From Bacteriovorax stolpii (lineage in GTDB: Bacteria > Bdellovibrionota > UBA2428), in NCBI GenBank assembly GCA_945881775.1, contig CAMCVE010000009.1, forward strand, positions 1 to 64,000: a DNA stretch of 64,000 nucleotides, in the 5' to 3' direction. The translations under genes were made by a program, and so were the position numbers. The notes beneath the pieces were generated by a model. The model made no database searches, was not told where the DNA came from, and was given only the letters and a program-made list of their open reading frames with translations. Positions 1-64,000 of this stretch are shown here, one piece after another (position 1 is the first letter of the stretch; each line of letters opens with the position of its first letter).

Positions 1-506
1 TTTGCGTCGCGAGCGAGCAACTCTGAAATCGTTTCGATTTGAATCGTGGAGGCCGCTCGGCCTGCGATTTCATAGAGGCAAACAGGAAGACCGATTTGCG
101 CAACACTCGTGAAGTGTTTGATGAGTCCTCGCTGTGGCGTCTTGATATAAGCCGGAGGACTGGCGAGCAAGCCTTGGTAACCAAGGCGCGCAATGATCTC
201 ACCGTTCTTAATAGCACTCGCGGTGCCTCCGATGCCAAGTCCCGCCATAAGGGGAACTCGACCTGCGACGATGGAGTGCGCCTCTTTCAAGAGAGCAGAA
301 AAGTTGTCTTCACTAAGCAGGGAGCCTTCGCCGGTGGAGCCTGCAATCACGAGGCCCGTGAGGCTGCGACTTGCGAGCTGAGTCTCGATTAGGGTTGAGA
401 GGCTCTTAGAATCGAGGCGGGATTTCCCATCGACGAGTTTGAGGGGTGTGACCAGAGCGGTCCATAGTCCGTGCCAGTTCTGGGTTCTTGAAAGGTCAAA
501 TGCCAT
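1..506 (-). CDS. dapA: 4-hydroxy-tetrahydrodipicolinate synthase, partial (C-terminus beyond window)
   Basis: Translating the minus strand from the ATG at 504-506 gives 168 codons open to the window edge. The protein has the DapA/NAL aldolase hallmarks: GLWTALVTPL near the N-terminus, the pyruvate-binding loop GSTGEG (usually GTTGES) around residue 50, and LYEIAGRAA, equivalent to the YNVPGRT segment with the catalytic Tyr. DapA condenses pyruvate with aspartate semialdehyde in the lysine/diaminopimelate pathway in the cytoplasm. The Schiff-base lysine lies past the window end, so it cannot be checked. The start is 9 bp after the plsC stop, so the two are probably co-transcribed. Another NAL-family aldolase is possible, but the motifs fit DapA best. 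Confidence 0.85.
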   Translation of the reverse strand, partial: MAFDLSRTQNWHGLWTALVTPLKLVDGKSRLDSKSLSTLIETQLASRSLTGLVIAGSTGEGSLLSEDNFSALLKEAHSIVAGRVPLMAGLGIGGTASAIKNGEIIARLGYQGLLASPPAYIKTPQRGLIKHFTSVAQIGLPVCLYEIAGRAASTIQIETISELLARDA

Positions 507-515
507 AGCTTTGTT

Positions 516-1262
516 CTAGGCCTTGGACTCAAGTTTGGCCAGGATTGCTGCCCGAGTCACTTCGGCCAGCTGGTGACGGTTTTCTTTGACCTGATCCGAG
601 GCTTTGATCTGCGGTAGCACTTCGAAGTCGATGGTCATGCCGATCTTGACGAGTTTTTCGTGTTTTTGAAGTGCGAGATACGCGTTCTTCACGACGAGAG
701 GTTGGATCGGAACACCGGCATCGATGGCGACGCCGAAGGATCCACTTTTAAAGGCGCCTAGCTTTCCGTCGTCAGACCGGGTGCCCTCGGGCGCAACCCA
801 GATCTGTAGACCCGAGCGCACACGCTCTGATATTTTCTGCGCGGCTTTGCGTCCGGCTTCCGGATTGCCCCGATCAATGGGGATAAATTCGGCCGCGCGG
901 AGGCTGTATCCAAAGATTGGAATTCGAAAGAGCTCCTTTTTAGCGACCATACGCACGTGTCCCCTTAGGGCAAAATAGATCACGGGGATGTCCAGGTGGC
1001 TCTGGTGGTTGCAGACAAGAAGGCAGGGTTTTGTGGGATCGTAAGAGGGGTCGATCTTTGCTCGCACCTTGATACGAAAAATCGCGAGCACGCCGCGATT
1101 CCAAGCCCTGACCATCCACGTGGTGAGGTCCCGGTTTCGTAGGAGGCTTGTGAGGATGACGAGGGGCCCCCAAAAAATGACCCACAGAACAACCACGAGG
1201 ATTGCCACGCTAGAGTAAGGGCGCCAAAGAGGGCCCGGATAGTCGACGAGTTTCGAAATCAT
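516..1262 (-). CDS. plsC: 1-acyl-sn-glycerol-3-phosphate acyltransferase
   Basis: A 248-residue membrane-associated acyltransferase. A hydrophobic segment at about residues 19-41 is followed by the catalytic NHX4D motif (NHQSHLD, about residue 86) and the substrate-binding motif PEGTRS (about residue 160). These define the PlsC/LPLAT family, which acylates lysophosphatidic acid to phosphatidic acid at the inner membrane. Length is normal for the family. The ATG overlaps the stop of the upstream small lipoprotein gene (ATGA), which suggests translational coupling, and dapA follows after 9 bp. Confidence 0.9.
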   Translation of the reverse strand: MISKLVDYPGPLWRPYSSVAILVVVLWVIFWGPLVILTSLLRNRDLTTWMVRAWNRGVLAIFRIKVRAKIDPSYDPTKPCLLVCNHQSHLDIPVIYFALRGHVRMVAKKELFRIPIFGYSLRAAEFIPIDRGNPEAGRKAAQKISERVRSGLQIWVAPEGTRSDDGKLGAFKSGSFGVAIDAGVPIQPLVVKNAYLALQKHEKLVKIGMTIDFEVLPQIKASDQVKENRHQLAEVTRAAILAKLESKA

Positions 1263-1423
1263 TTGCCGCCGTCCTGGGACTTGCGGTCTTCAGTCGAAGC
1301 GGAGTGGGGCCCCTCTTGCGAGTGCTGGGGGATGGGGTCTCGGCGTACGCCACACTGAGTCAGAAACAAGAAGCCACCAAGGGCCAAAATTTGGAGCGGC
1401 TTTTTTGTTTGAAGGCGGTGCAT
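1259..1423 (-). CDS. Small lipoprotein (LptM/YifL-like)
   Basis: A 54-residue ORF starting at ATG 1423 with a basic N-terminus, a hydrophobic stretch and a lipobox LTQC, predicting lipidation at Cys24. The mature part begins [10 protein letters not shown], which resembles the Cys-Gly-x-x-x-Pro-x-x-Pro start of LptM/YifL-type small lipoproteins found next to lysine-pathway genes in proteobacteria. The rest is short and polar. Its stop overlaps the plsC start by 4 bp. Assignment to LptM is inference; the lipoprotein call is well supported. A start 14 codons upstream is possible but would run into the divergent khpA start. Confidence 0.6.
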
Positions 1424-1463
1424 GTTAAACTCGACCTTAGCGAAAGTTGCTGAGGGTTTGAAC

Positions 1464-1715
1464 ATGGCTGATCAAGAAAATACGCTGGTGTCGCTGATTG
1501 AATTTGTTGTGAAGGCGCTGGTCGATGCTCCTGATAACGTACGGGTTACCGCTGTCCGTGGTGAACAAACGACCGTCATCGAGCTTCATGTTGCCAAGGA
1601 AGATCTCGGCAAAGTGATTGGAAAACAAGGTCGCACGGCTCAATCCTTGCGCACCATTTTGAATGCTGCTTCTACGAAGCTAAAGCTGCGTTCTGTTCTC
1701 GAAATCATTGAATGA
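1464..1715 (+). CDS. khpA: KH-domain RNA-binding protein KhpA
   Basis: An 83-residue single KH-domain protein. The GxxG RNA-binding loop appears as [13 protein letters not shown] (about residue 52). Size and sequence match the KhpA/YlqC (UPF0109) family, small RNA chaperones that often pair with KhpB/Jag and are linked to cell-envelope growth and ribosomal gene regions. I chose ATG 1464 because a GAGGG Shine-Dalgarno sits 7 bp upstream; an in-frame ATG at 1422 would add 14 residues not typical of the family. The stop codon lies within the arm of a strong inverted repeat. Confidence 0.88.
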
Positions 1716-1758
1716 TTTTAAAATTGGTGTGCCACAGGCGCACACCAATTTTAAAATC
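1714..1758. terminator. 18-bp perfect inverted repeat, likely bidirectional terminator
   Basis: Arms 1714-1731 and 1741-1758 are exact reverse complements (18 bp) around a 9-nt loop. The outer part of each arm is A/T-rich (TTTTAAAA), so a U-rich tail follows the stem in both directions. It separates convergent khpA and the glutamine amidotransferase gene and overlaps the khpA stop codon. Confidence 0.75.
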
Positions 1759-1772
1759 TTAAACCTTGTGTA

Positions 1773-1808
1773 GTGCCACAGACGCACACGATTTTTAAAA
1801 TCTTAAAC
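1773..1808. repeat. Imperfect tandem copy of the terminator right half
   Basis: A 36-bp segment (1773-1808) matches 1729-1764 at 33 of 36 positions, spaced 44 bp apart. The core GTGCCACAGRCGCACAC is shared. The second copy lacks the long left arm and forms at most a weak hairpin. It runs into the stop codon of the minus-strand amidotransferase gene. Confidence 0.7.
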
Positions 1809-2537
1809 AATCTTTTCTTTCATCCAAGCGAAGACGCCTTCCAAAAATTTGGGCCCGTCTTGTTTTTCAAACTCTTCGTCGGAGATGTTTGCCCATGTCT
1901 CTTTCTCTGAGGACACTTTACGAATCTCCGAAGTCAGTTCGGGATGGCCTTGGACGCTGAGGATCGGGCGCGTGTCGTGGGCCAGGGCCTGGCAGTCGCA
2001 GTAGTCGCTCGTGGCGAGAAGTTGAAAACCCTGAGGAATACGCACCACGTGATCCCCGTGCGTGACGCCGAGGCGAAGTTTGGGAAAATGTTTGAGAACC
2101 GGGTGCCGCGTCCCTTGATGGGCTAGTTGGATTGTTGCGAAACCCGATTTGTAACTGAAGCGAGCGGTTTCTCCACCGAAGAGGCAGGCGAGTGCCTGAT
2201 GACCAAAACAAATTCCAAAGACGGGGCGATCAGGGGCGTCTTCAAGCAAACGCTCAAGGCCGAAATAGTAGTCCCTCACCCAAGCGTTCTGGGTCTCGGT
2301 GGTGTTCTTCTCAGACCCCGAGAGAATAATCGCTTGTGCGTCGTAGTCGCGAGCAAGCTCGGCCATGAGCCGCGGCGAAAAAGGGCGCTCACCGTAGTTG
2401 AATCTTACAGGAATCAGGTCGAAGTCTTGGGCGAACGGTGAAGCGTCCAGCGATTGCTGAACACCTTCAAAAAAAGCAATGCCCGTTTCGGCATCGACCA
2501 TGGCATCAAAATAAATCAAACGCCTTTTTGCGCCCAC
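1803..2537 (-). CDS. Class I glutamine amidotransferase domain protein
   Basis: A stand-alone GATase1 of about 244 residues. The nucleophile elbow GICFGHQAL carries the catalytic Cys, and VQGHPE near residue 210 supplies the catalytic His-Glu pair. Such free-standing GuaA-like amidotransferases hydrolyse glutamine-like amides, but the acceptor is unknown here and no synthetase partner is adjacent. I prefer the GTG at 2537, with a GGAGG four bases upstream; a TTG at 2549 is in frame and would add four residues. The 3' end abuts the duplicated terminator. Confidence 0.8.
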   Translation of the reverse strand: MGAKRRLIYFDAMVDAETGIAFFEGVQQSLDASPFAQDFDLIPVRFNYGERPFSPRLMAELARDYDAQAIILSGSEKNTTETQNAWVRDYYFGLERLLEDAPDRPVFGICFGHQALACLFGGETARFSYKSGFATIQLAHQGTRHPVLKHFPKLRLGVTHGDHVVRIPQGFQLLATSDYCDCQALAHDTRPILSVQGHPELTSEIRKVSSEKETWANISDEEFEKQDGPKFLEGVFAWMKEKIV

Positions 2538-2567
2538 GAGCCCTCCCAAGCCAGAATATTGACGCCC

Positions 2568-3098
2568 TTAGGGACGGGGAAGTTCCTTCTTGTACCAACC
2601 CTTGTATCCGAGGACCTCTAGCGAATAGGCAGACTCAAGGTTTGGGTCAAGGTCGGCAACTTTGTCTTCGAAGTCTTCGAGAATTTGTTCGCAGGGTTCG
2701 CTGGGCCTGCTGCGTTTGAGGCGAGGAATGATAACTGTTTTGGTAGCGCTGCGTTCAACGTCGTATTCGTGAATGTCGTAGCACTTCAAAAACCCCTGAC
2801 CTCTAATATAGATTTCGATGAAGGGATCCCCGCGACGCACGATCACGTCGAGAATTTGGGGACTGACTTCCTGGAGTCCAGAGTTCATCACTTCGGACTC
2901 GGTCATCGGGATGGCTGGCTGCGTGGGGCCCCCGTGGGCTTCCTGTGAAAGGGACAGTGCGAAGAGAATCGTCAGAAGTAGGAAGGTTCCAACCATTCCC
3001 CACTCAACCGAGAACCAGTTTGTCAGAAAATTGACGGATTTCAATGAGCAGTTGGAAAAACTTTGCGGCTTTGGGTGCAGGCTTTGTTCAAGAGGCAT
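2568..3098 (-). CDS. Membrane-anchored or secreted protein of unknown function
   Basis: A 176-residue protein with no family I recognise. A hydrophobic segment at about residues 36-52 (MVGTFLLLTILFALSLS) precedes a polar domain with paired Cys (LKCYD and EPCEQ), consistent with an exported disulfide-containing domain. The ATG at 3098 has a CGGAG eight bases upstream, giving a 35-residue cytoplasmic tail; starting at Met35 (2996) would leave an ordinary signal peptide ending near AHG. It is divergent from the giant gene at 3125, 26 bp away. Confidence 0.6.
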   Translation of the reverse strand: MPLEQSLHPKPQSFSNCSLKSVNFLTNWFSVEWGMVGTFLLLTILFALSLSQEAHGGPTQPAIPMTESEVMNSGLQEVSPQILDVIVRRGDPFIEIYIRGQGFLKCYDIHEYDVERSATKTVIIPRLKRSRPSEPCEQILEDFEDKVADLDPNLESAYSLEVLGYKGWYKKELPRP

Positions 3099-3124
3099 GA
3101 CGAGGACTCCGATAACGAAGGGGC

Positions 3125-6100
3125 ATGCGTGTGACCAAATTAAGGGAAGATCTGTTTCGTCGTGGGGTGCTCGTCATAAGTGTCGTTTCGTCTTTCGGGG
3201 CTGGGGCTTCGTCGCCGGGACTCTTTAAACCCATGTTATCGGATCCCTTCGTCTACGATCAAGAGGCCAATAAAACTCTCGTAGGTAAATTTCGTGACTT
3301 CAACGCACGCCTCGACGATGCGTGGTTCTCGCAGGGACTGAGGACTCAGCTGCGCGCCTTGAAACAAGTGCATTCTCCGATGAATGCCAAAGTTCTGGGT
3401 CGAGTTGTCGAAGAGGCGCATCGCGCACTTGGGCTACGTCGCGAGATCGAAGTCTTCGTTCGCAAGTCAGGGCGCCTCAGTCCTGCAAGCCTCGCCACAA
3501 TCGCTCGCTATATGGAAAGCGTTTATGTGCCCATGCTGCGCATTCAAACCGAGGGGCGCGTGTTCCTGGAGCTCGAGGCATTGCAGATCAACGCTGCCTT
3601 GTTTCCGAACTTTTTTGAAGATGTGTCGGAACTTAGCCAGCTGCGAAGTCCCGCGGGAGTGATGCCGGCAGGAACTTCGGCCGCGAGAGATTCCTCACTT
3701 TTTGGAGAGGGCATCAGTCCCTTACTCAACGAGCGACTGAAGGGCTATGCCAAAATGCTTCAGGAGGCGGCCGCCGAGAACAAGCGCATCGGAGACATCC
3801 AAGCCGAGATCAATAAAATTAGCCGAGAGGCGGGGGGGCGTCGTGGGCCGCCGCGTCCGGCTGAGATGGAAAAATTAGCAAAGGCGGCGAAAATTCGCTC
3901 TGACAGAATTCGAGTTCTGAAAGAAGAACTTGAAAAGATCAAACCTAAGCAGCAGGAAAACGAAAAAGAGATCGTCGAGTTTTTTGCGGAGGCGTCGCGA
4001 CTAACGACCCTTCAGCTGATGCTCTCACAGACGCATTTCTATCGCGAACTTAACGATGATGCGACTCCACTAGAAATGCAGGGTGTGGCTCCAGCGTGCC
4101 GAGAAAAATATAAGGAACTGACGCCGACGGTGAATTTTGAACTCGCCTCGAAAGATGAACGTTTTCTCAATATGGAGATGTTCCTCGCCAACAATGGGCT
4201 GATTTTTTCCGAGAGCGAATATCTGAAGGAAGGTGATTTCGCGAACTTTTTCTTGAGCTCAAAGGGCCGCGATCCGCTCAAGGGATACATGACTGGAATG
4301 CTACCTTTTCATCAGCTGCGCGTTGCTCAGCAGGGAAAGCACTACACTCTCGGCGAAGACGTGAGTGATGACTGGTCTGATGCTCTTAGGCCGACCCTCA
4401 AACCTAGCTGGGTCGAAATGGGTGCGCCTGCCTTTGACGACGTGGAGCATTTTACGGATGTTTTCCAACCGCTTCTGCAAAAAGCAACAGTGAAACTTCA
4501 GCAAGAAGACGCAGAAAATATTCAGTCGATTGTGACAATTCTACCGCCACCCTCCGGAAAAGAACCTCAGTTTGGCGAAGAGGGCTTCGATGAATACGTG
4601 GAGGCGATGAGCTGGGCCGGACTCACTCCGTATCTGCGAGACAAATTGAAGTCATTTGGACGCACGCGAGATCAGTGGATCTTGGCCGTGCCAAACGAGG
4701 TTTTCACGGCGTTTACTTCAAACGAAATTCGCATGGAGTTCCCCCCCTTCTATGGGCCAGAACCCTACAAGCAGTGGGCACTGAGACTCATGTTCAAAGC
4801 CATTTCTAACTCGGCTGTAAATACAGGTCTGCTCGGATACATGTGCCGCAAAGTCACGCCAACTTATTCCGCCGGGATGGGGGCCCCGTCGCAGGGCGAC
4901 TTTGGTCCTCGTTTCTCGGAGGGTCTCTGCAAACGATACCGGACAAACGATGACCTTGTGGCCTCTCTGCGCGGTAGCCTTGCTCCGTTTGAAGATCGGG
5001 GACCCTTTGTTCCGGCGACCTTGAGCTACTCTCAGAATCTCCGCGAATCATGGGGAGAACTGCGCCAGCTTTGGCGTCATCTCATGGATTCGGGAAACCT
5101 TTCTTATATCGAGGGTGAGTCGAGTCCTATTTTTAATGAGTTCACGTTCATGAACGGTCAGTACGGTGTGAACCCTTGGGTTATGATTCGTATCTCGGTG
5201 CTTGTTGCTCTCCATGAACTGCGCAATGGCAAATACCTTCCACTCTATATTGCCAGAGATCACCCTGAACTCGTTCCACCTGTTGTGGTTCCACGTGGTC
5301 GTAGTGGAGGACACAGTCCTGCTGCAATTAGCAAAATCCAGAAGAATGCTCGTTTGATAGAGGCGCTCATGGCGCTACCACTTGCTGATCAGAAACGTCC
5401 GGTGCGCCCAATGTACGCCAACACGCTCTACGGTCGTGGTGACGAGGGCTGGAAATTCTGGAAGGACCAGAACGAGAAGGACTACTTCCAACTCTGGGAC
5501 AAGATTGAACAGCGCTATCACGACAACAATGCTCACATTTTCAAGATTCGGACCTACGCCAACTGGGATCACTACAATCTTTTGGAACGTCTCGAGACCA
5601 AGACCCTGCTCACTCATAAGGATGTTCAGGCTGTTATCAATGGGTACCGACTCGAAAAAGAGGCGGACCCTACTGAGATGAGGGAGCTCTTAGCGCTTGC
5701 CGATGAAAGCGAAGATGCGGCTCGCTTTGAGGTGATCAAAAGAATCATGGACTCTCCTGGTAAGATGGAAGAGCACCAAAAAATTCTGGATGAATACGTC
5801 ACGACTCAGGGACGAGAAGAAGACTTCGATGATCCCAATGATGTGAAGGTGGCCTTCCTCAAGCGGGACACCGCCTATAAATACCCACTCATGACCCAGA
5901 TCATGAAAATTGCCGCTCGTAAACGTACGGTGGAACTCGAAAAAAATATGCAGGACCTGTGTCGCCTCAATTCTGCTGACGAGAAGGACTGGGACAATCT
6001 CATGTCCATGACCTCTCACACCCAGCAGGCCTTCAATGCGGCGTTCGGAATGGATGGCATTCCGCCAGAAGTTATGAAGTTCTACGACCGTGGCGAGGGT

Positions 6101-7753
6101 GGCTTCATGGGCATGAGCAAGCGCGATGAGCGCAACATGGGTCTGATGATTTTTGGATTTGTCGGTCTTGGACTGGCCAGTGGTGCGTGTGCCTCGGGGA
6201 TCGGCTCCGTGGCAGGCTGCCCTCTAGCCGTCACACTCTTTACGCTGGTCTCTGCAGGAGCTTTGAGTTACTCAGCGGCTGACTTCGTGATGAACGCCGT
6301 TGAAAAAGCCCAGGGTCGTGAAGAGCGAATGCGTCTTGGAAAGCAGTTCCAAGAATTGGGGTTCACAGATCAAGAGGCCGTGAATCGTCGTAAAGGTGCG
6401 GGCTGGGGCGGAGTCGCTTGGGAAGTTGTCACGGCAGGAACGATGTTTGTGCCTGTGGGTCTTGCGACAAAGGTGGTGGGACGCCAAACGATCGCGCTCG
6501 GAACCAAATACCTCATCAAGTCTCAGAAACTCGAAAAGCCAGGAGTGGATCTCATCAAAACAGCGTTCGAGGCCGTTGATATCAACGCCGCTAAGAGCAC
6601 GTTGAAACTGTTGGATCGTTCTCCTCGTGTGGGCAATCTGATGGCTCGTTTCTGGACGAAATTCAAAGATTTTTCGTCTCCTAAAAACTACTGGAACTAT
6701 TTCAAGAGAGAGTTTCTCGATGATGCCATTGTCGATGTGGCCCCTGAGGTGATCAACAAGAAAACTGGAGAGGCCTTGGCGAAGTACTTTAAGGAAAATC
6801 CTCGCGCCTTCTCAAGTTTCGTCGAAGGCAATCTCAAGCCGAGATTTGCGCGCATCGAAAAAGTTCTTGCCGCAGCCGAGGCAAGCGGCGACCCGAAGAA
6901 ACTAGCTAAGCTTCAGGGGTATTTCCATGGATTCACCTATAAGCCCGAGCGCCTGGTGAACTTCCAGAGTGAACTTATTAAGGAGCGCAAGATTCTTGCG
7001 GCTCTCATGAGCGATATGAAAAAGATCAAGGGCCCCGAGCTCGCGACATATATCGCAGATCACGCCGACACTTTAGCGCCGCTTATGAGCGAGTTTACGT
7101 TCCACTGGTGGCGACTTCCAGGATATGCCGTCTACGAGGTGTTCTTCCACGGGGCGCCCTGGGCCTATACAAACAAGATGTTCCTGCAGGGGCTCACGGG
7201 CCGAGCGTTTGTGAAGCACGTTTTTGCATCGCGCGAAAAACTTCTCTATCACATGCTGCGCCGAGAGGCGCAGGAAGGGCTGGAGCTAGGTGCCAATGTG
7301 GCAATCTTTGATCAGCTTAAACTCTTGCATTCATCGCAGAGTTTGCTCTTTAAGACTGCGACCGAGCTCTCCGAGGGAGTCGACAAAGCAGGTCAGGATC
7401 TGGGTGACAAGTTGATCAAGGACTGGATGAGTTATCGTTCGGAGATCTCAACGAAGATCGCACGTAAGATCCACGCTGAGCGCGCGACCGCTCAGATCGC
7501 TAAAGAGATCGAACGAAAAATTTTCGAGACGACAACCGATCAGATGCTCGAAGCTCGGAAGCTCACGCGAAAACTCTCGCCGCAGGAGCTTTTCGACATC
7601 GCAGACAACGGCGAGAATATCGACTTGCTCCTGAAGCGCCTTTCAAATGAAACTAAGAATCTGGACGCGTTGTCGGACTACGTCTCGTTGTTAACCCAAA
7701 GAGTGAAGATGCTCGCGGCGCCGGCTCGGACCCACGAGGTTATTTCGTACTAA
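3125..7753 (+). CDS. Giant (1542-residue) exported protein, unknown function
   Basis: One uninterrupted 1542-codon ORF. The N-terminus (basic, then VLVISVVSSFGAGASS) looks like a signal peptide. Residues about 205-290 are charged and likely coiled-coil. Around residues 1003-1060 there are two glycine-rich hydrophobic helices separated by a short Cys-containing turn (SGACASGIGSVAGC), followed by a third amphipathic stretch (GAGWGGVAWEVVTAG). The C-terminal third is helical and charged. I recognise no enzymatic motif. A GTG at 3131 has better Shine-Dalgarno spacing than ATG 3125. The 3' end overlaps the convergent baeRF gene by 63 bp. Codon use looks like that of the neighbours. Whether it stays in the periplasm, inserts in a membrane or is secreted cannot be told. 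Confidence 0.75.
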   Translation: MRVTKLREDLFRRGVLVISVVSSFGAGASSPGLFKPMLSDPFVYDQEANKTLVGKFRDFNARLDDAWFSQGLRTQLRALKQVHSPMNAKVLGRVVEEAHRALGLRREIEVFVRKSGRLSPASLATIARYMESVYVPMLRIQTEGRVFLELEALQINAALFPNFFEDVSELSQLRSPAGVMPAGTSAARDSSLFGEGISPLLNERLKGYAKMLQEAAAENKRIGDIQAEINKISREAGGRRGPPRPAEMEKLAKAAKIRSDRIRVLKEELEKIKPKQQENEKEIVEFFAEASRLTTLQLMLSQTHFYRELNDDATPLEMQGVAPACREKYKELTPTVNFELASKDERFLNMEMFLANNGLIFSESEYLKEGDFANFFLSSKGRDPLKGYMTGMLPFHQLRVAQQGKHYTLGEDVSDDWSDALRPTLKPSWVEMGAPAFDDVEHFTDVFQPLLQKATVKLQQEDAENIQSIVTILPPPSGKEPQFGEEGFDEYVEAMSWAGLTPYLRDKLKSFGRTRDQWILAVPNEVFTAFTSNEIRMEFPPFYGPEPYKQWALRLMFKAISNSAVNTGLLGYMCRKVTPTYSAGMGAPSQGDFGPRFSEGLCKRYRTNDDLVASLRGSLAPFEDRGPFVPATLSYSQNLRESWGELRQLWRHLMDSGNLSYIEGESSPIFNEFTFMNGQYGVNPWVMIRISVLVALHELRNGKYLPLYIARDHPELVPPVVVPRGRSGGHSPAAISKIQKNARLIEALMALPLADQKRPVRPMYANTLYGRGDEGWKFWKDQNEKDYFQLWDKIEQRYHDNNAHIFKIRTYANWDHYNLLERLETKTLLTHKDVQAVINGYRLEKEADPTEMRELLALADESEDAARFEVIKRIMDSPGKMEEHQKILDEYVTTQGREEDFDDPNDVKVAFLKRDTAYKYPLMTQIMKIAARKRTVELEKNMQDLCRLNSADEKDWDNLMSMTSHTQQAFNAAFGMDGIPPEVMKFYDRGEGGFMGMSKRDERNMGLMIFGFVGLGLASGACASGIGSVAGCPLAVTLFTLVSAGALSYSAADFVMNAVEKAQGREERMRLGKQFQELGFTDQEAVNRRKGAGWGGVAWEVVTAGTMFVPVGLATKVVGRQTIALGTKYLIKSQKLEKPGVDLIKTAFEAVDINAAKSTLKLLDRSPRVGNLMARFWTKFKDFSSPKNYWNYFKREFLDDAIVDVAPEVINKKTGEALAKYFKENPRAFSSFVEGNLKPRFARIEKVLAAAEASGDPKKLAKLQGYFHGFTYKPERLVNFQSELIKERKILAALMSDMKKIKGPELATYIADHADTLAPLMSEFTFHWWRLPGYAVYEVFFHGAPWAYTNKMFLQGLTGRAFVKHVFASREKLLYHMLRREAQEGLELGANVAIFDQLKLLHSSQSLLFKTATELSEGVDKAGQDLGDKLIKDWMSYRSEISTKIARKIHAERATAQIAKEIERKIFETTTDQMLEARKLTRKLSPQELFDIADNGENIDLLLKRLSNETKNLDALSDYVSLLTQRVKMLAAPARTHEVISY

Positions 7754-8929
7754 AACCGGTGCCACTCGAGGATCGGGTGGGGCCAAGATTGCCGTCACGG
7801 GATTGATAATTTCTTCGGGGGCGAGATCTTCGTCATCGAGACAAACGATTTTGGTGCCCTCACTCGCGAGAGCTTTTTCGATGCAGTCATCGATGATGTC
7901 GTCGTCAAAAGCATTTGTCTGGCTTGGGTTCAGTCGGAAACGACCGCTTCTCCAATCGACAGTCCCCCAAAGAAGTTCATTTTTCTTGATATAGAGTGTC
8001 CGAACGTGGCCTTGCGTGAGTGCACGCACAACGGCATGAAGATCTTGTTCGAGCATGCCCTTGCGGCGCGCCTTGCGAAGCGCTGCGAGATTTTTGTCCT
8101 TCTCCCGCTTAAGAATCTTTTCGTGTTGCTTCACGGCAGCGGCATGGATCGCCTTGAGGAAGGTCTCGTTTCGGGCGCGACCCTCTGCTGCCCAGATTGG
8201 ACTTGAGTGTAGGTCTGGATATCGATTGATGCGCATGTACTGATTTGTGCAGTGACGCTTTCCTACAACAAAAAGGGGCGAAGCGAGAGTGAAGATCATG
8301 TGAGCCGTGACTTGGGCTTCCACTCGGGTCAGAAACTCTGATGAGAGATGTTGCGCCTGGGTCTGCAGCCTTCTAAGACCCGTCCTTGTGAGGAGTGATT
8401 CAAGTTGACGTTTGAATAGACCTCCTTCTGGAGCTTGGGCCTCGGAGGCTTCGTTGACCTGGAAGTTTTCGATGGCTTCGAGTTGCTCGCCCGTGCCTTT
8501 GTAGAGCGTTGCGCGCCGGCTTTGGACGTCAAGGACATAGAAGTTACGAGGCGGCACCAGCAAGTCCAAGAGCGGTTTGATGTGGAAGGAGTCAGCGACA
8601 ACAGCAATTCCCGGAATCTCCTCAGGGAGGTGAATAAATCCCTCAAGGGTGGGGGATTTGAAGAGTGCGAGTGTCCCGCGAGGTGGCCCATCACGGAACT
8701 TTTCGGGAAGCTGAAACTGCTGCAGGGGAGCGAGCATGCGAGCCGACACGCGTTCAGAGTAACTTTTGTTGAGTAGATTGTGCGCCGACTCAATGAGGTT
8801 TCGGTAGTGGCCCGAGAGAACTCCGTGCTCACTTACCTCTGCCATCGACAGCGGCACGTAGAGCGAAATGCAGGGGGGTGTGTCTGACTTGAGGAGTGAT
8901 TTGAGTTGGCGGCGACTGAGTTCGTTCAT
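7691..8929 (-). CDS. baeRF-like protein (bacterial archaeo-eukaryotic release factor family)
   Basis: A 412-residue protein with the layout of the bacterial eRF1-related (baeRF) families. The N-terminal half contains CISLYVPL and FYVLDVQSRRATLYKG. The central part has the acidic/basic helix KQHEKILKREKDKNLAALR, then a C-terminal eL30-like region with VRTLYIKKNELLWGTVDW and a final acidic CLDDEDLAPEEI. No GGQ hydrolysis motif is visible. These proteins have been proposed, from sequence analysis, to act on ribosomes; the function is not established. Start ATG 8929 has GGAAGGA upstream. A TATAAT lies at 9010-9005 on this strand. Confidence 0.65.
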   Translation of the reverse strand: MNELSRRQLKSLLKSDTPPCISLYVPLSMAEVSEHGVLSGHYRNLIESAHNLLNKSYSERVSARMLAPLQQFQLPEKFRDGPPRGTLALFKSPTLEGFIHLPEEIPGIAVVADSFHIKPLLDLLVPPRNFYVLDVQSRRATLYKGTGEQLEAIENFQVNEASEAQAPEGGLFKRQLESLLTRTGLRRLQTQAQHLSSEFLTRVEAQVTAHMIFTLASPLFVVGKRHCTNQYMRINRYPDLHSSPIWAAEGRARNETFLKAIHAAAVKQHEKILKREKDKNLAALRKARRKGMLEQDLHAVVRALTQGHVRTLYIKKNELLWGTVDWRSGRFRLNPSQTNAFDDDIIDDCIEKALASEGTKIVCLDDEDLAPEEIINPVTAILAPPDPRVAPVLVRNNLVGPSRRREHLHSLG

Positions 8930-9070
8930 GGTGAGGTCCTTCCCTTAGTGTAGGAGTGTTTAAAAATTATTCCTGACACTCTTTAGTTTCGGGGAATTCC
9001 TAGGATTATAAAAATAGATAAATAATCTATCGTTTATCGTTTTTACTGATGCGCCTCTAGATCGAAAAAC

Positions 9071-9108
9071 ACAAAGGGCACCTCTCAGTGAAGAGAGGTG
9101 CCCTTTGT
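9071..9108 (-). terminator. Rho-independent terminator of the 9144-10124 gene
   Basis: Perfect 16-bp stem (9071-9086 and 9093-9108) with a 6-nt loop; on the minus strand it is followed by GTGTTTTTC. It lies just after the stop of the gene at 9144. It also separates that gene from the baeRF promoter region. Confidence 0.85.
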
Positions 9109-9143
9109 TGCGTGACTGAAGGACCTACGAAATCTCGGGGCTC

Positions 9144-10124
9144 TTAGAGCGAGCAGGCGGAGAAGACGAGTTGATAGTTGGGGCAGCGTTGAAGCTTACG
9201 GAAGCTCGCTTCACGCGCGGGCTTGCCGCGAGCCACATCTGCGAAATGCTTGCAGAGAGCTTCACGACGAGCTTTGGGGGTCTTGTTGTCGGTGTTGATT
9301 TTGCGACCAATGTCTGAGAGTTCGGCCAGAGTGGCTTTGCCTTCAGGGCCTTCATCGGCGAAATCAGCGATCGTGAGTGCGATGCGATTGTCGCTGAAAA
9401 TACTTCCGTCAGCCATGGCGATGAAGGTTTCGGCAGCGGACTTGGCTTCTGGGCCATTCGATCCATCGAGAGACTTCAGAGCATAATGAGCCTTGCGAAG
9501 ATCATGTTTCGTGAGACGACGGGTTTCGTCGGCGTCCTGGAGCATCTTCAGCAGTGAAGCTTGCGAAGCGCCTTTGATGGTTCCGCGTTTGTTGATTTGA
9601 TCGATATCGCGCACGACCACGTTCAGATCGTTGGGCGTATTCTTCAGGACGGCCATCGAGGTTTCTACTTCGAGAGGAATATAAATGCGAAGTCCGAAGC
9701 GATGGTAAAGGGTGTCGGTGATGCCACAAGTGCGGCAAACGTCGGCAGCGCGGCGAGAGGAGTCGACGATCGCGCCCACTTCGTTTGCGAGCTTGCCGAG
9801 ATCTGCGTCGGTCACATCGTCGAGTTTTTCGACGTTGATGGCGTCGAAAGCGCGCTTGAGGCGTTCATTGCCAGGTAGGCTCAGAAGCTTTTCGAACTCA
9901 GCTTGGTTCGCGGGAATAGAACGTCCGAGAGAAAGCTCAGTCCCTTTGATGATCGTGTTGGTGATCATCATCGCTTCTTCTTCGGCAATTTTGTAAATCT
10001 TGGAGACGCGCTTGGTGGCTTGTTCCAGCGGCAGAGTCACCAGTTCGACTGTTCCAGCGGCCATGGCGATATTGGCCATCAGGCCTACGGTCAGTGTTGA
10101 GAGAAGAACTTTGAATTTGCGCAA
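9144..10124 (-). CDS. Exported protein of unknown function
   Basis: A 326-residue protein beginning at a TTG (10124) that has GGAGG seven bases upstream. This start gives a textbook signal peptide (MRKFKVLLSTLTVGLMANIAMAAG), whereas the ATG upstream at 10253 would bury it. The mature protein is mostly helical, with a CRTCG pair at about residue 127 and two more Cys near the C-terminus (KLQRCPNY, FSACSL), so disulfides are likely. No family recognised. It carries its own downstream terminator. Confidence 0.7.
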   Translation of the reverse strand: MRKFKVLLSTLTVGLMANIAMAAGTVELVTLPLEQATKRVSKIYKIAEEEAMMITNTIIKGTELSLGRSIPANQAEFEKLLSLPGNERLKRAFDAINVEKLDDVTDADLGKLANEVGAIVDSSRRAADVCRTCGITDTLYHRFGLRIYIPLEVETSMAVLKNTPNDLNVVVRDIDQINKRGTIKGASQASLLKMLQDADETRRLTKHDLRKAHYALKSLDGSNGPEAKSAAETFIAMADGSIFSDNRIALTIADFADEGPEGKATLAELSDIGRKINTDNKTPKARREALCKHFADVARGKPAREASFRKLQRCPNYQLVFSACSL

Positions 10125-10291
10125 TGGGATGCCTCCATTTTTACTTGTCATTTTTTGGAACCCTTTTAGCTTAGCCAAGTGCGGCTTCTTGGGGGTCCGT
10201 CCACTCGTCAAAAATCTAAGCCTTCTGCTCAAGTCAGACCTTGTTCTTATCAAAGAACTTGATGCGCCGCATCAAAAAAAGGGGGAAGCTC

Positions 10292-10813
10292 TTAGGGAAT
10301 CGTTTGGCTTACGCAATGAGCTAAAAATCCACTGGAATTTCGATATTTTATGTCTTCGATCTGAGTGGGGCGAGCAGAAAAAATTTTGAGCCACTCGCCG
10401 AGCGGAAGCTGCCAGGGATCCATGCAAGTGTCGATTTGGTCGAGAGTTTGAAGCTTCAAAAGATGGGGTCCTATGGGAAGCGGGACGCCCTCGAGGCTCG
10501 GGATAGGAGAATTCTCGAGATGACGGAGTCGACCTAGCGAGCGTCCCTCCACGAGCAAGGTCGTTAAGATATGACTGGCCGAGACGTGGGGCGAAACCGA
10601 CGCTGAGACAGAGGTCGGGGTGAGGGGCTGATAGATCCTAAGCTCTGTGCGCCCACTCGCTTGAAACACGCGCACAGGCCTTTTTTCACCCCATTCAATT
10701 TCATAGCGCTCGACTTGGATCATGTCCCAGAATTTCCACTGATGGGCACGACTAGCGAGTCCTGCCATGAGGGCGTCGGCTTGAGGGCAAAATCTGAGGC
10801 TCGCGAACGTCAT
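10292..10813 (-). CDS. Hypothetical protein
   Basis: A 173-residue ORF starting at ATG 10813, with AAAGG seven bases upstream. No known domain; it contains segments such as FWDMIQVERYEIEWGEKRPVR and a proline-rich C-terminal half. The reading frame stays open upstream as far as 11572, but that extension is antisense to nrnA. An ATG at 10933 with GGGAG five bases before it is an alternative start and would add 40 residues. I prefer 10813 because the intervening DNA encodes a convincing small membrane peptide in another frame whose stop overlaps this ATG. Confidence 0.5.
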   Translation of the reverse strand: MTFASLRFCPQADALMAGLASRAHQWKFWDMIQVERYEIEWGEKRPVRVFQASGRTELRIYQPLTPTSVSASVSPHVSASHILTTLLVEGRSLGRLRHLENSPIPSLEGVPLPIGPHLLKLQTLDQIDTCMDPWQLPLGEWLKIFSARPTQIEDIKYRNSSGFLAHCVSQTIP

Positions 10814-10902
10814 GACTGGGCCTTTGAAACTCCCATGAGAAATCCCACAACCCAGCCCAACGCAAAAATCGAAGGGATGAAAATCCAGTGTTCCGTAGTC
10901 AT
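10810..10902 (-). CDS. Candidate 30-residue single-pass membrane peptide
   Basis: ATG 10902 opens a 30-codon ORF: a short polar N-terminus (MTTEHW), one hydrophobic helix (IFIPSIFALGWVVGFLMGV) and a short tail (SKAQS). Its TGA overlaps the ATG of the next gene (ATGA), the same coupling seen elsewhere in this window. No strong Shine-Dalgarno is visible. In the competing longer frame the same DNA would encode a Cys/Gly-rich stretch with little protein-like character. Confidence 0.4.
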   Translation of the reverse strand: MTTEHWIFIPSIFALGWVVGFLMGVSKAQS

Positions 10903-11044
10903 ATTGTAGAAGTTCATGCGCCGACCATCTCATTACCTCTCCCGCTTTCTGGCAAGGTACAACATGGTGCATCCTTGTTTTGTCGAGGGTGCAGCAGTCA
11001 TACTTAAGTCGCGGGACTAGAAACACCGATAAGAATAGGAATGG

Positions 11045-12046
11045 ATGCGTATGCTCGACTTTGACCGATTCATGAAGATATTGGGCGACGCCCGATCCGT
11101 TGGACTCACAGCGCCGGCATTTGGGGATGGCGACTCTGTCGGAACCCAGTGTGCGCTCAAAGAGATCCTTGAGCATAAGTATCCGAAGCTCAAGGTTCGT
11201 ATCATCAACGAAACGGCGTGTCCTCGCCGTTATATGTTTCTGCATCATGCAGATGCTTTCGAGATATCGGAAGACATTCTCCGTGAGGATCCTTCGACTT
11301 GGCCTGAAATCATGGTTTGCGTCGACGGAAATTTTGAGCGTATCGGCGACGACACAATGAAAATTTGGGACGCGGCCAAGAAGCGCGGACAGGTCGATCA
11401 TCATGCCATAAGTGGAACTGATATTTATGATTTTCGACTCTATCAACCCGAGGCGGCGGCCACGACAGAAATTGTTTTTGATCTCGTGAGAAAGCTCGGA
11501 CTTCCTCTGACCAAAACAATCGCCCAGTCTCTCTATATGGGACTCATCTTCGATACGGGACTTTTCAAACACTCCAACACCACACCTAAAGTGATGCGCA
11601 TTGGTGCGGAACTACTGGAGACGGGCTTTAACCACACCCAAACGGCGGAAGAAGGCCTCTTGATCAGGACTCCGCCCGCTTTCGATTTGCTAAAGACCGT
11701 GCTCGCTGAATCTCGCTTTGAATTGGACGCGCGCTACGTGTGGAGTGTGCTGAGCTATGCGGCTTACGAAAAATCGGGTGCAGATGCCGATGACAAGGAA
11801 GGGTTGATTGATCAGCTCTTCCTCACGACAAAGTGTGAAATTGCGGGGTTCTATTTCGAGATCAAACCACAGATCTGGAAGGTTTCCTTTCGTGCCCGCA
11901 AGCACTGGGACGTAGCTGCTCTCGCACGCACTCTCAACCCCCAGGGGGGGGGGCATAAGAAGGCAGCGGGTTGCTCGCTCGAGGGCCCCATGAGTGACGT
12001 GTTATCGCGTTGTCACAAATCTGTGAAAGCCCTTCTCGGTACTTAG
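11045..12046 (+). CDS. nrnA: DHH/DHHA1 phosphoesterase (NrnA-like nanoRNase/pAp phosphatase)
   Basis: A 333-residue DHH-superfamily protein. The first metal motif is GDGDSVGTQ (usually DxDxxGS), the central motif is QVDHH, and the C-terminal DHHA1 motif is GGGHKKAAG. This is the NrnA/YtqI arrangement: degradation of 2-5 nt oligoribonucleotides and removal of the 3' phosphate of pAp in the cytoplasm. Length is normal. It is divergent from the small genes at 10810-10933 across about 110 bp and followed 21 bp later by slt. Confidence 0.85.
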   Translation: MRMLDFDRFMKILGDARSVGLTAPAFGDGDSVGTQCALKEILEHKYPKLKVRIINETACPRRYMFLHHADAFEISEDILREDPSTWPEIMVCVDGNFERIGDDTMKIWDAAKKRGQVDHHAISGTDIYDFRLYQPEAAATTEIVFDLVRKLGLPLTKTIAQSLYMGLIFDTGLFKHSNTTPKVMRIGAELLETGFNHTQTAEEGLLIRTPPAFDLLKTVLAESRFELDARYVWSVLSYAAYEKSGADADDKEGLIDQLFLTTKCEIAGFYFEIKPQIWKVSFRARKHWDVAALARTLNPQGGGHKKAAGCSLEGPMSDVLSRCHKSVKALLGT

Positions 12047-12067
12047 ATCCATCGAGGGGAGAGACGG

Positions 12068-13927
12068 ATGATCAAGAAGTTCTGGAAATCAGCCTCGGGA
12101 CGGAAGATCTTCTTCCTCGGGCTCGGTCTGGGATTTATCGTCACCTCGAGCGCGATGTTCTGGCTTAGCCAGTCGCTCCTTGATAGCGAAGAATTCGAAG
12201 TCGACTCGAGTGTCCATCTCGGACTGCAATCGGATTCGCTGCCAGTGGTCGCCCTGCGGCCCATTTCTACCGAGCGACTGAGCCGTCAACTGAAGATAAA
12301 AACGCCTGAAGAAGCCTTGAAGCTGGCTCGTGTTTTTGGGGATCGGATTGCTTCGGGATTCCTACCAAGGGGCTGGGACGGTCGATGCTCAAAAGACTTT
12401 CACCCCACGCTCTGTCTTGCTTTGAAAGACTATTTTGAAGCCTTTGAAGCACGCACAGCTGCTGCTCGCCAGAGAATTACCCGACGCAGTCGCATCGTCT
12501 TCACAGACGCTCGTGTTCCAAAGCTCCAGAGTGAAGACCTTGGAATTTTGCTCGGATTGTCCGCAAAACAAGCCAAACCAAAACTCGTCCGCTGGACGGC
12601 GCTCGCGCTCAAGACCAAGGAATGTCCACGCAACTTCAGTATCGCTCTTGCCCGAATGTGGGAGTACTTCGCGGAGGACGTGGGTGGTTGGGAGCGCATC
12701 GCAGAGCTCGACGCCCACGGTCTTTCATGTCTATCGACCGGAGACAAGAACGCAGAATATGTTTTTCTCCGCGCGGGACTTCTGGCTTATTCAGCCAAGA
12801 ACTTTGAGTTGGCTCTGAGCTATTTTCAAAAGGCGCAGCTTTCCACCGTGCGCCGTGAATCGTATCGCGTGAATTTCTGGGCGGCTCGTACGCTGGATGC
12901 CTTAAAGCGTCCTGACGAGGCGCGGGCCTATAGAGAACAGCTTGTGGCGGAGAACCCGCTGTCTTGGCAGGCGATTCGCACCTACAAGGAGCTGGGTCGG
13001 GAACCGATGAATATTGTCCGCGAGATGCAACCCTTCCGTGATCGGTACTTTGCCGATGATGATCGAATCAATCAGAGACTTGCTTGGTTCTATTTGCTGG
13101 CAAGGACGGACAACGCTGAATACGCGATTCAGCGCTACGCGGAACTTCTTGTGGAGTCGATGGATTCACGCACTCCTCGCGGCGTTTTTCAGCACGTGGC
13201 TCGTATCCTGGACAACATCGCGCAACATCGATTGCAGATTTCGATCCTCAATAGGATGTACGCTGTTCATCCGGACGCCCTAAATATCGAGACACTGCGC
13301 CTGTACTATCCTAAACCTTACTTTGACGAGATCGATGCCGCTTCGCCAAATATCGATACGGCAGTTCTACTGGGTCTTGTGAGGCAGGAAAGTGGATTTG
13401 ATCCGAAGGCACGCTCCGGAGCGAATGCCCGCGGGCTCTTGCAGGTCCTGCCAGGCACGGCCCGCGAAGTTCGCAAGCGGACACCCGCAGAGAAACTCTA
13501 CGATTCGACGATCAATATTCAGGTGGGTTCAACCTATTACATGCGTCTCGTGAAATACTTCGACGGCTCGTTTGAGAAGGCTCTTGCGGCCTACAACGCC
13601 GGAATGGGACGCGTTGGAGATTGGAACCGACGCTACGCCTCGGTGGCTGACGACACGCAACTCTTTATGGACATGATTCCCTACCGTGAAACGCGGGAGT
13701 ATGTGTCGTCGATTCTGCGCAACGCCTATTGGTATCATCGACTCTTCCCGGAGCTCACATTGGCCCTGCGCGACGGCGTGCTCAGTTCTCATCTCCTTAA
13801 AGATGAACTCGCGGAACAGATTCGAAGCTATGTCCGTCAGTCCACGCCTGCGCTTGGCGAGCCGCAACAAGGCGACGGTGAAAATCCGGCTAAGGATCCA
13901 GAAGAAGACTCAGATTTCGTGAATTGA
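12068..13927 (+). CDS. slt: Soluble-type lytic murein transglycosylase, membrane-anchored
   Basis: A 619-residue protein. The N-terminus (KIFFLGLGLGFIVTSSAMFWL) is a signal anchor. A long alpha-superhelical TPR-like region follows, as in Slt70, and then the catalytic SLT domain: VRQESGFDPKARSGANARG with catalytic Glu at about residue 441, GLLQVLP, and AAYNAGMGRV. It cleaves the MurNAc-GlcNAc bond of peptidoglycan to 1,6-anhydro products in the periplasm. An acidic tail ends the protein. GAGGGGAGAGACGG precedes the ATG. Confidence 0.92.
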   Translation: MIKKFWKSASGRKIFFLGLGLGFIVTSSAMFWLSQSLLDSEEFEVDSSVHLGLQSDSLPVVALRPISTERLSRQLKIKTPEEALKLARVFGDRIASGFLPRGWDGRCSKDFHPTLCLALKDYFEAFEARTAAARQRITRRSRIVFTDARVPKLQSEDLGILLGLSAKQAKPKLVRWTALALKTKECPRNFSIALARMWEYFAEDVGGWERIAELDAHGLSCLSTGDKNAEYVFLRAGLLAYSAKNFELALSYFQKAQLSTVRRESYRVNFWAARTLDALKRPDEARAYREQLVAENPLSWQAIRTYKELGREPMNIVREMQPFRDRYFADDDRINQRLAWFYLLARTDNAEYAIQRYAELLVESMDSRTPRGVFQHVARILDNIAQHRLQISILNRMYAVHPDALNIETLRLYYPKPYFDEIDAASPNIDTAVLLGLVRQESGFDPKARSGANARGLLQVLPGTAREVRKRTPAEKLYDSTINIQVGSTYYMRLVKYFDGSFEKALAAYNAGMGRVGDWNRRYASVADDTQLFMDMIPYRETREYVSSILRNAYWYHRLFPELTLALRDGVLSSHLLKDELAEQIRSYVRQSTPALGEPQQGDGENPAKDPEEDSDFVN

Positions 13928-13969
13928 AAGACGCTTGTCCTGAGTGGGGCCTCGGCCTATGCTCACGCC

Positions 13970-14263
13970 ATGGAATCGCTCCCGAAGAACCCAAAACAAT
14001 CCCAGGTTCTGGTTTACACCAAGGACTACTGTCCCTATTGCGACGCCGCTAAGAATTTGCTGACGCAAAAAGGCGTTGGCTATGACGAGATCGATGTGAG
14101 CCAAGACGCTACGCAATTGAAGGTGATGCTGGAGCGCTCGGCACCTCGTCGTACCGTCCCTCAAATTTTTATTGGAGAGACGGGCATCGGCGGCTTCACT
14201 GACATGCAGAAACTCGACCAAGAGGGTCAGTTAGAGGGCATGTTGTTTCCCGCAGGGCGCTGA
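13970..14263 (+). CDS. grxC: Glutaredoxin 3-type dithiol glutaredoxin
   Basis: A 97-residue thioredoxin-fold protein with the CPYC active site (Cys21, Cys24), the cis-Pro segment TVPQIFIG and the glutathione-site GGFTDM. This is a standard dithiol glutaredoxin for glutathione-dependent reduction of cytoplasmic disulfides. It follows slt by 43 bp and converges on the aminopeptidase gene 13 bp away. Confidence 0.93.
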   Translation: MESLPKNPKQSQVLVYTKDYCPYCDAAKNLLTQKGVGYDEIDVSQDATQLKVMLERSAPRRTVPQIFIGETGIGGFTDMQKLDQEGQLEGMLFPAGR

Positions 14264-14276
14264 CGCGGCGATTTGC

Positions 14277-15644
14277 TCAGCTTCTGCGGGACATGAAATT
14301 TTCGATCTCGGCGGCATAGCGTGGCAGGTCGGTGGTGATGATCTCTGCGGGCCCTTTGGCTTTTACGATCACGTCGTCTTCGATGCGGACACCGATGCCG
14401 CGATATTCGGCCGGCACGGTCTTGTCGTCAGGCAGGAAGTAGAGACCTGGCTCAACGGTGAAAACCATGTTGGGCTCGAGGCGGATTTCGCGCCCGTTCC
14501 TGTCGACATACGGTGACTGGTCGTGAACGTCGAGTCCGAGCCAATGACCTGTCCCGTGGGGATAGTAACGACGGTGTGAGGATTCTTTCAAAATCTGCTT
14601 CGTCGTTCCTTTGAGAAGTTTGAGGCTTCGAAGTCCTGCGATGAGCACCTCGGAGGTGCGGGCGTGAATCTTGTCGTAGGGCGTGCCCTTGGTGGAAATA
14701 CGAATGGCTTCTTGGTGGGCTTCTCCCACGATATCCATGATGTTGCGCTGGGCCCGTGTGAAGCGACCCCCAACAGGGAAGGTGCGCGTGATATCTGAAG
14801 CATAGTGCTGGTACTCACATCCCGCGTCGATCAGAAGCAATTCGCCCTCGTGCATCTGACGATTGTTGCTGTTGTAGTGAAGAATAGTCGCGTTGTGGCC
14901 CGACGCGACGATGGAGTTGTAGGAAACACCAGAAGCCCCTTGGCGCAGGAACTCGCCCTCGATGGCCGACTGAATTTCGTATTCATGGGCGCCGGGTTCG
15001 AGAGCTTCCAAGGCGCAAAGATGGGCGTCAGCGGCGATGCGCGCAGAGTAGCGCATGGTTTTGACTTCTTCGGCATCTTTGACGAGTCGCATTTCCTGGA
15101 TCACGGGACCGATGTCTTCGACGGCAACAATGCGGGCGGCTCCTGTTCGAGTGCGACTGGGATAGGCTTCAATCAGCGCAAAAAGTTGCTGACGAAGATC
15201 TGAATCGAGCAGCGCATTCGTCAAGATTCTGACGTGGGCGCCTTTGGGTCGAGACTTCATCCATTCGAGAAATTGAGTTTTTAATTCGGTGTTAACGAAC
15301 GCTTCGTTCGCGCCAAAGGTCTTTTTGGCACCCTCAGGCCCGTAGAGCAATCCTGTCCACTGCTCGCGCAACGGATCACGTGCCTGTGTGAAGATCCGAA
15401 AGACACTCTTGGGGGTGCCTTTCCCTAGTGTTTCGCGCGATAGCGTAAATGCTGACGCTGACTCGGGAAATCCCGTCATGTAAAGAAATGATGAATCTCC
15501 ACGATAGGAATACTCGGTATCATGGTTCCTGATTTTCTCGGGTGTGTTAAAGTAGATCAATAGATCGAGATCTGGCTTGAGGACAACGGCGAGTTTTTTT
15601 CGACGGGACTCGAATGTTTTTAGGCTGTGATAGCGGGGAATCAT
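14277..15644 (-). CDS. pepP: Xaa-Pro aminopeptidase (aminopeptidase P)
   Basis: About 455 residues. An N-terminal AMP_N domain (RRKKLAVVL, then DTEYSYRGDSSFLYMTGF) precedes a pita-bread metallopeptidase domain with LLIDAGCEYQHYASDITRTF (two Asp ligands), GTGHWLGLDVHD (His), EPGLY (Glu) and GIGVRIEDD (Glu). It removes N-terminal residues next to proline in the cytoplasm. I use ATG 15644 (MIPRYHSL); the 21 codons upstream lie in the divergent promoter region and lack family-like sequence. Confidence 0.9.
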   Translation of the reverse strand: MIPRYHSLKTFESRRKKLAVVLKPDLDLLIYFNTPEKIRNHDTEYSYRGDSSFLYMTGFPESASAFTLSRETLGKGTPKSVFRIFTQARDPLREQWTGLLYGPEGAKKTFGANEAFVNTELKTQFLEWMKSRPKGAHVRILTNALLDSDLRQQLFALIEAYPSRTRTGAARIVAVEDIGPVIQEMRLVKDAEEVKTMRYSARIAADAHLCALEALEPGAHEYEIQSAIEGEFLRQGASGVSYNSIVASGHNATILHYNSNNRQMHEGELLLIDAGCEYQHYASDITRTFPVGGRFTRAQRNIMDIVGEAHQEAIRISTKGTPYDKIHARTSEVLIAGLRSLKLLKGTTKQILKESSHRRYYPHGTGHWLGLDVHDQSPYVDRNGREIRLEPNMVFTVEPGLYFLPDDKTVPAEYRGIGVRIEDDVIVKAKGPAEIITTDLPRYAAEIENFMSRRS

Positions 15645-15679
15645 GATTCTCGTTTTATCACCCAGGGGAGAGTTTGAGA

Positions 15680-16354
15680 ATGTTTTTGAAGAAGCTTTTC
15701 GTGACAATGAGTTTGAGTCTGCTGGCTGTTTCTGTCCGCGCTGCTGAAGTGACCCATCCCGGCACCCGCCTGAGCAATTACGAGTCCGAACTGCGCCGTG
15801 TGTATCCGCAGGCGAGCAAAATCGAAGAGTACAGTTTCGTTCCCGCGCAATGGGGCGGCATCAGTTTGATGGGGCTCATCGGAAGACTCGTCGGCGACCG
15901 TGCCTCGCCTTTTGAGAATATCAACACGCGTCGGTATCTGTACCGCGCCTATAAGGGCAAGAATGTTCTTGGCGTGACCCACGGTTCGAGCACTTTGTCG
16001 GATACCGGCCCGATCGATCTCTTTGTCTATTACAATGCCGACTCCAGCGTGCGTGACGTTCGTCTGGATCGCGCTCCCACAGGAGTTGTTTCACAATTGG
16101 CCGAGGGCGGTTATCTGAAACAGTTTCTCAATCGTCCCACTGATGATTTTACGGTCACGATCGGAAAGCGTGGTCGCGTGACCAACTGGGGAAACTTTTC
16201 CCGCGAGGCTCGACGCCCGAAAGAAAAGGAACTCGCAGGTTATTTTGATCGCATCGTTCGTTCGATGCGTTTCAATGCGGCCTTCGTGGAAGTGGCCTAT
16301 TTTATCGGGCAGCACCCACAAGCCGCAGATCAATCCGCTCAACTTCAAAATTGA
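15680..16354 (+). CDS. Exported protein of unknown function
   Basis: A 224-residue protein with a clear signal peptide (MFLKKLFVTMSLSLLAVSVRAAE). ATG 15680 has AGGGGAG nine bases upstream; a TTG two codons earlier is less likely. The mature part (GTRLSNYESELRRVYPQASKIEEYSF, a segment ending YLYRAYKGKNVLGVTHGSS) has a weak FMN-binding-domain flavour, in that such domains often follow a redox-protein pattern of short beta strands, but no flavin-attachment motif is present. I do not assign a function. It is divergent from pepP across 35 bp. Confidence 0.65.
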   Translation: MFLKKLFVTMSLSLLAVSVRAAEVTHPGTRLSNYESELRRVYPQASKIEEYSFVPAQWGGISLMGLIGRLVGDRASPFENINTRRYLYRAYKGKNVLGVTHGSSTLSDTGPIDLFVYYNADSSVRDVRLDRAPTGVVSQLAEGGYLKQFLNRPTDDFTVTIGKRGRVTNWGNFSREARRPKEKELAGYFDRIVRSMRFNAAFVEVAYFIGQHPQAADQSAQLQN

Positions 16355-16387
16355 CCTGATTCGCGCGGACTGCAAGTCTCGTCGCGA

Positions 16388-17221
16388 ATGAACCTTATAG
16401 AATCCTCTGTGTGGAAGAGTGCGCCCCGTGGGCCTGGGGTCTATTTGATGTTCGGTCCTATGGGCAGTCTCCTTTATGTTGGAAAGGCCAAGTCGTTACG
16501 CTCGCGACTCGCGAGCTATTGGCGCTCGAGTCCGAAAGAATCGCGCAAACTGGATCGGATACGTCGTCGAGTCGTAAGTATCCAGTGGCGCGAAACAGAG
16601 TCTGAGAAAGCGGCTCTTCTGCTTGAGAACGTTCTGCTCAGAGAACGGCGACCGTTCTTTAATGTGATGAACACGCGTCCAGAACGTTATCCCTACCTTC
16701 TGCTGCAAGAGCGAAAGGTCTCAGACACGCTAAGGTTTTGCCGGTGCTCCCTAGTGAGTTCGATCACCAATCAGGAAAGTAGCGACCTGTTCTACGGCGC
16801 CTTTCGTTCGCGTCGACTTACGACTGAGGCCACAGAGGTGCTGTTCGAACTTTTCGAGATTCGAGAAGGCTGTTTTCTTCTTGAGCCATCTCAGAGGCCG
16901 CGCAGGCGCGGGTGGGCGACCCTATCCTCGTTAGAGGTCGAGAAACTTCACAGCTTCTTCGAGGGCACGAGCTCCGATTTGATTGCGGACCTTTATCAAG
17001 AGTTGTGGCAAGGCCAATGTTTCGAAGATCCGCTCCTAGCCAAACGGCTTGACGGACATTTTTCACTGCTTCGAAATTTTTTCGAGCAGGGCCCCCGCCG
17101 CAATCGAGTGATCTGCGAAGAGCTCGGGCTTAAATCGACTCTGATTGAACAGGCGCAGCTCGACGATCTGCTTGTTGAGATGCACTTTCGCGACAAGATC
17201 AAAGATCAGAACGGGTTGTAG
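16388..17221 (+). CDS. GIY-YIG endonuclease, UvrC N-terminal-like (Cho-like)
   Basis: A 277-residue protein whose first 100 residues form a UvrC-type GIY-YIG domain: GPGVYLMFG, LLYVGKAKSLRSRLASY with the conserved Tyr and Arg, ESEKAALLLEN with the metal-binding Glu, and ERRPFFNVMN. The remaining 170 residues lack the UvrC RNase-H and HhH domains, which resembles Cho, the stand-alone UvrC homologue that makes the 3' incision in nucleotide excision repair. The Cho assignment is inference. The 3' end overlaps the convergent flavoprotein gene by 16 bp. Confidence 0.75.
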   Translation: MNLIESSVWKSAPRGPGVYLMFGPMGSLLYVGKAKSLRSRLASYWRSSPKESRKLDRIRRRVVSIQWRETESEKAALLLENVLLRERRPFFNVMNTRPERYPYLLLQERKVSDTLRFCRCSLVSSITNQESSDLFYGAFRSRRLTTEATEVLFELFEIREGCFLLEPSQRPRRRGWATLSSLEVEKLHSFFEGTSSDLIADLYQELWQGQCFEDPLLAKRLDGHFSLLRNFFEQGPRRNRVICEELGLKSTLIEQAQLDDLLVEMHFRDKIKDQNGL

Positions 17222-18447
17222 CCTTCGCGTTTAAGTGTGAGTAGATAGCGCACACGAACGAGATTTTTGAGCTTGTCGACGGATGCTCCGTGCACAAAGG
17301 GAGACACCCATTTGGCGAGTCGACTTGAGGCCGGGGGGCCCAGTCGTCCAATACCGTCATGGGGTCCGAGAGTGACGAGGTACCCCAGATCCGAGGCTCT
17401 AAACGCAGCATGGTTTTGGTGTGGGAAATTTTTGAAAAGTAGCGGAATTCGATCCGCAAGATAGAGGCCCGATTGCACCGCAAACTGGGCGCGCCTGGGC
17501 AGAATCAAAGGATTCATTAACGGAGCGCTGTTGATCGTGTAGCGAGCGACATCTCCGATCGCAAAGTGGAGTGGATGAGCTTTGATTTCGAAGCTCTCAT
17601 CGACCGCTAGACCCACTTGATTCTCGGCGCTTGCGAGTCCGGATAACCACGTTGTGGTGCGTTTGGCGCCCGTACAGAGCACGAGAAGATCCCAGGGGAT
17701 CACTTGACCGTTCTGGAGGTGGAGTTCTTCCGCGCTGAGGCGGCTCGCGGGTGAGCCGAGAACTGTTTCGATCTTGAGACGGTTGAGATCCTTGCGAAAG
17801 AGCTTGCGCGCGATGGGAGAAAAATCCTTCAGCATCGACGGATGCTCGTCGAGGAGAATGATGCGGCAGCGTTTGTTGTTCCCCCGCAGGTACGCGAGTT
17901 CACCCGCCACTTCGATGCCGGTGCTTCCGGCTCCCAAAACGACGACAAAACGATCGCGACTCTCACGAGACTCGGGCTTCCAGCCAATTCGGGCAAGCGC
18001 TGTGCGTAGCTCCTGGACGTGACTCGTTTTCTTAAACTGGAAAATCCTCTTCGAAAGATTTTCTTTGTTTTGCTGATACAGATCTTCAAGCCCCTCAATC
18101 GCCGGCATCACACTGCGAAGTCCTGTGGCCACAACAAGTGCGTCGTAAGGAAGGGCTTGTTGGTTGATTCCGCGCAGCTCAAGCAACTTATTTGCGGGAT
18201 CGACATTGGTGACGCGTGATTCAATAAATCGAACTCCGCGACGTGCGAGTAACTTCTGAAACGCAAAGGTGTAGGGTTTGCCGGTGCGAAGCGTTCGGTA
18301 AAGATCGCAAGTGAGTTCCTGGCGAACGTCGGGACTTACGAGAGTGACTCGCACGTCTTCGTGACGCGCGAGGCGCAGAGCGCACGGAAGGCCCGCGTAT
18401 CCCGCACCTACGACGATCACATGAGGGATTTGCCGGTGGAGTGTCAC
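17206..18447 (-). CDS. NADH dehydrogenase-like FAD/NAD oxidoreductase (NDH-2 family)
   Basis: A 413-residue pyridine nucleotide-disulfide-fold flavoprotein without redox cysteines. The FAD motif is VVGAGYAGLPCALRLA, the NAD motif VVLGAGSTGIEVAGELA, and the second FAD contact is PLHFAIGDVARY. This fits type II NADH:quinone dehydrogenases and related quinone reductases at the inner membrane face. I set the start at GTG 18447, which overlaps the stop of the PilZ gene (GTGA); the open frame extends to 18582 but that part lies inside the upstream gene. Confidence 0.8.
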   Translation of the reverse strand: MTLHRQIPHVIVVGAGYAGLPCALRLARHEDVRVTLVSPDVRQELTCDLYRTLRTGKPYTFAFQKLLARRGVRFIESRVTNVDPANKLLELRGINQQALPYDALVVATGLRSVMPAIEGLEDLYQQNKENLSKRIFQFKKTSHVQELRTALARIGWKPESRESRDRFVVVLGAGSTGIEVAGELAYLRGNNKRCRIILLDEHPSMLKDFSPIARKLFRKDLNRLKIETVLGSPASRLSAEELHLQNGQVIPWDLLVLCTGAKRTTTWLSGLASAENQVGLAVDESFEIKAHPLHFAIGDVARYTINSAPLMNPLILPRRAQFAVQSGLYLADRIPLLFKNFPHQNHAAFRASDLGYLVTLGPHDGIGRLGPPASSRLAKWVSPFVHGASVDKLKNLVRVRYLLTLKREGYNPF

Positions 18448-19331
18448 GACTTCGGAATAAACGCTTTGATACGGTGGCTGGCAACGAATTCTTGGATTTT
18501 CTTGAAACCGGCTGCGTCGACGTCCTTGAACTGAAGCCCGATTCCCTCGGGCACCCCGTTCTGAGCTGTGCTGCGCACCCACACGACTTTGCCGAGGCCT
18601 CGGATGCTGTCTGCGATCTGTGTGGAGTTGCTTGACCCCTCTTCGGCGTTCATGAGGTTCACGAGAGGGTTGTTGTTTTCCGGTCCCGAGTTCCCCGAGA
18701 CTTGGGCGCTAAACTCCAAAACAAACTCCACGTCGTCGCCGATGGCGATGTTTTGCGGAACGGCTCTTACGAAGATTCCGCCGAGACCAACATTGAGGGT
18801 TTCTGCGACGAGTGCTTGCTCGAGGCTGGCAAGCTGCAATTGAATGTGGTGGGTGGCATTCACTCGCAGCTTACGGGGAACTTTCACGCGAAGCGGTTGG
18901 GAGAGCATGTCTCGCAGGGCGTCGGCCGTGCTGGACTCGGGACTTTCGATGTTCAGCAGGCCACTCGCGCCACGATCGAGCCATCCGATGCCAAGGGCGG
19001 CCGTAGGACTCGTGGCCGGGACGAGGACGAGAATGCAAGCCAAAGGATCGAGGCTCCTAAGGCCACTGCAGACAGCGTCCCACTCAGGACTTTCTGGGGG
19101 GTGGGTGCTCTCGGAAGGGTCTAGAACCACCAAAAGGGGGATCTCATGGCTTGTGACGAAGCTCTTCAGCTGGGTGGGATGGCCTAGCCCCTGAAAATCC
19201 CAATGAAAGGGAGCTCCGGGCAGATCGTGGAAGGAGTTGTTGAGATGCTTCGAAAGTTTGTCTTTGAAGCTGGGTGAATTCTGGGCGGGGCCGATAATGA
19301 GAATTTCGCGGGTTCTTGCGGGCAAAGTCAT
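18444..19331 (-). CDS. PilZ-domain protein with degenerate receiver-like N-terminus
   Basis: A 295-residue protein. Residues about 10-140 look like a receiver fold (ILIIGPAQNS, PLLVVLDPSES, ILVLVPATS, WLDRGASGLLN) but lack the phosphorylation Asp pair in the usual places. Residues about 150-290 form a PilZ domain: RKLRVN (the RxxxR c-di-GMP motif), TLNVGLGGIFV (where NxGxxG replaces the usual D/NxSxxG) and GKVVWVRS. It may read cyclic di-GMP. It overlaps the flavoprotein gene by 4 bp, which suggests an operon. Confidence 0.75.
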   Translation of the reverse strand: MTLPARTREILIIGPAQNSPSFKDKLSKHLNNSFHDLPGAPFHWDFQGLGHPTQLKSFVTSHEIPLLVVLDPSESTHPPESPEWDAVCSGLRSLDPLACILVLVPATSPTAALGIGWLDRGASGLLNIESPESSTADALRDMLSQPLRVKVPRKLRVNATHHIQLQLASLEQALVAETLNVGLGGIFVRAVPQNIAIGDDVEFVLEFSAQVSGNSGPENNNPLVNLMNAEEGSSNSTQIADSIRGLGKVVWVRSTAQNGVPEGIGLQFKDVDAAGFKKIQEFVASHRIKAFIPKS

Positions 19332-19411
19332 GTCCCAATCATGGGCATAAATTTCGTCCGATGCAATCCCTGCTTGACCTAGACTTAGACGCGTTATGAA
19401 ACTGACGTGCT

Positions 19412-20383
19412 ATGGCAGACGATGGCTCTAAGCTCTTGAGTTCAAAGCATCCTAAGCCCGAATGGCTCAAGGTCAGGGCTCCCGGCGGAGAGAATTTCAA
19501 ACGCCTCAAAGAGGTCAGCCGCCAACACGGTTTGGCGACGGTCTGCGAAGAAGCACGTTGCCCCAATATCGGAGAATGTTGGTCAGGCGGAACGGCGACC
19601 TTCATGCTGCTCGGGAGTGTGTGCACGCGGGGCTGTAAATTCTGTGCTGTCGCGACCGGCAATCCAAAAATGCAACTCGATCCCCATGAGCCCGAAAAAA
19701 TTGCGAATGTCGTGCGCGACATGAAACTTTCCTACATCGTCCTTACATCCGTGGACCGGGATGATCTTCCGGACCAGGGCGCCGGACATTTTGCAGAGAC
19801 CGTGCGTCTCACGAAAATCGCGACTCCCGGACTTCTCGTGGAGACTCTCACGCCAGACTGGAAGGGCGATGCGGCGTGCGTTGAAACGATGGCTGCGAGC
19901 GGCGCCGACGTTCTGGCTCATAACGTGGAAACTGTGGAACGCTTGCAACGCAAGGTGCGCGACCCACGCTGTGGCTATGAGCAGTCGTTGAAAGTTCTTG
20001 AAGGCTATCGTCTTCGCTCGGAGGCTCTCGGACGGCGTGCTCTCACCAAGTCCTCGATCATGCTCGGCGTGGGTGAAGAGGACCACGAAGTTCTTCAGAC
20101 GATGAAGGATCTCATCGCTCACGGGGTTTCGGTGCTTACGATTGGACAATATCTCCAGCCCTCGGCATCAAAACTACCTGTCGAGAGTTTCGTAAGTCCC
20201 GAGAAATTTTCTGAATGGGCCCGAGTTGGAGAGAGTCTTGGATTTGCTTATGTAGCCTCGGGACCTCTGGTGCGTTCAAGTTACAAGGCAGGCGAGTACT
20301 TTATCGAGAAAATTCTGCGTGGTGAGAAGAGTCACGGAGATTTTCTCGTCCCGAGCCAGAAAAGTGGAGTGATGACAGCATGA
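19412..20383 (+). CDS. lipA: Lipoyl synthase
   Basis: A 323-residue radical SAM enzyme. The auxiliary cluster ligands are Cys45, Cys50 and Cys56 (CEEARCPNIGEC), and the radical SAM cluster is CTRGCKFC (Cys71, Cys75, Cys78). It inserts two sulfurs into protein-bound octanoyl groups. It opens a compact operon with the 2-oxoacid dehydrogenase subunits and lipB, and its stop overlaps the E1alpha start (ATGA). Divergent from the PilZ gene across 80 bp. Confidence 0.95.
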   Translation: MADDGSKLLSSKHPKPEWLKVRAPGGENFKRLKEVSRQHGLATVCEEARCPNIGECWSGGTATFMLLGSVCTRGCKFCAVATGNPKMQLDPHEPEKIANVVRDMKLSYIVLTSVDRDDLPDQGAGHFAETVRLTKIATPGLLVETLTPDWKGDAACVETMAASGADVLAHNVETVERLQRKVRDPRCGYEQSLKVLEGYRLRSEALGRRALTKSSIMLGVGEEDHEVLQTMKDLIAHGVSVLTIGQYLQPSASKLPVESFVSPEKFSEWARVGESLGFAYVASGPLVRSSYKAGEYFIEKILRGEKSHGDFLVPSQKSGVMTA

Positions 20384-21417
20384 GTGAGACTTCTCGGGTG
20401 CCCGCCCAACCTTTTAAAGATAAGAATTTTTGCCTCTCGTATTTTCGTCATATGGTGCGAGCACGTGCGCTTGAAGAGCGTCTCATCAAGATGATGCGTA
20501 CGGGAGACGGCTATTTTTGGATCGGAGGCCCCGGTGAGGAAGCTTTCAGCGTGGCGCTAGGTCTTCAGGCGCGCAAGGGACACGGAGTTGCGTACGATTT
20601 TCTGCATCTGCACTATCGATCGAATCCTGTGGTCCTCACCATGGGAGCTCCGATGATCGATTTTCTTCGTCAAATGAAGAGCACCGCTCTCGATCCCTTT
20701 TCCGGTGGACGTAATTTCGTCGCGCATATCAGCAAGAAGGAATGGAACGTCGTGCCCGTGACTTCGACTATTGAGACTCAATACGCGGTTGCCCCGGGTA
20801 CGGCGATGGCTCAACGTCGCGCGCGCCTTAAGGGTGAGCCTGCGGGAGTGACGGTTGTGGTGGGCGGCGATGCGGGAACAGCAGAGGGCGATTTCGCGTC
20901 GTCGCTGATCTGGTCGACACGGCCAGGGGCTGAGCTTCCGATATTGCTGATTGTGACAAACAACAAATTCGGTATTTCAACTCCCGCTGAAAGTCAGCAC
21001 GGCGAGAAAAACATTGCTGATCGCGCGCGCGCCTTCGGAATCTCGGCACAGGTGGTCGATGGCAACACGCCTGAGAAGATTTGGGCCGCTCTCGAGACCG
21101 CCTTCGACACCATTCGCACTACGGGCAAGCCCTATTTCCTCGAGGTGATGGTTTCGCGTCTGCACGGACACAGTTCGTCTTCGGGCGCGCAGCGCACTCT
21201 CGACGAGCCTTGTTGCATCGACGCCTTCGAGAAGAAATTGCTTAAGAATGCTTGGATTACCGAGAAAGAAATCGAAGAGCTCAAGCAAGCGGCGCACCTC
21301 GAGGCCCAAGAGGCGCACGATCAGATCAAGGGCGAGCCTTATCCCGAAGCCTCAACCTTCCAAGATCATACTTTCGCCGACGGCAAACGCGGCGGAGTTC
21401 CGGGGAGGGATTTCTAA
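20380..21417 (+). CDS. 2-oxoacid dehydrogenase E1 component, alpha subunit
   Basis: A 345-residue thiamine diphosphate enzyme subunit. The TPP/Mg motif reads GGDAGTAEGDF with the closing LLIVTNNKFGIST (usually GDGxxxEG...N, so the third position is Ala). RLHGHSSSSGAQR matches the phosphorylation-loop-like segment of E1alpha. Together with E1beta it decarboxylates a 2-oxoacid and transfers the acyl group to E2. Sequence favours the branched-chain/acetoin-type heterotetrameric E1 over the homodimeric AceE; the substrate (2-oxoisovalerate or pyruvate) cannot be settled by eye. Confidence 0.88.
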   Translation: MSETSRVPAQPFKDKNFCLSYFRHMVRARALEERLIKMMRTGDGYFWIGGPGEEAFSVALGLQARKGHGVAYDFLHLHYRSNPVVLTMGAPMIDFLRQMKSTALDPFSGGRNFVAHISKKEWNVVPVTSTIETQYAVAPGTAMAQRRARLKGEPAGVTVVVGGDAGTAEGDFASSLIWSTRPGAELPILLIVTNNKFGISTPAESQHGEKNIADRARAFGISAQVVDGNTPEKIWAALETAFDTIRTTGKPYFLEVMVSRLHGHSSSSGAQRTLDEPCCIDAFEKKLLKNAWITEKEIEELKQAAHLEAQEAHDQIKGEPYPEASTFQDHTFADGKRGGVPGRDF

Positions 21418-22479
21418 ATGGCAAACATGGCTCAAGCGGTGCGGATGGCTCTGCATTACGGAGAAAAGCATCTCGGTGTGACGGATATTTTTGGAGAGGA
21501 TGTTGGCCCGCCACTCGGGGGCGTCTTTACCTGCACTCAAGGTCTTAAGACGACCTGGAACACGCCGCTCGATGAGCGCGGTATTGTGGGCGCTGCGATC
21601 GGGCTTGCCCTTGCGGGCCAGAAGCCTGTCGCCGAGATTCAGTTCTGCGATTACATCTTCAACACCATCGATCTTCTGAAGCTTGCCGGAAACAACAACT
21701 GGGCTTCAAACGGCCAGTATCCCCTCAACATCACCGTCATGACACCCGCGGGTGCCGGTATTCATGGAAGCATCTACCATTCGCACTCTTTTGATTCGTG
21801 GGCTTCGAGACTCACGGGCTGGAAAGTGGTGATGCCCTCGACGCCTCGCGATGCTTACGGGCTCATGCTTTCTGCCATCGAGGACCCCAATCCCGTGCTG
21901 GTGATGATTCCTAAAGCGCTCATGCGAGTGAAGGGCGAGGAGCTGATCCCTGGTGAGCCCCTCGAAGAGAAAGACCTCAAAGAGCGGATCGATGCGCCGC
22001 TTGGTGAAGCTCGGAAAGGCTGGGAGCCGCGTTGGCCTGAGCTCGAATTTGCGCCCACGCCCATCGGCGAAGCCAAGATTGTGCGTCCCGGAAACAGCGC
22101 AACAGTTGTGACTTATAGCCGCCATGTTTTCCTCGCGATGAAGGTGGCCGACAAGCTTGCGGCAGAGGGACTCGGCGAAGTCGAAGTGATCGACTTGCGC
22201 ACGATCTACCCCTACGACTGGGCGGCGATTTCCCGCTCTGTTGTGAAGACGGGTCGAGTCTTGTTTCTCAATGAAGACACCGAGATCACAAACTTTGGTG
22301 AGCACCTGCTTCGCCGTACGATCGAAGAACATTATTACCAGTTGCGCGCGCGTCCTCGCCTGCTTGCTGGAGCGCATGTTCCTGGGATTGGCTTGGCGCC
22401 GCCTCTCGAAGAAGCGAGCGTTCCACAAGAGCACGACATTGAACGTGAACTAAGAGCTCTGCTGACAGAGCTGACTTGA
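21418..22479 (+). CDS. 2-oxoacid dehydrogenase E1 component, beta subunit
   Basis: A 353-residue transketolase-like subunit. Recognisable parts are FGEDVGPPLGGVF, DERGIVGAAIGLALAG, AEIQFCDYIFN, the segment with GAGIHGSIYHSHS, and the C-terminal swivel domain VEVIDLRTIYPYDWAAI with LFLNEDT. The ATG directly follows the E1alpha stop, and GGAGGGA lies in the E1alpha 3' end. It completes the alpha2beta2 E1. Confidence 0.9.
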   Translation: MANMAQAVRMALHYGEKHLGVTDIFGEDVGPPLGGVFTCTQGLKTTWNTPLDERGIVGAAIGLALAGQKPVAEIQFCDYIFNTIDLLKLAGNNNWASNGQYPLNITVMTPAGAGIHGSIYHSHSFDSWASRLTGWKVVMPSTPRDAYGLMLSAIEDPNPVLVMIPKALMRVKGEELIPGEPLEEKDLKERIDAPLGEARKGWEPRWPELEFAPTPIGEAKIVRPGNSATVVTYSRHVFLAMKVADKLAAEGLGEVEVIDLRTIYPYDWAAISRSVVKTGRVLFLNEDTEITNFGEHLLRRTIEEHYYQLRARPRLLAGAHVPGIGLAPPLEEASVPQEHDIERELRALLTELT

Positions 22480-22508
22480 TTTGAAATGGATTGAAGGAGT
22501 TAAAGATT

Positions 22509-23888
22509 ATGGAATTCAAATTACCCGATATTGGTGAAGGTGTTGTTGAGGGCGAGCTGATTCAGTGGCTCGTGAAAGAAGGCGATACGGTTCAAGCTGA
22601 TCAAGCTGTCGTGGAAGTCATGACCGACAAAGCTACCGTGGAAGTTCCGGCTCCTGTTGCGGGAAAGATCACGGGGATCACCGCAAAGGAAGGCGACATG
22701 ATCAAAGTGGGTCAGACTCTCGCTCAGATCGACGGAGGGGCTGCAGCTTCTGTAGCTCCTGCAGCTCCAAAACCTGCTGCCGCTACTCCAGCACCGGCTC
22801 CTGAGAAGGCGGTCTCAAATGGCGCCATCAGCAAGCCCGCGGCTCCACAGACCGCACCTGCTCCAGCAAACGTCGGGTCGTATTCGAGCCCTGCTTCGCT
22901 CGCTCCTTCGGATGTGCCCGCAGCGCCCATCGTACGTTCGATGGCGCAAAAAGCTGGCGTTGATCTTTCTCAAGTCCCAGCGACCGGCCCCAAAGTTGGA
23001 TCGCAGTCGCGCGTGCTTGAAGAAGATTTGCTGCGCTTTCTGAATCAAGGCGCAGGTGCCGTGCAAGCTGGCTCTCCCGTCTACGTGGCTCAAGGATCTT
23101 CGGCTCCAGCAGCGGCTCCCGCGAAGAAAACCAAACCCATTCCCGCAAATTTCTTCCGTGACACTTCGGGCGTTGAGCCTCAGGACGAGCGTCAGCCCGT
23201 TCGCGGTCTTCGCCGCGTGATCGCTCAGGCGATGGTGCGCAGCAAGTACACCGCGCCTCACTACTCGTACGTGGACAAATTCGAGTGCTCGCAACTCGTT
23301 GCCATGCGCGAGGAAGCCAAGAAAGTAGGCGAGCAGTACGGCGTGAAAATTTCCTATTTGCCCTTCATCGTGAAAGCGCTCGTGGGGGCCCTGAAAGAGT
23401 TCCCGACTGCGAACGCTTCGCTTGAGGAAAGCGACAAGGGCATGGAGCTCGTTCTGAAGAAGCACTACCACATCGGTATTGCGGTCGCGACGCCCGATGG
23501 TCTCATCGTCCCCGTCATTAAGAACGCTGATCGCAAAACGATTTTGCAAATCGCTCAGGAAATCAACGACCTCTCTGCCAAAGTCCGCGCTGGCAAGGCG
23601 ACGGCAGATGAGCTGAAAGGCTCCACTTTCACGATCACCTCGATGGGGAACATCGGTGGGCTCTTTGCGACGCCGATCATCAACTATCCCGAAGTGGGCA
23701 TCATGGGGGTCTACAAGGTTCAAGAAGAGCCCCTCGTGCAAGACGGTCAGATCGTTATCGGTAAAACGATGCACCTCTCGTTGTCGCTCGATCACCGTGT
23801 GGTGGACGGCGCTGTGGGTGGGTATTTCTGCAACGCCGTTATCGAGCGTTTGCAGAACCCTGCGCGCCTCTTGATGGAGATGATCTAA
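22509..23888 (+). CDS. 2-oxoacid dehydrogenase E2 (dihydrolipoyl acyltransferase)
   Basis: 459 residues in the standard E2 order. The lipoyl domain covers 1-77 with lipoyl-Lys41 in MTDKATVEV. An Ala/Pro-rich hinge runs from about 80 to 125, and a peripheral subunit-binding domain (VRSMAQKAGVDLSQV) lies around 140-180. The catalytic domain ends with LSLDHRVVDGAVGG. I set the start at ATG 22509 with GAAGGAG upstream; a TTG at 22491 is in frame but lacks support. E2 is the structural core onto which E1 and E3 assemble. Confidence 0.93.
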   Translation: MEFKLPDIGEGVVEGELIQWLVKEGDTVQADQAVVEVMTDKATVEVPAPVAGKITGITAKEGDMIKVGQTLAQIDGGAAASVAPAAPKPAAATPAPAPEKAVSNGAISKPAAPQTAPAPANVGSYSSPASLAPSDVPAAPIVRSMAQKAGVDLSQVPATGPKVGSQSRVLEEDLLRFLNQGAGAVQAGSPVYVAQGSSAPAAAPAKKTKPIPANFFRDTSGVEPQDERQPVRGLRRVIAQAMVRSKYTAPHYSYVDKFECSQLVAMREEAKKVGEQYGVKISYLPFIVKALVGALKEFPTANASLEESDKGMELVLKKHYHIGIAVATPDGLIVPVIKNADRKTILQIAQEINDLSAKVRAGKATADELKGSTFTITSMGNIGGLFATPIINYPEVGIMGVYKVQEEPLVQDGQIVIGKTMHLSLSLDHRVVDGAVGGYFCNAVIERLQNPARLLMEMI

Positions 23889-25376
23889 ATGTCAAAACAG
23901 TTTGATGTGCTCGTGATCGGTGCAGGGCCTGGCGGGTACGTCGCTGCGATTCGCGCAGCTCAACTTGGCTACAAGACTGCGATCATCGAAGGTCACAAGA
24001 TGGGGGGCGAGTGTCTCAACTACGGATGTATTCCGTCGAAGGCGCTCATCTCCACGGGTCACGTGATCGACAAAGTTCATGAAGGTGAAAAATACGGACT
24101 CATGTTTGAGAAGTTCCGGGTCGATTTGCCCAAGCTCATTGATTGGAAAGCGGGCATCGTGAAGCAACTCACCGGTGGCGTTGCGACCTTGCTCAAGGCC
24201 AATGGTGTAACGATTTTTCAGGGTACGGGCGAGTTCGAAGGCTTCTCAGCCGATGGCAAGTTCAAGAAAGTCAAAGTCGTCTCGAGCGTCGATTCCTACG
24301 ATGGCACGCAAAAGGCTCCTGGTGTCGACGACGTGGTCGAAGCCGAGCGCGTGATTATCGCCACAGGCTCCACCAGCGCCGAGTTCTCGCACCTGAAGAT
24401 CAATGGGACTTCGATCTTGGGCTCTAAGGACGCCCTCGATGTGCGTGACACGCCCAAGAAAATTGTCGTGATCGGTGGCGGAGTCATCGGTCTCGAGCTA
24501 GGGAGTTTTTTCATTAAGCTCGGCACCCAAATGGAGGTCGTGGAGTTCGCTCCTCAGATTCTCACCGGTACAGACCGTGAATGTGTCGACGTGATTCAAA
24601 AGCGTCTTGTCAAAAAGGGTGTGCAACTGCACCTCGAGACCAAGGTCACTGCGGTCGAAGAAAAGGGCAAGGGCAAGGCGCTTGTGCACGTCGAGCGCAA
24701 GGATGGCTCCAAGGCAACGATCGAATGTGATTGGGCGCTTCTCACTGTCGGTCGCAAGCCCCGTACGGCAAACCTCAATCTTGATCGTATCGGCGTCAAG
24801 GTGGGCGATCGTGGCTTTATTGAGGTCAACAGTCGCCTCGAGACCAATGTTGCTGGCGTGTATGCGATCGGTGATGTGATCGGAGGCGCGATGCTCGCGC
24901 ATAAGGCTTCCAAAGAGGGACTGGTCTGCGTCGAGGGCTTTAAAGACGCCAATGTGTCGATGGATGTGCGTGCACTTCCGTGGGCGATTTTCGTGGACCC
25001 CGAGATCGCGGGTGTGGGCCACACCGAGGAATCGGCTCGCGCCGCGGGCTGGGATCCGGTTGTTGGCAAGTGCCCCTTTGCGGCCAATGGTCGTGCGCTC
25101 ACCACGGGTGATGCCACGGGCTTTGTGAAGCTCATCGCCGACCGCAAGACAGATCGCCTTCTGGGTGCTCATCTGGTTGGTCCCGAAGTTTCGAATCTCG
25201 TCCAGGAGATCACGATGGCGATTGAAATGGGAGCGACATCCGAGGATGTCGCTCGCACCGTCCATGCCCATCCCACACTCCCCGAAACGATTATGGAAGC
25301 TGCTGAGAGCGTGCACGGCATGGCGGTGCATATTTTTGAGCGCAAGAAACCGAAAGCTGCCGAGACGCATGCGTGA
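23889..25376 (+). CDS. lpdA: Dihydrolipoyl dehydrogenase (E3)
   Basis: 495 residues. The FAD motif VIGAGPGGYVAA is followed by the redox disulfide GGECLNYGCIPSK (Cys42, Cys47), the NAD motif VVIGGGVIGLELGS, and the C-terminal catalytic His-Glu in AHPTLPETIMEA. It reoxidises the E2 dihydrolipoyl group with NAD+. Longer than E. coli Lpd by about 20 residues, spread through the first domain. The stop overlaps lipB by 8 bp. Confidence 0.95.
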   Translation: MSKQFDVLVIGAGPGGYVAAIRAAQLGYKTAIIEGHKMGGECLNYGCIPSKALISTGHVIDKVHEGEKYGLMFEKFRVDLPKLIDWKAGIVKQLTGGVATLLKANGVTIFQGTGEFEGFSADGKFKKVKVVSSVDSYDGTQKAPGVDDVVEAERVIIATGSTSAEFSHLKINGTSILGSKDALDVRDTPKKIVVIGGGVIGLELGSFFIKLGTQMEVVEFAPQILTGTDRECVDVIQKRLVKKGVQLHLETKVTAVEEKGKGKALVHVERKDGSKATIECDWALLTVGRKPRTANLNLDRIGVKVGDRGFIEVNSRLETNVAGVYAIGDVIGGAMLAHKASKEGLVCVEGFKDANVSMDVRALPWAIFVDPEIAGVGHTEESARAAGWDPVVGKCPFAANGRALTTGDATGFVKLIADRKTDRLLGAHLVGPEVSNLVQEITMAIEMGATSEDVARTVHAHPTLPETIMEAAESVHGMAVHIFERKKPKAAETHA

Positions 25377-26076
25377 GCTTGGCCACGTCGGTGAAGGCGA
25401 CTCCCGAATCGACCTCGTCGATTTGGGAGTGATTCCTTACCGCGAGGCTTGGCTCATTCAGCAGTCTCTTGTCGAAAAGCGTGTCGCGGGACTTGTCCCC
25501 GACACGCTTTTGTTTGTTGAGCACCCGCCCGTGATCACTCTAGGGCGCGGAGCTCAGCGCGGTGAGGGAGCTTGGGTGCAGGCTGATCCCGGAACCGAAG
25601 TGATCGAGATCGAGCGTGGGGGCCTCGCCACATATCATGGTCCCGGACAGATGGTTGTTTATCCGATCTTTCGTTTGGACCGTAAACATGCCTCCTTGTC
25701 GCGCGCGGGAGTGGTCAATTTGATTCGCGCGCTTGAGACTTGGATCGTGGCAACCCTCAGTTCACTCGAGATCAAGGCCTCGGCACTCGAGGGCAAGACA
25801 GGCGTTTGGGTGCAGGGCTTGCCGTCTGGAGCTACTTCGCAGGCACTGCCGCTCGAGCGTAAGATCGCCAGTATCGGGATTGCGGTTCGTCGCTGGGTGA
25901 GTTTTCACGGACTCGCGATGAACTACGCCACAGGGACCGAGCCTTGGCGACAGCTCAGGCCCTGCGGCTTCAGTGCTGACGTGATGACGGATCTCTCGAT
26001 GGAGACGGGTCGGGTGTGGAGTCGCGAAGAAGTTTTGCACATCCTCTGTTCCTCGCTTCGATCACACTTGGTTTGA
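25369..26076 (+). CDS. lipB: Lipoyl(octanoyl) transferase
   Basis: 235 residues. RGGLATYHGPGQMVVYP is the family signature, KIASIGIAVRRWVSFHG carries the catalytic Lys, and RPCGFSADVMTDL the catalytic Cys. LipB moves octanoate from acyl carrier protein to the lipoyl Lys of E2 and related proteins, the step before LipA. I set the start at ATG 25369, inside the end of lpdA; longer readings would be out-of-frame lpdA sequence. Confidence 0.93.
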   Translation: MRELGHVGEGDSRIDLVDLGVIPYREAWLIQQSLVEKRVAGLVPDTLLFVEHPPVITLGRGAQRGEGAWVQADPGTEVIEIERGGLATYHGPGQMVVYPIFRLDRKHASLSRAGVVNLIRALETWIVATLSSLEIKASALEGKTGVWVQGLPSGATSQALPLERKIASIGIAVRRWVSFHGLAMNYATGTEPWRQLRPCGFSADVMTDLSMETGRVWSREEVLHILCSSLRSHLV

Positions 26077-26105
26077 AGCACGCCTTGCTGTAAATTCTAT
26101 ATTCG

Positions 26106-27806
26106 ATGGCGATCCGATTTCTTAGGCTTCTGGCTCCGGCGCTCCTCGTTTTAATCGCGTGGCGGGCCAGGGCTTGGGTGCCCACGGGTGCGCAGGATCT
26201 CACTCTACGTCGTGAATGTCGTTCTGAGGCTCTGTCGACAAAGATCGTTAAGACTTTCGGAGACTCATCAAAACGAGATAGCTTTGACCCGCGCGTCTGG
26301 TCAAACTTCGAGGGCGTGGTGCAGGACTACTTCGATGACTGCGGAGAAGAGCTCCAGCGGAGTAGTCTCTCGAATGTCTTGGACTACGCGGAGATGTCAC
26401 TTGTCACTTATGATGTCCGCAAGCATTCTCGGATGAAAGAGGTGGAGTTTTTGCTGCCGTCCTCGGGCATGAAAGTGCGAGGTCTCATCGCGCTTCAAAA
26501 CACAACTGAGCGTCGTCCACTTGTGATCTTTAAGTGCGGCCTCACCTGCGACCTCTATGATCCTTCGATGCTTTTCACGTTGATGGTTTACTACGACATG
26601 GGCCCGTTCCATGTTCTCCTGCTACCGAGTAACTCCGGGAAAGACTTCATCAAGGCCAATCGTAGTTTCGCCGTGGGCGGCCTCGAGGAAGGGCGACAGC
26701 TGGTTGAGATTGCGCGTTACATCGAAAGCGGTTCGTGGACCTACTCGAAGAATATTTCTCGGATTCATCTTTTTGGAATGAGTCTCGGCGGGCATGCGTC
26801 TCTTTATGCGGCCATGTACGCCGACCATCTTCAGTTGCAGTCTCGAGAGACGGGACCGCTTTTTAGCTCTGTGTTTGTGGGTTGCCCCGTGGTCGACCTC
26901 AAGCCCAGCCTCGAGCGAGTGACGGGCGAGTCGTTGATCGCAAAAATCTTACGCAGAACCCTCTTCAAAAATGTTGTGGAGATGCTTAGCTTTGTTCCGT
27001 TCTTCGGTCAGTATTTCGATTCCCGCGACACGAGCTACAATCCGAGCCAAGCGGCACTTCAGGAGATGCTCCGGTCGGGTGCCGTAAACTACTATTCCTC
27101 GGTTACGGAGCGCGCTCCTTGGCGCACTCCCCCACTCGAGGATGTTCAGTTTCAGGACCCCAGGGAACTTTGGGACTGGATGAATTTTTCTAAGCGCCCT
27201 CTAGACCTTCTGGAGACCCCTATCTACGTTTGGGCTCCTCGCAACGATGATGTTGTGGAATTCAAAACAAACACTGAACAGCTCTTGGCAGGCGACAAGC
27301 GTCAGTCACGGCGTAAAATTTTCTCTCTTGATACGCCTCTCGGAGGGCACTGTGCATTCCCCTCGCTTTACGGATGGGCCGGAGCCTCGGCCATGATGAA
27401 CGCTCTTTTCCTGGCGCGTAGCCCAGAGATCCTCTCAAAAATGCGCGTGATCGATATGAAGTTTCCTCGCAAGCTCGGCTACAAGTCGCGAGCCAGTGCA
27501 CGTCGTCGGCGAACAGACGCGACCTGGATTGCTGTCGAAAACAAGCCCCACATCACTCTGCGGATGCAGTACCGCGAAGTCCCGTGTCGCCTGGGCACTG
27601 GAGGACCTCAGCGTTGCAATGGTTTTGAAACGATGAAGTTCAGCTATGCGGAACTCGGCCTGAGTGACGCGAGCATTCCGAAGACTTCGGTCGAGGCGCA
27701 TGGATTCACTCGCTGGCTCAACGCGCGCCTCAAGATGCTTGATGCTGAGAAGCGCTCACTCACCGTGAATGAGAATCCAGAGTACTTACGTTGGATACGT
27801 CTCTAG
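26106..27806 (+). CDS. Exported alpha/beta hydrolase-fold protein
   Basis: 566 residues with a signal peptide (LLAPALLVLIAWRARA). An alpha/beta hydrolase core spans about 115-430: the nucleophile elbow GMSLGGHAS (Ser226), a likely acid in WAPRNDDVVEF and a catalytic His in LGGHCAFP. About 130 residues follow with an RARRRR-like basic patch and two Cys (VPCRLG, QRCNGF). Substrate unknown; the enzyme should act in the periplasm or outside. The 3' end overlaps the convergent regulator gene by 21 bp. Confidence 0.75.
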   Translation: MAIRFLRLLAPALLVLIAWRARAWVPTGAQDLTLRRECRSEALSTKIVKTFGDSSKRDSFDPRVWSNFEGVVQDYFDDCGEELQRSSLSNVLDYAEMSLVTYDVRKHSRMKEVEFLLPSSGMKVRGLIALQNTTERRPLVIFKCGLTCDLYDPSMLFTLMVYYDMGPFHVLLLPSNSGKDFIKANRSFAVGGLEEGRQLVEIARYIESGSWTYSKNISRIHLFGMSLGGHASLYAAMYADHLQLQSRETGPLFSSVFVGCPVVDLKPSLERVTGESLIAKILRRTLFKNVVEMLSFVPFFGQYFDSRDTSYNPSQAALQEMLRSGAVNYYSSVTERAPWRTPPLEDVQFQDPRELWDWMNFSKRPLDLLETPIYVWAPRNDDVVEFKTNTEQLLAGDKRQSRRKIFSLDTPLGGHCAFPSLYGWAGASAMMNALFLARSPEILSKMRVIDMKFPRKLGYKSRASARRRRTDATWIAVENKPHITLRMQYREVPCRLGTGGPQRCNGFETMKFSYAELGLSDASIPKTSVEAHGFTRWLNARLKMLDAEKRSLTVNENPEYLRWIRL

Positions 27807-29507
27807 CGACGAGCCCTTGCCCAATTGATACCGCGTGGATCGTGTCTGTCCTATCCGAAGAATAAATCCCGTTTGTCGCAAAGCACTCAGATCGCGACAG
27901 GCTGTTGGAATGGAGCTGCCACAAAGACGGGCACATTCCGAAACCGACAGGAAGCGCACGGTTTGTAGGTGTTCTAGGATCAGGATTTGCCGATGATTGA
28001 AGCTTTTTTCGGCAAGCTTCGCGTGTTGATTTGTTGGGGGGGATCCTGTCGGTTCAGTGTTCGGGCTGGCTGATGAGCCCATTCTCAAAACTTGGGCCTG
28101 TTCTGCAATTCGGTAACCCCGTTCGCCGGTTTCGAGGGTCCCAGACCAAGTCCCTAGGGCTTTGCGGAGCGATGCAATCGCGTTGTAGACGAGAGGGTCG
28201 TGTCGGAGCGGATGATAATCGTAGCCCCAGACATCACGAACCAAATCTTCTTTACTCCTCCAACCGTTCTCGAGCTCGCCGAGAAGCTTTCGCAGTTGAC
28301 CGTCGAGTTTGCGAGTCAGTAGTTGTGCGTTCCCTTGGGCAACTCCGATGAGTGAGCCGGGCACAAGATCCAGAATGAGACTTGTTGATTTCTTCTGGAG
28401 CCGTTCGGAGTTGATGGTGTGTTGGACCACGAGTCCGAGGTAACCTTGATCGATCGCACGAGCGAGCGCAGTAGGATCTTGTTTGTGAAGGTCGTCAATG
28501 AGATCTCCTAAAGGGTCTTGGCCGCGTGCAAAGGGGTACTCACGGAGTTGACGATGAACAATACGAGAGTGTGGATAACAGCCTCTTTCGGTTGACTCTT
28601 GAATCTCCCCGAGGACTCTGGCACGCAGTCCTTCAGCTTGGAGTTTACGTGCAGTGTCGATTTTCGGGTCAAGTCCTTGGATCGAAACCTGGAGCAGGTT
28701 CAGGGCCTGGAAGCGGTCACCTCCGAGATGCTGTTGCAAGGCGTAGCGGAAGTTGACGGCAAAGACCTGACGACGCACGTTGAAGCGGTAAACGCGATCA
28801 CAGACTCGATCAAGAAGATGTTTTGCTTCTTCTGTGCGGCCTCGTAAGACCCACTGCCGAGCCAATTCCAGACCCAGCTCAGCGAAGGAATAGACATCGT
28901 CTAATTTGAGCGAACTCACGGCTATCTCAAGAGACTGGAGGCTCGTTGCGGGATCTATTCCAAATGCCGCGCGAAATTTGAGTTCAGAGACATCGATCGC
29001 CTTTAAGAAGTTTGAGTGTCCCGCTGCAAGTGCGATCTTTCTGGCCTCCTCAAAGCGCAGAAAACCAGGGCCGACATCCCCTATTGCCATCGAGAGATGC
29101 CCGGCAAGATCGTGCGCTAATAGAGAAAAGAGTGGCTCGCTGGTTGCGAACGAAGTTTCAATCGCACGAGAGGAGTGCTTGAGGCCTGTTGGAAAATCTC
29201 CCAGATAGAAATTCCAGAAAGCAAAAGCTTGATGTCCAAAAAAACGTGTCCATGGAGTTGAGTTCTTCTTGTCGAGTTGGAGGAGTTGTCCGAAGCTGCG
29301 ATGCGCCTGTGCGTATTTAGAAACGCGCACGAGGGCAACTCCATAGAAGAACAAACACGCAGCAAGATCTGCTGGATCGCTCTTCACTAAGTCGAGTGAG
29401 CGCATGAGGGCGCGCGCCTCTTCGAGTGCGCCTTGCTGGGTAAGGCTGGCTATTTTTTTCCAATAAGACCTTGTTTTAAAAGGGTTTTTTATTCTTTTTA
29501 ATTTCAA
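27786..29507 (-). CDS. TPR protein with winged-helix DNA-binding domains
   Basis: A 573-residue cytoplasmic protein. Residues about 15-330 are helical repeats of TPR type (ALEEARALMRSL, YAQAHRSFGQLLQLDK). Residues about 400-470 resemble an OmpR/SARP-type winged helix (WRSKEDLVRDVWGYDYHPL, then YNAIASLRKALG and a GYRIAE wing). Residues about 510-565 resemble a second, DeoR/MarR-like winged helix (NHRQILILEHLQ, LSVSECARLCGSS). This architecture suggests a transcription regulator with a protein-binding sensor. The N-terminal start is uncertain: the frame opens with TTG at 29507 in very AT-rich DNA with no clear Shine-Dalgarno. Confidence 0.7.
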   Translation of the reverse strand: MKLKRIKNPFKTRSYWKKIASLTQQGALEEARALMRSLDLVKSDPADLAACLFFYGVALVRVSKYAQAHRSFGQLLQLDKKNSTPWTRFFGHQAFAFWNFYLGDFPTGLKHSSRAIETSFATSEPLFSLLAHDLAGHLSMAIGDVGPGFLRFEEARKIALAAGHSNFLKAIDVSELKFRAAFGIDPATSLQSLEIAVSSLKLDDVYSFAELGLELARQWVLRGRTEEAKHLLDRVCDRVYRFNVRRQVFAVNFRYALQQHLGGDRFQALNLLQVSIQGLDPKIDTARKLQAEGLRARVLGEIQESTERGCYPHSRIVHRQLREYPFARGQDPLGDLIDDLHKQDPTALARAIDQGYLGLVVQHTINSERLQKKSTSLILDLVPGSLIGVAQGNAQLLTRKLDGQLRKLLGELENGWRSKEDLVRDVWGYDYHPLRHDPLVYNAIASLRKALGTWSGTLETGERGYRIAEQAQVLRMGSSASPNTEPTGSPPTNQHAKLAEKSFNHRQILILEHLQTVRFLSVSECARLCGSSIPTACRDLSALRQTGFILRIGQTRSTRYQLGKGSSLETYPT

Positions 29508-29617
29508 ATCAATTCAAATCATAATTCCGAGGGGGCTTGAGTTCAATCTCTTTAACGTAAGGCCTATAGATAGAGCTAAGGCAGGGCGCTCAACGCTCTC
29601 CTTAAGGAGGAAAGTGT

Positions 29618-30004
29618 ATGAAAAAAATGATGTTGGTTACGACTTTGATGCTCTCGTCTGTGGGTGCTTCGGCGCTCGGGGCCTTTGGTCATCGAAATGA
29701 TGGCGGTCGCGATGACAGTCCAGCGCGCGATGGTCGCGACAGTCGTCCTGGGCTCAACTCTTCGGCTGGATTTCTCAGTGAGTCGGTCGAACACGCCCTG
29801 AGGCGTCTGGTGGCTCTGGATGCGCCCGCTGAACTGAACAACGTCGTCTCTGTCGAAGCGGCCTACCAGTCTGCGACGCAGGCCACAGTGGTTCTCATTT
29901 CGACGCCCACGAGCGAGTTTAAGTACAGCTGTAGCCTCTTCGATGATTTTTCACGTGGGGGCACGGTCGTGAAAAAAGAAGTGCGTTGCGCGCCGACCCG
30001 CTAG
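29618..30004 (+). CDS. Small exported protein, unknown
   Basis: 128 residues with a signal peptide (MKKMMLVTTLMLSSVGASA). A short Gly/Asp/Arg-rich stretch (HRNDGGRDDSPARDGRD) leads to a folded part with two Cys (YSCSLF, VRCAP) that probably pair. A strong AAGGAGG precedes the ATG. No family recognised. A terminator follows directly, so the next gene is expressed separately or by read-through. Confidence 0.7.
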   Translation: MKKMMLVTTLMLSSVGASALGAFGHRNDGGRDDSPARDGRDSRPGLNSSAGFLSESVEHALRRLVALDAPAELNNVVSVEAAYQSATQATVVLISTPTSEFKYSCSLFDDFSRGGTVVKKEVRCAPTR

Positions 30005-30013
30005 TTTCGAGAT

Positions 30014-30050
30014 ATCCCGGGGGCTTGGGGGCCCCTGGGATTTCCTTGTT
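30014..30050 (+). terminator. Rho-independent terminator
   Basis: Stem arms 30014-30024 and 30031-30041 pair over 11 bp with one G-U pair, followed by the U-rich TTTCCTTGTTT. It lies 10 bp after the stop of the small exported protein gene. Confidence 0.75.
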
Positions 30051-30081
30051 TAGGCCTGTTAAAATCGGTAGAGGAGAGCTT

Positions 30082-30606
30082 ATGAGATTGGGTTTTGAGA
30101 TGTTTCACATGATGATCTTCGTTCTCGTTATGCCTGTCTCGGTGTGGGCTCGCGGAGACCAGGACCGCGAGGTCGAGCGTGTTGAAGGAATTTATCAGGT
30201 GCCAGTGCCTGACGGAAACCAAGACGAGTCGCTCATTGTTGCAGCTGATTTTCCGGTGACTTATAAAATCACACGTCAAACGGGTCGGCCTTTAAAGATT
30301 TCTTATGATCTACCGGAGACACTGACGGGTCTGCCGAACGACGTCGAACTGCGGCAGGTTGATGAAGAGGCTAATGTTTGGCAAGGCCTGAAGGCTGAAG
30401 AGATTCAATGTGCCGAGGATCTTGCAGAGCTAGCGTGCACGATTCGCTACACAGGACTTGATGTGGATGCATCACTTGCAGGTGCTGCCATTGAAAAAGC
30501 CTTTGCGGGCACGAATCAGTTGGACGCTCGTATGGAAACGATGCGTCGGTTTCAATCTGAGCCGATCGGCGTCGTTCGAATTCCTTGGAATGTCCAAAAG
30601 CCTTAA
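30082..30606 (+). CDS. Small exported protein, unknown
   Basis: 174 residues starting at ATG 30082, with GAGGAGAG upstream; the in-frame ATG at 29986 would start inside the previous gene. Signal peptide MFHMMIFVLVMPVSVWARG. The mature part has DLPETLTGLPNDVELRQV and a Cys pair (EIQCAEDLAELACTIRY). No family recognised. It may be functionally paired with the small exported protein just upstream, given similar size, position and Cys content. Confidence 0.7.
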   Translation: MRLGFEMFHMMIFVLVMPVSVWARGDQDREVERVEGIYQVPVPDGNQDESLIVAADFPVTYKITRQTGRPLKISYDLPETLTGLPNDVELRQVDEEANVWQGLKAEEIQCAEDLAELACTIRYTGLDVDASLAGAAIEKAFAGTNQLDARMETMRRFQSEPIGVVRIPWNVQKP

Positions 30607-30612
30607 AATTTT

Positions 30613-33066
30613 TTAGTGACTCTCAAGGATCCACTTCAGTTTACGAAGCGGATCATGATAGCGCCCTTCCTCAAAACGAAAATCATAGTCACGAACCGAT
30701 CCGTTGGGGTCGGTGATCACAACGCGTGGCACGCTCGCGAGGCGGAGAGCGTCAATCAATCCGGGGTTGGCTTTTGCAGAGGGCAAGAGAAGCATCTGCT
30801 GGCATGTGGAGGCTGGTAGCTTGACTTCGGCACAGAGCAACTGAGCCTCAAAAAGACTTTCTGAACTCGACAGGCTCTCCACCAGTTGGATCTTCTCCCA
30901 AAGTTTTGGGTCGCGAATCTCTTCGCCGAGCATTTTCAAGAGTTGTTTGCAGTGGGGACACCAGCTTGCAAAGAAGATGTAGATCTCTTTGCCTTTGGCG
31001 GGGAAAAGACTCGTGCCCTCGAATTTCTCAAGCGTGGCGCGAGGCAAGCTTCCGAGCTCCTTCGAAAGCCGAGCCAAACTTTTTTCTTTCAGTTCGATTT
31101 CGATCTGCTTCACTCGTGATTCCGAACTCAGCTTGGTTTCGAACACGTAACGAGGGTACTCAGCGCGCAAACGCGAGAATAGCTCAGTGCGGAGAGCTTC
31201 GTGGCCGCTCTCAACTTTTGCAGCGACTTCAGCCAAAAGTTCAGGGCGTCGCAGGATAAACTCAGGCAAGCGCTGGAGTTCGTCTTGCAGAACTTTGGCT
31301 AGGTCCGCAGAAATCACAGGTTCTGAAAGAATCTTCACCCACTCAGAACGTAGCCCGGAGCATTCGCGAAAATGATGGGGATCGAGGGTTTTGAGGCGCT
31401 CACGACTCGCGGGCTCAAGGAGGAGTGTTTCAATCACTTGGCATTTGAAGGCAGGCAGAGCGTCGAGGCGCGCGGACCGGATATCTACGGACAGGTCTTT
31501 TGAATTGGCCTTGGGGTTCTCGAGGAAGCGCCAAGCGACGAGTGCAGCGAGGACCGAGCTAGCGAATTGTTCCGTCGTAAGAGGTTCTTTAGAAAATGAG
31601 GCTCTCGAGACAAGCCGTTTCCAAAGAGAGCCTGCCTCCGACACTTTTTGTAGGCGGTACGCCTGCCCCAAAAGATCGCTCGCTTCTTGAAGCGCTTTCT
31701 GGTGTGCGACTTGAGACAACTCAAGAGTCTCGAGCAATTGAAAGGCTGCTTCATAGATGCGGTAGCTCGTGTAAGCAGCTCCCGGGACAAGAGTCTTCTG
31801 GTAGACGGGCCACGTCTGCTCGCGAGAGTCGGTCGTTTGTCCCGAAGAGGACAGCTTTTTCAAAAGCAGAGGGATCTTTGAGAGATTAGTCTTCAAAAGT
31901 TTTCGGTCAGCGTCCGTGAATCGTGCGTGACCTTTTTTGAGCAGAGGTGAACCTGGCTCTTCGATCACCTCTGGTGATTTCGCTGACGCCTCCAGAGAAA
32001 GGTGGAAGGTGATGGGCGCACAGCCCGAATCGCATCCAGAAATGGTGTCGACTGGACGAAAGCTTGCGATGAGCTTTTTGCCTTCGAAGGCCTGCACCAG
32101 ATGCGTGTTGTAGAGGTGGCGCGAAGGTCGCGCAGCGGGCAGGTGGAACTCCGACGAAAGCGGCAGTGTGTGCCAAGTGATCCGACTTAGATCTTTGATG
32201 TTGAGCCGGGGAGAGTAAAGATCAACAAGCGACTGGACGTCGTCTCGTTTTAGATCCGCGGCAAGCATTGGTGTCGAAGCGGCGGATTCCACCTGCGCAG
32301 GAAGCTGCGGAAGTTGAAGAAATCCCTCAAGCTGCCAGCTGCTCAGAATCCGTGCGAGGGGCTCGGCGCCACTCGACGGTGAAGTCATCGCCAACATCAT
32401 CAGCGCAAACACAACGAGGGCTTGCTGAAGTTTTTCGAAGGCTCGGCGCCTGTGTGAGATAGAATTTTTCTCCGCGTAGGAGACCTCAGCAAAAGTTTTC
32501 GCAAACTGAGGAACAAAGAACACCGGGTCATAGCCAAATCCCGAATCTCCCTGAGGGGTGAATACGATTTCGCCATGACACTCGCCTTCTCCCGTCGTCT
32601 CTTTGAGGGATGTTGAATCTGCGGGCACTTGGATCAGAGCAAGCACACACGTGTAGTGAGCATGGTGAGGGGCGCTTTGGCCGGACGAACTTAGCTCGCG
32701 GATAAGTTTTGCCATGTGAGCCTCAGAAGGAACATGGTCTCCGGCATAGCGAGCCGAGTGCACTCCGGGTCTCCCCCCCAGGTTTGTCACCGAAAGGCCC
32801 GAATCGTCGGAGAGAATCCAGTAAGGCGCCTTCTCTCCACGTTTTTCTAAGATGTCACGGAGGTAGCGAGCTTTGATCAGCGCATTGCCCTCAAAATCGG
32901 GTGCACTTTCGACGGCTCCCTCGGGAGCTAGGCCAGAAATTTCGCCTTCGACTTGGAAGTACTCATGGCAGAGCGGAACAATCTCTCTGAGCTTGCCCGC
33001 ATTGCCTGTGGCTATAAAGCCTCGGCCTTTGAGTTGAGGTTTAGCATCGGGCGGGGCTATGGCCAT
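30613..33066 (-). CDS. RdgB/HAM1 pyrophosphatase fused to an exported thioredoxin-like protein
   Basis: One 817-codon frame. Residues 14-214 are a complete RdgB (dITP/XTP pyrophosphatase): ATGNAGKLREI, LSDDSGLSV, GFGYDPVFF and SISHRRRAFEKL at its natural C-terminus. Immediately after comes a hydrophobic stretch (ALVVFALMMLAM, residues 216-227) with a signal-peptidase-like SSGAEP, then about 590 residues. These end in a thioredoxin-like domain with IYIFFASWCPHCKQLLKML and the cis-Pro segment VPRVVITDPNG. Usual RdgB length is about 200 residues. The second part looks like an exported disulfide protein whose own start codon has been lost; no ATG lies before its hydrophobic core. See the finding on this gene. 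Confidence 0.8.
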   Translation of the reverse strand: MAIAPPDAKPQLKGRGFIATGNAGKLREIVPLCHEYFQVEGEISGLAPEGAVESAPDFEGNALIKARYLRDILEKRGEKAPYWILSDDSGLSVTNLGGRPGVHSARYAGDHVPSEAHMAKLIRELSSSGQSAPHHAHYTCVLALIQVPADSTSLKETTGEGECHGEIVFTPQGDSGFGYDPVFFVPQFAKTFAEVSYAEKNSISHRRRAFEKLQQALVVFALMMLAMTSPSSGAEPLARILSSWQLEGFLQLPQLPAQVESAASTPMLAADLKRDDVQSLVDLYSPRLNIKDLSRITWHTLPLSSEFHLPAARPSRHLYNTHLVQAFEGKKLIASFRPVDTISGCDSGCAPITFHLSLEASAKSPEVIEEPGSPLLKKGHARFTDADRKLLKTNLSKIPLLLKKLSSSGQTTDSREQTWPVYQKTLVPGAAYTSYRIYEAAFQLLETLELSQVAHQKALQEASDLLGQAYRLQKVSEAGSLWKRLVSRASFSKEPLTTEQFASSVLAALVAWRFLENPKANSKDLSVDIRSARLDALPAFKCQVIETLLLEPASRERLKTLDPHHFRECSGLRSEWVKILSEPVISADLAKVLQDELQRLPEFILRRPELLAEVAAKVESGHEALRTELFSRLRAEYPRYVFETKLSSESRVKQIEIELKEKSLARLSKELGSLPRATLEKFEGTSLFPAKGKEIYIFFASWCPHCKQLLKMLGEEIRDPKLWEKIQLVESLSSSESLFEAQLLCAEVKLPASTCQQMLLLPSAKANPGLIDALRLASVPRVVITDPNGSVRDYDFRFEEGRYHDPLRKLKWILESH

Positions 33067-33097
33067 GCGCGCATGCTATCAAAATTCGGGCGACGTC

Positions 33098-33832
33098 TCA
33101 CTTACGCCAAGCAAGAGGTCCCAGAAGCTCGGCCTGCAGCGCGCAAAGTTCTTTGCAGCCCTTGCGGCCGAGTGCGAGCATCTCGTGGAACTCCTCTTCA
33201 GTGAAAGGTTCCTTTTCGGCGGTGCCTTGAATCTCAATCATCTTGCCGTCGTGGGTCATGACGAGATTCATGTCGGTGTCGGCGCTGGAATCTTCAAGGT
33301 AGTCGAGGTCAAGAACAGGGGCGCCTTTGACCATGCCCACAGAAATCGCAGAAACATAGCTCTTAAGAGGGAAGGGGAAGGAGTCCGAGATTTTGCCGCG
33401 TTTGTGCAAGTGGTGAATGGCCTGTGTCAGAGCAATGAAAGCGCCGGTGATGCTCGCCGTGCGAGTTCCGCCGTCGGCCTGAAGCACGTCGCAGTCGAGA
33501 GTGATGGATCGCTCACCGAGCCACTCGCTGCGCACGACAGAGCGAAGCGCGCGCCCGATAAGACGCTGAATCTCGGTGGTGCGTCCGCCGACTTTGGTGC
33601 GTTCGCGGCGGATACGCTCAGAGCTCGCGCGGGGGAGCATGTTGTACTCTCCGGTGACCCATCCCTTACCCTGGCCACGCAGGTGGTGAGGAACGCCATC
33701 TTCGATGGTGGCCACGCAGAGAACTTTTGTGCGGCCGTACTCAACAAGGCACGAGCCTTCGGCATAGTCGTAATAGTTGAGGGTGATTTTGACGTCGCGT
33801 TTTTGGTCGGGAGTCCGGTTTCCTGATCGCAT
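33098..33832 (-). CDS. rph: Ribonuclease PH
   Basis: 244 residues of the RNase PH fold. It has [13 protein letters not shown] near the N-terminus, [17 protein letters not shown], the phosphate-site segment containing [15 protein letters not shown], and [14 protein letters not shown]. It trims tRNA 3' ends by phosphorolysis. Neighbouring rph and rdgB is a common arrangement in bacteria, with rdgB starting 31 bp downstream here. Confidence 0.95.
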
Positions 33833-33897
33833 GCGCCAGTCTTAGGCCGGCTTGACCCAATAGCCAAGCGCTCTCAGCGAAAACGTGTGCCGCTCAG

Positions 33898-35067
33898 CTA
33901 TTTTTGAGGCTTTTTCAGAGCGCTGGCGATCTTCTGCGCGAGGCCCTCTGCGAGGACGCGTCGTGTGTCGGGGTTACGGACCTTCTCGAGGTCCTCGGTG
34001 TGGCTGATGTATCCTAGCTCTAGCAGTAGGGCCGGCATTTGCGACGCGTAGAGGACGTAGAAAGGGCCCATCCGCACGCTTCGAGATGAGGAGGGTTTGA
34101 ATTGCTCTTTGAGATACTGGCCCGTGACGTCGGCCCACCTGAGCGAGCGCTCGAAATTGGCACCCGCACGTAGGTCGGCCACGGCCTTCTCGAAACCTTC
34201 GGGCAAATCGCTCGGAATGAACTGTTGTTCGCGCGCGACGGCAGCGCGACCGCTTCCGTCGTCTTTGGTCAACGAAAGAACATAGACTTCAAAGCCGTTT
34301 TGTTCTGCCTGAAGACTCGCATTCATGTGTAAGGACAAAAACAGTTTTGCCGAGCTGCGATTTGCGATCCGAGCTCTCTCAGATAAAGTTACGAACACGT
34401 CGCTCTCCCGGGTCATCAAACTTTTTACGCCGAGAGCAGTGAGTGCCGTTTTGAGATCTTGCGCAAAGGCAAGAACCAGATCTTTCTCCAAGACACCTGC
34501 GTTCTGAGCCCCGTAGTCGTTGCCTCCGTGCCCTGGGTCCAGGATCACGTGCACGGACTTGAGGAGGCGCTCGTCTGAGGGGAAGAGTGGGGTTTCAGAC
34601 GTTTTGCCACTGAGGAGCGGGCGAAGGACTCGGTCGCCGAATTCGATGGGCACGCAAAGGGATTTTCCGACAAACTCGGGTCGGCGCGAAAGAAAAGTGC
34701 GAGCTTCGGTGAAAAGAATCGCGGGTAGATCAAGCCCTTTTCGTTTTTTGGCGTAACTCGAGGGTGCGCCTTTAGCAAAGAGCAAAGTGACATCGGAAGA
34801 GTAAGTCTTAAAGCGCGCGAAATTTCCGCGAGAAGGATTCTCGAGGAGAACTTCAAAACTCGCGGGATCGTAACGAAGCTTCAGTCCAAAGCGTGCCATG
34901 AGATCCGCGAGGCAAATGTAAGGAGTGCCTCGAACACTGTGAGCTCGCGGAAATGTTTGATCGCCAGTTGGTCCATGAAAAATCCAGGAATTCTCAGAGA
35001 GGTTGGCGGAGGCTTGGCCTCCCCAAAAAAGGCTGACAAATAAGCAGAGCTTTAGAAGACGCGACAA
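33898..35067 (-). CDS. N-acetylmuramoyl-L-alanine amidase (AmiC/Amidase_3 type)
   Basis: 389 residues with a signal peptide (LLKLCLFVSLFWGGQASA). An N-terminal domain of about 150 residues precedes the zinc amidase: VILDPGHGGNDYGA (His), LEKDLVL (Glu), LFLSLHMNAS (His) and LLLELGYIS (catalytic Glu). It cuts the amide between MurNAc and L-Ala of peptidoglycan in the periplasm. The start is a TTG with AGAGGA five bases upstream, 9 bp after the ychF stop. Confidence 0.9.
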   Translation of the reverse strand: MSRLLKLCLFVSLFWGGQASANLSENSWIFHGPTGDQTFPRAHSVRGTPYICLADLMARFGLKLRYDPASFEVLLENPSRGNFARFKTYSSDVTLLFAKGAPSSYAKKRKGLDLPAILFTEARTFLSRRPEFVGKSLCVPIEFGDRVLRPLLSGKTSETPLFPSDERLLKSVHVILDPGHGGNDYGAQNAGVLEKDLVLAFAQDLKTALTALGVKSLMTRESDVFVTLSERARIANRSSAKLFLSLHMNASLQAEQNGFEVYVLSLTKDDGSGRAAVAREQQFIPSDLPEGFEKAVADLRAGANFERSLRWADVTGQYLKEQFKPSSSRSVRMGPFYVLYASQMPALLLELGYISHTEDLEKVRNPDTRRVLAEGLAQKIASALKKPQK

Positions 35068-35076
35068 AGCGTTCCT

Positions 35077-36186
35077 CTACACGTTGAAGCGGAAGAGCAT
35101 GATGTCGCCATCGCGGACGACGTACTCTTTGCCCTCTTTGCGCATGAGTCCGGCTTCTTTGATCTTCGACACGCTTTGATACTTGAGGAGGTCTTCGTAG
35201 CTGTAGGTCTCTGCAGCGATGAAGCCCTTCTCAAAATCCGTGTGAATAACACCTGCAGCCTGGGGGCCTTTCCAGCCGCGGTGGATGGTCCAGGCGCGCA
35301 CTTCTTGCTCGCCGGCGGTGAAGTAGGTGATGAGGCCAAGAATTTTGTAGGCACCTTTTACGAGGCGCTGCAGACCTGAGTCGGTGAGTCCCAAATCTTC
35401 TAGGAAAGACTTGCGGTCTACAAGGGGGATTTCGCTGAGTTCGGCTTCGACTTTCGCGCTGATGGCAATCGCTTCGGCTCCGTGAGCGGCGGCGTAGTCC
35501 GTCAGTTTCTTGAAGTGAGGGTTTTTGTTTTCGACGCCGCTTCCGGCGTTGGATTCGTCGATGTTGCCGACGTAGAGCATCGGAAGCGAGGTGATGAGTT
35601 GAACTTCTTTCATCGCTTCCTTGCCTTCTTCGTCGATCGTGACGCTACGAGCGGGCTTTCCGGCCTCGAGAGCTGTTTTAAGAGCGCCCATGACTTCCAT
35701 TTGCTTGAGGGCTTTTTTGTCGCCGCTGCGCGCGAGTTTGGCGACTTTCTCCATGCGTTTTTCGACGTTCGCGAGGTCGGCGAGCATGAGCTCGGTCTCG
35801 ATGATTTCGATGTCGCGAATCGGATCGACGCTGCCGCTCACGTGCACGACGTCGCCGTCGTCGAAGCAGCGCACGACCTGGACGATCGCGTCGCAGTCGC
35901 GGATGTGCGAGAGGAATTGGTTGCCGAGGCCTTCACCTTTTGAAGCGCCTTTAACGAGTCCAGCGATGTCGACAAACTCGATGTGTGTGGGAACTGTTTT
36001 CTGGGGTTTGACATACTCGGTGATTTTGTCGAGACGCTCGTCGGGAACTTGCACGATGCCCGTGTTCGGGTCGATGGTGCAGAAGGGGTAGTTTGCTGAT
36101 TCCGCCTTCGCGTTTTCGGAGAGAGCGTTGAAGAGAGTGGATTTACCGACGTTGGGAAGGCCAACGATTCCGCACTTAAGAGCCAT
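35077..36186 (-). CDS. ychF: Ribosome-binding ATPase YchF
   Basis: 369 residues of the Obg-family protein YchF. The G1 P-loop is [14 protein letters not shown], switch regions include [16 protein letters not shown], the G4-equivalent that gives ATP preference is VGNIDES, and the C-terminal TGS-like domain ends [24 protein letters not shown] sits about 8 bp before the ATG on this strand. It precedes the TTG start of the amidase gene by 9 bp. Confidence 0.95.
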
Positions 36187-36608
36187 GGGCTATATATAGG
36201 CGCACGCTCCCAATTCGACAAGCCGTCGAAATTACGGAATTGCGCTATCCACGAGAATCGGATCAATCTGAAATCGAGGGCTTTGGTGATGGGGTAAGGC
36301 GTCTTAATGACATAATTTGATGTTCTTGAAATTTATGGAAATTGGGGCACTTCTGTCCTGATTTCAAAAGAATGAGACAATAATGTTTGAGGATTTCTTC
36401 CAAGAGCGCGGCCGTTGAGAAGGCATAGAGAGAAGGCAGCATCCATGAAAGAAGAAGAAAACGCGACATCCTTGCAGGATTTCCCAACCCGCTGGAGCGG
36501 GATACGAAGGGCCATTTCGAACGCTACTGGATCTTCGACAAGCTCAAGACCAAGAGAGGCTGCGACGCATTTTTCGGCGACTGCGCTCGATAAGAAAGGG
36601 AGGACATC
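36187..36608. other. Stretch without an intact gene
   Basis: About 420 bp between ychF and the PPK2 remnant. Short frames only: a plus-strand frame from 36445 reads MKEEENATSLQDFPTRWSG before losing sense, and another ends GHFERYWIFDKLK. These may be frameshifted N-terminal parts of the decayed PPK2 gene that follows (ALDKKGRTS at 36580-36606 could correspond to the ALDAAGKDGT Walker A region). That correspondence is a suggestion, not a firm match. No promoter or repeat stands out. Confidence 0.5.
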
Positions 36609-36746
36609 ATGAGTCATCCCACAGCAACCGAGCTCAAACATGATTTTCTGTGGCGCACGACGAGTTGCCTACCCGAGTGAGGGCGGATCGGAATTTTCAA
36701 TCGCACCTATTACGAAGAGGTCCTCATCGCCAAGGTGCTTTACTGA
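36609..36746 (+). pseudogene. Remnant of polyphosphate kinase 2 (PPK2 family)
   Basis: Reading from 36609 gives PTATELKHDFLWRTTSCLPE, a TGA at 36678-36680, and then in the same frame GRIGIFNRTYYEEVLIAKV followed by a stop. In PPK2 proteins this stretch reads HDFLWRTTxxLPERGRIGIFNRSYYEEVL, so the TGA sits exactly where an Arg codon (CGA) is expected. The Walker A region upstream is damaged, and the C-terminal half is missing, cut off at the 3' end of pth (overlap 36740-36746). PPK2 makes or uses polyphosphate to phosphorylate nucleotides; this copy cannot. Confidence 0.8.
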
Positions 36747-37330
36747 GCAGCCACGCGCTGAGCGATTTCGAGACCTTTTGTGAGGTAGGCTTCGAGAGTG
36801 TTTTCGGTGTGGATCAGAAGGTCCACCAGTTTTTGATCGTCATCTTTTGAGTAGGCGAGCAGCACCCAGTCCGCGACCGACATTTCCCAATTTGCAGGAG
36901 CTCGCCCTACGCCCATGCGTATTCTTACGGATTCGCCGTTGCCAAGTTTTTCGCGCAAACTTTTGAGGCCATTGTGACCGGCGTCGCCACCGCCTTTTTT
37001 GATGCGGATTTCTCCAAAGTCGATGTCGACTTCGTCATGCAGCACAATGAGTTCTTTTTCGCGCAGATGCCCGTGCAGCTGGAAAAGTTTCTGGAGCGAT
37101 TCGCCCGAGAGGTTCATGAAGGTTTGCGGCTTGATGAAGAGGATCTTCTTGCCGGCGAAAGTGGCTTCACAAATTTCGGACTGAATCTTTGAAGCGACAC
37201 CCGAGCTGGAAAAAGAAAGCCCCAGACCCTTTACGATAAGGTCTAGGGCCATGAATCCAACGTTGTGACGCGTGAACTTGTAGCGTGCCCCGGGATTGCC
37301 GAGCCCTACGACGATCGCGTCAACGTTCAA
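36740..37330 (-). CDS. pth: Peptidyl-tRNA hydrolase
   Basis: 196 residues with the family signature VVGLGNPGARYKFTRHNVGF (catalytic His and Asn), FIKPQTFMNLSG, and GGGDAGHNGLKSL. It releases tRNA from peptidyl-tRNAs. The start is a TTG at 37330, 10 bp after the L25 stop, the common rplY-pth arrangement. The C-terminal end abuts the PPK2 remnant, so its last residues could have been altered by the deletion. Confidence 0.93.
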   Translation of the reverse strand: MNVDAIVVGLGNPGARYKFTRHNVGFMALDLIVKGLGLSFSSSGVASKIQSEICEATFAGKKILFIKPQTFMNLSGESLQKLFQLHGHLREKELIVLHDEVDIDFGEIRIKKGGGDAGHNGLKSLREKLGNGESVRIRMGVGRAPANWEMSVADWVLLAYSKDDDQKLVDLLIHTENTLEAYLTKGLEIAQRVAAQ

Positions 37331-37340
37331 GGGTTATCCC

Positions 37341-38057
37341 TTACTTCTTAGCAGGAGCTTTTGGTGCAGCAGCGGCAGCAGGCGCTTTCGCGCCGGCAGC
37401 AGCAGGGGCACCAGCAGCAGCTCCAGGAGCAGCAGCGGCAGCGGCAGCGGGATCAACAACAGCAGCTTTCTCTTCGCGGATTTCGGAGATCGTTACGAGC
37501 GAGTAATCGTTCTCGTAGATGAACTCGAGGTTGGGGAAGAGCTTTTCGACTTCCGACAAGTGGATCGAGTCGTTGAGGTTGAGGTTCGTGATGTCGACGT
37601 CGATCGAAGAAGGGATCTGGTCGGGAGCGCAGCGGATTTCGAGTTCGCGCAGAGTTGCGTTGAGGATACCGCCTTCGGCTTGTCCGAGGGACTTACCGAT
37701 GAAGTGCACCGGAACAACAACGCGCATTTTCTTGGTGAGGTCGATGGCGTGGAAGTCAACGTGCACGAACTTGGTCTTGTAGGGGTGGGCTGTCACTTCT
37801 TTGAACAGAACCTTGAGGCCTTTGAGCTCGGTGGGGGCGCCGTCAGCTGGCTCGAGGGTCACGAGAGTCGTCTTACCAGCAGCGCGGTGAGCTGCGATGA
37901 TCTCGTTGGGGATGAGGGAGATGTTGAGGGGGGTCTTCAGCTTGGGGCCGTAGACGACGCCAGGAACGAGGTCCTTCATGCGCAGCTGGATCGAAGCACC
38001 TTTGCCGGTTTTTTCGCGACCGTAAACCTTGAGAGTAACTGATTGTTGTTGAGCCAT
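37341..38057 (-). CDS. rplY: 50S ribosomal protein L25 (CTC form)
   Basis: 238 residues. An N-terminal L25 domain that binds 5S rRNA (REKTGKGASIQLRMKDLVPGVVYG) is followed by the TL5/CTC C-terminal beta domain (VVVPVHFIGKSLGQAEGG). About 45 residues of Ala/Pro/Lys-rich, probably disordered tail finish the protein, encoded by GCA-rich repeats. Long CTC forms are usual in non-enterobacterial groups. Confidence 0.93.
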   Translation of the reverse strand: MAQQQSVTLKVYGREKTGKGASIQLRMKDLVPGVVYGPKLKTPLNISLIPNEIIAAHRAAGKTTLVTLEPADGAPTELKGLKVLFKEVTAHPYKTKFVHVDFHAIDLTKKMRVVVPVHFIGKSLGQAEGGILNATLRELEIRCAPDQIPSSIDVDITNLNLNDSIHLSEVEKLFPNLEFIYENDYSLVTISEIREEKAAVVDPAAAAAAAPGAAAGAPAAAGAKAPAAAAAPKAPAKK

Positions 38058-38118
38058 TTCTAAAATCCTTCCGTCGATGCTCTCGTCGTTAAACGGTCCG
38101 TGAAGTCCGAGTCTTTTT

Positions 38119-39114
38119 TCAGAACAACGCGCTCACGGAGTCATTTCTCTGAATGCGCCGGATCGTTTCTGCCACAAGGGGAGCCACCGATAATACGGTC
38201 AAGTTCTTAAGTTCTTTGAAGTCTTCCTGCAAGGGAATTGTGTCTGTGATTAGGATTTCGTCGAGCTCGGCGGCCTTGAGTCTTTCGAGGGCGGGACCCG
38301 AGAAAACGCCGTGACTGGCAAAAGCCACAACGCCCGAAGCACCCTCTTGGCGCAAGAGGCGCACGGCTTCGCAGAGGGTGCCTGCGGTGTCGATAATGTC
38401 GTCGACGATGATTGCGGTACGGCCCTTGATTTCCCCAATTAAATTCATGGCTTTTGCTTCGTTGGGGCCCGAGCGGCGCTTATCGACAATCGCCAGGGGC
38501 GCGTCGAGGAATTTCGCGAAAACGCGGGCGCGCTCGACGCCACCGGCGTCGGGGCTCACGATGGTCACGGGCTTGCCTTTGTAACGGTTCACAAGCTCGG
38601 TCGAGGCCACAGCTGACGGAAAGAGGTGATCGAGGGGATAGTCAAAGAAGCCTTGGATCTGGCCCGCGTGAAGGTCGTAGGCAATGACGCGTTGGTATCC
38701 AGCGGTCGTGATCAAATCGGCCACAAGCCGCGCGGTGATGGGAGTGCGTGGGGCGACTTTGCGATCTTGGCGAGCATAGCCGTAATAGGGGATCACGGCG
38801 CAGAGGCTGCGCGTTGAAGCGCGGCTCAGGGCATCACCCATGATGAAAAGTTCCATAAGGTTTTGGGCGCTCGGGTTGCAAGTGCTTTGGACGACGTAGG
38901 CGTCGAGGCCTCGAACGTTCTCGTGAATCTCGCATTGGATCTCGCCATCCGAAAACATGTTCAGTTTACGGGCTCCGAGCTTTTGCCCGAGCTGGCTTAC
39001 GATCTTTTCGGCGAGAATAAGATTCGAGGAGCCAGAGAAGATTTTGAAGGGTCTTGCGGGGGCGAGAGCAGCTTCAGGCGACATGCTCTTGGGTTTAAGG
39101 AATTTTGGACTCAT
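38119..39114 (-). CDS. prs: Ribose-phosphate pyrophosphokinase
   Basis: 331 residues. FKIFSGSSNLILAEKI at the N-terminus, ATP-site YYGYARQDRK, DLHAGQIQGFFDYP and the PRPP loop IVDDIIDTAGTL identify PRPP synthase. It feeds nucleotide, histidine and tryptophan synthesis. I use ATG 39114 (MSPKFLKPK); the family usually starts near FKIFSG, so the first 20 residues are extra and the true start could be a later ATG. It precedes rplY and pth, a common gene order. Confidence 0.93.
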   Translation of the reverse strand: MSPKFLKPKSMSPEAALAPARPFKIFSGSSNLILAEKIVSQLGQKLGARKLNMFSDGEIQCEIHENVRGLDAYVVQSTCNPSAQNLMELFIMGDALSRASTRSLCAVIPYYGYARQDRKVAPRTPITARLVADLITTAGYQRVIAYDLHAGQIQGFFDYPLDHLFPSAVASTELVNRYKGKPVTIVSPDAGGVERARVFAKFLDAPLAIVDKRRSGPNEAKAMNLIGEIKGRTAIIVDDIIDTAGTLCEAVRLLRQEGASGVVAFASHGVFSGPALERLKAAELDEILITDTIPLQEDFKELKNLTVLSVAPLVAETIRRIQRNDSVSALF

Positions 39115-39153
39115 TGGCAAAGCAAAGTTCTGGCGAAATGTTGAGCCAAGGCG

Positions 39154-40410
39154 TTAGGGTCTCCAGGGGTATTCCCGGTCGAGTTCCTGCCAATGTTCTT
39201 CGAGGACCTGGCCGCTCCAAGAAGAAGACATGAGGTCGTCGGGCCAAGATCTCTGGGTGTAGCGACAGCGCTCGGCATCCCAAAGGATCTCGTAGCGGTC
39301 CGGAAGACCAAGCACGTGCCCAAACTCATGCGAAAGAGTTCGCCAGCTGCTCACCCAAGGCACTCTGAGGGCGCTTGTGGGATAGAACACATGCGCGAGC
39401 CCCCCGACGTCAATCAGCTCAAAGCGGAAGAGCGGTGCTTGGGGCACGGAGTCGCGCCATTTGATCTCGACGCTCCAGCGTTCGCTCGACCAGAAGCTGC
39501 GGAGCCAATCGGCAAGTGTCTCGCGGTGATTCTTGAAAGGTCCGGCATCCATTTCTACCGCAAAAACCTGAGCGGACCTGCGAGTGATCTGGGAGTTGCG
39601 AATAAAGCCTGCTCGATCCAAGTCTCGCTTCACCCAGTCTTTTAAAGTGGCGAGTTGGGTTCGGCGCGCCTCGATCACTTCTTGGCGTTTGGTGGCCAGT
39701 GCTGTCATCTCTGCGTAGGGCTTGTGTCGACGCAAGATTTGTCGTTCTTCGATGGAGGTGTCGACGAGGAGCAGGGGTCGTGGATCGCAGCGCGCGTCCG
39801 AAAGGCAGTCTTCTAATTTTTGGAGGAGTCCCGTAACCAGAGGTCTCTCGAGGAGTCGAGTGGAAAAGTTGTAGCCCCACTGAAGGCGCATCTGATCGTA
39901 GCGCAGTAGAGAGTTGGCGAGGCCTGAGAGTCGGCTCCAATGGGCCAGTGACTCGCTCGAGGTGCCGAGCTTCTCCGTGCTCTCGCGCGCTCGTATGAGA
40001 TCAGGCCAGGAGGGGAGTGTTTCTTCAAGTACGTTAAGGGAGAGTCTGTTCTTAAAAACACGGTCGTCTTGTAGAACAAAATCCCGGTCGCCGATTCGAA
40101 GTTTGCGAGGTGCTGGACCGCTTGTGCGCTTGTTGCGCTCGAAACTCGCGATGCTGGGTGCGCGTTGGTCGAGGGCACTGAGGAGTTCAGCCACGGCCTC
40201 GCGGTCGGCGATGTCGCACGTTGTTTGGAGGGTAGGGTGGAGAAGCTTGTCGTGTTGAAGGGTGAATGTTTCGAGCAGGGCTCCCTCAGCGATCACATCG
40301 TCGCGAGAGGGGGCGTCGCCCTGCGGGAGTCGCCAAGAAGGAGCGCAGGCCGACAGAAACAGCAGGGCTGCAGCAAGGGGTCGGGCGAGGCGTCCATCCG
40401 GCTTCATCAT
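39154..40410 (-). CDS. Lipoprotein metalloprotease (metzincin-like)
   Basis: 418 residues with a lipobox LSAC after a short hydrophobic stretch, so a membrane-attached lipoprotein. The C-terminal part has the zinc motif HEFGHVLGLPD (residues 361-371, HExxHxxGxxD as in snapalysin-type metzincins) and a downstream Met in DDLMSSSW that can serve as the Met-turn. The large N-terminal region (about 300 residues, mostly helical) is not recognised. Likely an exported protease with unknown substrate. Confidence 0.75.
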   Translation of the reverse strand: MMKPDGRLARPLAAALLFLSACAPSWRLPQGDAPSRDDVIAEGALLETFTLQHDKLLHPTLQTTCDIADREAVAELLSALDQRAPSIASFERNKRTSGPAPRKLRIGDRDFVLQDDRVFKNRLSLNVLEETLPSWPDLIRARESTEKLGTSSESLAHWSRLSGLANSLLRYDQMRLQWGYNFSTRLLERPLVTGLLQKLEDCLSDARCDPRPLLLVDTSIEERQILRRHKPYAEMTALATKRQEVIEARRTQLATLKDWVKRDLDRAGFIRNSQITRRSAQVFAVEMDAGPFKNHRETLADWLRSFWSSERWSVEIKWRDSVPQAPLFRFELIDVGGLAHVFYPTSALRVPWVSSWRTLSHEFGHVLGLPDRYEILWDAERCRYTQRSWPDDLMSSSWSGQVLEEHWQELDREYPWRP

Positions 40411-40491
40411 TCAAAGCCTTTATAAGCAAGGAGCGGTCCAGTTTAAGTATATGAATTTACTTGTTCGGGGCGACCAAGGATTGAACGCCTG

Positions 40492-40902
40492 TCATTTTTC
40501 CAAATCAACACGAGGCAGATCGGTAGGAATGTGGCGGGAATCCAGGACCCATGCTCGGGCCTTGAAGACGACGGGGTAGGCGAGTTCCGAAACCCATTTG
40601 AGGCGTCCGAGTTGTGCAAAAATTCGATCCCCCCACTTCGGTCCTGAGAGATGTCGGCTGATCTCGCGAAGCGCCTCGGCGCCTTGCGTGAGATGGCCGT
40701 CACTCTGGACGAGGATCATCCCGAGATTGAAATCGAGCTCGCGGGGAAGGCCGAGAGTCTTCAGTTTATCGCCATCGCGGAGTGAAATAATCTCAAGTCC
40801 GGGAAAGGCTTCTTTCATTTCGTAGTAGCGCGAGACAGAACTGCAAAATGGGCAAGCCCCATCGTAGAGAAGAAGGTTGCGGCCTGTGACGTTGGTCTTC
40901 AT
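40492..40902 (-). CDS. DCC-family thiol-disulfide oxidoreductase-like protein (DUF393)
   Basis: 136 residues. The N-terminal LLLYDGACPFCSSV is the DxxCxxC motif of the DCC family, followed by a thioredoxin-like fold (LEIISLRDGDKL). Biochemical role of the family is poorly known. No signal peptide, so cytoplasmic or membrane-associated. Confidence 0.8.
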   Translation of the reverse strand: MKTNVTGRNLLLYDGACPFCSSVSRYYEMKEAFPGLEIISLRDGDKLKTLGLPRELDFNLGMILVQSDGHLTQGAEALREISRHLSGPKWGDRIFAQLGRLKWVSELAYPVVFKARAWVLDSRHIPTDLPRVDLEK

Positions 40903-40963
40903 GTTAAGCGTCTTAGCGAGACTCGGTGGGATTGTCGTTGGAGATTTTGCAATCTCTCTAGGC

Positions 40964-41905
40964 TCAGTAGCCCAGCTCCTTCACGACTTGCGAGTGAAGT
41001 TGCTTGATCTTGGTCCAAGCTGCCTCGGTCCCTTCTCCAAATACGGCATAGGCAACGGCTTTTGTTTTGCAGCCCGCGAGTGGGATGAAGGCGACCAGCG
41101 TTTTGCCGGCCGCTTGAGTGGATCCACCCTTGGTGACCACGCCGCCATCGTACTGAGTGAGTCCGTATTTCTTCATGGTCGAGCGGAAGCCGCTGTCGCC
41201 CATGATACGAGCTGTAAGGCGGGCCATGTTGTCCGCGGTCGAGCGCTGGGCCTTGCCTGCGTCGCCGAATTCATAGCGATCGGCGTTGTCCGTAAGTCCA
41301 GCAGGATTCTGGAAGTAGGAGTTGAAGCTCGAAGTTTCTCTTCCAATGAGGTCATAGCTAAGATCGTTCATCGAAGCCACGAAGGCACGCGTGGAGCCGG
41401 AGTCAATGCTTCGTGAGAGCGCGAGCGCTGCACCGTTAGAGCTGTGTGTGAGAAGGGTCCAAAGGTATTCGTGGGCCCTCACGCTTTGACCGATCGTGGG
41501 ATTTTTCTTTGTGGAGCGAATCACGGCACTCGAACCTTCGCTGTCGTAAAAGCGATCTTCGCTGCTCCATGTGACGATATTGGAGAGACCGCCGTTCCGG
41601 TAAGCGGCATAAGCGCTGACGATCTTTTGCGTGCTTGCGACGGCTTGTGCGGCGTTCGCGTTGAGAGTGTAGAGAGAGCGGATCACGGCGCCGTTTGAAT
41701 CGACCTCAAAGAAGGCAGCGGCAGGGGCGCGACCGTTGGATCCTTTGGGGACGTATTGCCTCATGAGGGATTGGAGTTGCGAAGCGGTGAGCGTTACCTC
41801 ACAGAGCTTCTTTGAGCCCGCTGCACTCAGCTCATAGGGAGCCCCAACGAGGCTCGTGGCAGCGACGACACGGAAAGCAAATTTTTTGAGACTGAGAGTT
41901 TTCAT
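40964..41905 (-). CDS. D-alanyl-D-alanine carboxypeptidase-like serine hydrolase (peptidase S11 family)
   Basis: 313 residues with a signal peptide ending in ELSAAG. The penicillin-binding motifs are SxxK in ASTQKIVSAYAAY (Ser91, Lys94), SxN in HSSNGAALALS, and VTKGGS, where the usual KTG reads KGG. It should bind peptidoglycan stem peptides in the periplasm. The KGG variant and a generic fold leave open whether it is a carboxypeptidase, an endopeptidase or an inactive binder. Confidence 0.8.
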   Translation of the reverse strand: MKTLSLKKFAFRVVAATSLVGAPYELSAAGSKKLCEVTLTASQLQSLMRQYVPKGSNGRAPAAAFFEVDSNGAVIRSLYTLNANAAQAVASTQKIVSAYAAYRNGGLSNIVTWSSEDRFYDSEGSSAVIRSTKKNPTIGQSVRAHEYLWTLLTHSSNGAALALSRSIDSGSTRAFVASMNDLSYDLIGRETSSFNSYFQNPAGLTDNADRYEFGDAGKAQRSTADNMARLTARIMGDSGFRSTMKKYGLTQYDGGVVTKGGSTQAAGKTLVAFIPLAGCKTKAVAYAVFGEGTEAAWTKIKQLHSQVVKELGY

Positions 41906-42007
41906 GTTCTCTCGTTCGGAGTTTGGGACTGTGCAACTTGAGCTGTTTGAGCATCTTGGACGTCGGTGACAGTATTCTTAAGGAAGTGTCGGTGCGGTGA
42001 CGGAGAT

Positions 42008-42036
42008 GCCGCTGCGCTTCCCTACGAGGGAGCGGC
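42008..42036 (+). other. Orphan hairpin followed by T-rich DNA
   Basis: Two stacked stems, 42008-42012 with 42032-42036 and 42019-42023 with 42027-42031, around a 3-nt loop and a one-sided bulge, followed by a T-rich stretch (TTGTTGTTATTATT). It looks like a terminator in the plus direction, but no plus-strand gene ends upstream. Confidence 0.4.
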
Positions 42037-42068
42037 CTCTTGTTGTTATTATTGAAGTTGTTTTTCGA

Positions 42069-42084
42069 GGCTTAATATTAAGCC
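42069..42084. promoter_or_regulatory. 16-bp perfect palindrome upstream of a transglycosylase gene
   Basis: GGCTTAATATTAAGCC is its own reverse complement and lies 56 bp before the ATG at 42140. Size and position suit an operator for a dimeric regulator. No data on the binding protein. Confidence 0.45.
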
Positions 42085-42139
42085 CCGCGTTAACAAGGAT
42101 TTTACTCAAGCAATCTGAGTACTCTGACGATGCGCAGAT

Positions 42140-42781
42140 ATGACATGCGTACGACTCAAACAACTCATGGCTTTTTCTCTACTCGCTTGTGCGAGTCATG
42201 CGTGGAGCATGGGCGATCGCTCACCGGCCTCCACCTCGACTGTTTTCTCGGCTCGATGGGAAACAAAACATCCCGATGGAAGAGACTGGACGCTCAGCAC
42301 TTACCGAGAAATCTCGAAGGTGGCAGCTGGTCTTGTGACGACAACGCCTTATGACTACAAAGATTTTTGTCCCGAGTACAAATCACTCTCGCCAGAGAAC
42401 AAGAAAAATTTCTGGGTCTATCTTTTGTCATCGATGGCGGAACTTGAGAGCAATTTCAATCCCTCGCTCTCTTACCGTGAGTCCTTTCGTGACGGCTCGG
42501 GAAACTATGTCATGAGTCGGGGTCTCTTGCAGATCTCAATTGAGAGCGGCAATGCTTATGGGTGTGCTTTCAAATCGCAAAGCGATCTCAACGACCCCTA
42601 TCGAAACCTGAGCTGCGGACTTCGTATCCTCAACAAATGGGTCGTGAACGACAAGCGCATCGCAGGCTCTGTGAGCGGTTCGTGGCGCGGAGGCTCTCGG
42701 TACTGGTCGGTGCTGCGCACCTCAACCAAGGTCAACTCCATTAAATCTTGGACTCGTAATTTCTGCGGCGCAAATTTCTAA
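42140..42781 (+). CDS. Lytic transglycosylase-like (SLT-fold) exported protein
   Basis: 213 residues with a signal peptide (KQLMAFSLLACASHAWS). The SLT-fold core is visible as SSMAELESNFNPSLSY, with the catalytic Glu, and SRGLLQIS; the C-terminal part is short and has paired Cys (GCAF, LSCGL, NFCGANF). Probably cuts peptidoglycan glycan strands in the periplasm. An alternative Met10 start would leave the same signal peptide core. Confidence 0.75.
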   Translation: MTCVRLKQLMAFSLLACASHAWSMGDRSPASTSTVFSARWETKHPDGRDWTLSTYREISKVAAGLVTTTPYDYKDFCPEYKSLSPENKKNFWVYLLSSMAELESNFNPSLSYRESFRDGSGNYVMSRGLLQISIESGNAYGCAFKSQSDLNDPYRNLSCGLRILNKWVVNDKRIAGSVSGSWRGGSRYWSVLRTSTKVNSIKSWTRNFCGANF

Positions 42782-42801
42782 GTTTGTTCTTTGGAAGTGC
42801 T

Positions 42802-44277
42802 CTAGAAGTAGCGCCGCTTGAAATAGCAGGCCTCGTTGGGAAGATCGCGATCTTTGGGGTCGTAGATCCGGTGGAGCTGCGACTCCAGGACGTTGGCTTT
42901 GTAGGCCGCAAATGAGAATGTCCCAACCACGGCATAGAAAGTTTTGCCGTGAACCTCGAAGCTCCCGAAGCGAGGATTTAGGATTGCTCCTGCGAGTTTC
43001 TCCTCCGAAAACGGATTCTGCCAAATGAGAGCAAGTGGCTTGGCGTCGTAGGCGCGGTAGTCCGCCATACGATCGAAGTCGCGTCCATCGAGAGCTCCGT
43101 ACCCATAGCGCAGCACGGGTTTGAGGCATCCCACCCACAAGGTGCTTGACTGGCTGTAGTCGAAAGTTGCGAGTGTAGCGTCGGGTCCCGCAAAAGTCTG
43201 CAGTGCATCGCAAACCGACTGGGGATCAAATGCCATGACCACGTCGTGATGATAGCGCGGACTTTTCGAGGCAAACCACGAGATCGGAGTCGCTAGGACA
43301 ACGCCGATTACGAGCAAATGGAGTGCCACAAATCCGATGCTCAGCTTGAGATTGAGGCGCAACTGCTTCTCAGGGGCTTCGACGAGAAGCATAAAGAAAA
43401 ATGGGTAGAAACTTTGCATCCAGTGGACGCCCACTTTGTTCTGGAGGCTGACATAGAGAAGACAGAGTAGGGGTATGAAGAAAAACAGGGGCAATGTGCG
43501 GCGCAGTTCTGAGAACGGGGCTTTGCGTTCGTTGCGGTTGAAAAAGGCCAACCAGGCCCACGGAGTTCCTGCATACAGTTGGTAAGCCAGGCCCACGGCA
43601 AGTCCTAGAGGCAGAATTTCGCTTCCTGCCATTCGAGCGGACGCGCGCGACCAGTTGATCCAACAGTGCTCAAAGTTGTAGAGCCCTATCACGGCAAACG
43701 AAGGCAGGCATCCGAGTCCATAGGCAAGTGTGAGTTTCAGGCTGCGGCTTTGAGGGCGAAGTACGAAAAAGTAAAATGCGGCGGCTCCAAACCAAAGAGC
43801 GTTGTACTTGCTGAGGATGGCTGCGCTTTGCAGCAGGCCCGCCACGATCGCCCAGGGAACGGAATCAAGTTTGGAGGAGCGAAGAATGGCGAGGGCCGCA
43901 AAGAAGGTAAAAATCAGAAGAGGCGTTTCGGGCGTAAAAATGATCCCAAAGAAACTTAAGGGCGTGAGAGCATAGAGCACTGCAAGGAGGCGTGCGCGCT
44001 CGGTGCCGTAGGGACTTAGGAAACGGCGGATGCCCTCGGTCACGAGAAGCGTGGAGACAAGGCAGCTCAGTCGGTAGGCCAGCGGATTGTGGCCGAAGAA
44101 GGTCGAAACCCACGCGAACCAGCCCGTCATTGCGGGGTGGTCCGAGTACCCGTAGCTAGGCACAAATCCCCACAAAAGATGCAGAGCCTCGTCGCTCAAG
44201 ATGGGGAAGAGGCAAGCCAGAAGAATTTTGATCCCGTAGAGGGCGAGAAGAAATCGGAAGTAGATTCGCGCCGTCAC
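42802..44277 (-). CDS. GT39/PMT-type membrane glycosyltransferase (ArnT-like)
   Basis: 491 residues with about ten hydrophobic segments. The first periplasmic loop has LSDEALHLLWG and GYSDHPAMTGWF, the acidic/aromatic motif region of GT39 enzymes, which transfer sugars from polyprenyl-phosphate carriers to lipid or protein acceptors on the periplasmic side. The C-terminal soluble portion is short. Starts at GTG 44277. Acceptor unknown; no lipid A or glycan operon is adjacent. Confidence 0.8.
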   Translation of the reverse strand: MTARIYFRFLLALYGIKILLACLFPILSDEALHLLWGFVPSYGYSDHPAMTGWFAWVSTFFGHNPLAYRLSCLVSTLLVTEGIRRFLSPYGTERARLLAVLYALTPLSFFGIIFTPETPLLIFTFFAALAILRSSKLDSVPWAIVAGLLQSAAILSKYNALWFGAAAFYFFVLRPQSRSLKLTLAYGLGCLPSFAVIGLYNFEHCWINWSRASARMAGSEILPLGLAVGLAYQLYAGTPWAWLAFFNRNERKAPFSELRRTLPLFFFIPLLCLLYVSLQNKVGVHWMQSFYPFFFMLLVEAPEKQLRLNLKLSIGFVALHLLVIGVVLATPISWFASKSPRYHHDVVMAFDPQSVCDALQTFAGPDATLATFDYSQSSTLWVGCLKPVLRYGYGALDGRDFDRMADYRAYDAKPLALIWQNPFSEEKLAGAILNPRFGSFEVHGKTFYAVVGTFSFAAYKANVLESQLHRIYDPKDRDLPNEACYFKRRYF

Positions 44278-44315
44278 GCCGCAAAAGCTATCAGTGCTCA
44301 GCGGGGAGGGTCAAA

Positions 44316-44504
44316 ATGAAATTTAAAATTCGTCAGCCACGTCGGGACGAGATTCACCTCCTCGTTGCAATGCAGCTAGCGATGGCCGAAGAGGCGGAGC
44401 CCTTTCGCCTGCACGAGGCGACAGTCACTCTAGGCGTGACCGCAGTTTTTGATGATGAGTCCAAGGATCACTATTACCTTTACGAGGGGATGAAGGGCTT
44501 CTAA
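44316..44504 (+). pseudogene. N-terminal fragment of a GNAT acetyltransferase
   Basis: 62 codons encode only the first part of a GNAT protein: KIRQPRRDEIHLLVAMQLAMAEEAE and then VTLGVTAVFDDESKDHYYL. In full GNAT proteins this is followed by an acetyl-CoA-binding core of about 90 residues; here the frame ends at YEGMKGF. The start (ATG) is intact. Likely a truncated relic; a very small functional protein cannot be excluded. Confidence 0.7.
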
Positions 44505-44522
44505 GGCAGGGAGCTTGCCTTA
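44502..44522. terminator. Short inverted repeat after the GNAT fragment
   Basis: Perfect 7-bp arms 44502-44508 and 44516-44522 around a 7-nt loop. No run of T follows, so a factor-independent role is doubtful. It ends 30 bp before the dioxygenase ATG. Confidence 0.35.
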
Positions 44523-44551
44523 ACTTGGTTCAAGCGACTAGCTTGGAGCTC

Positions 44552-45640
44552 ATGAAAGCGCAAACTCCGCTCTACTACGGACAGTATCTCAAGACCGAAG
44601 AACTTCTTTCACTGCAAAAGCCCGAAAGCGAAAAGCTTGGGCTCGAAGCTCACGATGAGATGTTGTTTATCGTGATTCATCAGGTCTATGAGCTCTGGTT
44701 CCGTCAGATTCTCCATGATCTGGGATCTGTCCTCGATTTCTTTTCGTCATCCAAAGTGGATGATTCGCGCCTCGGGACCTGTGTGGCGCGCCTCGAGCGG
44801 ATCAACGAGATTCAAAAACTGCTTCTTCAGCAGATCGACGTTCTTGAGACGATGACACCCATGGATTTTCTTGATTTCAGGGATCTGCTGATTCCCGCCT
44901 CCGGTTTTCAAAGCGTCCAATTTCGACGCATCGAGAACCTCATGGGGCTTCGGCGAGACAAGCGCCTTACTTTTGGAAATCAAAGCTACACGGCTCGCCT
45001 CAGTGAAAAGGACCGCTTGAGTATCGAAGAAAGCGAGAAGCTAACTCCGCTCTTTGAGTTGGTACAGTCCTGGCTTGAGCGCACACCTTTTCTCAACTGG
45101 GGCGGCTTCTCGTTTTGGGACGAGTACCGCCAGGCCGTCGACACGATGCTCGAGAAGGATCGATTGCTGATCACAGAGTCGAAGCAAATGAGTCCAGAGT
45201 TCCAGAAACAACAGCTCGACATGCTTGAGCGCACGCGGGGTTCTTTTCAGTTGGTCCTCGACGAGAAGAAGCACGACGAGTTGCAGGCTTCAGGCGCATG
45301 GAGACTTTCCTTTTCGGCCACTCAAGCAGCTCTGTTTATTTTCCTTTACCGCGATTACCCTGCGCTTCAGGGTCCCTACCGTCTGCTGCAAACACTCATT
45401 GAGATCGACGAGGCTTGGACCCAGTGGCGCTATCGCCATGCGCTTATGGCCCAGCGGATGATCGGCACGAAGATCGGAACCGGCGGATCTTCGGGGTCGG
45501 ACTATCTTCAAAAGGCTACAGAGTCCCATAAGGTGTTCCAGGACTTCACGAAGCTCTCGACCTTCTTTATCCCGCGCGCGGCACTTCCAAAGCTGCCGCA
45601 AAAACTCGCCGATCAGCTGTCGTTGGTTTATTCGCGATGA
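44552..45640 (+). CDS. kynA: Tryptophan 2,3-dioxygenase
   Basis: 362 residues of the heme dioxygenase family. HDEMLFIVIHQVYELWFRQ at the N-terminus, DLLIPASGFQSVQFRRIE in the middle and the C-terminal GTGGSSGSDYLQ loop are all characteristic. It opens the indole ring of tryptophan to N-formylkynurenine. I set the start at ATG 44552 with GGAG upstream; the in-frame TTG at 44525 adds nine unconserved residues. Its stop overlaps kynU by 4 bp. No kynurenine formamidase gene is nearby in this window. Confidence 0.93.
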   Translation: MKAQTPLYYGQYLKTEELLSLQKPESEKLGLEAHDEMLFIVIHQVYELWFRQILHDLGSVLDFFSSSKVDDSRLGTCVARLERINEIQKLLLQQIDVLETMTPMDFLDFRDLLIPASGFQSVQFRRIENLMGLRRDKRLTFGNQSYTARLSEKDRLSIEESEKLTPLFELVQSWLERTPFLNWGGFSFWDEYRQAVDTMLEKDRLLITESKQMSPEFQKQQLDMLERTRGSFQLVLDEKKHDELQASGAWRLSFSATQAALFIFLYRDYPALQGPYRLLQTLIEIDEAWTQWRYRHALMAQRMIGTKIGTGGSSGSDYLQKATESHKVFQDFTKLSTFFIPRAALPKLPQKLADQLSLVYSR

Positions 45641-46848
45641 CGGCTGGCCCTGTTTCCTGGAAGTCGCACTATTCGCGTTTTCTCGCCGGCCACGAAGGGT
45701 TTTTGCATCTTTGTGCCCACAGTCATCATTTTTGGCTCGACGTAACGCGCGAGGCGCAGCTTGAGGCTTGGGACGACGCTGCAAGGCTTAGTGATCGCAA
45801 GTGGGATCGTGTGCTCGGAGAAATTCTTCCCGACGTGCAGCGGGGTGTGGCCAAGCATCTAGGTCTCTCGCATGCATCTCGGATCTCGTTTGCTTCGAAC
45901 ACGCACGAATTTTTTGTGCGGCTCCTGAGTTGTTTTGAAGAAAAGCGAGCACTGCGTATCTTGAGCACGGACAGTGAGTTCCATAGTTTCCGTCGGCAGT
46001 CTTCGCGTCTGGTGGAGAGCGGGGAGCTGGTGGTTGAGATCGTGCCGCAATTTCCGCGCGAGAGTTTTGCGGAGCGTTTTCTAGCGGCGGCAAAAAAGGG
46101 TCCCGCTTTTGACATGATTTTTCTGAGCCATGTGTTTTTCAACTCTGGAGCCGTCGTGCCGGAAGTGGATCGGGTGATCGGAGAGCTGAAGAGGCTCTGT
46201 CCGATGGTGGTGCTCGACACCTATCATTCTTTCCTCGCAAGACCCCTTTCGCTAGCAGCGCACGAAGAAGATCTATTTGTGCTCGGAGGCGCGTACAAGT
46301 ATCTGCAGGCCGGCGAGGGTGCGTGTTTCCTTTATACGCCTCCCCGGGCCGAGAAGCTTAGGCCAAAGTTCACGGGTTGGTATGCGCATTTCGCCTCTCT
46401 AGGTGGCAAGTCCTCCCCACTTTGCGATTACACGCCGGGAGCCTTCCGGTTTTGGGGTTCGACTTTTGATCCGAGTTCGCTCTACCGCCTGCGCGCGGTC
46501 TTTAAGTTTCTTGAGGAACACAAACTCTCTGCCACCCATCTGCACGCCCATTCACTCGCTCTGCAGCAGAGGTGTCTTGAAATCCTGACCCAGAATCCGT
46601 CACGTGAGGACTGGGTGACGCGCTTGGCGGATGCCGCAGGTCGCGTGGTGCCAAGTTTCGAGCGCGGCAATTTCCTAAGTTTCCGGCTCCCCGCCGGAGC
46701 GGCTCGCGAGATTCAGTCGCGACTCGAGGAGAAAAAGATTCTTTGCGACAGCCGAGAAACGGGTGACGCTTCTTTCTTGCGGTTTGGGTTGGGGCTCTAC
46801 CACGATCTTGAGGACTGCGGAATCCTCATGTCCCGCCTCGGGCTCTAA
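45637..46848 (+). CDS. kynU: Kynureninase-like PLP enzyme (class V aminotransferase fold)
   Basis: 403 residues of the class V aminotransferase fold. GFLHLCAHSHHFW replaces the usual N-terminal substrate loop, VVLDTYHSFLARPL carries the PLP-contact Asp, and GGAYKYLQAGEG contains the Schiff-base Lys221, matching GYKYLNxGPG in kynureninases. With kynA in an operon, conversion of kynurenine to anthranilate (or 3-hydroxyanthranilate) plus alanine is likely. A closely related class V enzyme of other function remains possible because identity cannot be measured here. Confidence 0.8.
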   Translation: MTAGPVSWKSHYSRFLAGHEGFLHLCAHSHHFWLDVTREAQLEAWDDAARLSDRKWDRVLGEILPDVQRGVAKHLGLSHASRISFASNTHEFFVRLLSCFEEKRALRILSTDSEFHSFRRQSSRLVESGELVVEIVPQFPRESFAERFLAAAKKGPAFDMIFLSHVFFNSGAVVPEVDRVIGELKRLCPMVVLDTYHSFLARPLSLAAHEEDLFVLGGAYKYLQAGEGACFLYTPPRAEKLRPKFTGWYAHFASLGGKSSPLCDYTPGAFRFWGSTFDPSSLYRLRAVFKFLEEHKLSATHLHAHSLALQQRCLEILTQNPSREDWVTRLADAAGRVVPSFERGNFLSFRLPAGAAREIQSRLEEKKILCDSRETGDASFLRFGLGLYHDLEDCGILMSRLGL

Positions 46849-46967
46849 GCTCGCAGACCAAGTCGACAGGCTGGACAAGGTACTCGTCGAGTCGCCGCAT
46901 GAACAGCTGAAGTCTCATAGGTTCTCGATCGAAAATAAATAAGGGTTGCTGGGAAAAGAGGGAAAAA

Positions 46968-47042
46968 TGGTAGGCCTGCCAGGATTTGAACCTGGGAATG
47001 GCAGAATCAAAATCTGCTGACTTACCGCTTGTCGACAGGCCT
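46968..47042 (-). tRNA. tRNA-Gln (TTG anticodon)
   Basis: A complete cloverleaf on the minus strand, 75 nt including an encoded CCA. The acceptor arm AGGCCTG pairs with CAGGCCT; the D arm is GAC-loop-GTC; the anticodon stem GCAGA/TCTGC holds loop TTTTGAT with anticodon TTG (Gln); the T arm is CCAGG-TTCAAAT-CCTGG. Downstream on its strand the DNA is T-rich, suitable for termination. A promoter-like element lies upstream. Confidence 0.95.
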
Positions 47043-47055
47043 ACGACAGCCTCCG

Positions 47056-47085
47056 TATATAGTCTCGAAGTCAGGGATCTGGCAA
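47056..47085 (-). promoter_or_regulatory. Candidate promoter for tRNA-Gln
   Basis: On the minus strand TTGCCA (47085-47080) is followed after 18 bp by TATATA (47061-47056), 14 bp upstream of the tRNA 5' end. Reasonable sigma70-type spacing. Confidence 0.5.
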
Positions 47086-47099
47086 GGTCCCCAAAGCGC

Positions 47100-47408
47100 T
47101 TAAGAGTCGCTATTTTCGTCCGGGGGTGGCTCGGGGGAGGGCTCGTCGCTGGATGTCGCCTTGTGGTAGGCCGCAAAGACCATTTCTTCGATGTGGGCGC
47201 GCATTTCTTGGTTGAGGGGGTGGGCGATGTCCTTGAAACTACCGTCCTTGCGTTTTTTGGCGGGCATGGCCACAAAGAGCCCCCCAGTTCCCATAATGAT
47301 CTTGAGATCTCTCACGATGAACGCGTCTTCAAAAGTGATGGTGGCATAGGCTTTGAGCTTTTCTTCGTGCGCCAGAAAAATCTGCACATCGGTGATCGTG
47401 AGTTTCAT
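47100..47408 (-). CDS. spoVG: SpoVG family RNA/DNA-binding regulator
   Basis: 102 residues. The SpoVG core TDVQIFLAH, AYATITFEDAFIVRDLKII, GLFVAMPAKKRKDG and DIAHPLNQEMR is complete; an acidic/Pro-rich tail of about 15 residues follows. Proteins of this family bind nucleic acids and tune gene expression. AGGAGG lies upstream of the ATG. In Gram-negative bacteria it is found in some lineages, Bdellovibrio-like ones included. It is followed by the tRNA-Gln gene. Confidence 0.93.
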   Translation of the reverse strand: MKLTITDVQIFLAHEEKLKAYATITFEDAFIVRDLKIIMGTGGLFVAMPAKKRKDGSFKDIAHPLNQEMRAHIEEMVFAAYHKATSSDEPSPEPPPDENSDS

Positions 47409-47596
47409 GGCGAGGTGTTCCTCCTGAGGTTGCAGATCTCTATCCAGTAATTATGGGGGAGGGGGAGGGGTGCGCCTCATTAATATTTCGCTAAGAACTA
47501 GGGACTCAGTCCATTTAAAGGGGAGCTCGGGCCTAAGAGGCCAAAATCGTTTCAAGAATTCTTAAACAATCGGACAAATAAAGTGATTGTTAGCGC

Positions 47597-47619
47597 CCAC
47601 GAAGTCTTAGGCTTCGTGG
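47597..47619 (-). terminator. Terminator hairpin overlapping the trxB stop codon
   Basis: Perfect 8-bp arms 47597-47604 and 47612-47619 with a 7-nt loop; the TAA of trxB lies at the loop. On the transcript the stem is followed by GCGCTAACAATCACTTT, so only weakly U-rich. Further downstream a 7-bp repeat (47565-47571 with 47585-47591) also occurs. Confidence 0.5.
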
Positions 47620-48542
47620 TTCTCGAGGAAGTGCTGTGCATCCAGCGCCGCCGCGCAGCCGCTTCCGGCCGCGGTGATCGCTTGGCGATAGCGACTGTCT
47701 TGGACGTCGCCGCAAGCGTAGACGCCTGGAATGTTCGTGGCTGCGACGTGTGTCTTCTCAGACGAGGTGCGGATGTAGCCTTTGTCGTCGATCGTGATCT
47801 GGCCCGCAAAAAGTTTGGTGTTCGGTGTGTGACCGATGGCCACGAAAACGCCTTCGACTTTGAGTTCACTGGTCTGCTGGGTCTTGAGGTTTTTGAGTCG
47901 TAGGCCCGTGACTTCGTTCTCACCGAGGACATCCTCGAGGATCGTGTTGAGAATGAACTCAACTTTCGGATTGGCGCGGGCACGATCGATCATAATCTGC
48001 GAAGCTTTGAAATCTTCGCGGCGATGAATAAGGTAAACCTTCGATCCGAAGCGGCTCAGGAAATTGGCTTCTTCCATGGCGCTGTCCCCGCCTCCGATGA
48101 CTGCAATCGGCTTGTCTCGGAAGAAGAACCCGTCGCATGTGGCGCAAGTGCTCACTCCACGGCCCATGAGGCGCGATTCGTTCTTAAGCCCCAGTAAATT
48201 AGCCGAGGCCCCGGTCGAGATGATCAGGGTTTTGGCGTGATGTTCGGTCTTGTCGACCCAAACCTTTTTTACGCCAGCTTGGAGCTCGACCTTTGTCGCG
48301 TCGGCGCTGATGAACTCGGCTCCAAAACGGATCGCCTGAGCGCGCATGTTTTTCATGAGCTCCGGGCCCATCACGCCGTGTTCAAAGCCCGGGAAGTTCT
48401 CGACCTCAGAGGTGAGCATCAACTGACCGCCCGACTGATACCCTTCAATTACGAGGGGTTTGAGATTGGCGCGCGCTGCGTAGATGGCGGCCGTGAGTCC
48501 TGCGGGTCCTGATCCGACGATGATGATGTTACGAGTGTCCAT
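47607..48542 (-). CDS. trxB: Thioredoxin reductase
   Basis: 311 residues. FAD motif IVGSGPAGLTAAIYAA, the redox CATCDGFFF (CxxC near residue 135), NADPH motif VIGGGDSAMEEANFLSRFG and the C-terminal GVYACGDVQDSRYRQAI. It reduces thioredoxin with NADPH. Standard length. No thioredoxin gene is adjacent. Confidence 0.95.
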   Translation of the reverse strand: MDTRNIIIVGSGPAGLTAAIYAARANLKPLVIEGYQSGGQLMLTSEVENFPGFEHGVMGPELMKNMRAQAIRFGAEFISADATKVELQAGVKKVWVDKTEHHAKTLIISTGASANLLGLKNESRLMGRGVSTCATCDGFFFRDKPIAVIGGGDSAMEEANFLSRFGSKVYLIHRREDFKASQIMIDRARANPKVEFILNTILEDVLGENEVTGLRLKNLKTQQTSELKVEGVFVAIGHTPNTKLFAGQITIDDKGYIRTSSEKTHVAATNIPGVYACGDVQDSRYRQAITAAGSGCAAALDAQHFLENHEA

Positions 48543-48560
48543 GGGCTCTGGGTTCTAGGC

Positions 48561-49049
48561 TTAGACGTCCTTGTCGGTCACGCCAAATTTCTTAAAGAGT
48601 TCTTCTTTCTCCGCGGGACTGAGTTGGATTTTGGAAGCTACGAGTCGGATGCGCTCTTTGGAACGCTGTGCGGCTTTGGCATCATAGAGGACGTAGCCCT
48701 TCTTGAGGGCCCTGAGAGAACCCCCAATTAGTTCGCTGGCTTCGGCGATGACGCCACCCACCATTCGCATCATATCGGGGTTTTTGAGGCGCTCGGCCCG
48801 GTAACCGAGGAACTTTGAACCTTCAGACAGCTCGCCGATCATGCGAAAGACAGGTTCGAGTTCGGGGCTTCCCATCACGCCAAGCGAGCGGGCACATCCC
48901 ATAATTCGGTCGATGCGTTGGGCGATATCCGCGAACAGAAGGGCATTTCCCTGTCCGCTTTCAAGGTCGCCCAGTGGTTCTTCAATGCTCTCCAAAATTT
49001 CTTGGGCTTCATCTGCAAAAGACTCTAGGAGTTCGCTATCCACGTTCAT
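48561..49049 (-). CDS. Hpt-like four-helix protein lacking the phospho-histidine
   Basis: 162 residues starting at Met 49049 (MNVDSELLESFADEAQEIL). The N-terminal 100 residues match the pattern of histidine phosphotransfer domains at the start of CheA (FADEAQEILESIEEPLGDLE, then ADIAQRIDRIMGCARSLG), but where CheA has xHxxKG with the His this reads IDRIMGCARSLG, so no phospho-His. The C-terminus resembles a short helical tail. An upstream ATG at 49097 would add 16 residues and reach the divergent gene start. Possibly a regulatory or adaptor protein rather than a phosphotransfer one. Confidence 0.6.
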   Translation of the reverse strand: MNVDSELLESFADEAQEILESIEEPLGDLESGQGNALLFADIAQRIDRIMGCARSLGVMGSPELEPVFRMIGELSEGSKFLGYRAERLKNPDMMRMVGGVIAEASELIGGSLRALKKGYVLYDAKAAQRSKERIRLVASKIQLSPAEKEELFKKFGVTDKDV

Positions 49050-49097
49050 CAAAAACGAGTTTATACTGGGCTTCACGAAACAGCCAGTGGCCGACAT

Positions 49098-50096
49098 ATG
49101 ACGAAATCACGCTCCACCTTTATCACTCCCGACGGATACGCGGTTATTCGTGCCTCGATGCTTGTTCCGGATCGGGCGCTGGGTGTTGAGGTTTCTGTTC
49201 TGATTAATGGGCGCGCCGTTAAGTGGGCACTTGAAGGCGACATTCTGGACCGATCGCGCCTCGACCGGATCATGAGTTTCAAAATTCGCAAAGTGCTCAT
49301 CCGCGCCGACGACGAGCCCGCGTTTCGTCGCTACGTGGAGCGCGCCTTTGACGACACTCTCTCAAACGAGTCCTCGAGTGCCCAACAGAAGATTCAGGCC
49401 ACCTCGTCTGCGACGGATCTTGCGGTGCAAGACATTCTCAATACTCCCGAAGACAAAGACACTTACAATCGTTCGCAGGCGTATTTTGAGCGCCTTGGAG
49501 CTTTGGTGGCCTCGCTTCCCGGTGGCCTTGAAGAAATCCTGGCGCGGCCCTATGCCGCGGAATCTCACGATCACCTCAGTCATAGCTTGCGCGTTGCTGC
49601 GTTGTCGGTCGCTCTAGCGTCTCGCCTCGGTCTCGTGAGCAAAGAAAAAGATCGCACCGCTCTTGTGACCGCGAGTTACTTGCACGATGCGGCGCTTGAG
49701 ACGGCGGGGGTTGCGCGCGCGCAGTTGCATTCTCAAGGAGCCGTCCGCGATCGCGTGGCCGAATGGAAAACGCACCCCATGGAAGGGGCGCGGCTTTTTC
49801 AGGGTAAGGATTTTGTCAATTCTCGTGTCCTTGATCTCATCGCTCAACACGAAGAGATTCCGAACGGCGATGGATTTCCGCAGGGGCTCACGAAAGCTAA
49901 AATGGACCCCTTAGCGATTGTTTTGAGTTTGGTGAATCGTTTTGAAGACTATTTTGAGCGCCATGAGGGCAAGACGGCTCCTGCTCTCGATGATTTTATC
50001 AAGTCGGAGCTGGGGCGCTACGATTTGGATTACTTGACACACCTTAAGGCGATCGTGTTGCAAGCCCGCCCTCTCGAACCTAGAACGAAAGTATGA
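49098..50096 (+). CDS. HD-domain (HD-GYP-like) putative cyclic di-nucleotide phosphodiesterase
   Basis: 332 residues. An N-terminal domain of about 90 residues precedes an HD domain: HSLRVAALSVALASRLG, SYLHDAAL (HD), THPMEGARLF, and QHEEIPNGDGFPQGL. The last motif is a variant of HHExxDGxGYP (Gln for His, Asn for Asp, GFP for GYP), so it may be a degenerate HD-GYP protein. Likely a c-di-GMP phosphodiesterase or a related receptor. Divergent from the Hpt-like gene (CATATG at the start), followed with a 4-bp overlap by the arginase-family gene. Confidence 0.75.
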   Translation: MTKSRSTFITPDGYAVIRASMLVPDRALGVEVSVLINGRAVKWALEGDILDRSRLDRIMSFKIRKVLIRADDEPAFRRYVERAFDDTLSNESSSAQQKIQATSSATDLAVQDILNTPEDKDTYNRSQAYFERLGALVASLPGGLEEILARPYAAESHDHLSHSLRVAALSVALASRLGLVSKEKDRTALVTASYLHDAALETAGVARAQLHSQGAVRDRVAEWKTHPMEGARLFQGKDFVNSRVLDLIAQHEEIPNGDGFPQGLTKAKMDPLAIVLSLVNRFEDYFERHEGKTAPALDDFIKSELGRYDLDYLTHLKAIVLQARPLEPRTKV

Positions 50097-51178
50097 GCTC
50101 TCCCGTCGACATCACGCAAGTTCTGCGCAGGCCCGGAGAAGGCTTGCTGACCGTGACCACCGGATCAGGACAAGCTCGTCGGATGATGGATCCCTTGGTG
50201 GGAAAAACCTCTGCAGCGGCGTGGCCGCGTTTGGCGCGTGCGCGTATCAAAGGCAAGGGTCCTCAGATTGTGGCGCTCCCCAGTGATTCGGGTGGGGGTA
50301 TTTGTCGAGGTGCGGCTCATGGACCGCTACATCTGCGTGCAGCGCTCTATGCTCGACATCCGAGCTTCGCTGCTCGCGATGTGGGAGATTTGCCGTGCAT
50401 CCCGCAGTTGCTTGAAGACTCGATGCTCGGCGCTTCGCAGCTGAGGGCCTGTGGGCGTGCCCTCTGGGGTGCTGCCTGGAAGAACTCGAGTCCTGTGTCG
50501 CCTCTGAATTTGCTCAAGTCGCTTCTGGAGCAAGGCTATCGCGAGAACTCCAAAGGTTTTCGTCCTCTTGTGATCGGGGGGGATCATTCCACGTCGTGGT
50601 CTGTCTCGCAGGCCCTGAAGCAATCTGGATTATTTGAAGGGCTGGCGATACTGCATTTTGATGCGCACACGGATCTGCTCGAAGCTCGTTACGGCGTAAA
50701 GCACTGTTTTGCGACCTGGGCGGCTCACGCGGCTCTTGCCATGAAGCCTGTCGCTCGCAAGAACTTTGTTCAGCTGGGTCTGCGGGTGTCTGGTCGCACC
50801 AAGTCTCACTGGGAAAAGAAGTATGGTCTTAGACAAGTTTGGGCCAAGGAACTCGGAGGGCGTGAGCCCACGGACTTCGCCAGGGAACTTGTGCGCCAGT
50901 GGCGCCGCCGAGGCTGCCATCGTCTCTACATTTCTTTCGACGTTGACGCTCTAGATCCGCGCTTTGTTCCCTCTACTGGAACTCCCGAAGCGGGAGGCCT
51001 TGATCCGGCCTGGTGCCGTGAGGTGATTCGTGTTTGCTCGGCTGAGATGACTCTTGTGGCGGCGGATCTTGTCGAGCTTGCGCCGGTTCTTGGATCAATT
51101 GCCCAAGGGCGTCGAAGCTCTTTTGTTGCTGCGAGTATAGGTCATGAGCTTCTTCGAGGACTCTCTCGTGGCCTTTGA
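50093..51178 (+). CDS. Arginase/agmatinase-family ureohydrolase
   Basis: 361 residues with all three Mn-binding motifs: GGDHSTSW, LHFDAHTDL and ISFDVDALDPRFVPSTGTPEAGG. The fold is that of arginase, agmatinase or formiminoglutamase; motif spacing does not decide the substrate, and no decarboxylase or transporter is adjacent. A long N-terminal extension (about 90 residues) precedes the usual start. Overlaps the HD gene by 4 bp and the next gene by 35 bp. Confidence 0.8.
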   Translation: MSSPVDITQVLRRPGEGLLTVTTGSGQARRMMDPLVGKTSAAAWPRLARARIKGKGPQIVALPSDSGGGICRGAAHGPLHLRAALYARHPSFAARDVGDLPCIPQLLEDSMLGASQLRACGRALWGAAWKNSSPVSPLNLLKSLLEQGYRENSKGFRPLVIGGDHSTSWSVSQALKQSGLFEGLAILHFDAHTDLLEARYGVKHCFATWAAHAALAMKPVARKNFVQLGLRVSGRTKSHWEKKYGLRQVWAKELGGREPTDFARELVRQWRRRGCHRLYISFDVDALDPRFVPSTGTPEAGGLDPAWCREVIRVCSAEMTLVAADLVELAPVLGSIAQGRRSSFVAASIGHELLRGLSRGL

Positions 51179-51725
51179 GTTGGGGGCCCTTGTCGTTCCG
51201 GCCTCGAATGGCACCTTGCGTTCGCTAGGCTACAATGTTTCGGAACTCGGACTTCGCGCGTTGGGGTTTGTGATCGACAGCCGCAAAGCCAAGAGTCTCG
51301 TTAATTTTCCGGAGCTCAATGTGACGCTCTGGCTCGATCATTCCGAAGTGGCCGACGTGGCCGCCGAGCATGCGGCCGGAAATATCGCCTATGCGGGAAT
51401 TTTGCCGGACTTTGCGGCGGGAGAGAGTCCCTCGGAAACTGTGTTTTGGATATGGCAGCTTTGCCGTATGCTCCCAGTAAAATTCGTTCTTGCGGTTGAG
51501 ACGGGTGATCTGATCGAGGTGTGGGACCAGGAAGACCTTCCGCTCGACAACTACTACAAAGGGCCCATTGATGTTCCTTGCACCTATGTGGGTTTGGGGC
51601 TTTCAGAACTCAACCCGGCGGCATGGCGGAGTGTCGAAGAATTTTTGGGTGAGCGGCTGCTGTTTTCGCGGTTTCTTCCGTCGGGAATGCACAAGATGGA
51701 ACTCGCACTCTACATACGGCGCTGA
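51144..51725 (+). CDS. Hypothetical protein, overlaps arginase gene
   Basis: 193 residues with no recognised family. Parts such as VVPASNGTLRSLGYNVSELG and ALGFVIDSRKAKSLVNFPELN have the alternating strand/helix look of an alpha/beta fold. A GTG at 51168 with GAGGA eight bases upstream fits the 11-bp overlap with the arginase gene better than ATG 51144. Given the overlap, co-expression with the ureohydrolase is likely, and the two may act together. Confidence 0.6.
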   Translation: MSFFEDSLVAFELGALVVPASNGTLRSLGYNVSELGLRALGFVIDSRKAKSLVNFPELNVTLWLDHSEVADVAAEHAAGNIAYAGILPDFAAGESPSETVFWIWQLCRMLPVKFVLAVETGDLIEVWDQEDLPLDNYYKGPIDVPCTYVGLGLSELNPAAWRSVEEFLGERLLFSRFLPSGMHKMELALYIRR

Positions 51726-51734
51726 GCCTCTATC

Positions 51735-52616
51735 CTAGGCTTTTTTGGCACCTGCTACTATCGAAACGAGCAGTTCAACAACCATGTCGCCGTGCTGTGA
51801 CTTGAACGGAAGCTGCAAACAGAGTCCCTGCCCGGAGTGCACCACATCGTGGTTTTTGCCCGAGATGACCGACGGACGGGCGGACTTAATGTTGTGACCG
51901 ACCAGGTTGAGATCCCTTCTGGCATTTCCAAAGACGATGTTGGTGAGTTCCATGACGCAGTCTTTGACGTCGTCGTCGATCAGAGTCTTGTTCTCGGACA
52001 TCATGTTTTTGTAGATCGCGAGGATAAGAGGTTCTTTGAAGACCATGGCGAGTGATCCGCTGAAATTCTCGGAGTTCACCGAGATCATACCCGTCACGTC
52101 GCCGTGTGTTTTGGGTGAGTTCTTGTCTCTCAGCGCGGGAGCTCCCCGCTCCATTTGAATTTGCGCCATGGTGCCGAGGACATCGACAACGGCTCCCACA
52201 ATCGGGTTGATAAACTTAACGTTCACAATCTTTTTTGCGGCGTCAGCCTCGTCGAAAAACAGGCCGTCGAGAAGATCAAATAGCTGGGCGGTCTTCCATT
52301 CGGTGGGCAAAAAACGTACGAGCTCATGAGCGATGAGTACGTTCTTGTCCTCGATATCTTCGCCGACCACCACAAATGGGGTGCGGCGGTATTTTTTTTG
52401 GGTTTGGCACCACGTGAAAAAACCTTTGGGGTCCTTTAGAGAAGCCTTAAGAGTGCGCATCACAACGACGTCAAAATCCTCGTTCTGTGCGCGAAAAAAA
52501 ACTTCAGTGGCTTGAGTGCAGTAGGAGGCTTTCTCATGCACCGGAGTCAGACTCTCGCGCAAACGAGCCATCGCGTGTGGGTCTTCACAGAAAACCAGAA
52601 TTTTTTTGTTTTGCAT
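51735..52616 (-). CDS. CheX-type phosphatase with N-terminal pseudo-receiver
   Basis: 293 residues. Residues about 5-125 have the strand pattern of a receiver (KILVFCEDPHAMARL, FDVVVMRTLK, TPFVVVGEDIED, ELVRFLPTEW) but the phosphoacceptor Asp is replaced (VVVMR). Residues about 135-290 are a CheX/CheC-type domain with the catalytic ExxN motif intact in VMELTNIVFGNAR. CheX dephosphorylates CheY-P. The adjacent CheY gene lies 6 bp upstream on the same strand, making a natural pair. Confidence 0.75.
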   Translation of the reverse strand: MQNKKILVFCEDPHAMARLRESLTPVHEKASYCTQATEVFFRAQNEDFDVVVMRTLKASLKDPKGFFTWCQTQKKYRRTPFVVVGEDIEDKNVLIAHELVRFLPTEWKTAQLFDLLDGLFFDEADAAKKIVNVKFINPIVGAVVDVLGTMAQIQMERGAPALRDKNSPKTHGDVTGMISVNSENFSGSLAMVFKEPLILAIYKNMMSENKTLIDDDVKDCVMELTNIVFGNARRDLNLVGHNIKSARPSVISGKNHDVVHSGQGLCLQLPFKSQHGDMVVELLVSIVAGAKKA

Positions 52617-52621
52617 AAAAT

Positions 52622-53026
52622 CTATTTCTTGATCTTCGAATGAACTTGCTCGAGCTTCTCTTTGAAGGTCGCGGGCGTGAAGGGTTTGACGACGTAGTTC
52701 GACACACCGGCTTGCACAGCTTCTAGGATATTTTTCTGTTCAGCTTCGGCGGTGACGAGAACAAAAGGAGTTTTGCTAGTACTCTGGAGAGCTCGTACCT
52801 TTCGAAGCAAATCGAGCCCCGAGAGCTGAGGCATATTCCAGTCCGAGACAACAAGTCCAAACGGAGTGCCTTCTTTGGCAGCCGCTTCGATGAGAGGCCA
52901 CGCGCTGATGCCATCGTCGGCTTCGGTAACATTTTTGAGGCCGCAGGTGCTCAAGGCGCCCATAACGATCTTTCGCATGGTTTTGAAGTCATCCACGACA
53001 AGAACTTTGGTTTCGGGATCGAACAT
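52622..53026 (-). CDS. CheY-type response regulator (single receiver domain)
   Basis: 134 residues starting at ATG 53026 with AGGAGG nine bases upstream; the in-frame ATG at 53110 adds 28 basic residues with no support. Receiver residues are complete: VVDD, phosphoacceptor Asp62 in VVSDWNMP, Thr in FVLVTAEA and Lys in YVVKPF. Presumably it is a chemotaxis-like or motility regulator controlled by the downstream CheX-type protein. No histidine kinase is in view. Confidence 0.88.
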   Translation of the reverse strand: MFDPETKVLVVDDFKTMRKIVMGALSTCGLKNVTEADDGISAWPLIEAAAKEGTPFGLVVSDWNMPQLSGLDLLRKVRALQSTSKTPFVLVTAEAEQKNILEAVQAGVSNYVVKPFTPATFKEKLEQVHSKIKK

Positions 53027-53252
53027 CTCGGTTAGCCTCCTGGGATTTGGTCTAGAGATCGTATCGTCTTGCGGTTCAAATGTTCTGATCTTTTTTTTAG
53101 CCTTCACCAAATTTTAAAGAATCCGATGACCACGTGCTCGGTGGATTGAGCTGGGCTCGCTGACAGCCCCTCTCTCTCGTCTTTATCAAATCTTCATGCT
53201 TACCCAGCACTTCTTCACTGAGTCGCTTACTCGGAAGCGGTAGAATAGGTCT

Positions 53253-55094
53253 ATGACTGGCGCGGTACGCTTTCCGCTTGTGCGGGCGAAGTTGTCGACC
53301 TGCGCGATTTATATTTTCGCGGCGGCGCGAGTCAGTGCGGCGGATACTGAACAACATGGCGGAAGCTCTGGCTCCACACCCGCTCAAGTCGAGATCAAAA
53401 ATGACCATGCTGGAAGCGATGGCGTTAGGCCTGGGACGCAGCTAAGTGTTCCGGTGATGCAAGGAATGCTGATTCAAGCGAGCCAGAATCTCAACTCTGA
53501 ATCGGCGCGCCAAGGGGGAGCCTCTTCAGCCGCCGTTGTGTCGACTCAAAAAGCTTTGATCGAAGCCGCAAACAGTCTCCCATCGAAATCTTCTGAAGAA
53601 CAAAAAATGATGAGCTCTTTGCTATCGGCGAAGAACATCAAGGTCACGAACAGTCAGGTTACGATGACCAATGAAACTACAAATTTATTAGGCGCCACAT
53701 CTGAAACGAAATCTCAAGAACAAGTTGCGATTTCTGATGAGCAAAAGAAAGTGATTGAGGAACAAGTCAAGGCCCAGAGAGACCCCGCTACAGCTGCGGC
53801 AGTGACAGCAGCGCTCGTCGCACGATCGATGTCCTCCGGACCTGCGAATACCCCAACTTCCAATCCCGGCGTCCAGTCGTCACGTCCCCAAAGTCAGGCT
53901 TTCGGTGCCGCACAGTCCGGGGCGATGAGCGCGGGCGGACTCTCAGGCGGATCTTCTTCGTCTGATTCTGGTGACCACTTCGATGCCGACGCAGTCAATC
54001 TCGCAAAAGGCGCTCAGAACCTACTCTCCCTTCCGACATCCACTGCGGGCGGCGACCTTTCTTCGAGTCCGATCTACAATCAGGCGGGCTCGCCTGAGAT
54101 TCAATCAGCTCTTCGTGACATCGCCTTTGGAGATATGACCGGCAAGAGTGGCGCGGGCGGTGGCTCGAAGCTTCTTAAGCTTGCGACGACAGAGGGTTTC
54201 CAAGATGTGCTCTCGAACACCCTCGGAAGCGATGCTCAACGCGATTTCAATCTGCTCACGGCGGGCGCCGCAATCTCCGACAACCCCAATCTTCCGGCCT
54301 CAGGCGTCGCCCTCGCGAAGGCTTACATTTACAACAATCTGAGTGCCTCAAAAATGATCGCCTCTTCTAACGTTCTCGGCTCTCTCAATGCCGCGCTTCC
54401 GGGTGGTGGTCTTGGAAAGCTCTCGCCAGAAACCTTGCGCTGGGTTGCGCTCGCGGGCGACCTCGCGTTTGCCGATGCCTCCTCGCTCCCTCCTGAATAT
54501 GCAGCTCGTCAGGCACAGTACCGCGAGGGATTTGAATCGATGAAGGCCTGGCTCAAGGTGCTCGAAGAATCTAACGCTCTTTCGCTCCTCGACGAACTGC
54601 GTGTTCCCGCAAATCCCGATTTCGCCGGACGAGGTTGGGAAGACGCCAGAAAGAAATTTTCTGCTGCTCACCGCAAGGCGAAGGCAAGTATTGTCGTGAA
54701 CAAAAAAAGCGGCAAAGACGGCCAGTCGATCTTGAAACAACTGAACACCTTGGCTGGGTGGTCCGAAGGCCTCGCAGACTTCGATGTGAATTCGGTTTCG
54801 ACCTGGGGCCGAATGACAACAGGGCGCTACAGATTCCCCGTACTTTGGAGGCGTTTTGATCCGCTCACTTTGGAGCAAGCGCGCTTTTACTATGGTCGTC
54901 TGATCTACCATGGCTCGATGCCTCAGTTTTATTCGGGTTCACTGAAACCCATCAGCTTTCTCGTGAGTGATGCGCAGAAGTGGTCTGCCAAAATTACTAA
55001 AGAGCAGCAGCTACGTCGTAATGAACTGGCTCGCACCAAGCCCGGCCGTAGCGCCCCCCCGAAGAAGAACGTCGCCTTCGTCAAAGAAAACTGA
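53253..55094 (+). CDS. Large exported Ser/Ala-rich protein, unknown
   Basis: 613 residues with a signal peptide ending near AARVSAAD. A long low-complexity stretch (Ser/Ala/Gln/Gly, residues about 30-260) is followed by a more ordered helical C-terminal half (LEQARFYYGRLIYHGSMPQFY). No motif recognised. Only 106 bp separate it from the next exported gene, so the two may form an operon. Confidence 0.65.
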   Translation: MTGAVRFPLVRAKLSTCAIYIFAAARVSAADTEQHGGSSGSTPAQVEIKNDHAGSDGVRPGTQLSVPVMQGMLIQASQNLNSESARQGGASSAAVVSTQKALIEAANSLPSKSSEEQKMMSSLLSAKNIKVTNSQVTMTNETTNLLGATSETKSQEQVAISDEQKKVIEEQVKAQRDPATAAAVTAALVARSMSSGPANTPTSNPGVQSSRPQSQAFGAAQSGAMSAGGLSGGSSSSDSGDHFDADAVNLAKGAQNLLSLPTSTAGGDLSSSPIYNQAGSPEIQSALRDIAFGDMTGKSGAGGGSKLLKLATTEGFQDVLSNTLGSDAQRDFNLLTAGAAISDNPNLPASGVALAKAYIYNNLSASKMIASSNVLGSLNAALPGGGLGKLSPETLRWVALAGDLAFADASSLPPEYAARQAQYREGFESMKAWLKVLEESNALSLLDELRVPANPDFAGRGWEDARKKFSAAHRKAKASIVVNKKSGKDGQSILKQLNTLAGWSEGLADFDVNSVSTWGRMTTGRYRFPVLWRRFDPLTLEQARFYYGRLIYHGSMPQFYSGSLKPISFLVSDAQKWSAKITKEQQLRRNELARTKPGRSAPPKKNVAFVKEN

Positions 55095-55113
55095 TTTTTA
55101 TCTAGATAAAAAT
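55094..55113. terminator. 20-bp AT-rich perfect palindrome after the 613-residue gene
   Basis: The sequence ATTTTTATCTAGATAAAAAT is fully self-complementary. It begins at the last base of the TGA. A second short palindrome, GCGCTAGCGC, lies at 55123-55132. The first could act as a weak terminator or a recognition site; loop length in a hairpin would be short, so this is uncertain. Confidence 0.4.
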
Positions 55114-55200
55114 TCATGACTTGCGCTAGCGCTTAACGCGATCTTCGTTTGTTCGCCCTTGGCCCGACCCCTCATACTAGAGGAAGAGGTCTAAAGGATC

Positions 55201-56160
55201 ATGAGGCTTATTTTACGGCGAGTTCTCTTTGTGAGCGTAGTGTGGACCTCGCTCGCCGCCGAAGCTCAGAAAAACTACATCCTCCAGCTTGGAGAAGATG
55301 GCATCGCCTCCGAAGAAGAAGACCGCAGCTGCACGATTACCAATGAGGGTAAAAGTCTTTACGGCGCAATGAGCGACCGAGTGACCTGTGCTGCGTTCTG
55401 CCGGACAACGGCCGACGGACGATTCGGAGTGAAGAATGATGTTCCAGCGACCTACGTTTGTATCTGGAATAGTGTCGTGGAAACCTCGGTGTTTCTACAA
55501 GGGCGCCTCAAGGCTGGCGAAATATCCGGATCATCGGGTGAAACCATTTTGCCGAGCGTGGGCACAGGCGATCAATCTCAATCTCAATCTCAGTCTCAAT
55601 CCAGGTCTAACTCTTTGGAGCTCAAGGCTCCGGCGAGCTTGCTCAGTCCCTATTCCTGGTCTCAAGGTGCGACTCAAAGCGCCGATAAAAGCCCAAGCTT
55701 TTCGCCTGAAGGCGGAATTTCGTCGAAAGCGAAGCCGAAGAGAGATCCTTCTCGCGACGATCTTTTGGACCGAGCTCAGATCGTGAGAGGTCTTTACTCC
55801 GTTTCGAAACAAAATATTCCAACAAAAGATCGTGCGGCGATCGAGAAGGACCTTCGGCTCATCTCAAAGATTGAGCCCCTCAAGGACCCGGCCGTTCTCC
55901 CGGCGCTTCACCGAACTGTGGTCGAGGCCGAGCTCAAGCTCGGGCGTGCGGCGGGTGATGGAGTCTTGCCGCGAGAAGAACTCTTGGGTCTAAAGACGCG
56001 AGGTCGCACTCTCTCCGAAGAATCTTCAGCGGGGCTCAGATCCTTCCAAACCATTAAAACCGAACGTGCGCCCGGCGGATTTAGCCGAAGCGAAGCCGAA
56101 ACAATCCACCGCTATCTGGACCAGATCGAGACACGCATCGAAGCCGAGATCAAAGACTGA
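55201..56160 (+). CDS. Exported protein of unknown function
   Basis: 319 residues with a signal peptide (RRVLFVSVVWTSLAAEAQ). The first third has paired Cys (DRSCTITNEG, VTCAAFCRTT, YVCIWN), suggesting a small disulfide domain; then a Ser/Gln-rich linker with SQSQSQSQSR, and a charged helical C-terminal part. AAAGGATC precedes the ATG. Its end overlaps the convergent RluA gene by 11 bp. No family recognised. Confidence 0.65.
   Translation: MRLILRRVLFVSVVWTSLAAEAQKNYILQLGEDGIASEEEDRSCTITNEGKSLYGAMSDRVTCAAFCRTTADGRFGVKNDVPATYVCIWNSVVETSVFLQGRLKAGEISGSSGETILPSVGTGDQSQSQSQSQSRSNSLELKAPASLLSPYSWSQGATQSADKSPSFSPEGGISSKAKPKRDPSRDDLLDRAQIVRGLYSVSKQNIPTKDRAAIEKDLRLISKIEPLKDPAVLPALHRTVVEAELKLGRAAGDGVLPREELLGLKTRGRTLSEESSAGLRSFQTIKTERAPGGFSRSEAETIHRYLDQIETRIEAEIKD
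55573..55602 (+). repeat. Hexanucleotide repeat (CAATCT-type) inside a coding sequence
   Basis: Five tandem six-base units (CAATCT, CAATCT, CAATCT, CAGTCT, CAATCC) encode repeated Gln-Ser in the linker of the exported protein at 55201-56160. Length changes here would keep frame. Confidence 0.8.
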
Positions 56161-56836
56161 GCTGGATTTCGAGAAACGTAGGGAGTCCGCGCCGCTCGTT
56201 CTCGCTGAGCTTCGAGAAATCGAGTTTCACGGCCTGAAGCGCAATGCCTTCGCCCGAGTGAGACGCCTGAGACCCATAGAGGGTGTCGCCATGAATCGGG
56301 AATCCAGCCAGCGCCATATGCAAGCGCAACTGGTGCGAGCGCCCCGTGAGCGGATGAAGCGTCCAGAGTCGTGAGCTAGCAGAATGAATTTTCCACGAGG
56401 CCCGCGTGAGAGACTCTTTGCCGTGAGGAGCCGCAAAGCTGCGGCGCTTGCCACTCACAAGTCTCGTAGACCATGGCGATTCAACGTTCTCGAGGGAAGG
56501 AGCCACCAGGCGAGCCTGGTCCTGATAAAGGCGCGGGTCAGGATCGCAAGCCTCGCGCGCTGAGACGGCATGGTAAGTTTTTTGAATGAGACCTTTCTCA
56601 AACGCAGTGTTGGCGTTGCGGTGCGCGTCGGCAGTCTTCGCAAAAATCAGCAGACCCGAAACTTCAAAATCCAGTCGATGCACGGGCCAGATTCTTTGTC
56701 CGAGTTGAGTCTGAAGATTCGTTCCGACACAGGTGCGAGCATCATCTTCGCCCTGTCTGGACGGCACGCTCAGAGTGTTTGCGGGTTTAAGTACCGCGCA
56801 CCACGCCTCGTTCTCGAAGACGACCGCAACATTCAT
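56150..56836 (-). CDS. RluA-family pseudouridine synthase
   Basis: 228 residues. The catalytic HRLDFEVSGLLIFAKT (HRLD), LHPLTGRSHQLRLHM and DTLYG motifs define the RluA family, which converts uridines in rRNA or tRNA to pseudouridine; no S4 domain is present. Start ATG 56836 (MNVAVVFENEAW) lies 4 bp after the glpD stop; the in-frame codons upstream are inside glpD. Target site unknown. Confidence 0.85.
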   Translation of the reverse strand: MNVAVVFENEAWCAVLKPANTLSVPSRQGEDDARTCVGTNLQTQLGQRIWPVHRLDFEVSGLLIFAKTADAHRNANTAFEKGLIQKTYHAVSAREACDPDPRLYQDQARLVAPSLENVESPWSTRLVSGKRRSFAAPHGKESLTRASWKIHSASSRLWTLHPLTGRSHQLRLHMALAGFPIHGDTLYGSQASHSGEGIALQAVKLDFSKLSENERRGLPTFLEIQLSL

Positions 56837-56840
56837 GCTG

Positions 56841-58445
56841 TCACGCCTTGAGTTCGGGTAGGCTTCGGCCAAGTGGCGAGAGAACGTTCGTCTGTATGTA
56901 GGCTCGGTAGTCTTCTGTCTGGCGAAGCCACTCGGCCTCGTCCCAATTGAGGGCTTCGCAGAGAGTTTTCTTCAAGACGGGCAGGAGTGTCCATCCGTTG
57001 TGGGGCTCTTTGTAGAAAAGCTGTGTGCGACGCACGAAAAGATCCTCGAGGCTCATCACAGCAAGCGAGTCACAGATACGTCGGATGTCATCGAGCCTAA
57101 AGCGAGACGCCTCGGTCGTGCCGAGAGGAGCAATGTGCTCTGAGCTAAAGGGTGTGGCGAGGCGGGGGAAGTCTCGGTGCATTGTGTGCGAGGGTCTGAA
57201 TCCTCCTCCAAGAGGATTCTTCCAGCCCACCGAGCGCCTCAGCAACGTGTCGACGGTCTGCTCGGCCATTTCGCGGTGAGTGGTGAGCTTGCCCCCCGCT
57301 ATGACGACCACGCCTTCGTCGCGCCACTCGAGATGGTGCTCGCGCGAAATCTGCGAGGCCGACGCCGAGTCGCCGGGAGCAATCAGCGGCCTCAGACCCG
57401 ACCAGGTGCTCACAACGTCTTCGCGCTTAAGCGGGTGATTGGGGAAATAGGAGAGCGTGCTGTCGATGAGGTAGTCCACCTCGTCGCTCGTGATCGCGAC
57501 TTTCTCGGGAGCGTCGGCATCGAAGATGTCGGTGGTGCCCACGACCGTGAAGTCTCCCCACGGAATCGTAAACAACACGCGCCCGTCTTTGGGGTGAGTC
57601 ATGGCGATGGCATGTCTTGCGGGAAGTTTCGAGGCGGGGACCACAATATGCGAGCCGCGCGTTGTGGCCATGAGTCGCGGAAACTTCAGGCCACTGCGTC
57701 CAAGAAGCTGGTCGGTCCAAGGTCCACCCGCCATCACGACACTGCGACACTTCACGTGCAGGAGCTCTTCAGTGAGAGTGTCGCGCAGTACGGCTTCGTG
57801 CGGTGATTCTCCGGCAGAGTTCGTGAGTCGGAATTCTTCGGCCTTCATGCGCGAGAGCGCAACGCAGCCCTCGATGCGTGCATCCACCAAGTTGCCCATC
57901 GTGAGAAGCGCGTCGTCTGTAGCGCCGTCCCAATAGAAGATTGCGCCCTTAAGTCCCTCAGAGCGCAGCCCGGGCTCTTCTTTTAGACAGCGGTCTTTGA
58001 GGTAGGTCTTGTGCAGTCCGGGAAGGCGAAAGAGCGCAAGGCTGTCGTAGAGCCAAAGTCCCGCAGCGAGTTGCCAGAGCGGAACGCGGGACTCGCGGAA
58101 GGCCGGAAACAAAAAAGGCAGCGGTGTGACAAGTTGTGGAGCGCGCTTCCAGAGGATGGCGCGTTCGCGGGTGCTTTCCTTGACGAGGCCAAACTCAAAC
58201 TGCTCGAGATAGCGAACGCCGCCGTGAACAAGTTTCGAAGAGCGTGAACTCGTGCCCGAAGCAAAATCATTTTTCTCGACGAGGAGTACGGAGAGACCGC
58301 GAGTTGCAGCTTCTCGGGCGACTGCGGCACCGGTGATACCGCCGCCCACAACAAGCACATCAAAAACTTTGCTCTGCCCCCGCAGCCCCTCGATCTCAGA
58401 TGAGCGTGTGCGCCACGAAAACTCCGCAAAGCTTGTCGATGTCAT
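56841..58445 (-). CDS. glpD: Glycerol-3-phosphate dehydrogenase (FAD-dependent)
   Basis: 534 residues. FAD motif VLVVGGGITGAAVAREAATRG, NDFASGTSSRSSKLVHGGVRY, and DGRVLFTIPWGDFTVVGTTD are signature GlpD/GlpA stretches. It oxidises glycerol-3-phosphate to dihydroxyacetone phosphate and passes electrons to quinone at the inner membrane. Length fits the family. Followed closely by the RluA-type gene. Confidence 0.92.
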   Translation of the reverse strand: MTSTSFAEFSWRTRSSEIEGLRGQSKVFDVLVVGGGITGAAVAREAATRGLSVLLVEKNDFASGTSSRSSKLVHGGVRYLEQFEFGLVKESTRERAILWKRAPQLVTPLPFLFPAFRESRVPLWQLAAGLWLYDSLALFRLPGLHKTYLKDRCLKEEPGLRSEGLKGAIFYWDGATDDALLTMGNLVDARIEGCVALSRMKAEEFRLTNSAGESPHEAVLRDTLTEELLHVKCRSVVMAGGPWTDQLLGRSGLKFPRLMATTRGSHIVVPASKLPARHAIAMTHPKDGRVLFTIPWGDFTVVGTTDIFDADAPEKVAITSDEVDYLIDSTLSYFPNHPLKREDVVSTWSGLRPLIAPGDSASASQISREHHLEWRDEGVVVIAGGKLTTHREMAEQTVDTLLRRSVGWKNPLGGGFRPSHTMHRDFPRLATPFSSEHIAPLGTTEASRFRLDDIRRICDSLAVMSLEDLFVRRTQLFYKEPHNGWTLLPVLKKTLCEALNWDEAEWLRQTEDYRAYIQTNVLSPLGRSLPELKA

Positions 58446-58496
58446 GGGTCAAATTAAACAATAGAATAGGGCAATAAAGAACCCCGCTATACAGGC

Positions 58497-58679
58497 TTAA
58501 GCTTTGACTTCTTTGTGGAGCGTGACGCGGCTCAAGAAGGGGTTGTACTTGCGAAGCGCGAGCTTCTCAGTGCTGTTCTTCTTATTCTTCTGTGTGGTGT
58601 AACGGCTCACGGTCTTGCCTTCTTTACGGGCTTCGGAGCATTCCAGAGTGATTGTGATACGGTCTGTTTTTCTTCCCAT
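58497..58679 (-). CDS. rpmG: 50S ribosomal protein L33
   Basis: 60 residues: [43 protein letters not shown] is the L33 consensus. It lacks the two CxxC pairs of zinc-binding L33, so is the C- type. It precedes glpD by 51 bp on the same strand. No other ribosomal genes are adjacent. Confidence 0.94.
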
Positions 58680-58810
58680 GGCCGCATGGTGATAGTGGAA
58701 ATCCGCCCCCTAGGTCAAGCTTTTCGAACGATTTTCGGGGCCTAAGGCCCAGTTTTTGGTAGTCTTTTGAATTCGAGACGCGGCGAATTATCAAAAACTT
58801 AGCCCGCTCC

Positions 58811-58838
58811 TTGCGGTAGCATTTTGTCGGGGCATAAT
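58811..58838 (+). promoter_or_regulatory. Sigma70-type promoter of the porin gene
   Basis: TTGCGG (58811-58816), 16-bp spacer, CATAAT (58833-58838), leaving an untranslated leader of about 80 nt before the ATG at 58924. An AAGGAGGA Shine-Dalgarno at 58908-58915 follows. Confidence 0.6.
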
Positions 58839-58923
58839 GAACTCAAGTATTTAAGCAACAAGAGGCTCCAGGGTGCTGCTACCAAGCAATAAACCCTCGT
58901 AGACCTCAAGGAGGAAGCAGCAA

Positions 58924-59868
58924 ATGAAAAAAACCCTAGGAATTCTAAGTGCCCTGGCCCTGACTGGCGTTGCTCACGCTGAAGTGAACGTGAGCGGCTA
59001 CGTTGACGCTGGCTACGGCTGGTCGAGCAAATCGGCTGGCAACAAGAGCGCGTTCAACTACAACGAAGGCGGCGTTTGGTTCACCGGCAACACCGGATCG
59101 ACCAGCTTCATGCTTGATGTTGGCGTTGACGGCGATAACGTAAACCTCGCGGGCGTCGCTGTCGTTGAACAAGCTTACGTCAGCAACAAGTACGACAACG
59201 GCTTCTCTTGGAGCCTCGGTCAATTTGACGGCATCATTGGTCACGAGTCCAACGACTCTGTGAACAACGCCTTCAACCACCAAGGTCTTCTCTACGCTTT
59301 CACCCCAACAACCCACACCGGTCTTCTCCTTGGCTACGACCTCAGCGACGCTTTGAAACTTCAACTCATCGTTGCTAACGGCGACAATGCTAAAGGCGCA
59401 GGCGGCAAAGAGTTCGATTACCCTGAACTCGGCTTCAAGTTGACCTCCAAGATGGACGGCCTCTCCGCACACGTCGGTGGCAACTTCCAATCTGAAGGCG
59501 ATGAGAATGGCTACGTGATCGACATCGGCGCTTCGACTTCGGTTGGCGCGATGGAAGTCGGCGCAGAACTCGTCCTCGTCAAAGCTGCTGTGGCTGACGG
59601 CGAGTCGGGCATGGGCTTCGGTATCCACGGCGGAACCGAAATCATGGAAGGAACCAAGTTCAACGTTGGTTTCGAGTGGGAAAATGGCAAGTCGACAGGC
59701 GTCGATACCAAGATCTCCGCAATGGAACTTCGCGCTGGACCCACCTGGGCAATGTCTGAAGCTCTCAACCTGAAGGCTGATTACACCTTCACCAAAGAGA
59801 GCGGCGATGGCGCTCCCAACGCAGAAGCTGAGCACGGCGTCTCTGTTGCTGGCGTCTACAAGTTCTAA
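58924..59868 (+). CDS. Outer-membrane porin-like beta-barrel protein
   Basis: 314 residues with a signal peptide (KKTLGILSALALTGVAHA). The mature protein alternates polar and aromatic residues and starts EVNVSGYVDAGYGW, as beta-barrel porins do; it ends in aromatic Phe (VAGVYKF), the BAM signal. It resembles OmpL/DUF1597-like porins, with acidic loops. Codon use looks optimised (strong leader, good Shine-Dalgarno, own promoter and terminator), consistent with high expression. Substrate unknown. Confidence 0.8.
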   Translation: MKKTLGILSALALTGVAHAEVNVSGYVDAGYGWSSKSAGNKSAFNYNEGGVWFTGNTGSTSFMLDVGVDGDNVNLAGVAVVEQAYVSNKYDNGFSWSLGQFDGIIGHESNDSVNNAFNHQGLLYAFTPTTHTGLLLGYDLSDALKLQLIVANGDNAKGAGGKEFDYPELGFKLTSKMDGLSAHVGGNFQSEGDENGYVIDIGASTSVGAMEVGAELVLVKAAVADGESGMGFGIHGGTEIMEGTKFNVGFEWENGKSTGVDTKISAMELRAGPTWAMSEALNLKADYTFTKESGDGAPNAEAEHGVSVAGVYKF

Positions 59869-59890
59869 TTAGAGCTAGTCTTAAACATCA

Positions 59891-59933
59891 AAAACCTCGC
59901 GACTCTTGATTGAGTCGCGGGGTTTTTCTTTTT
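59891..59933 (+). terminator. Strong Rho-independent terminator of the porin gene
   Basis: 15-bp stem (59891-59905 with 59912-59926, one G-U pair), 6-nt loop, then TTTTTCTTTTT. Lies 22 bp after the porin stop. Confidence 0.92.
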
Positions 59934-59952
59934 GGTTTAGACTATTCGGCAG

Positions 59953-61884
59953 ATGCACCTGCGCAGCCTAGTTCTTCTCTCTCTGCTGGTGGCCCCACTT
60001 AGTACGCGGGCTGCGACCTATGCTTCGCCCCCGATTCGGCTGACTCAAGTGAGCTCCGTGAGACTGGCGCCTGAAGTGTTTCGCTTGGGTAATAAGCTCC
60101 GAGTGCGCAATCTGAGCTCCGGAGTTTCCGTTGTTGTCGAGGTCGACCCTCGCGAACCTTATTTGCCCGCCGGTATCCTGAGCCGAGTTGTGACCTCGAG
60201 CGACCAAGACTGGCTTCCGGAATTCAGCGTCCTTAGTGGCGAAGGCTCGGGTGTGGACCCCAATGAGCCCGACCTGCCGCCTGCGCTTCGTGTGCGAGCC
60301 AACACAATAGAAGGGGGGCAGCAAGCGCGCTCTAAAGCTACTCTCCGCAATTGGCGTGTGCTTGGTTATCGCGTCCTCAAGTCTCCCACGGGCCTCATGT
60401 TCCTCGAAGTTTCGGACGGTCTCAAAACAGTTTTTGTGACGCCCGAGCAGGCCGCCAGGCGTATTGAGATCCGCGAGAAGAACGCACTCTCGAAGCTTTT
60501 TGATCTTGCGTGGCGCTCGCTCACGATTCAGCGCTACGACTTGGGACTAGACGCTTTCCAGCGCATTTTTCGGCGCCAGCAGATGATGAACGAGAAGCAA
60601 CTCGCTCAAGCCCACCTCGGCATGGCCCTCTCGAAGTACCACCTCGAGGGTTGCTCAAAGCCTTTGGCCCAGCACCTTGTAGAGGCTGACAAGGATCCCG
60701 CCAACCAAGACGACGTGTCCTACTACCGCGCTCTTTGCGCGATGAACGACGAGAACTACGACGAGGCGGGGGTCCTCTTTAAACGACTCGTTGATAAGCA
60801 ACATCAGAACTACCTCGAGGCTTCGTCATTCTATCTCGGCGTGATCGCGGAGACGGACGAACGCTATGACGATGCCGAGGCGGCTTATCTCGACACGATC
60901 GATTTCGCCTCGGACAGCACGCTTGTGGGCATCGCAAAAGCGCGTCTCGACAACGTGCGACAGGTCAAGGCCATCAACTCGCTCGAGACCAAGTGGATTT
61001 CCGGAGGCGTGAGTGCAAGTGCGGCCTACGACACCAACGTCATCGCACTTCCGGAAGAGCTCACGCCCGCGTCGTACGGACTCTCGGAGCAAAAGGCTTT
61101 GCTCTCGACGGATCTTGCGTTTTTGAGCCTTACTCCGCCTTGGTCGCGGCGTTTCTCGCACAAGATCAACTACACCTTCCTCATGAACAATCACTTCGAC
61201 AAGGAAATTTCGTCGATCTACGACTCGAACGTGCACGACCTTGGAACTCAAGTCGGCTTTCGGAGCGACCCCGACGTCAAGCACGGACTCTCTTATTCTT
61301 GGTCTTCGATTTCACTCGGGGAACTTGGAAAATCCACGGAGTCCCTGCGGACACACACCTCATCTTACTCTCTCAAGTTCTTGCGTGGTGCAAATCCCGA
61401 ACAGCCCGACTCAGAGCTTGAGTGGGGCTACCGCTTTACTGCGATTCGTCCCACGATTGCGGCACTGACCGAGCGTAATAACCTCGAAGCCAATGGGCAT
61501 CTCATCTCGGTAAAATATCTTCAACGTCGCAACTCGCCTCATGTTTACGGACCCGTCTTTTCTGCGGAGTGGCGGGAGTCCAAAGGGGCTGAGAATTCGC
61601 TGTGGGACCTGCATGTAGGAGCAAGCTGGGACTACTATTTTGGCAATCCTCAGTCGCCCTGGTACATCACGCAGGTCGGAGGCTTCAACTACAAGCCTTA
61701 TTTCGATACCCTCGACAATCGCCACGACTACACTCTCGGCTACACGGGCTCAATCGGGAAAACTTGGGGCTCGAGTCTCGACACACGGCTTCAGTTTTCG
61801 GGGACCTTCAATTTCTCGACACTTAAGAACGTGTACCAGTACAAACAAGGCTCGGTGAGCCTGCTTGTGACGGCTTTCTTTTAG
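59953..61884 (+). CDS. TPR plus outer-membrane beta-barrel protein (Slam-like architecture)
   Basis: 643 residues. Signal peptide (LLSLLVAPLSTRAA), an N-terminal domain of about 150 residues, TPR-like helices around 180-330 (FDLAWRSLTIQRYDLGLDAFQ, YYRALCAMNDENYDEAGVLFKR), then about 290 residues of alternating strands (YDTNVIALPEEL onward) ending YKQGSVSLLVTAFF with terminal Phe. This is the layout of Slam (DUF560) translocons for surface lipoproteins, TPR in the periplasm and a barrel in the outer membrane. Membership in that family is inference from architecture only. Follows the porin terminator by 20 bp. Confidence 0.65.
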   Translation: MHLRSLVLLSLLVAPLSTRAATYASPPIRLTQVSSVRLAPEVFRLGNKLRVRNLSSGVSVVVEVDPREPYLPAGILSRVVTSSDQDWLPEFSVLSGEGSGVDPNEPDLPPALRVRANTIEGGQQARSKATLRNWRVLGYRVLKSPTGLMFLEVSDGLKTVFVTPEQAARRIEIREKNALSKLFDLAWRSLTIQRYDLGLDAFQRIFRRQQMMNEKQLAQAHLGMALSKYHLEGCSKPLAQHLVEADKDPANQDDVSYYRALCAMNDENYDEAGVLFKRLVDKQHQNYLEASSFYLGVIAETDERYDDAEAAYLDTIDFASDSTLVGIAKARLDNVRQVKAINSLETKWISGGVSASAAYDTNVIALPEELTPASYGLSEQKALLSTDLAFLSLTPPWSRRFSHKINYTFLMNNHFDKEISSIYDSNVHDLGTQVGFRSDPDVKHGLSYSWSSISLGELGKSTESLRTHTSSYSLKFLRGANPEQPDSELEWGYRFTAIRPTIAALTERNNLEANGHLISVKYLQRRNSPHVYGPVFSAEWRESKGAENSLWDLHVGASWDYYFGNPQSPWYITQVGGFNYKPYFDTLDNRHDYTLGYTGSIGKTWGSSLDTRLQFSGTFNFSTLKNVYQYKQGSVSLLVTAFF

Positions 61885-61899
61885 TGCTTATTTAGGGGA

Positions 61900-63015
61900 A
61901 TGGAACACGCTACGGATCTTGACCAAAAATGTCTCGTCAACAAAATCGACCATCTTGAAGTCGCAGTTACAAAAATTGAGCCGCTTCAAAAACTTTTTGA
62001 GGTTTTTGGTTTCTATTGCACGCAAATTCGCGAAGATGCGAGCGGGCATTCTCGCTTGCTTGAGCAAGGGCACACCAAAATGCTTCTCACTCAAGGAGCT
62101 CCTGGGAGCTTCGCGGCCGAATACGTCAAAAAGCACGGCGACGGAGTTTGCCGTATGGTTTTCTCGTCGAACGACTCAAAGCACACCTACAATGAAACCA
62201 TCAAGCGCGGTGCCACGGGCATCGATGCCCCTTCAGAGGCCAAAGACGATTTCCTCGGCGCCAAGCTTCGCACGGTCACCTCGGCGATCACGTCGTTTGG
62301 TTCGGTGCGTGCCACTTTCCTCGAGCGCCACGTCGAAGGAACTCCTTCGCAAAAACTCTACACGAAGCCGTTCCTTGCAGGTTTCCGTCCGACGCCCGCC
62401 GCGAGCCAGCCCAATCCCTTCGATGCGGGTATGAAGTCGATTGATCATCTCACTAACAACGTGGAGATGGGTCAGCTCGATCACTGGGCCGAGTTCTACA
62501 AGCGTACTTACGGGTTTATCGAGACCCGCTACTTCGACATCAAGGCCTCTAAGACCGGCCTCAACTCCAAAGTCATGCAAACTCCGAGTGGCTCGGTGAA
62601 AATTCCAATCAACCAGGCCACCGAGAAGGCCAGCCAAGTGCAAGAGTTCATCGACATGCACAAAGGCGCCGGCGTGCAGCACATTGCACTCACCACAAGC
62701 GACATTATGGCCAGTGTGCGCCAGCTCATGAAAAACGGTGTGAAGTTTATCGAAGCGCCTCCGACGACCTACTACGACGCCGTGAAAACCCGCGTGCCCA
62801 ACGTCAAAGAGAACATCGACGAACTTCAGGGTCTGAAGATTCTCGTGGACGGCGACGAAACAGGATACCTTCTACAAATTTTCACGGAGTATCAGATCGG
62901 ACCGATGTTCTTTGAGCTCATTGATCGTCGCGGGCACAAGGGATTTGGCGAAGGCAATTTCTCTGCGCTCTTTGAGGCTTTAGAGAAAGACCAACAACGT
63001 CGCGGCGTTCTCTAA
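61900..63015 (+). CDS. hppD: 4-hydroxyphenylpyruvate dioxygenase
   Basis: 371 residues with two vicinal-oxygen-chelate halves. The iron ligands appear in SIDHLTNNV (His), GVQHIALTT (His) and MFFELIDRRG (Glu), and the C-terminal helix (KGFGEGNFSALFEALEKDQ) caps the site. It converts 4-hydroxyphenylpyruvate to homogentisate in tyrosine catabolism. Homogentisate dioxygenase and the rest of the pathway are not in the window. Starts 15 bp after the preceding gene. Confidence 0.93.
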   Translation: MEHATDLDQKCLVNKIDHLEVAVTKIEPLQKLFEVFGFYCTQIREDASGHSRLLEQGHTKMLLTQGAPGSFAAEYVKKHGDGVCRMVFSSNDSKHTYNETIKRGATGIDAPSEAKDDFLGAKLRTVTSAITSFGSVRATFLERHVEGTPSQKLYTKPFLAGFRPTPAASQPNPFDAGMKSIDHLTNNVEMGQLDHWAEFYKRTYGFIETRYFDIKASKTGLNSKVMQTPSGSVKIPINQATEKASQVQEFIDMHKGAGVQHIALTTSDIMASVRQLMKNGVKFIEAPPTTYYDAVKTRVPNVKENIDELQGLKILVDGDETGYLLQIFTEYQIGPMFFELIDRRGHKGFGEGNFSALFEALEKDQQRRGVL

Positions 63016-63032
63016 TTTTTAGTGAACTTGAA

Positions 63033-64000
63033 CTAGCGCCCCAGGATGCGCATTACGGCGCGTGAGCAGGCGCCTTTGACTTCTTGTCCGGTGACGCCCC
63101 AGAGTTGTTTGGGTGTGAGCGGTGAGGGGTTGAGTGCGTTCTTGGGGATGCTTCCCCAGCCCACCACGCGTGCCATGATGTCTTGGCCCACAAGGACGGA
63201 TCCCATTTTGGAGCTGATTTCAAAAAGGCTCTCGGGTGAACCTGTTTGTCTGAGCAGCTGGTTGATCATGAAATAGCCGCGGTTGAAACTCACGAGTTCA
63301 CGCGGCAACGTTTGACCCGCAACCACAAGACGCTCCAGGAGCCCTGGAGCGGAGGGCTCAAGGGCTCTGAGTTCGTCGCGCGCCAATCGCAGCACAAGTG
63401 TGGGGTCAGACGACGGCCCTTGCTCACCCATGAGCCTGAGCGCGTGATTCGCTGCTTTTGTGGCGTCGCCTTTTTCCAGGGCGTAGCCGAGCAGGATCAG
63501 GTCAGAGCGTTGGGCGTCCGTAAGAAATCCCACCATGCCGTAGTCAAGCAGGTAGACCTGCGGGCGGGGGGAGAGGGCTTCGGCCACGCGCAAATTTCCT
63601 TGGTGGGGATCGGAATGGTGAAAGCCAGATAAAAACAGCGCTTCACGCATCCAGAGTGTCGCAAAATCTACGGCAGCCGCGCGCGCAGCGAGGGGGTTTT
63701 CGAGGCCGAGTTTTTCGAAGCTCATTCCCCTAACGAACTCTTGCACCATAACACCATGGACTGCGAGTTCTTCGAAGTAGACTTTGGGGACACGCAGGTC
63801 ACTCGCTAACCCTTGGCTCGCGGTTTTTAGGTGAGGGCGTGCTGCGTAGAGATCTTGGAATGTTTTCTGATTGCGCGCTGTGAGCGAGACTTGAAGTTCC
63901 TCGTCGACGTTCTCGGAGATGCGATTCCAGATCATCCCGAATTTCGCAAAGGCTGTGCCGCGAAGGGCTGGATCATTTTCTACGAGAGGCGTGATCGCCT
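63033..64000 (-). CDS. ABC1/UbiB-family atypical protein kinase-like, partial (N-terminus beyond window)
   Basis: The frame runs open from the window end to a stop at 63033; the codons before ATG 63935 read ENDPALRGTAFAKFG and fit the family, so the start lies outside. Catalytic-loop motif FHHSDPHQGNLRV and metal-binding LLDYGMVGFL (DYG for DFG) are seen, with a hydrophobic C-terminal segment region missing or short. UbiB/COQ8 proteins support ubiquinone or lipid homeostasis. Converges on hppD with 17 bp between. Confidence 0.85.
   Translation of the reverse strand, partial: AITPLVENDPALRGTAFAKFGMIWNRISENVDEELQVSLTARNQKTFQDLYAARPHLKTASQGLASDLRVPKVYFEELAVHGVMVQEFVRGMSFEKLGLENPLAARAAAVDFATLWMREALFLSGFHHSDPHQGNLRVAEALSPRPQVYLLDYGMVGFLTDAQRSDLILLGYALEKGDATKAANHALRLMGEQGPSSDPTLVLRLARDELRALEPSAPGLLERLVVAGQTLPRELVSFNRGYFMINQLLRQTGSPESLFEISSKMGSVLVGQDIMARVVGWGSIPKNALNPSPLTPKQLWGVTGQEVKGACSRAVMRILGR

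Follow-up and report, generated by a model that had tools for sequence, protein, structure and literature searches.

The DNA analysed here (the window, 64,000 nucleotides) comes from one uncultured Bdellovibrionota genome, represented by one draft assembly of 34 contigs. On its minus strand, from 33066 down to 30613, lies an uninterrupted ATG-to-stop frame of 817 amino acids that encodes, in order, an RdgB domain, a hydrophobic stretch (residues 216-227), the sequence SSGAEP at residues 231-236 and, beginning with its EP, 583 residues whose last part is a thioredoxin-like domain with CPHC (Table 1). This arrangement is as a preliminary description of the locus had outlined it, with no spacer before the hydrophobic stretch and with about 590 residues then estimated for the last part, which we call TrxL. 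Codon bias, trained on 41 other long ORFs of the window, prefers this frame (frame 0) on either side of the join and through it; over residues 205-234 it scores 0.23 bits per codon, against -0.92 and 0.02 for the two other frames. Four other genomes contain conserved full-length homologues of the TrxL half; together with this codon bias, they show that the fused frame is not a chance ORF.

Table 1. Features of the fused frame and its upstream neighbours (positions in the window).
Feature	Position	Strand	Basis
Fused ORF rdgB::trxL, 817 aa	30613..33066	minus	ATG start, no in-frame stop
RdgB (XTP/dITP pyrophosphatase) domain, residues 1-217	32416..33066	minus	Pfam, PDB alignment, motifs
ATC codon 203, 9 nt after GCGGAG, possible rare start	32458..32460	minus	sequence only
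Internal signal-peptide-like segment, residues 204-234	32365..32457	minus	sequence, hydropathy, aligned position in homologues
TrxL mature part (putative), residues 235-817	30616..32364	minus	homologues L036 771-2606, L037 7014-8882, L031 4872-6683, L045 1201-3042, L046 1399-3183
TrxL N-terminal domain, about residues 295-440 (TISGCDSGCAPITFHL ... QTW)	31747..32184	minus	hhalign, alignment
C-terminal thioredoxin-like domain	30616..30999 (CPHC 30960-30949)	minus	Pfam sub-threshold, family alignment
rph (RNase PH), upstream	33098..33832	minus	operon order as in relatives
N-acetylmuramoyl-L-alanine amidase and ychF, upstream	33898..36186	minus	conserved context

The first 217 residues are a whole RdgB, as had been claimed: they align to the native end of the enzyme and keep all of its conserved motifs. 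Pfam Ham1p_like (PF01725) covers residues 18-215 with 165.7 bits against a gathering threshold of 22.5 (E 1.4e-48), and the best PDB relative, E. coli YggV/RdgB (1k7k, E 3e-29), aligns over residues 17-217 and up to chain residue 216 of 221, five residues short of the chain end. The RdgB/HAM1 motifs T/S-x-N-x-x-K (TGNAGK, 20-25), DDSGL (87-91), GFGYDP (176-181) and SHR (204-206) are all present. The NCBIfam whole-protein equivalog cut-offs are missed (TIGR00042, 129.4 against 145.35 bits; NF011397, 161.9 against 234 bits); judged by sequence, fold and motifs are those of RdgB, and the exact equivalog call falls below the cut-off. Compared with the E. coli enzyme (1k7k/2pyu, PF01725), the fused RdgB is alike in all conserved motifs and in its length to the C-terminal helix, but it has no stop there, continues for 600 further residues and carries straight after the last helix a hydrophobic segment that is absent from the other RdgB tails that we read. 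Another HAM1 protein joined to a partner, NF002698 (PRK02491, 328 aa), has the reverse arrangement, with the partner N-terminal and HAM1 in the C-terminal part, whereas here the partner is C-terminal and has the marks of an exported protein. At its N-terminus, the RdgB of the window has about 13 additional residues (MAIAPPDAKPQLK, 33027-33066) that are absent from those of two relatives, G001 and G003.

TrxL consists of a conserved N-terminal domain (TxxGCxSGCxPxxFHL ... TW), a helical middle part and the C-terminal thioredoxin-like domain. Full-length copies among 369 genomes of the phylum number six: that of the window genome, two in G002 (copies a and b), and one each in G125, G170 and G172, the G170 contig being that of the public Bacteriovoracaceae genome UBA7317 (L031). 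A scan of contigs across all bacteria yielded one full TrxL, that of UBA7317, which is not fused. Fifty-odd columns are invariant across the six copies, WCPHC among them, and since the window copy keeps these residues we regard it as intact. Its CPHC (703-706) is accompanied by the cis-proline P780 in VPR, the combination of CxxC and cis-proline characteristic of thioredoxins; the Pfam thioredoxin gathering threshold of 23.5 bits is missed by the window protein (15.2) and passed by the G125 homologue (25.1). Each of the five other copies begins with a start and an export signal of its own, namely the leader MNFSRFALGLSVALATPAGA in G002 copy a, lipoprotein-type leaders in G002 copy b (LAAC) and G125 (LTSC), and hydrophobic leaders in G170 and G172. 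On these sequences, TrxL is a real family of exported proteins. AlphaFold models were of very low confidence both for the full-length fused protein (pLDDT 36, 3-row alignment) and for the N-terminal domain (pLDDT 41, 2 rows).

The N-terminal domain is homologous to exported proteins of about 190 residues (hhalign probability 99.6, E 3e-24), and a PDB profile search with this short family found no relative. The domain (TTGCxSGCxPxxF ... DxxSGAT; in the window at 31747-32184, and at L054, L056, L059, L063 and other short-protein loci of family f8) is unannotated and has no Pfam match; it occurs on its own in many Bacteriovoracaceae-like genomes and at the N-terminus of TrxL, and it is a possible new substrate of ApbE (FAD:protein FMN transferase).

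Between the two halves lies a segment with the layout of a signal peptide: a basic part, SHRRRAFEKLQQ, formed by the C-terminal helix of RdgB, the core ALVVFALMMLAM, then TSPSSGA and a predicted cleavage site between A234 and E235. The core (residues 216-227) is the most hydrophobic 12-mer of the whole protein, with a mean Kyte-Doolittle value of 2.8. By inspection and hydropathy, on which this putative call is based, the segment has what signal peptidase I substrates show, with an RRR/K n-region, a hydrophobic core within the typical 7-15 residues and S232 and A234 as small residues at positions -3 and -1; it lacks the N-terminal location of a Sec signal peptide, as it begins at residue 204. 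It occupies the same aligned place as the signal peptides of the TrxL homologues. The preliminary description was right that no ATG precedes the core and that GTG219, which is present, would make a poor start for a signal peptide, having neither a basic n-region nor a Shine-Dalgarno sequence. Only one frame beginning with ATG, GTG or TTG contains the n-region, and it is the 817-residue one. A permanent tether between the two proteins had also been proposed; the in-frame fusion stands, but the tether is less certain, since the segment resembles a cleavable signal peptide and RdgB and TrxL may therefore be separated after export.

Members of the family share the upstream gene order ychF-amidase-rph-rdgB. 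Within the taxonomic order, the comparison covered four genomes, each of a different genus. The sister genus G002 has amidase-rph-rdgB-nth-eamA-trxL, with the genes from rdgB to trxL in one direction, with a stop after rdgB and with trxL as a separate gene, third after rdgB. This order follows from two contigs that meet inside eamA: C101 carries amidase-rph-rdgB-nth-eamA and ends within eamA, while C137 starts in the same eamA and continues to trxL, and their ends overlap by 150 nt, of which 149 are identical. A 647-residue RdgB frame in G002 is not a further fusion: it is open upstream through masked bases, and its rdgB stops after ALAKKVR. The rdgB genes end normally with a stop after AFEQLVDELREQTH in G001, AFENFSFEF in G003 and AFAALAKKVR in G002; neither G001 nor G003 yielded a trxL. 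The best nth relative in the window genome lies on a different contig, and for the G002 eamA no relative was detected there. Homologues carrying the same join, for which the preliminary description had advised a search, are absent: among the 369 genomes, where any RdgB-TrxL fusion would be expected as a TrxL match in a frame some 800 codons long, the join occurs in the window genome only, and our literature search found no RdgB-thioredoxin fusion. Separate genes in related genomes had been named as an argument against the join. The relatives do have them, but they belong to different genera, with 41-47% RdgB identity, so that the join appears derived and lineage-specific rather than false.

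Elsewhere in the window, the plus strand carries at 29618-30606 two small exported-looking proteins, convergent with the fusion and without Pfam matches. A 573-residue protein encoded at 27786-29507 has weak matches to TPR, OmpR-type C-terminal and DeoR-type HTH domains and could be a regulator that binds DNA through two of its parts.

One clue to the role of TrxL comes from its neighbours in other genomes. A short ApbE is the next gene in four of the five non-fused copies (G002 copy b, G125, G170 and G172); the window genome encodes one of this short type too (L078), unlinked to TrxL, and neither TrxL nor ApbE was detected in G001 and G003. The short subtype, whose match to the 266-position Pfam model is confined to positions 1-171, tracks with TrxL (L046 3086-3961, L037 6106-7221, L031 6727-7602, L045 3061-3924, L078 1345-2217). 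In G363, one protein of 622 residues (L048 1321-3189) unites the N-terminal domain with a ResA-like CPDC thioredoxin and with an ApbE domain. DsbD-type proteins are present in all these genomes. Five of eight short homologues of the N-terminal domain carry [S/T]GAT (SGAT or TGAT), the target motif of ApbE (PMC8238504); the canonical [S/T]GA[S/T] is absent from TrxL, which has QTW in its place, and the threonine aligned to the motif, T418, is invariant in TrxL. We considered membership of the N-terminal domain in FMN_bind and rejected it, as there was no Pfam match and a profile-profile comparison with FMN_bind proteins, run alongside an RdgB control, gave an hhalign probability of 6.5%. Hybrid systems of thioredoxin-like proteins and flavinylation, with DsbD and ApbE, have been described (Meheust et al. 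2021, PMC8238504). TrxL resembles them in being exported, thioredoxin-like and linked to ApbE in the genome, but differs in lacking [S/T]GA[S/T], in not being a DUF3570, DUF2271 or FMN_bind protein by Pfam, and in having no adjacent DsbD. Because of its link to ApbE in most relatives, TrxL probably serves periplasmic flavin/thiol electron transfer, by analogy with these DsbD-thioredoxin-ApbE hybrids; its role is probably unrelated to RdgB, and we saw no sign of an involvement with nucleotides.

No second RdgB gene was found in the window genome, and since its only RdgB and its only TrxL lie in the fused ORF, both halves must be expressed from it; no sigma-70-like promoter for trxL was found within rdgB. 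We think it rather probable that the frame is a lineage-specific gene fusion, which arose through in-frame loss from an ancestral rdgB-nth-eamA-trxL arrangement and yields one precursor with RdgB cytoplasmic and TrxL exported. The simplest and most likely history, read from one outgroup (G002, 73% complete), is that the loss of nth and eamA joined the end of rdgB to the core of the trxL signal peptide; alternatively, the gene order could have been expanded in G002 instead of lost in the window lineage. The DNA between the last codons of rdgB and that core would have been removed in frame, together with the own start and basic n-region of TrxL, so that the C-terminal helix of RdgB (SHRRRAFEKLQQ, with RRR/K) would now supply the n-region. 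A ribosome translating the ORF over its full length, as we infer, would make RdgB first, and the internal signal peptide would then target the chain to the Sec translocon in an N-in/C-out orientation; the positive charges before the core, by the positive-inside rule, suggest RdgB on the cytoplasmic side and TrxL outside. RdgB would clean nucleotide pools in the cytoplasm and exported TrxL would do redox work in the periplasm, with ApbE and a DsbD-type reductant as probable partners. A cut by signal peptidase I between A234 and E235 is probable and would leave RdgB with a hydrophobic tail of about 17 residues; without cleavage, RdgB would remain tethered to the inner membrane and TrxL would lie on its outer side.

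That the product is a two-compartment polyprotein of this kind, in which the RdgB helix is the n-region of an internal cleavable signal, TrxL is periplasmic and RdgB possibly membrane-anchored, is a reading we hold tentatively, at somewhat under even chances. There is a precedent in FbcH of Bradyrhizobium, a precursor of cytochrome b and cytochrome c1 that has an internal signal peptide and is cut by signal peptidase. It likewise gives two proteins across the membrane from one precursor with an internal cleavable signal, but FbcH joins two subunits of one complex, while RdgB and TrxL have no known functional link.

An assembly or consensus artefact, with a stop, an indel or further genes (nth-eamA, for example) lying between rdgB and trxL in the true genome, seems to us unlikely. 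It would suit a draft genome and the separate genes of the relatives, and there is a run of five A (GAAAAAC) at the join, where the removal of one A would give RAFENFS, like the RAFENFSFEF at the end of the G003 enzyme. However, five-base homopolymers are usually harmless, and we rejected this slip, for it would deprive TrxL of its signal peptide, leaving it only MFALMMLAM... from the GTG without a basic n-region, and other RdgBs fit frame 0 better: beyond the A run that frame already agrees with the enzymes of E. coli and G001, its AFEKLQQAL matching AFEQLVDEL of the latter. The idea that a sequencing error hides a stop between the parts found no support among other small edits either. As the positions of the start codons in frame 0 are fixed, none of the indels of 1-2 nt that keep RdgB to its native end at residue 217, among the edits listed, produces two well-formed genes; TrxL becomes at best MFALMMLAMTSPSSGA from GTG219, lacking a basic n-region. 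The 161 nt that span the junction occur once in the genome, which leaves no repeat from which a chimera could have formed, and the flanking genes are intact.

The choice put forward earlier, a real fusion or a cryptic start, falls to the in-frame fusion as the best reading, with a cryptic start weak at GTG219 and less implausible at the rare start codon ATC203. Production of TrxL mainly from ATC203 (signal peptide ISHRRRAFEKLQQALVVFALMMLAMTSPSSGA, 32 residues) or, less plausibly, from GTG219, with the read-through product minor or degraded, strikes us as quite improbable. The GCGGAG reported upstream of the junction is there, but it stands before ATC203 and not before any ATG, GTG or TTG, and although the n-region, core and c-region that would follow are textbook-like, ATC is a very inefficient start codon. 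Protein constraint explains the GCGGAG, because it encodes the conserved A-E of the RdgB motif AEKNxxSHR. Moreover, there is no stop after rdgB, so that ribosomes finishing RdgB all read into TrxL. Least probable of all, indeed very improbable, is a selected bifunctional protein in which a tethered RdgB would be coupled to the redox state of the periplasm, for example under oxidative stress with deaminated or oxidised nucleotides. Two intact modules are physically fused, as such a protein would require, but elsewhere the partner of TrxL is ApbE and not a nucleotide enzyme, trxL is in G002 merely an operon neighbour of rdgB, and there is no other example of the join. The fusion looks like a tolerated accident of gene order.

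If real, this would be a natural case in which the loss of intervening operon genes has joined a cytosolic to an exported enzyme, and in which the C-terminus of the upstream protein is re-used as the n-region of a signal peptide. It would also open a test of how deep a signal peptide may lie after a folded cytosolic domain, and of whether signal peptidase restores two proteins. Annotation pipelines risk calling the fused ORF a lone cytosolic RdgB or a lone thioredoxin. Finally, the TrxL family, with its tie to ApbE, is a candidate for a part in flavin/thiol electron transfer in the periplasm that has not been described before.
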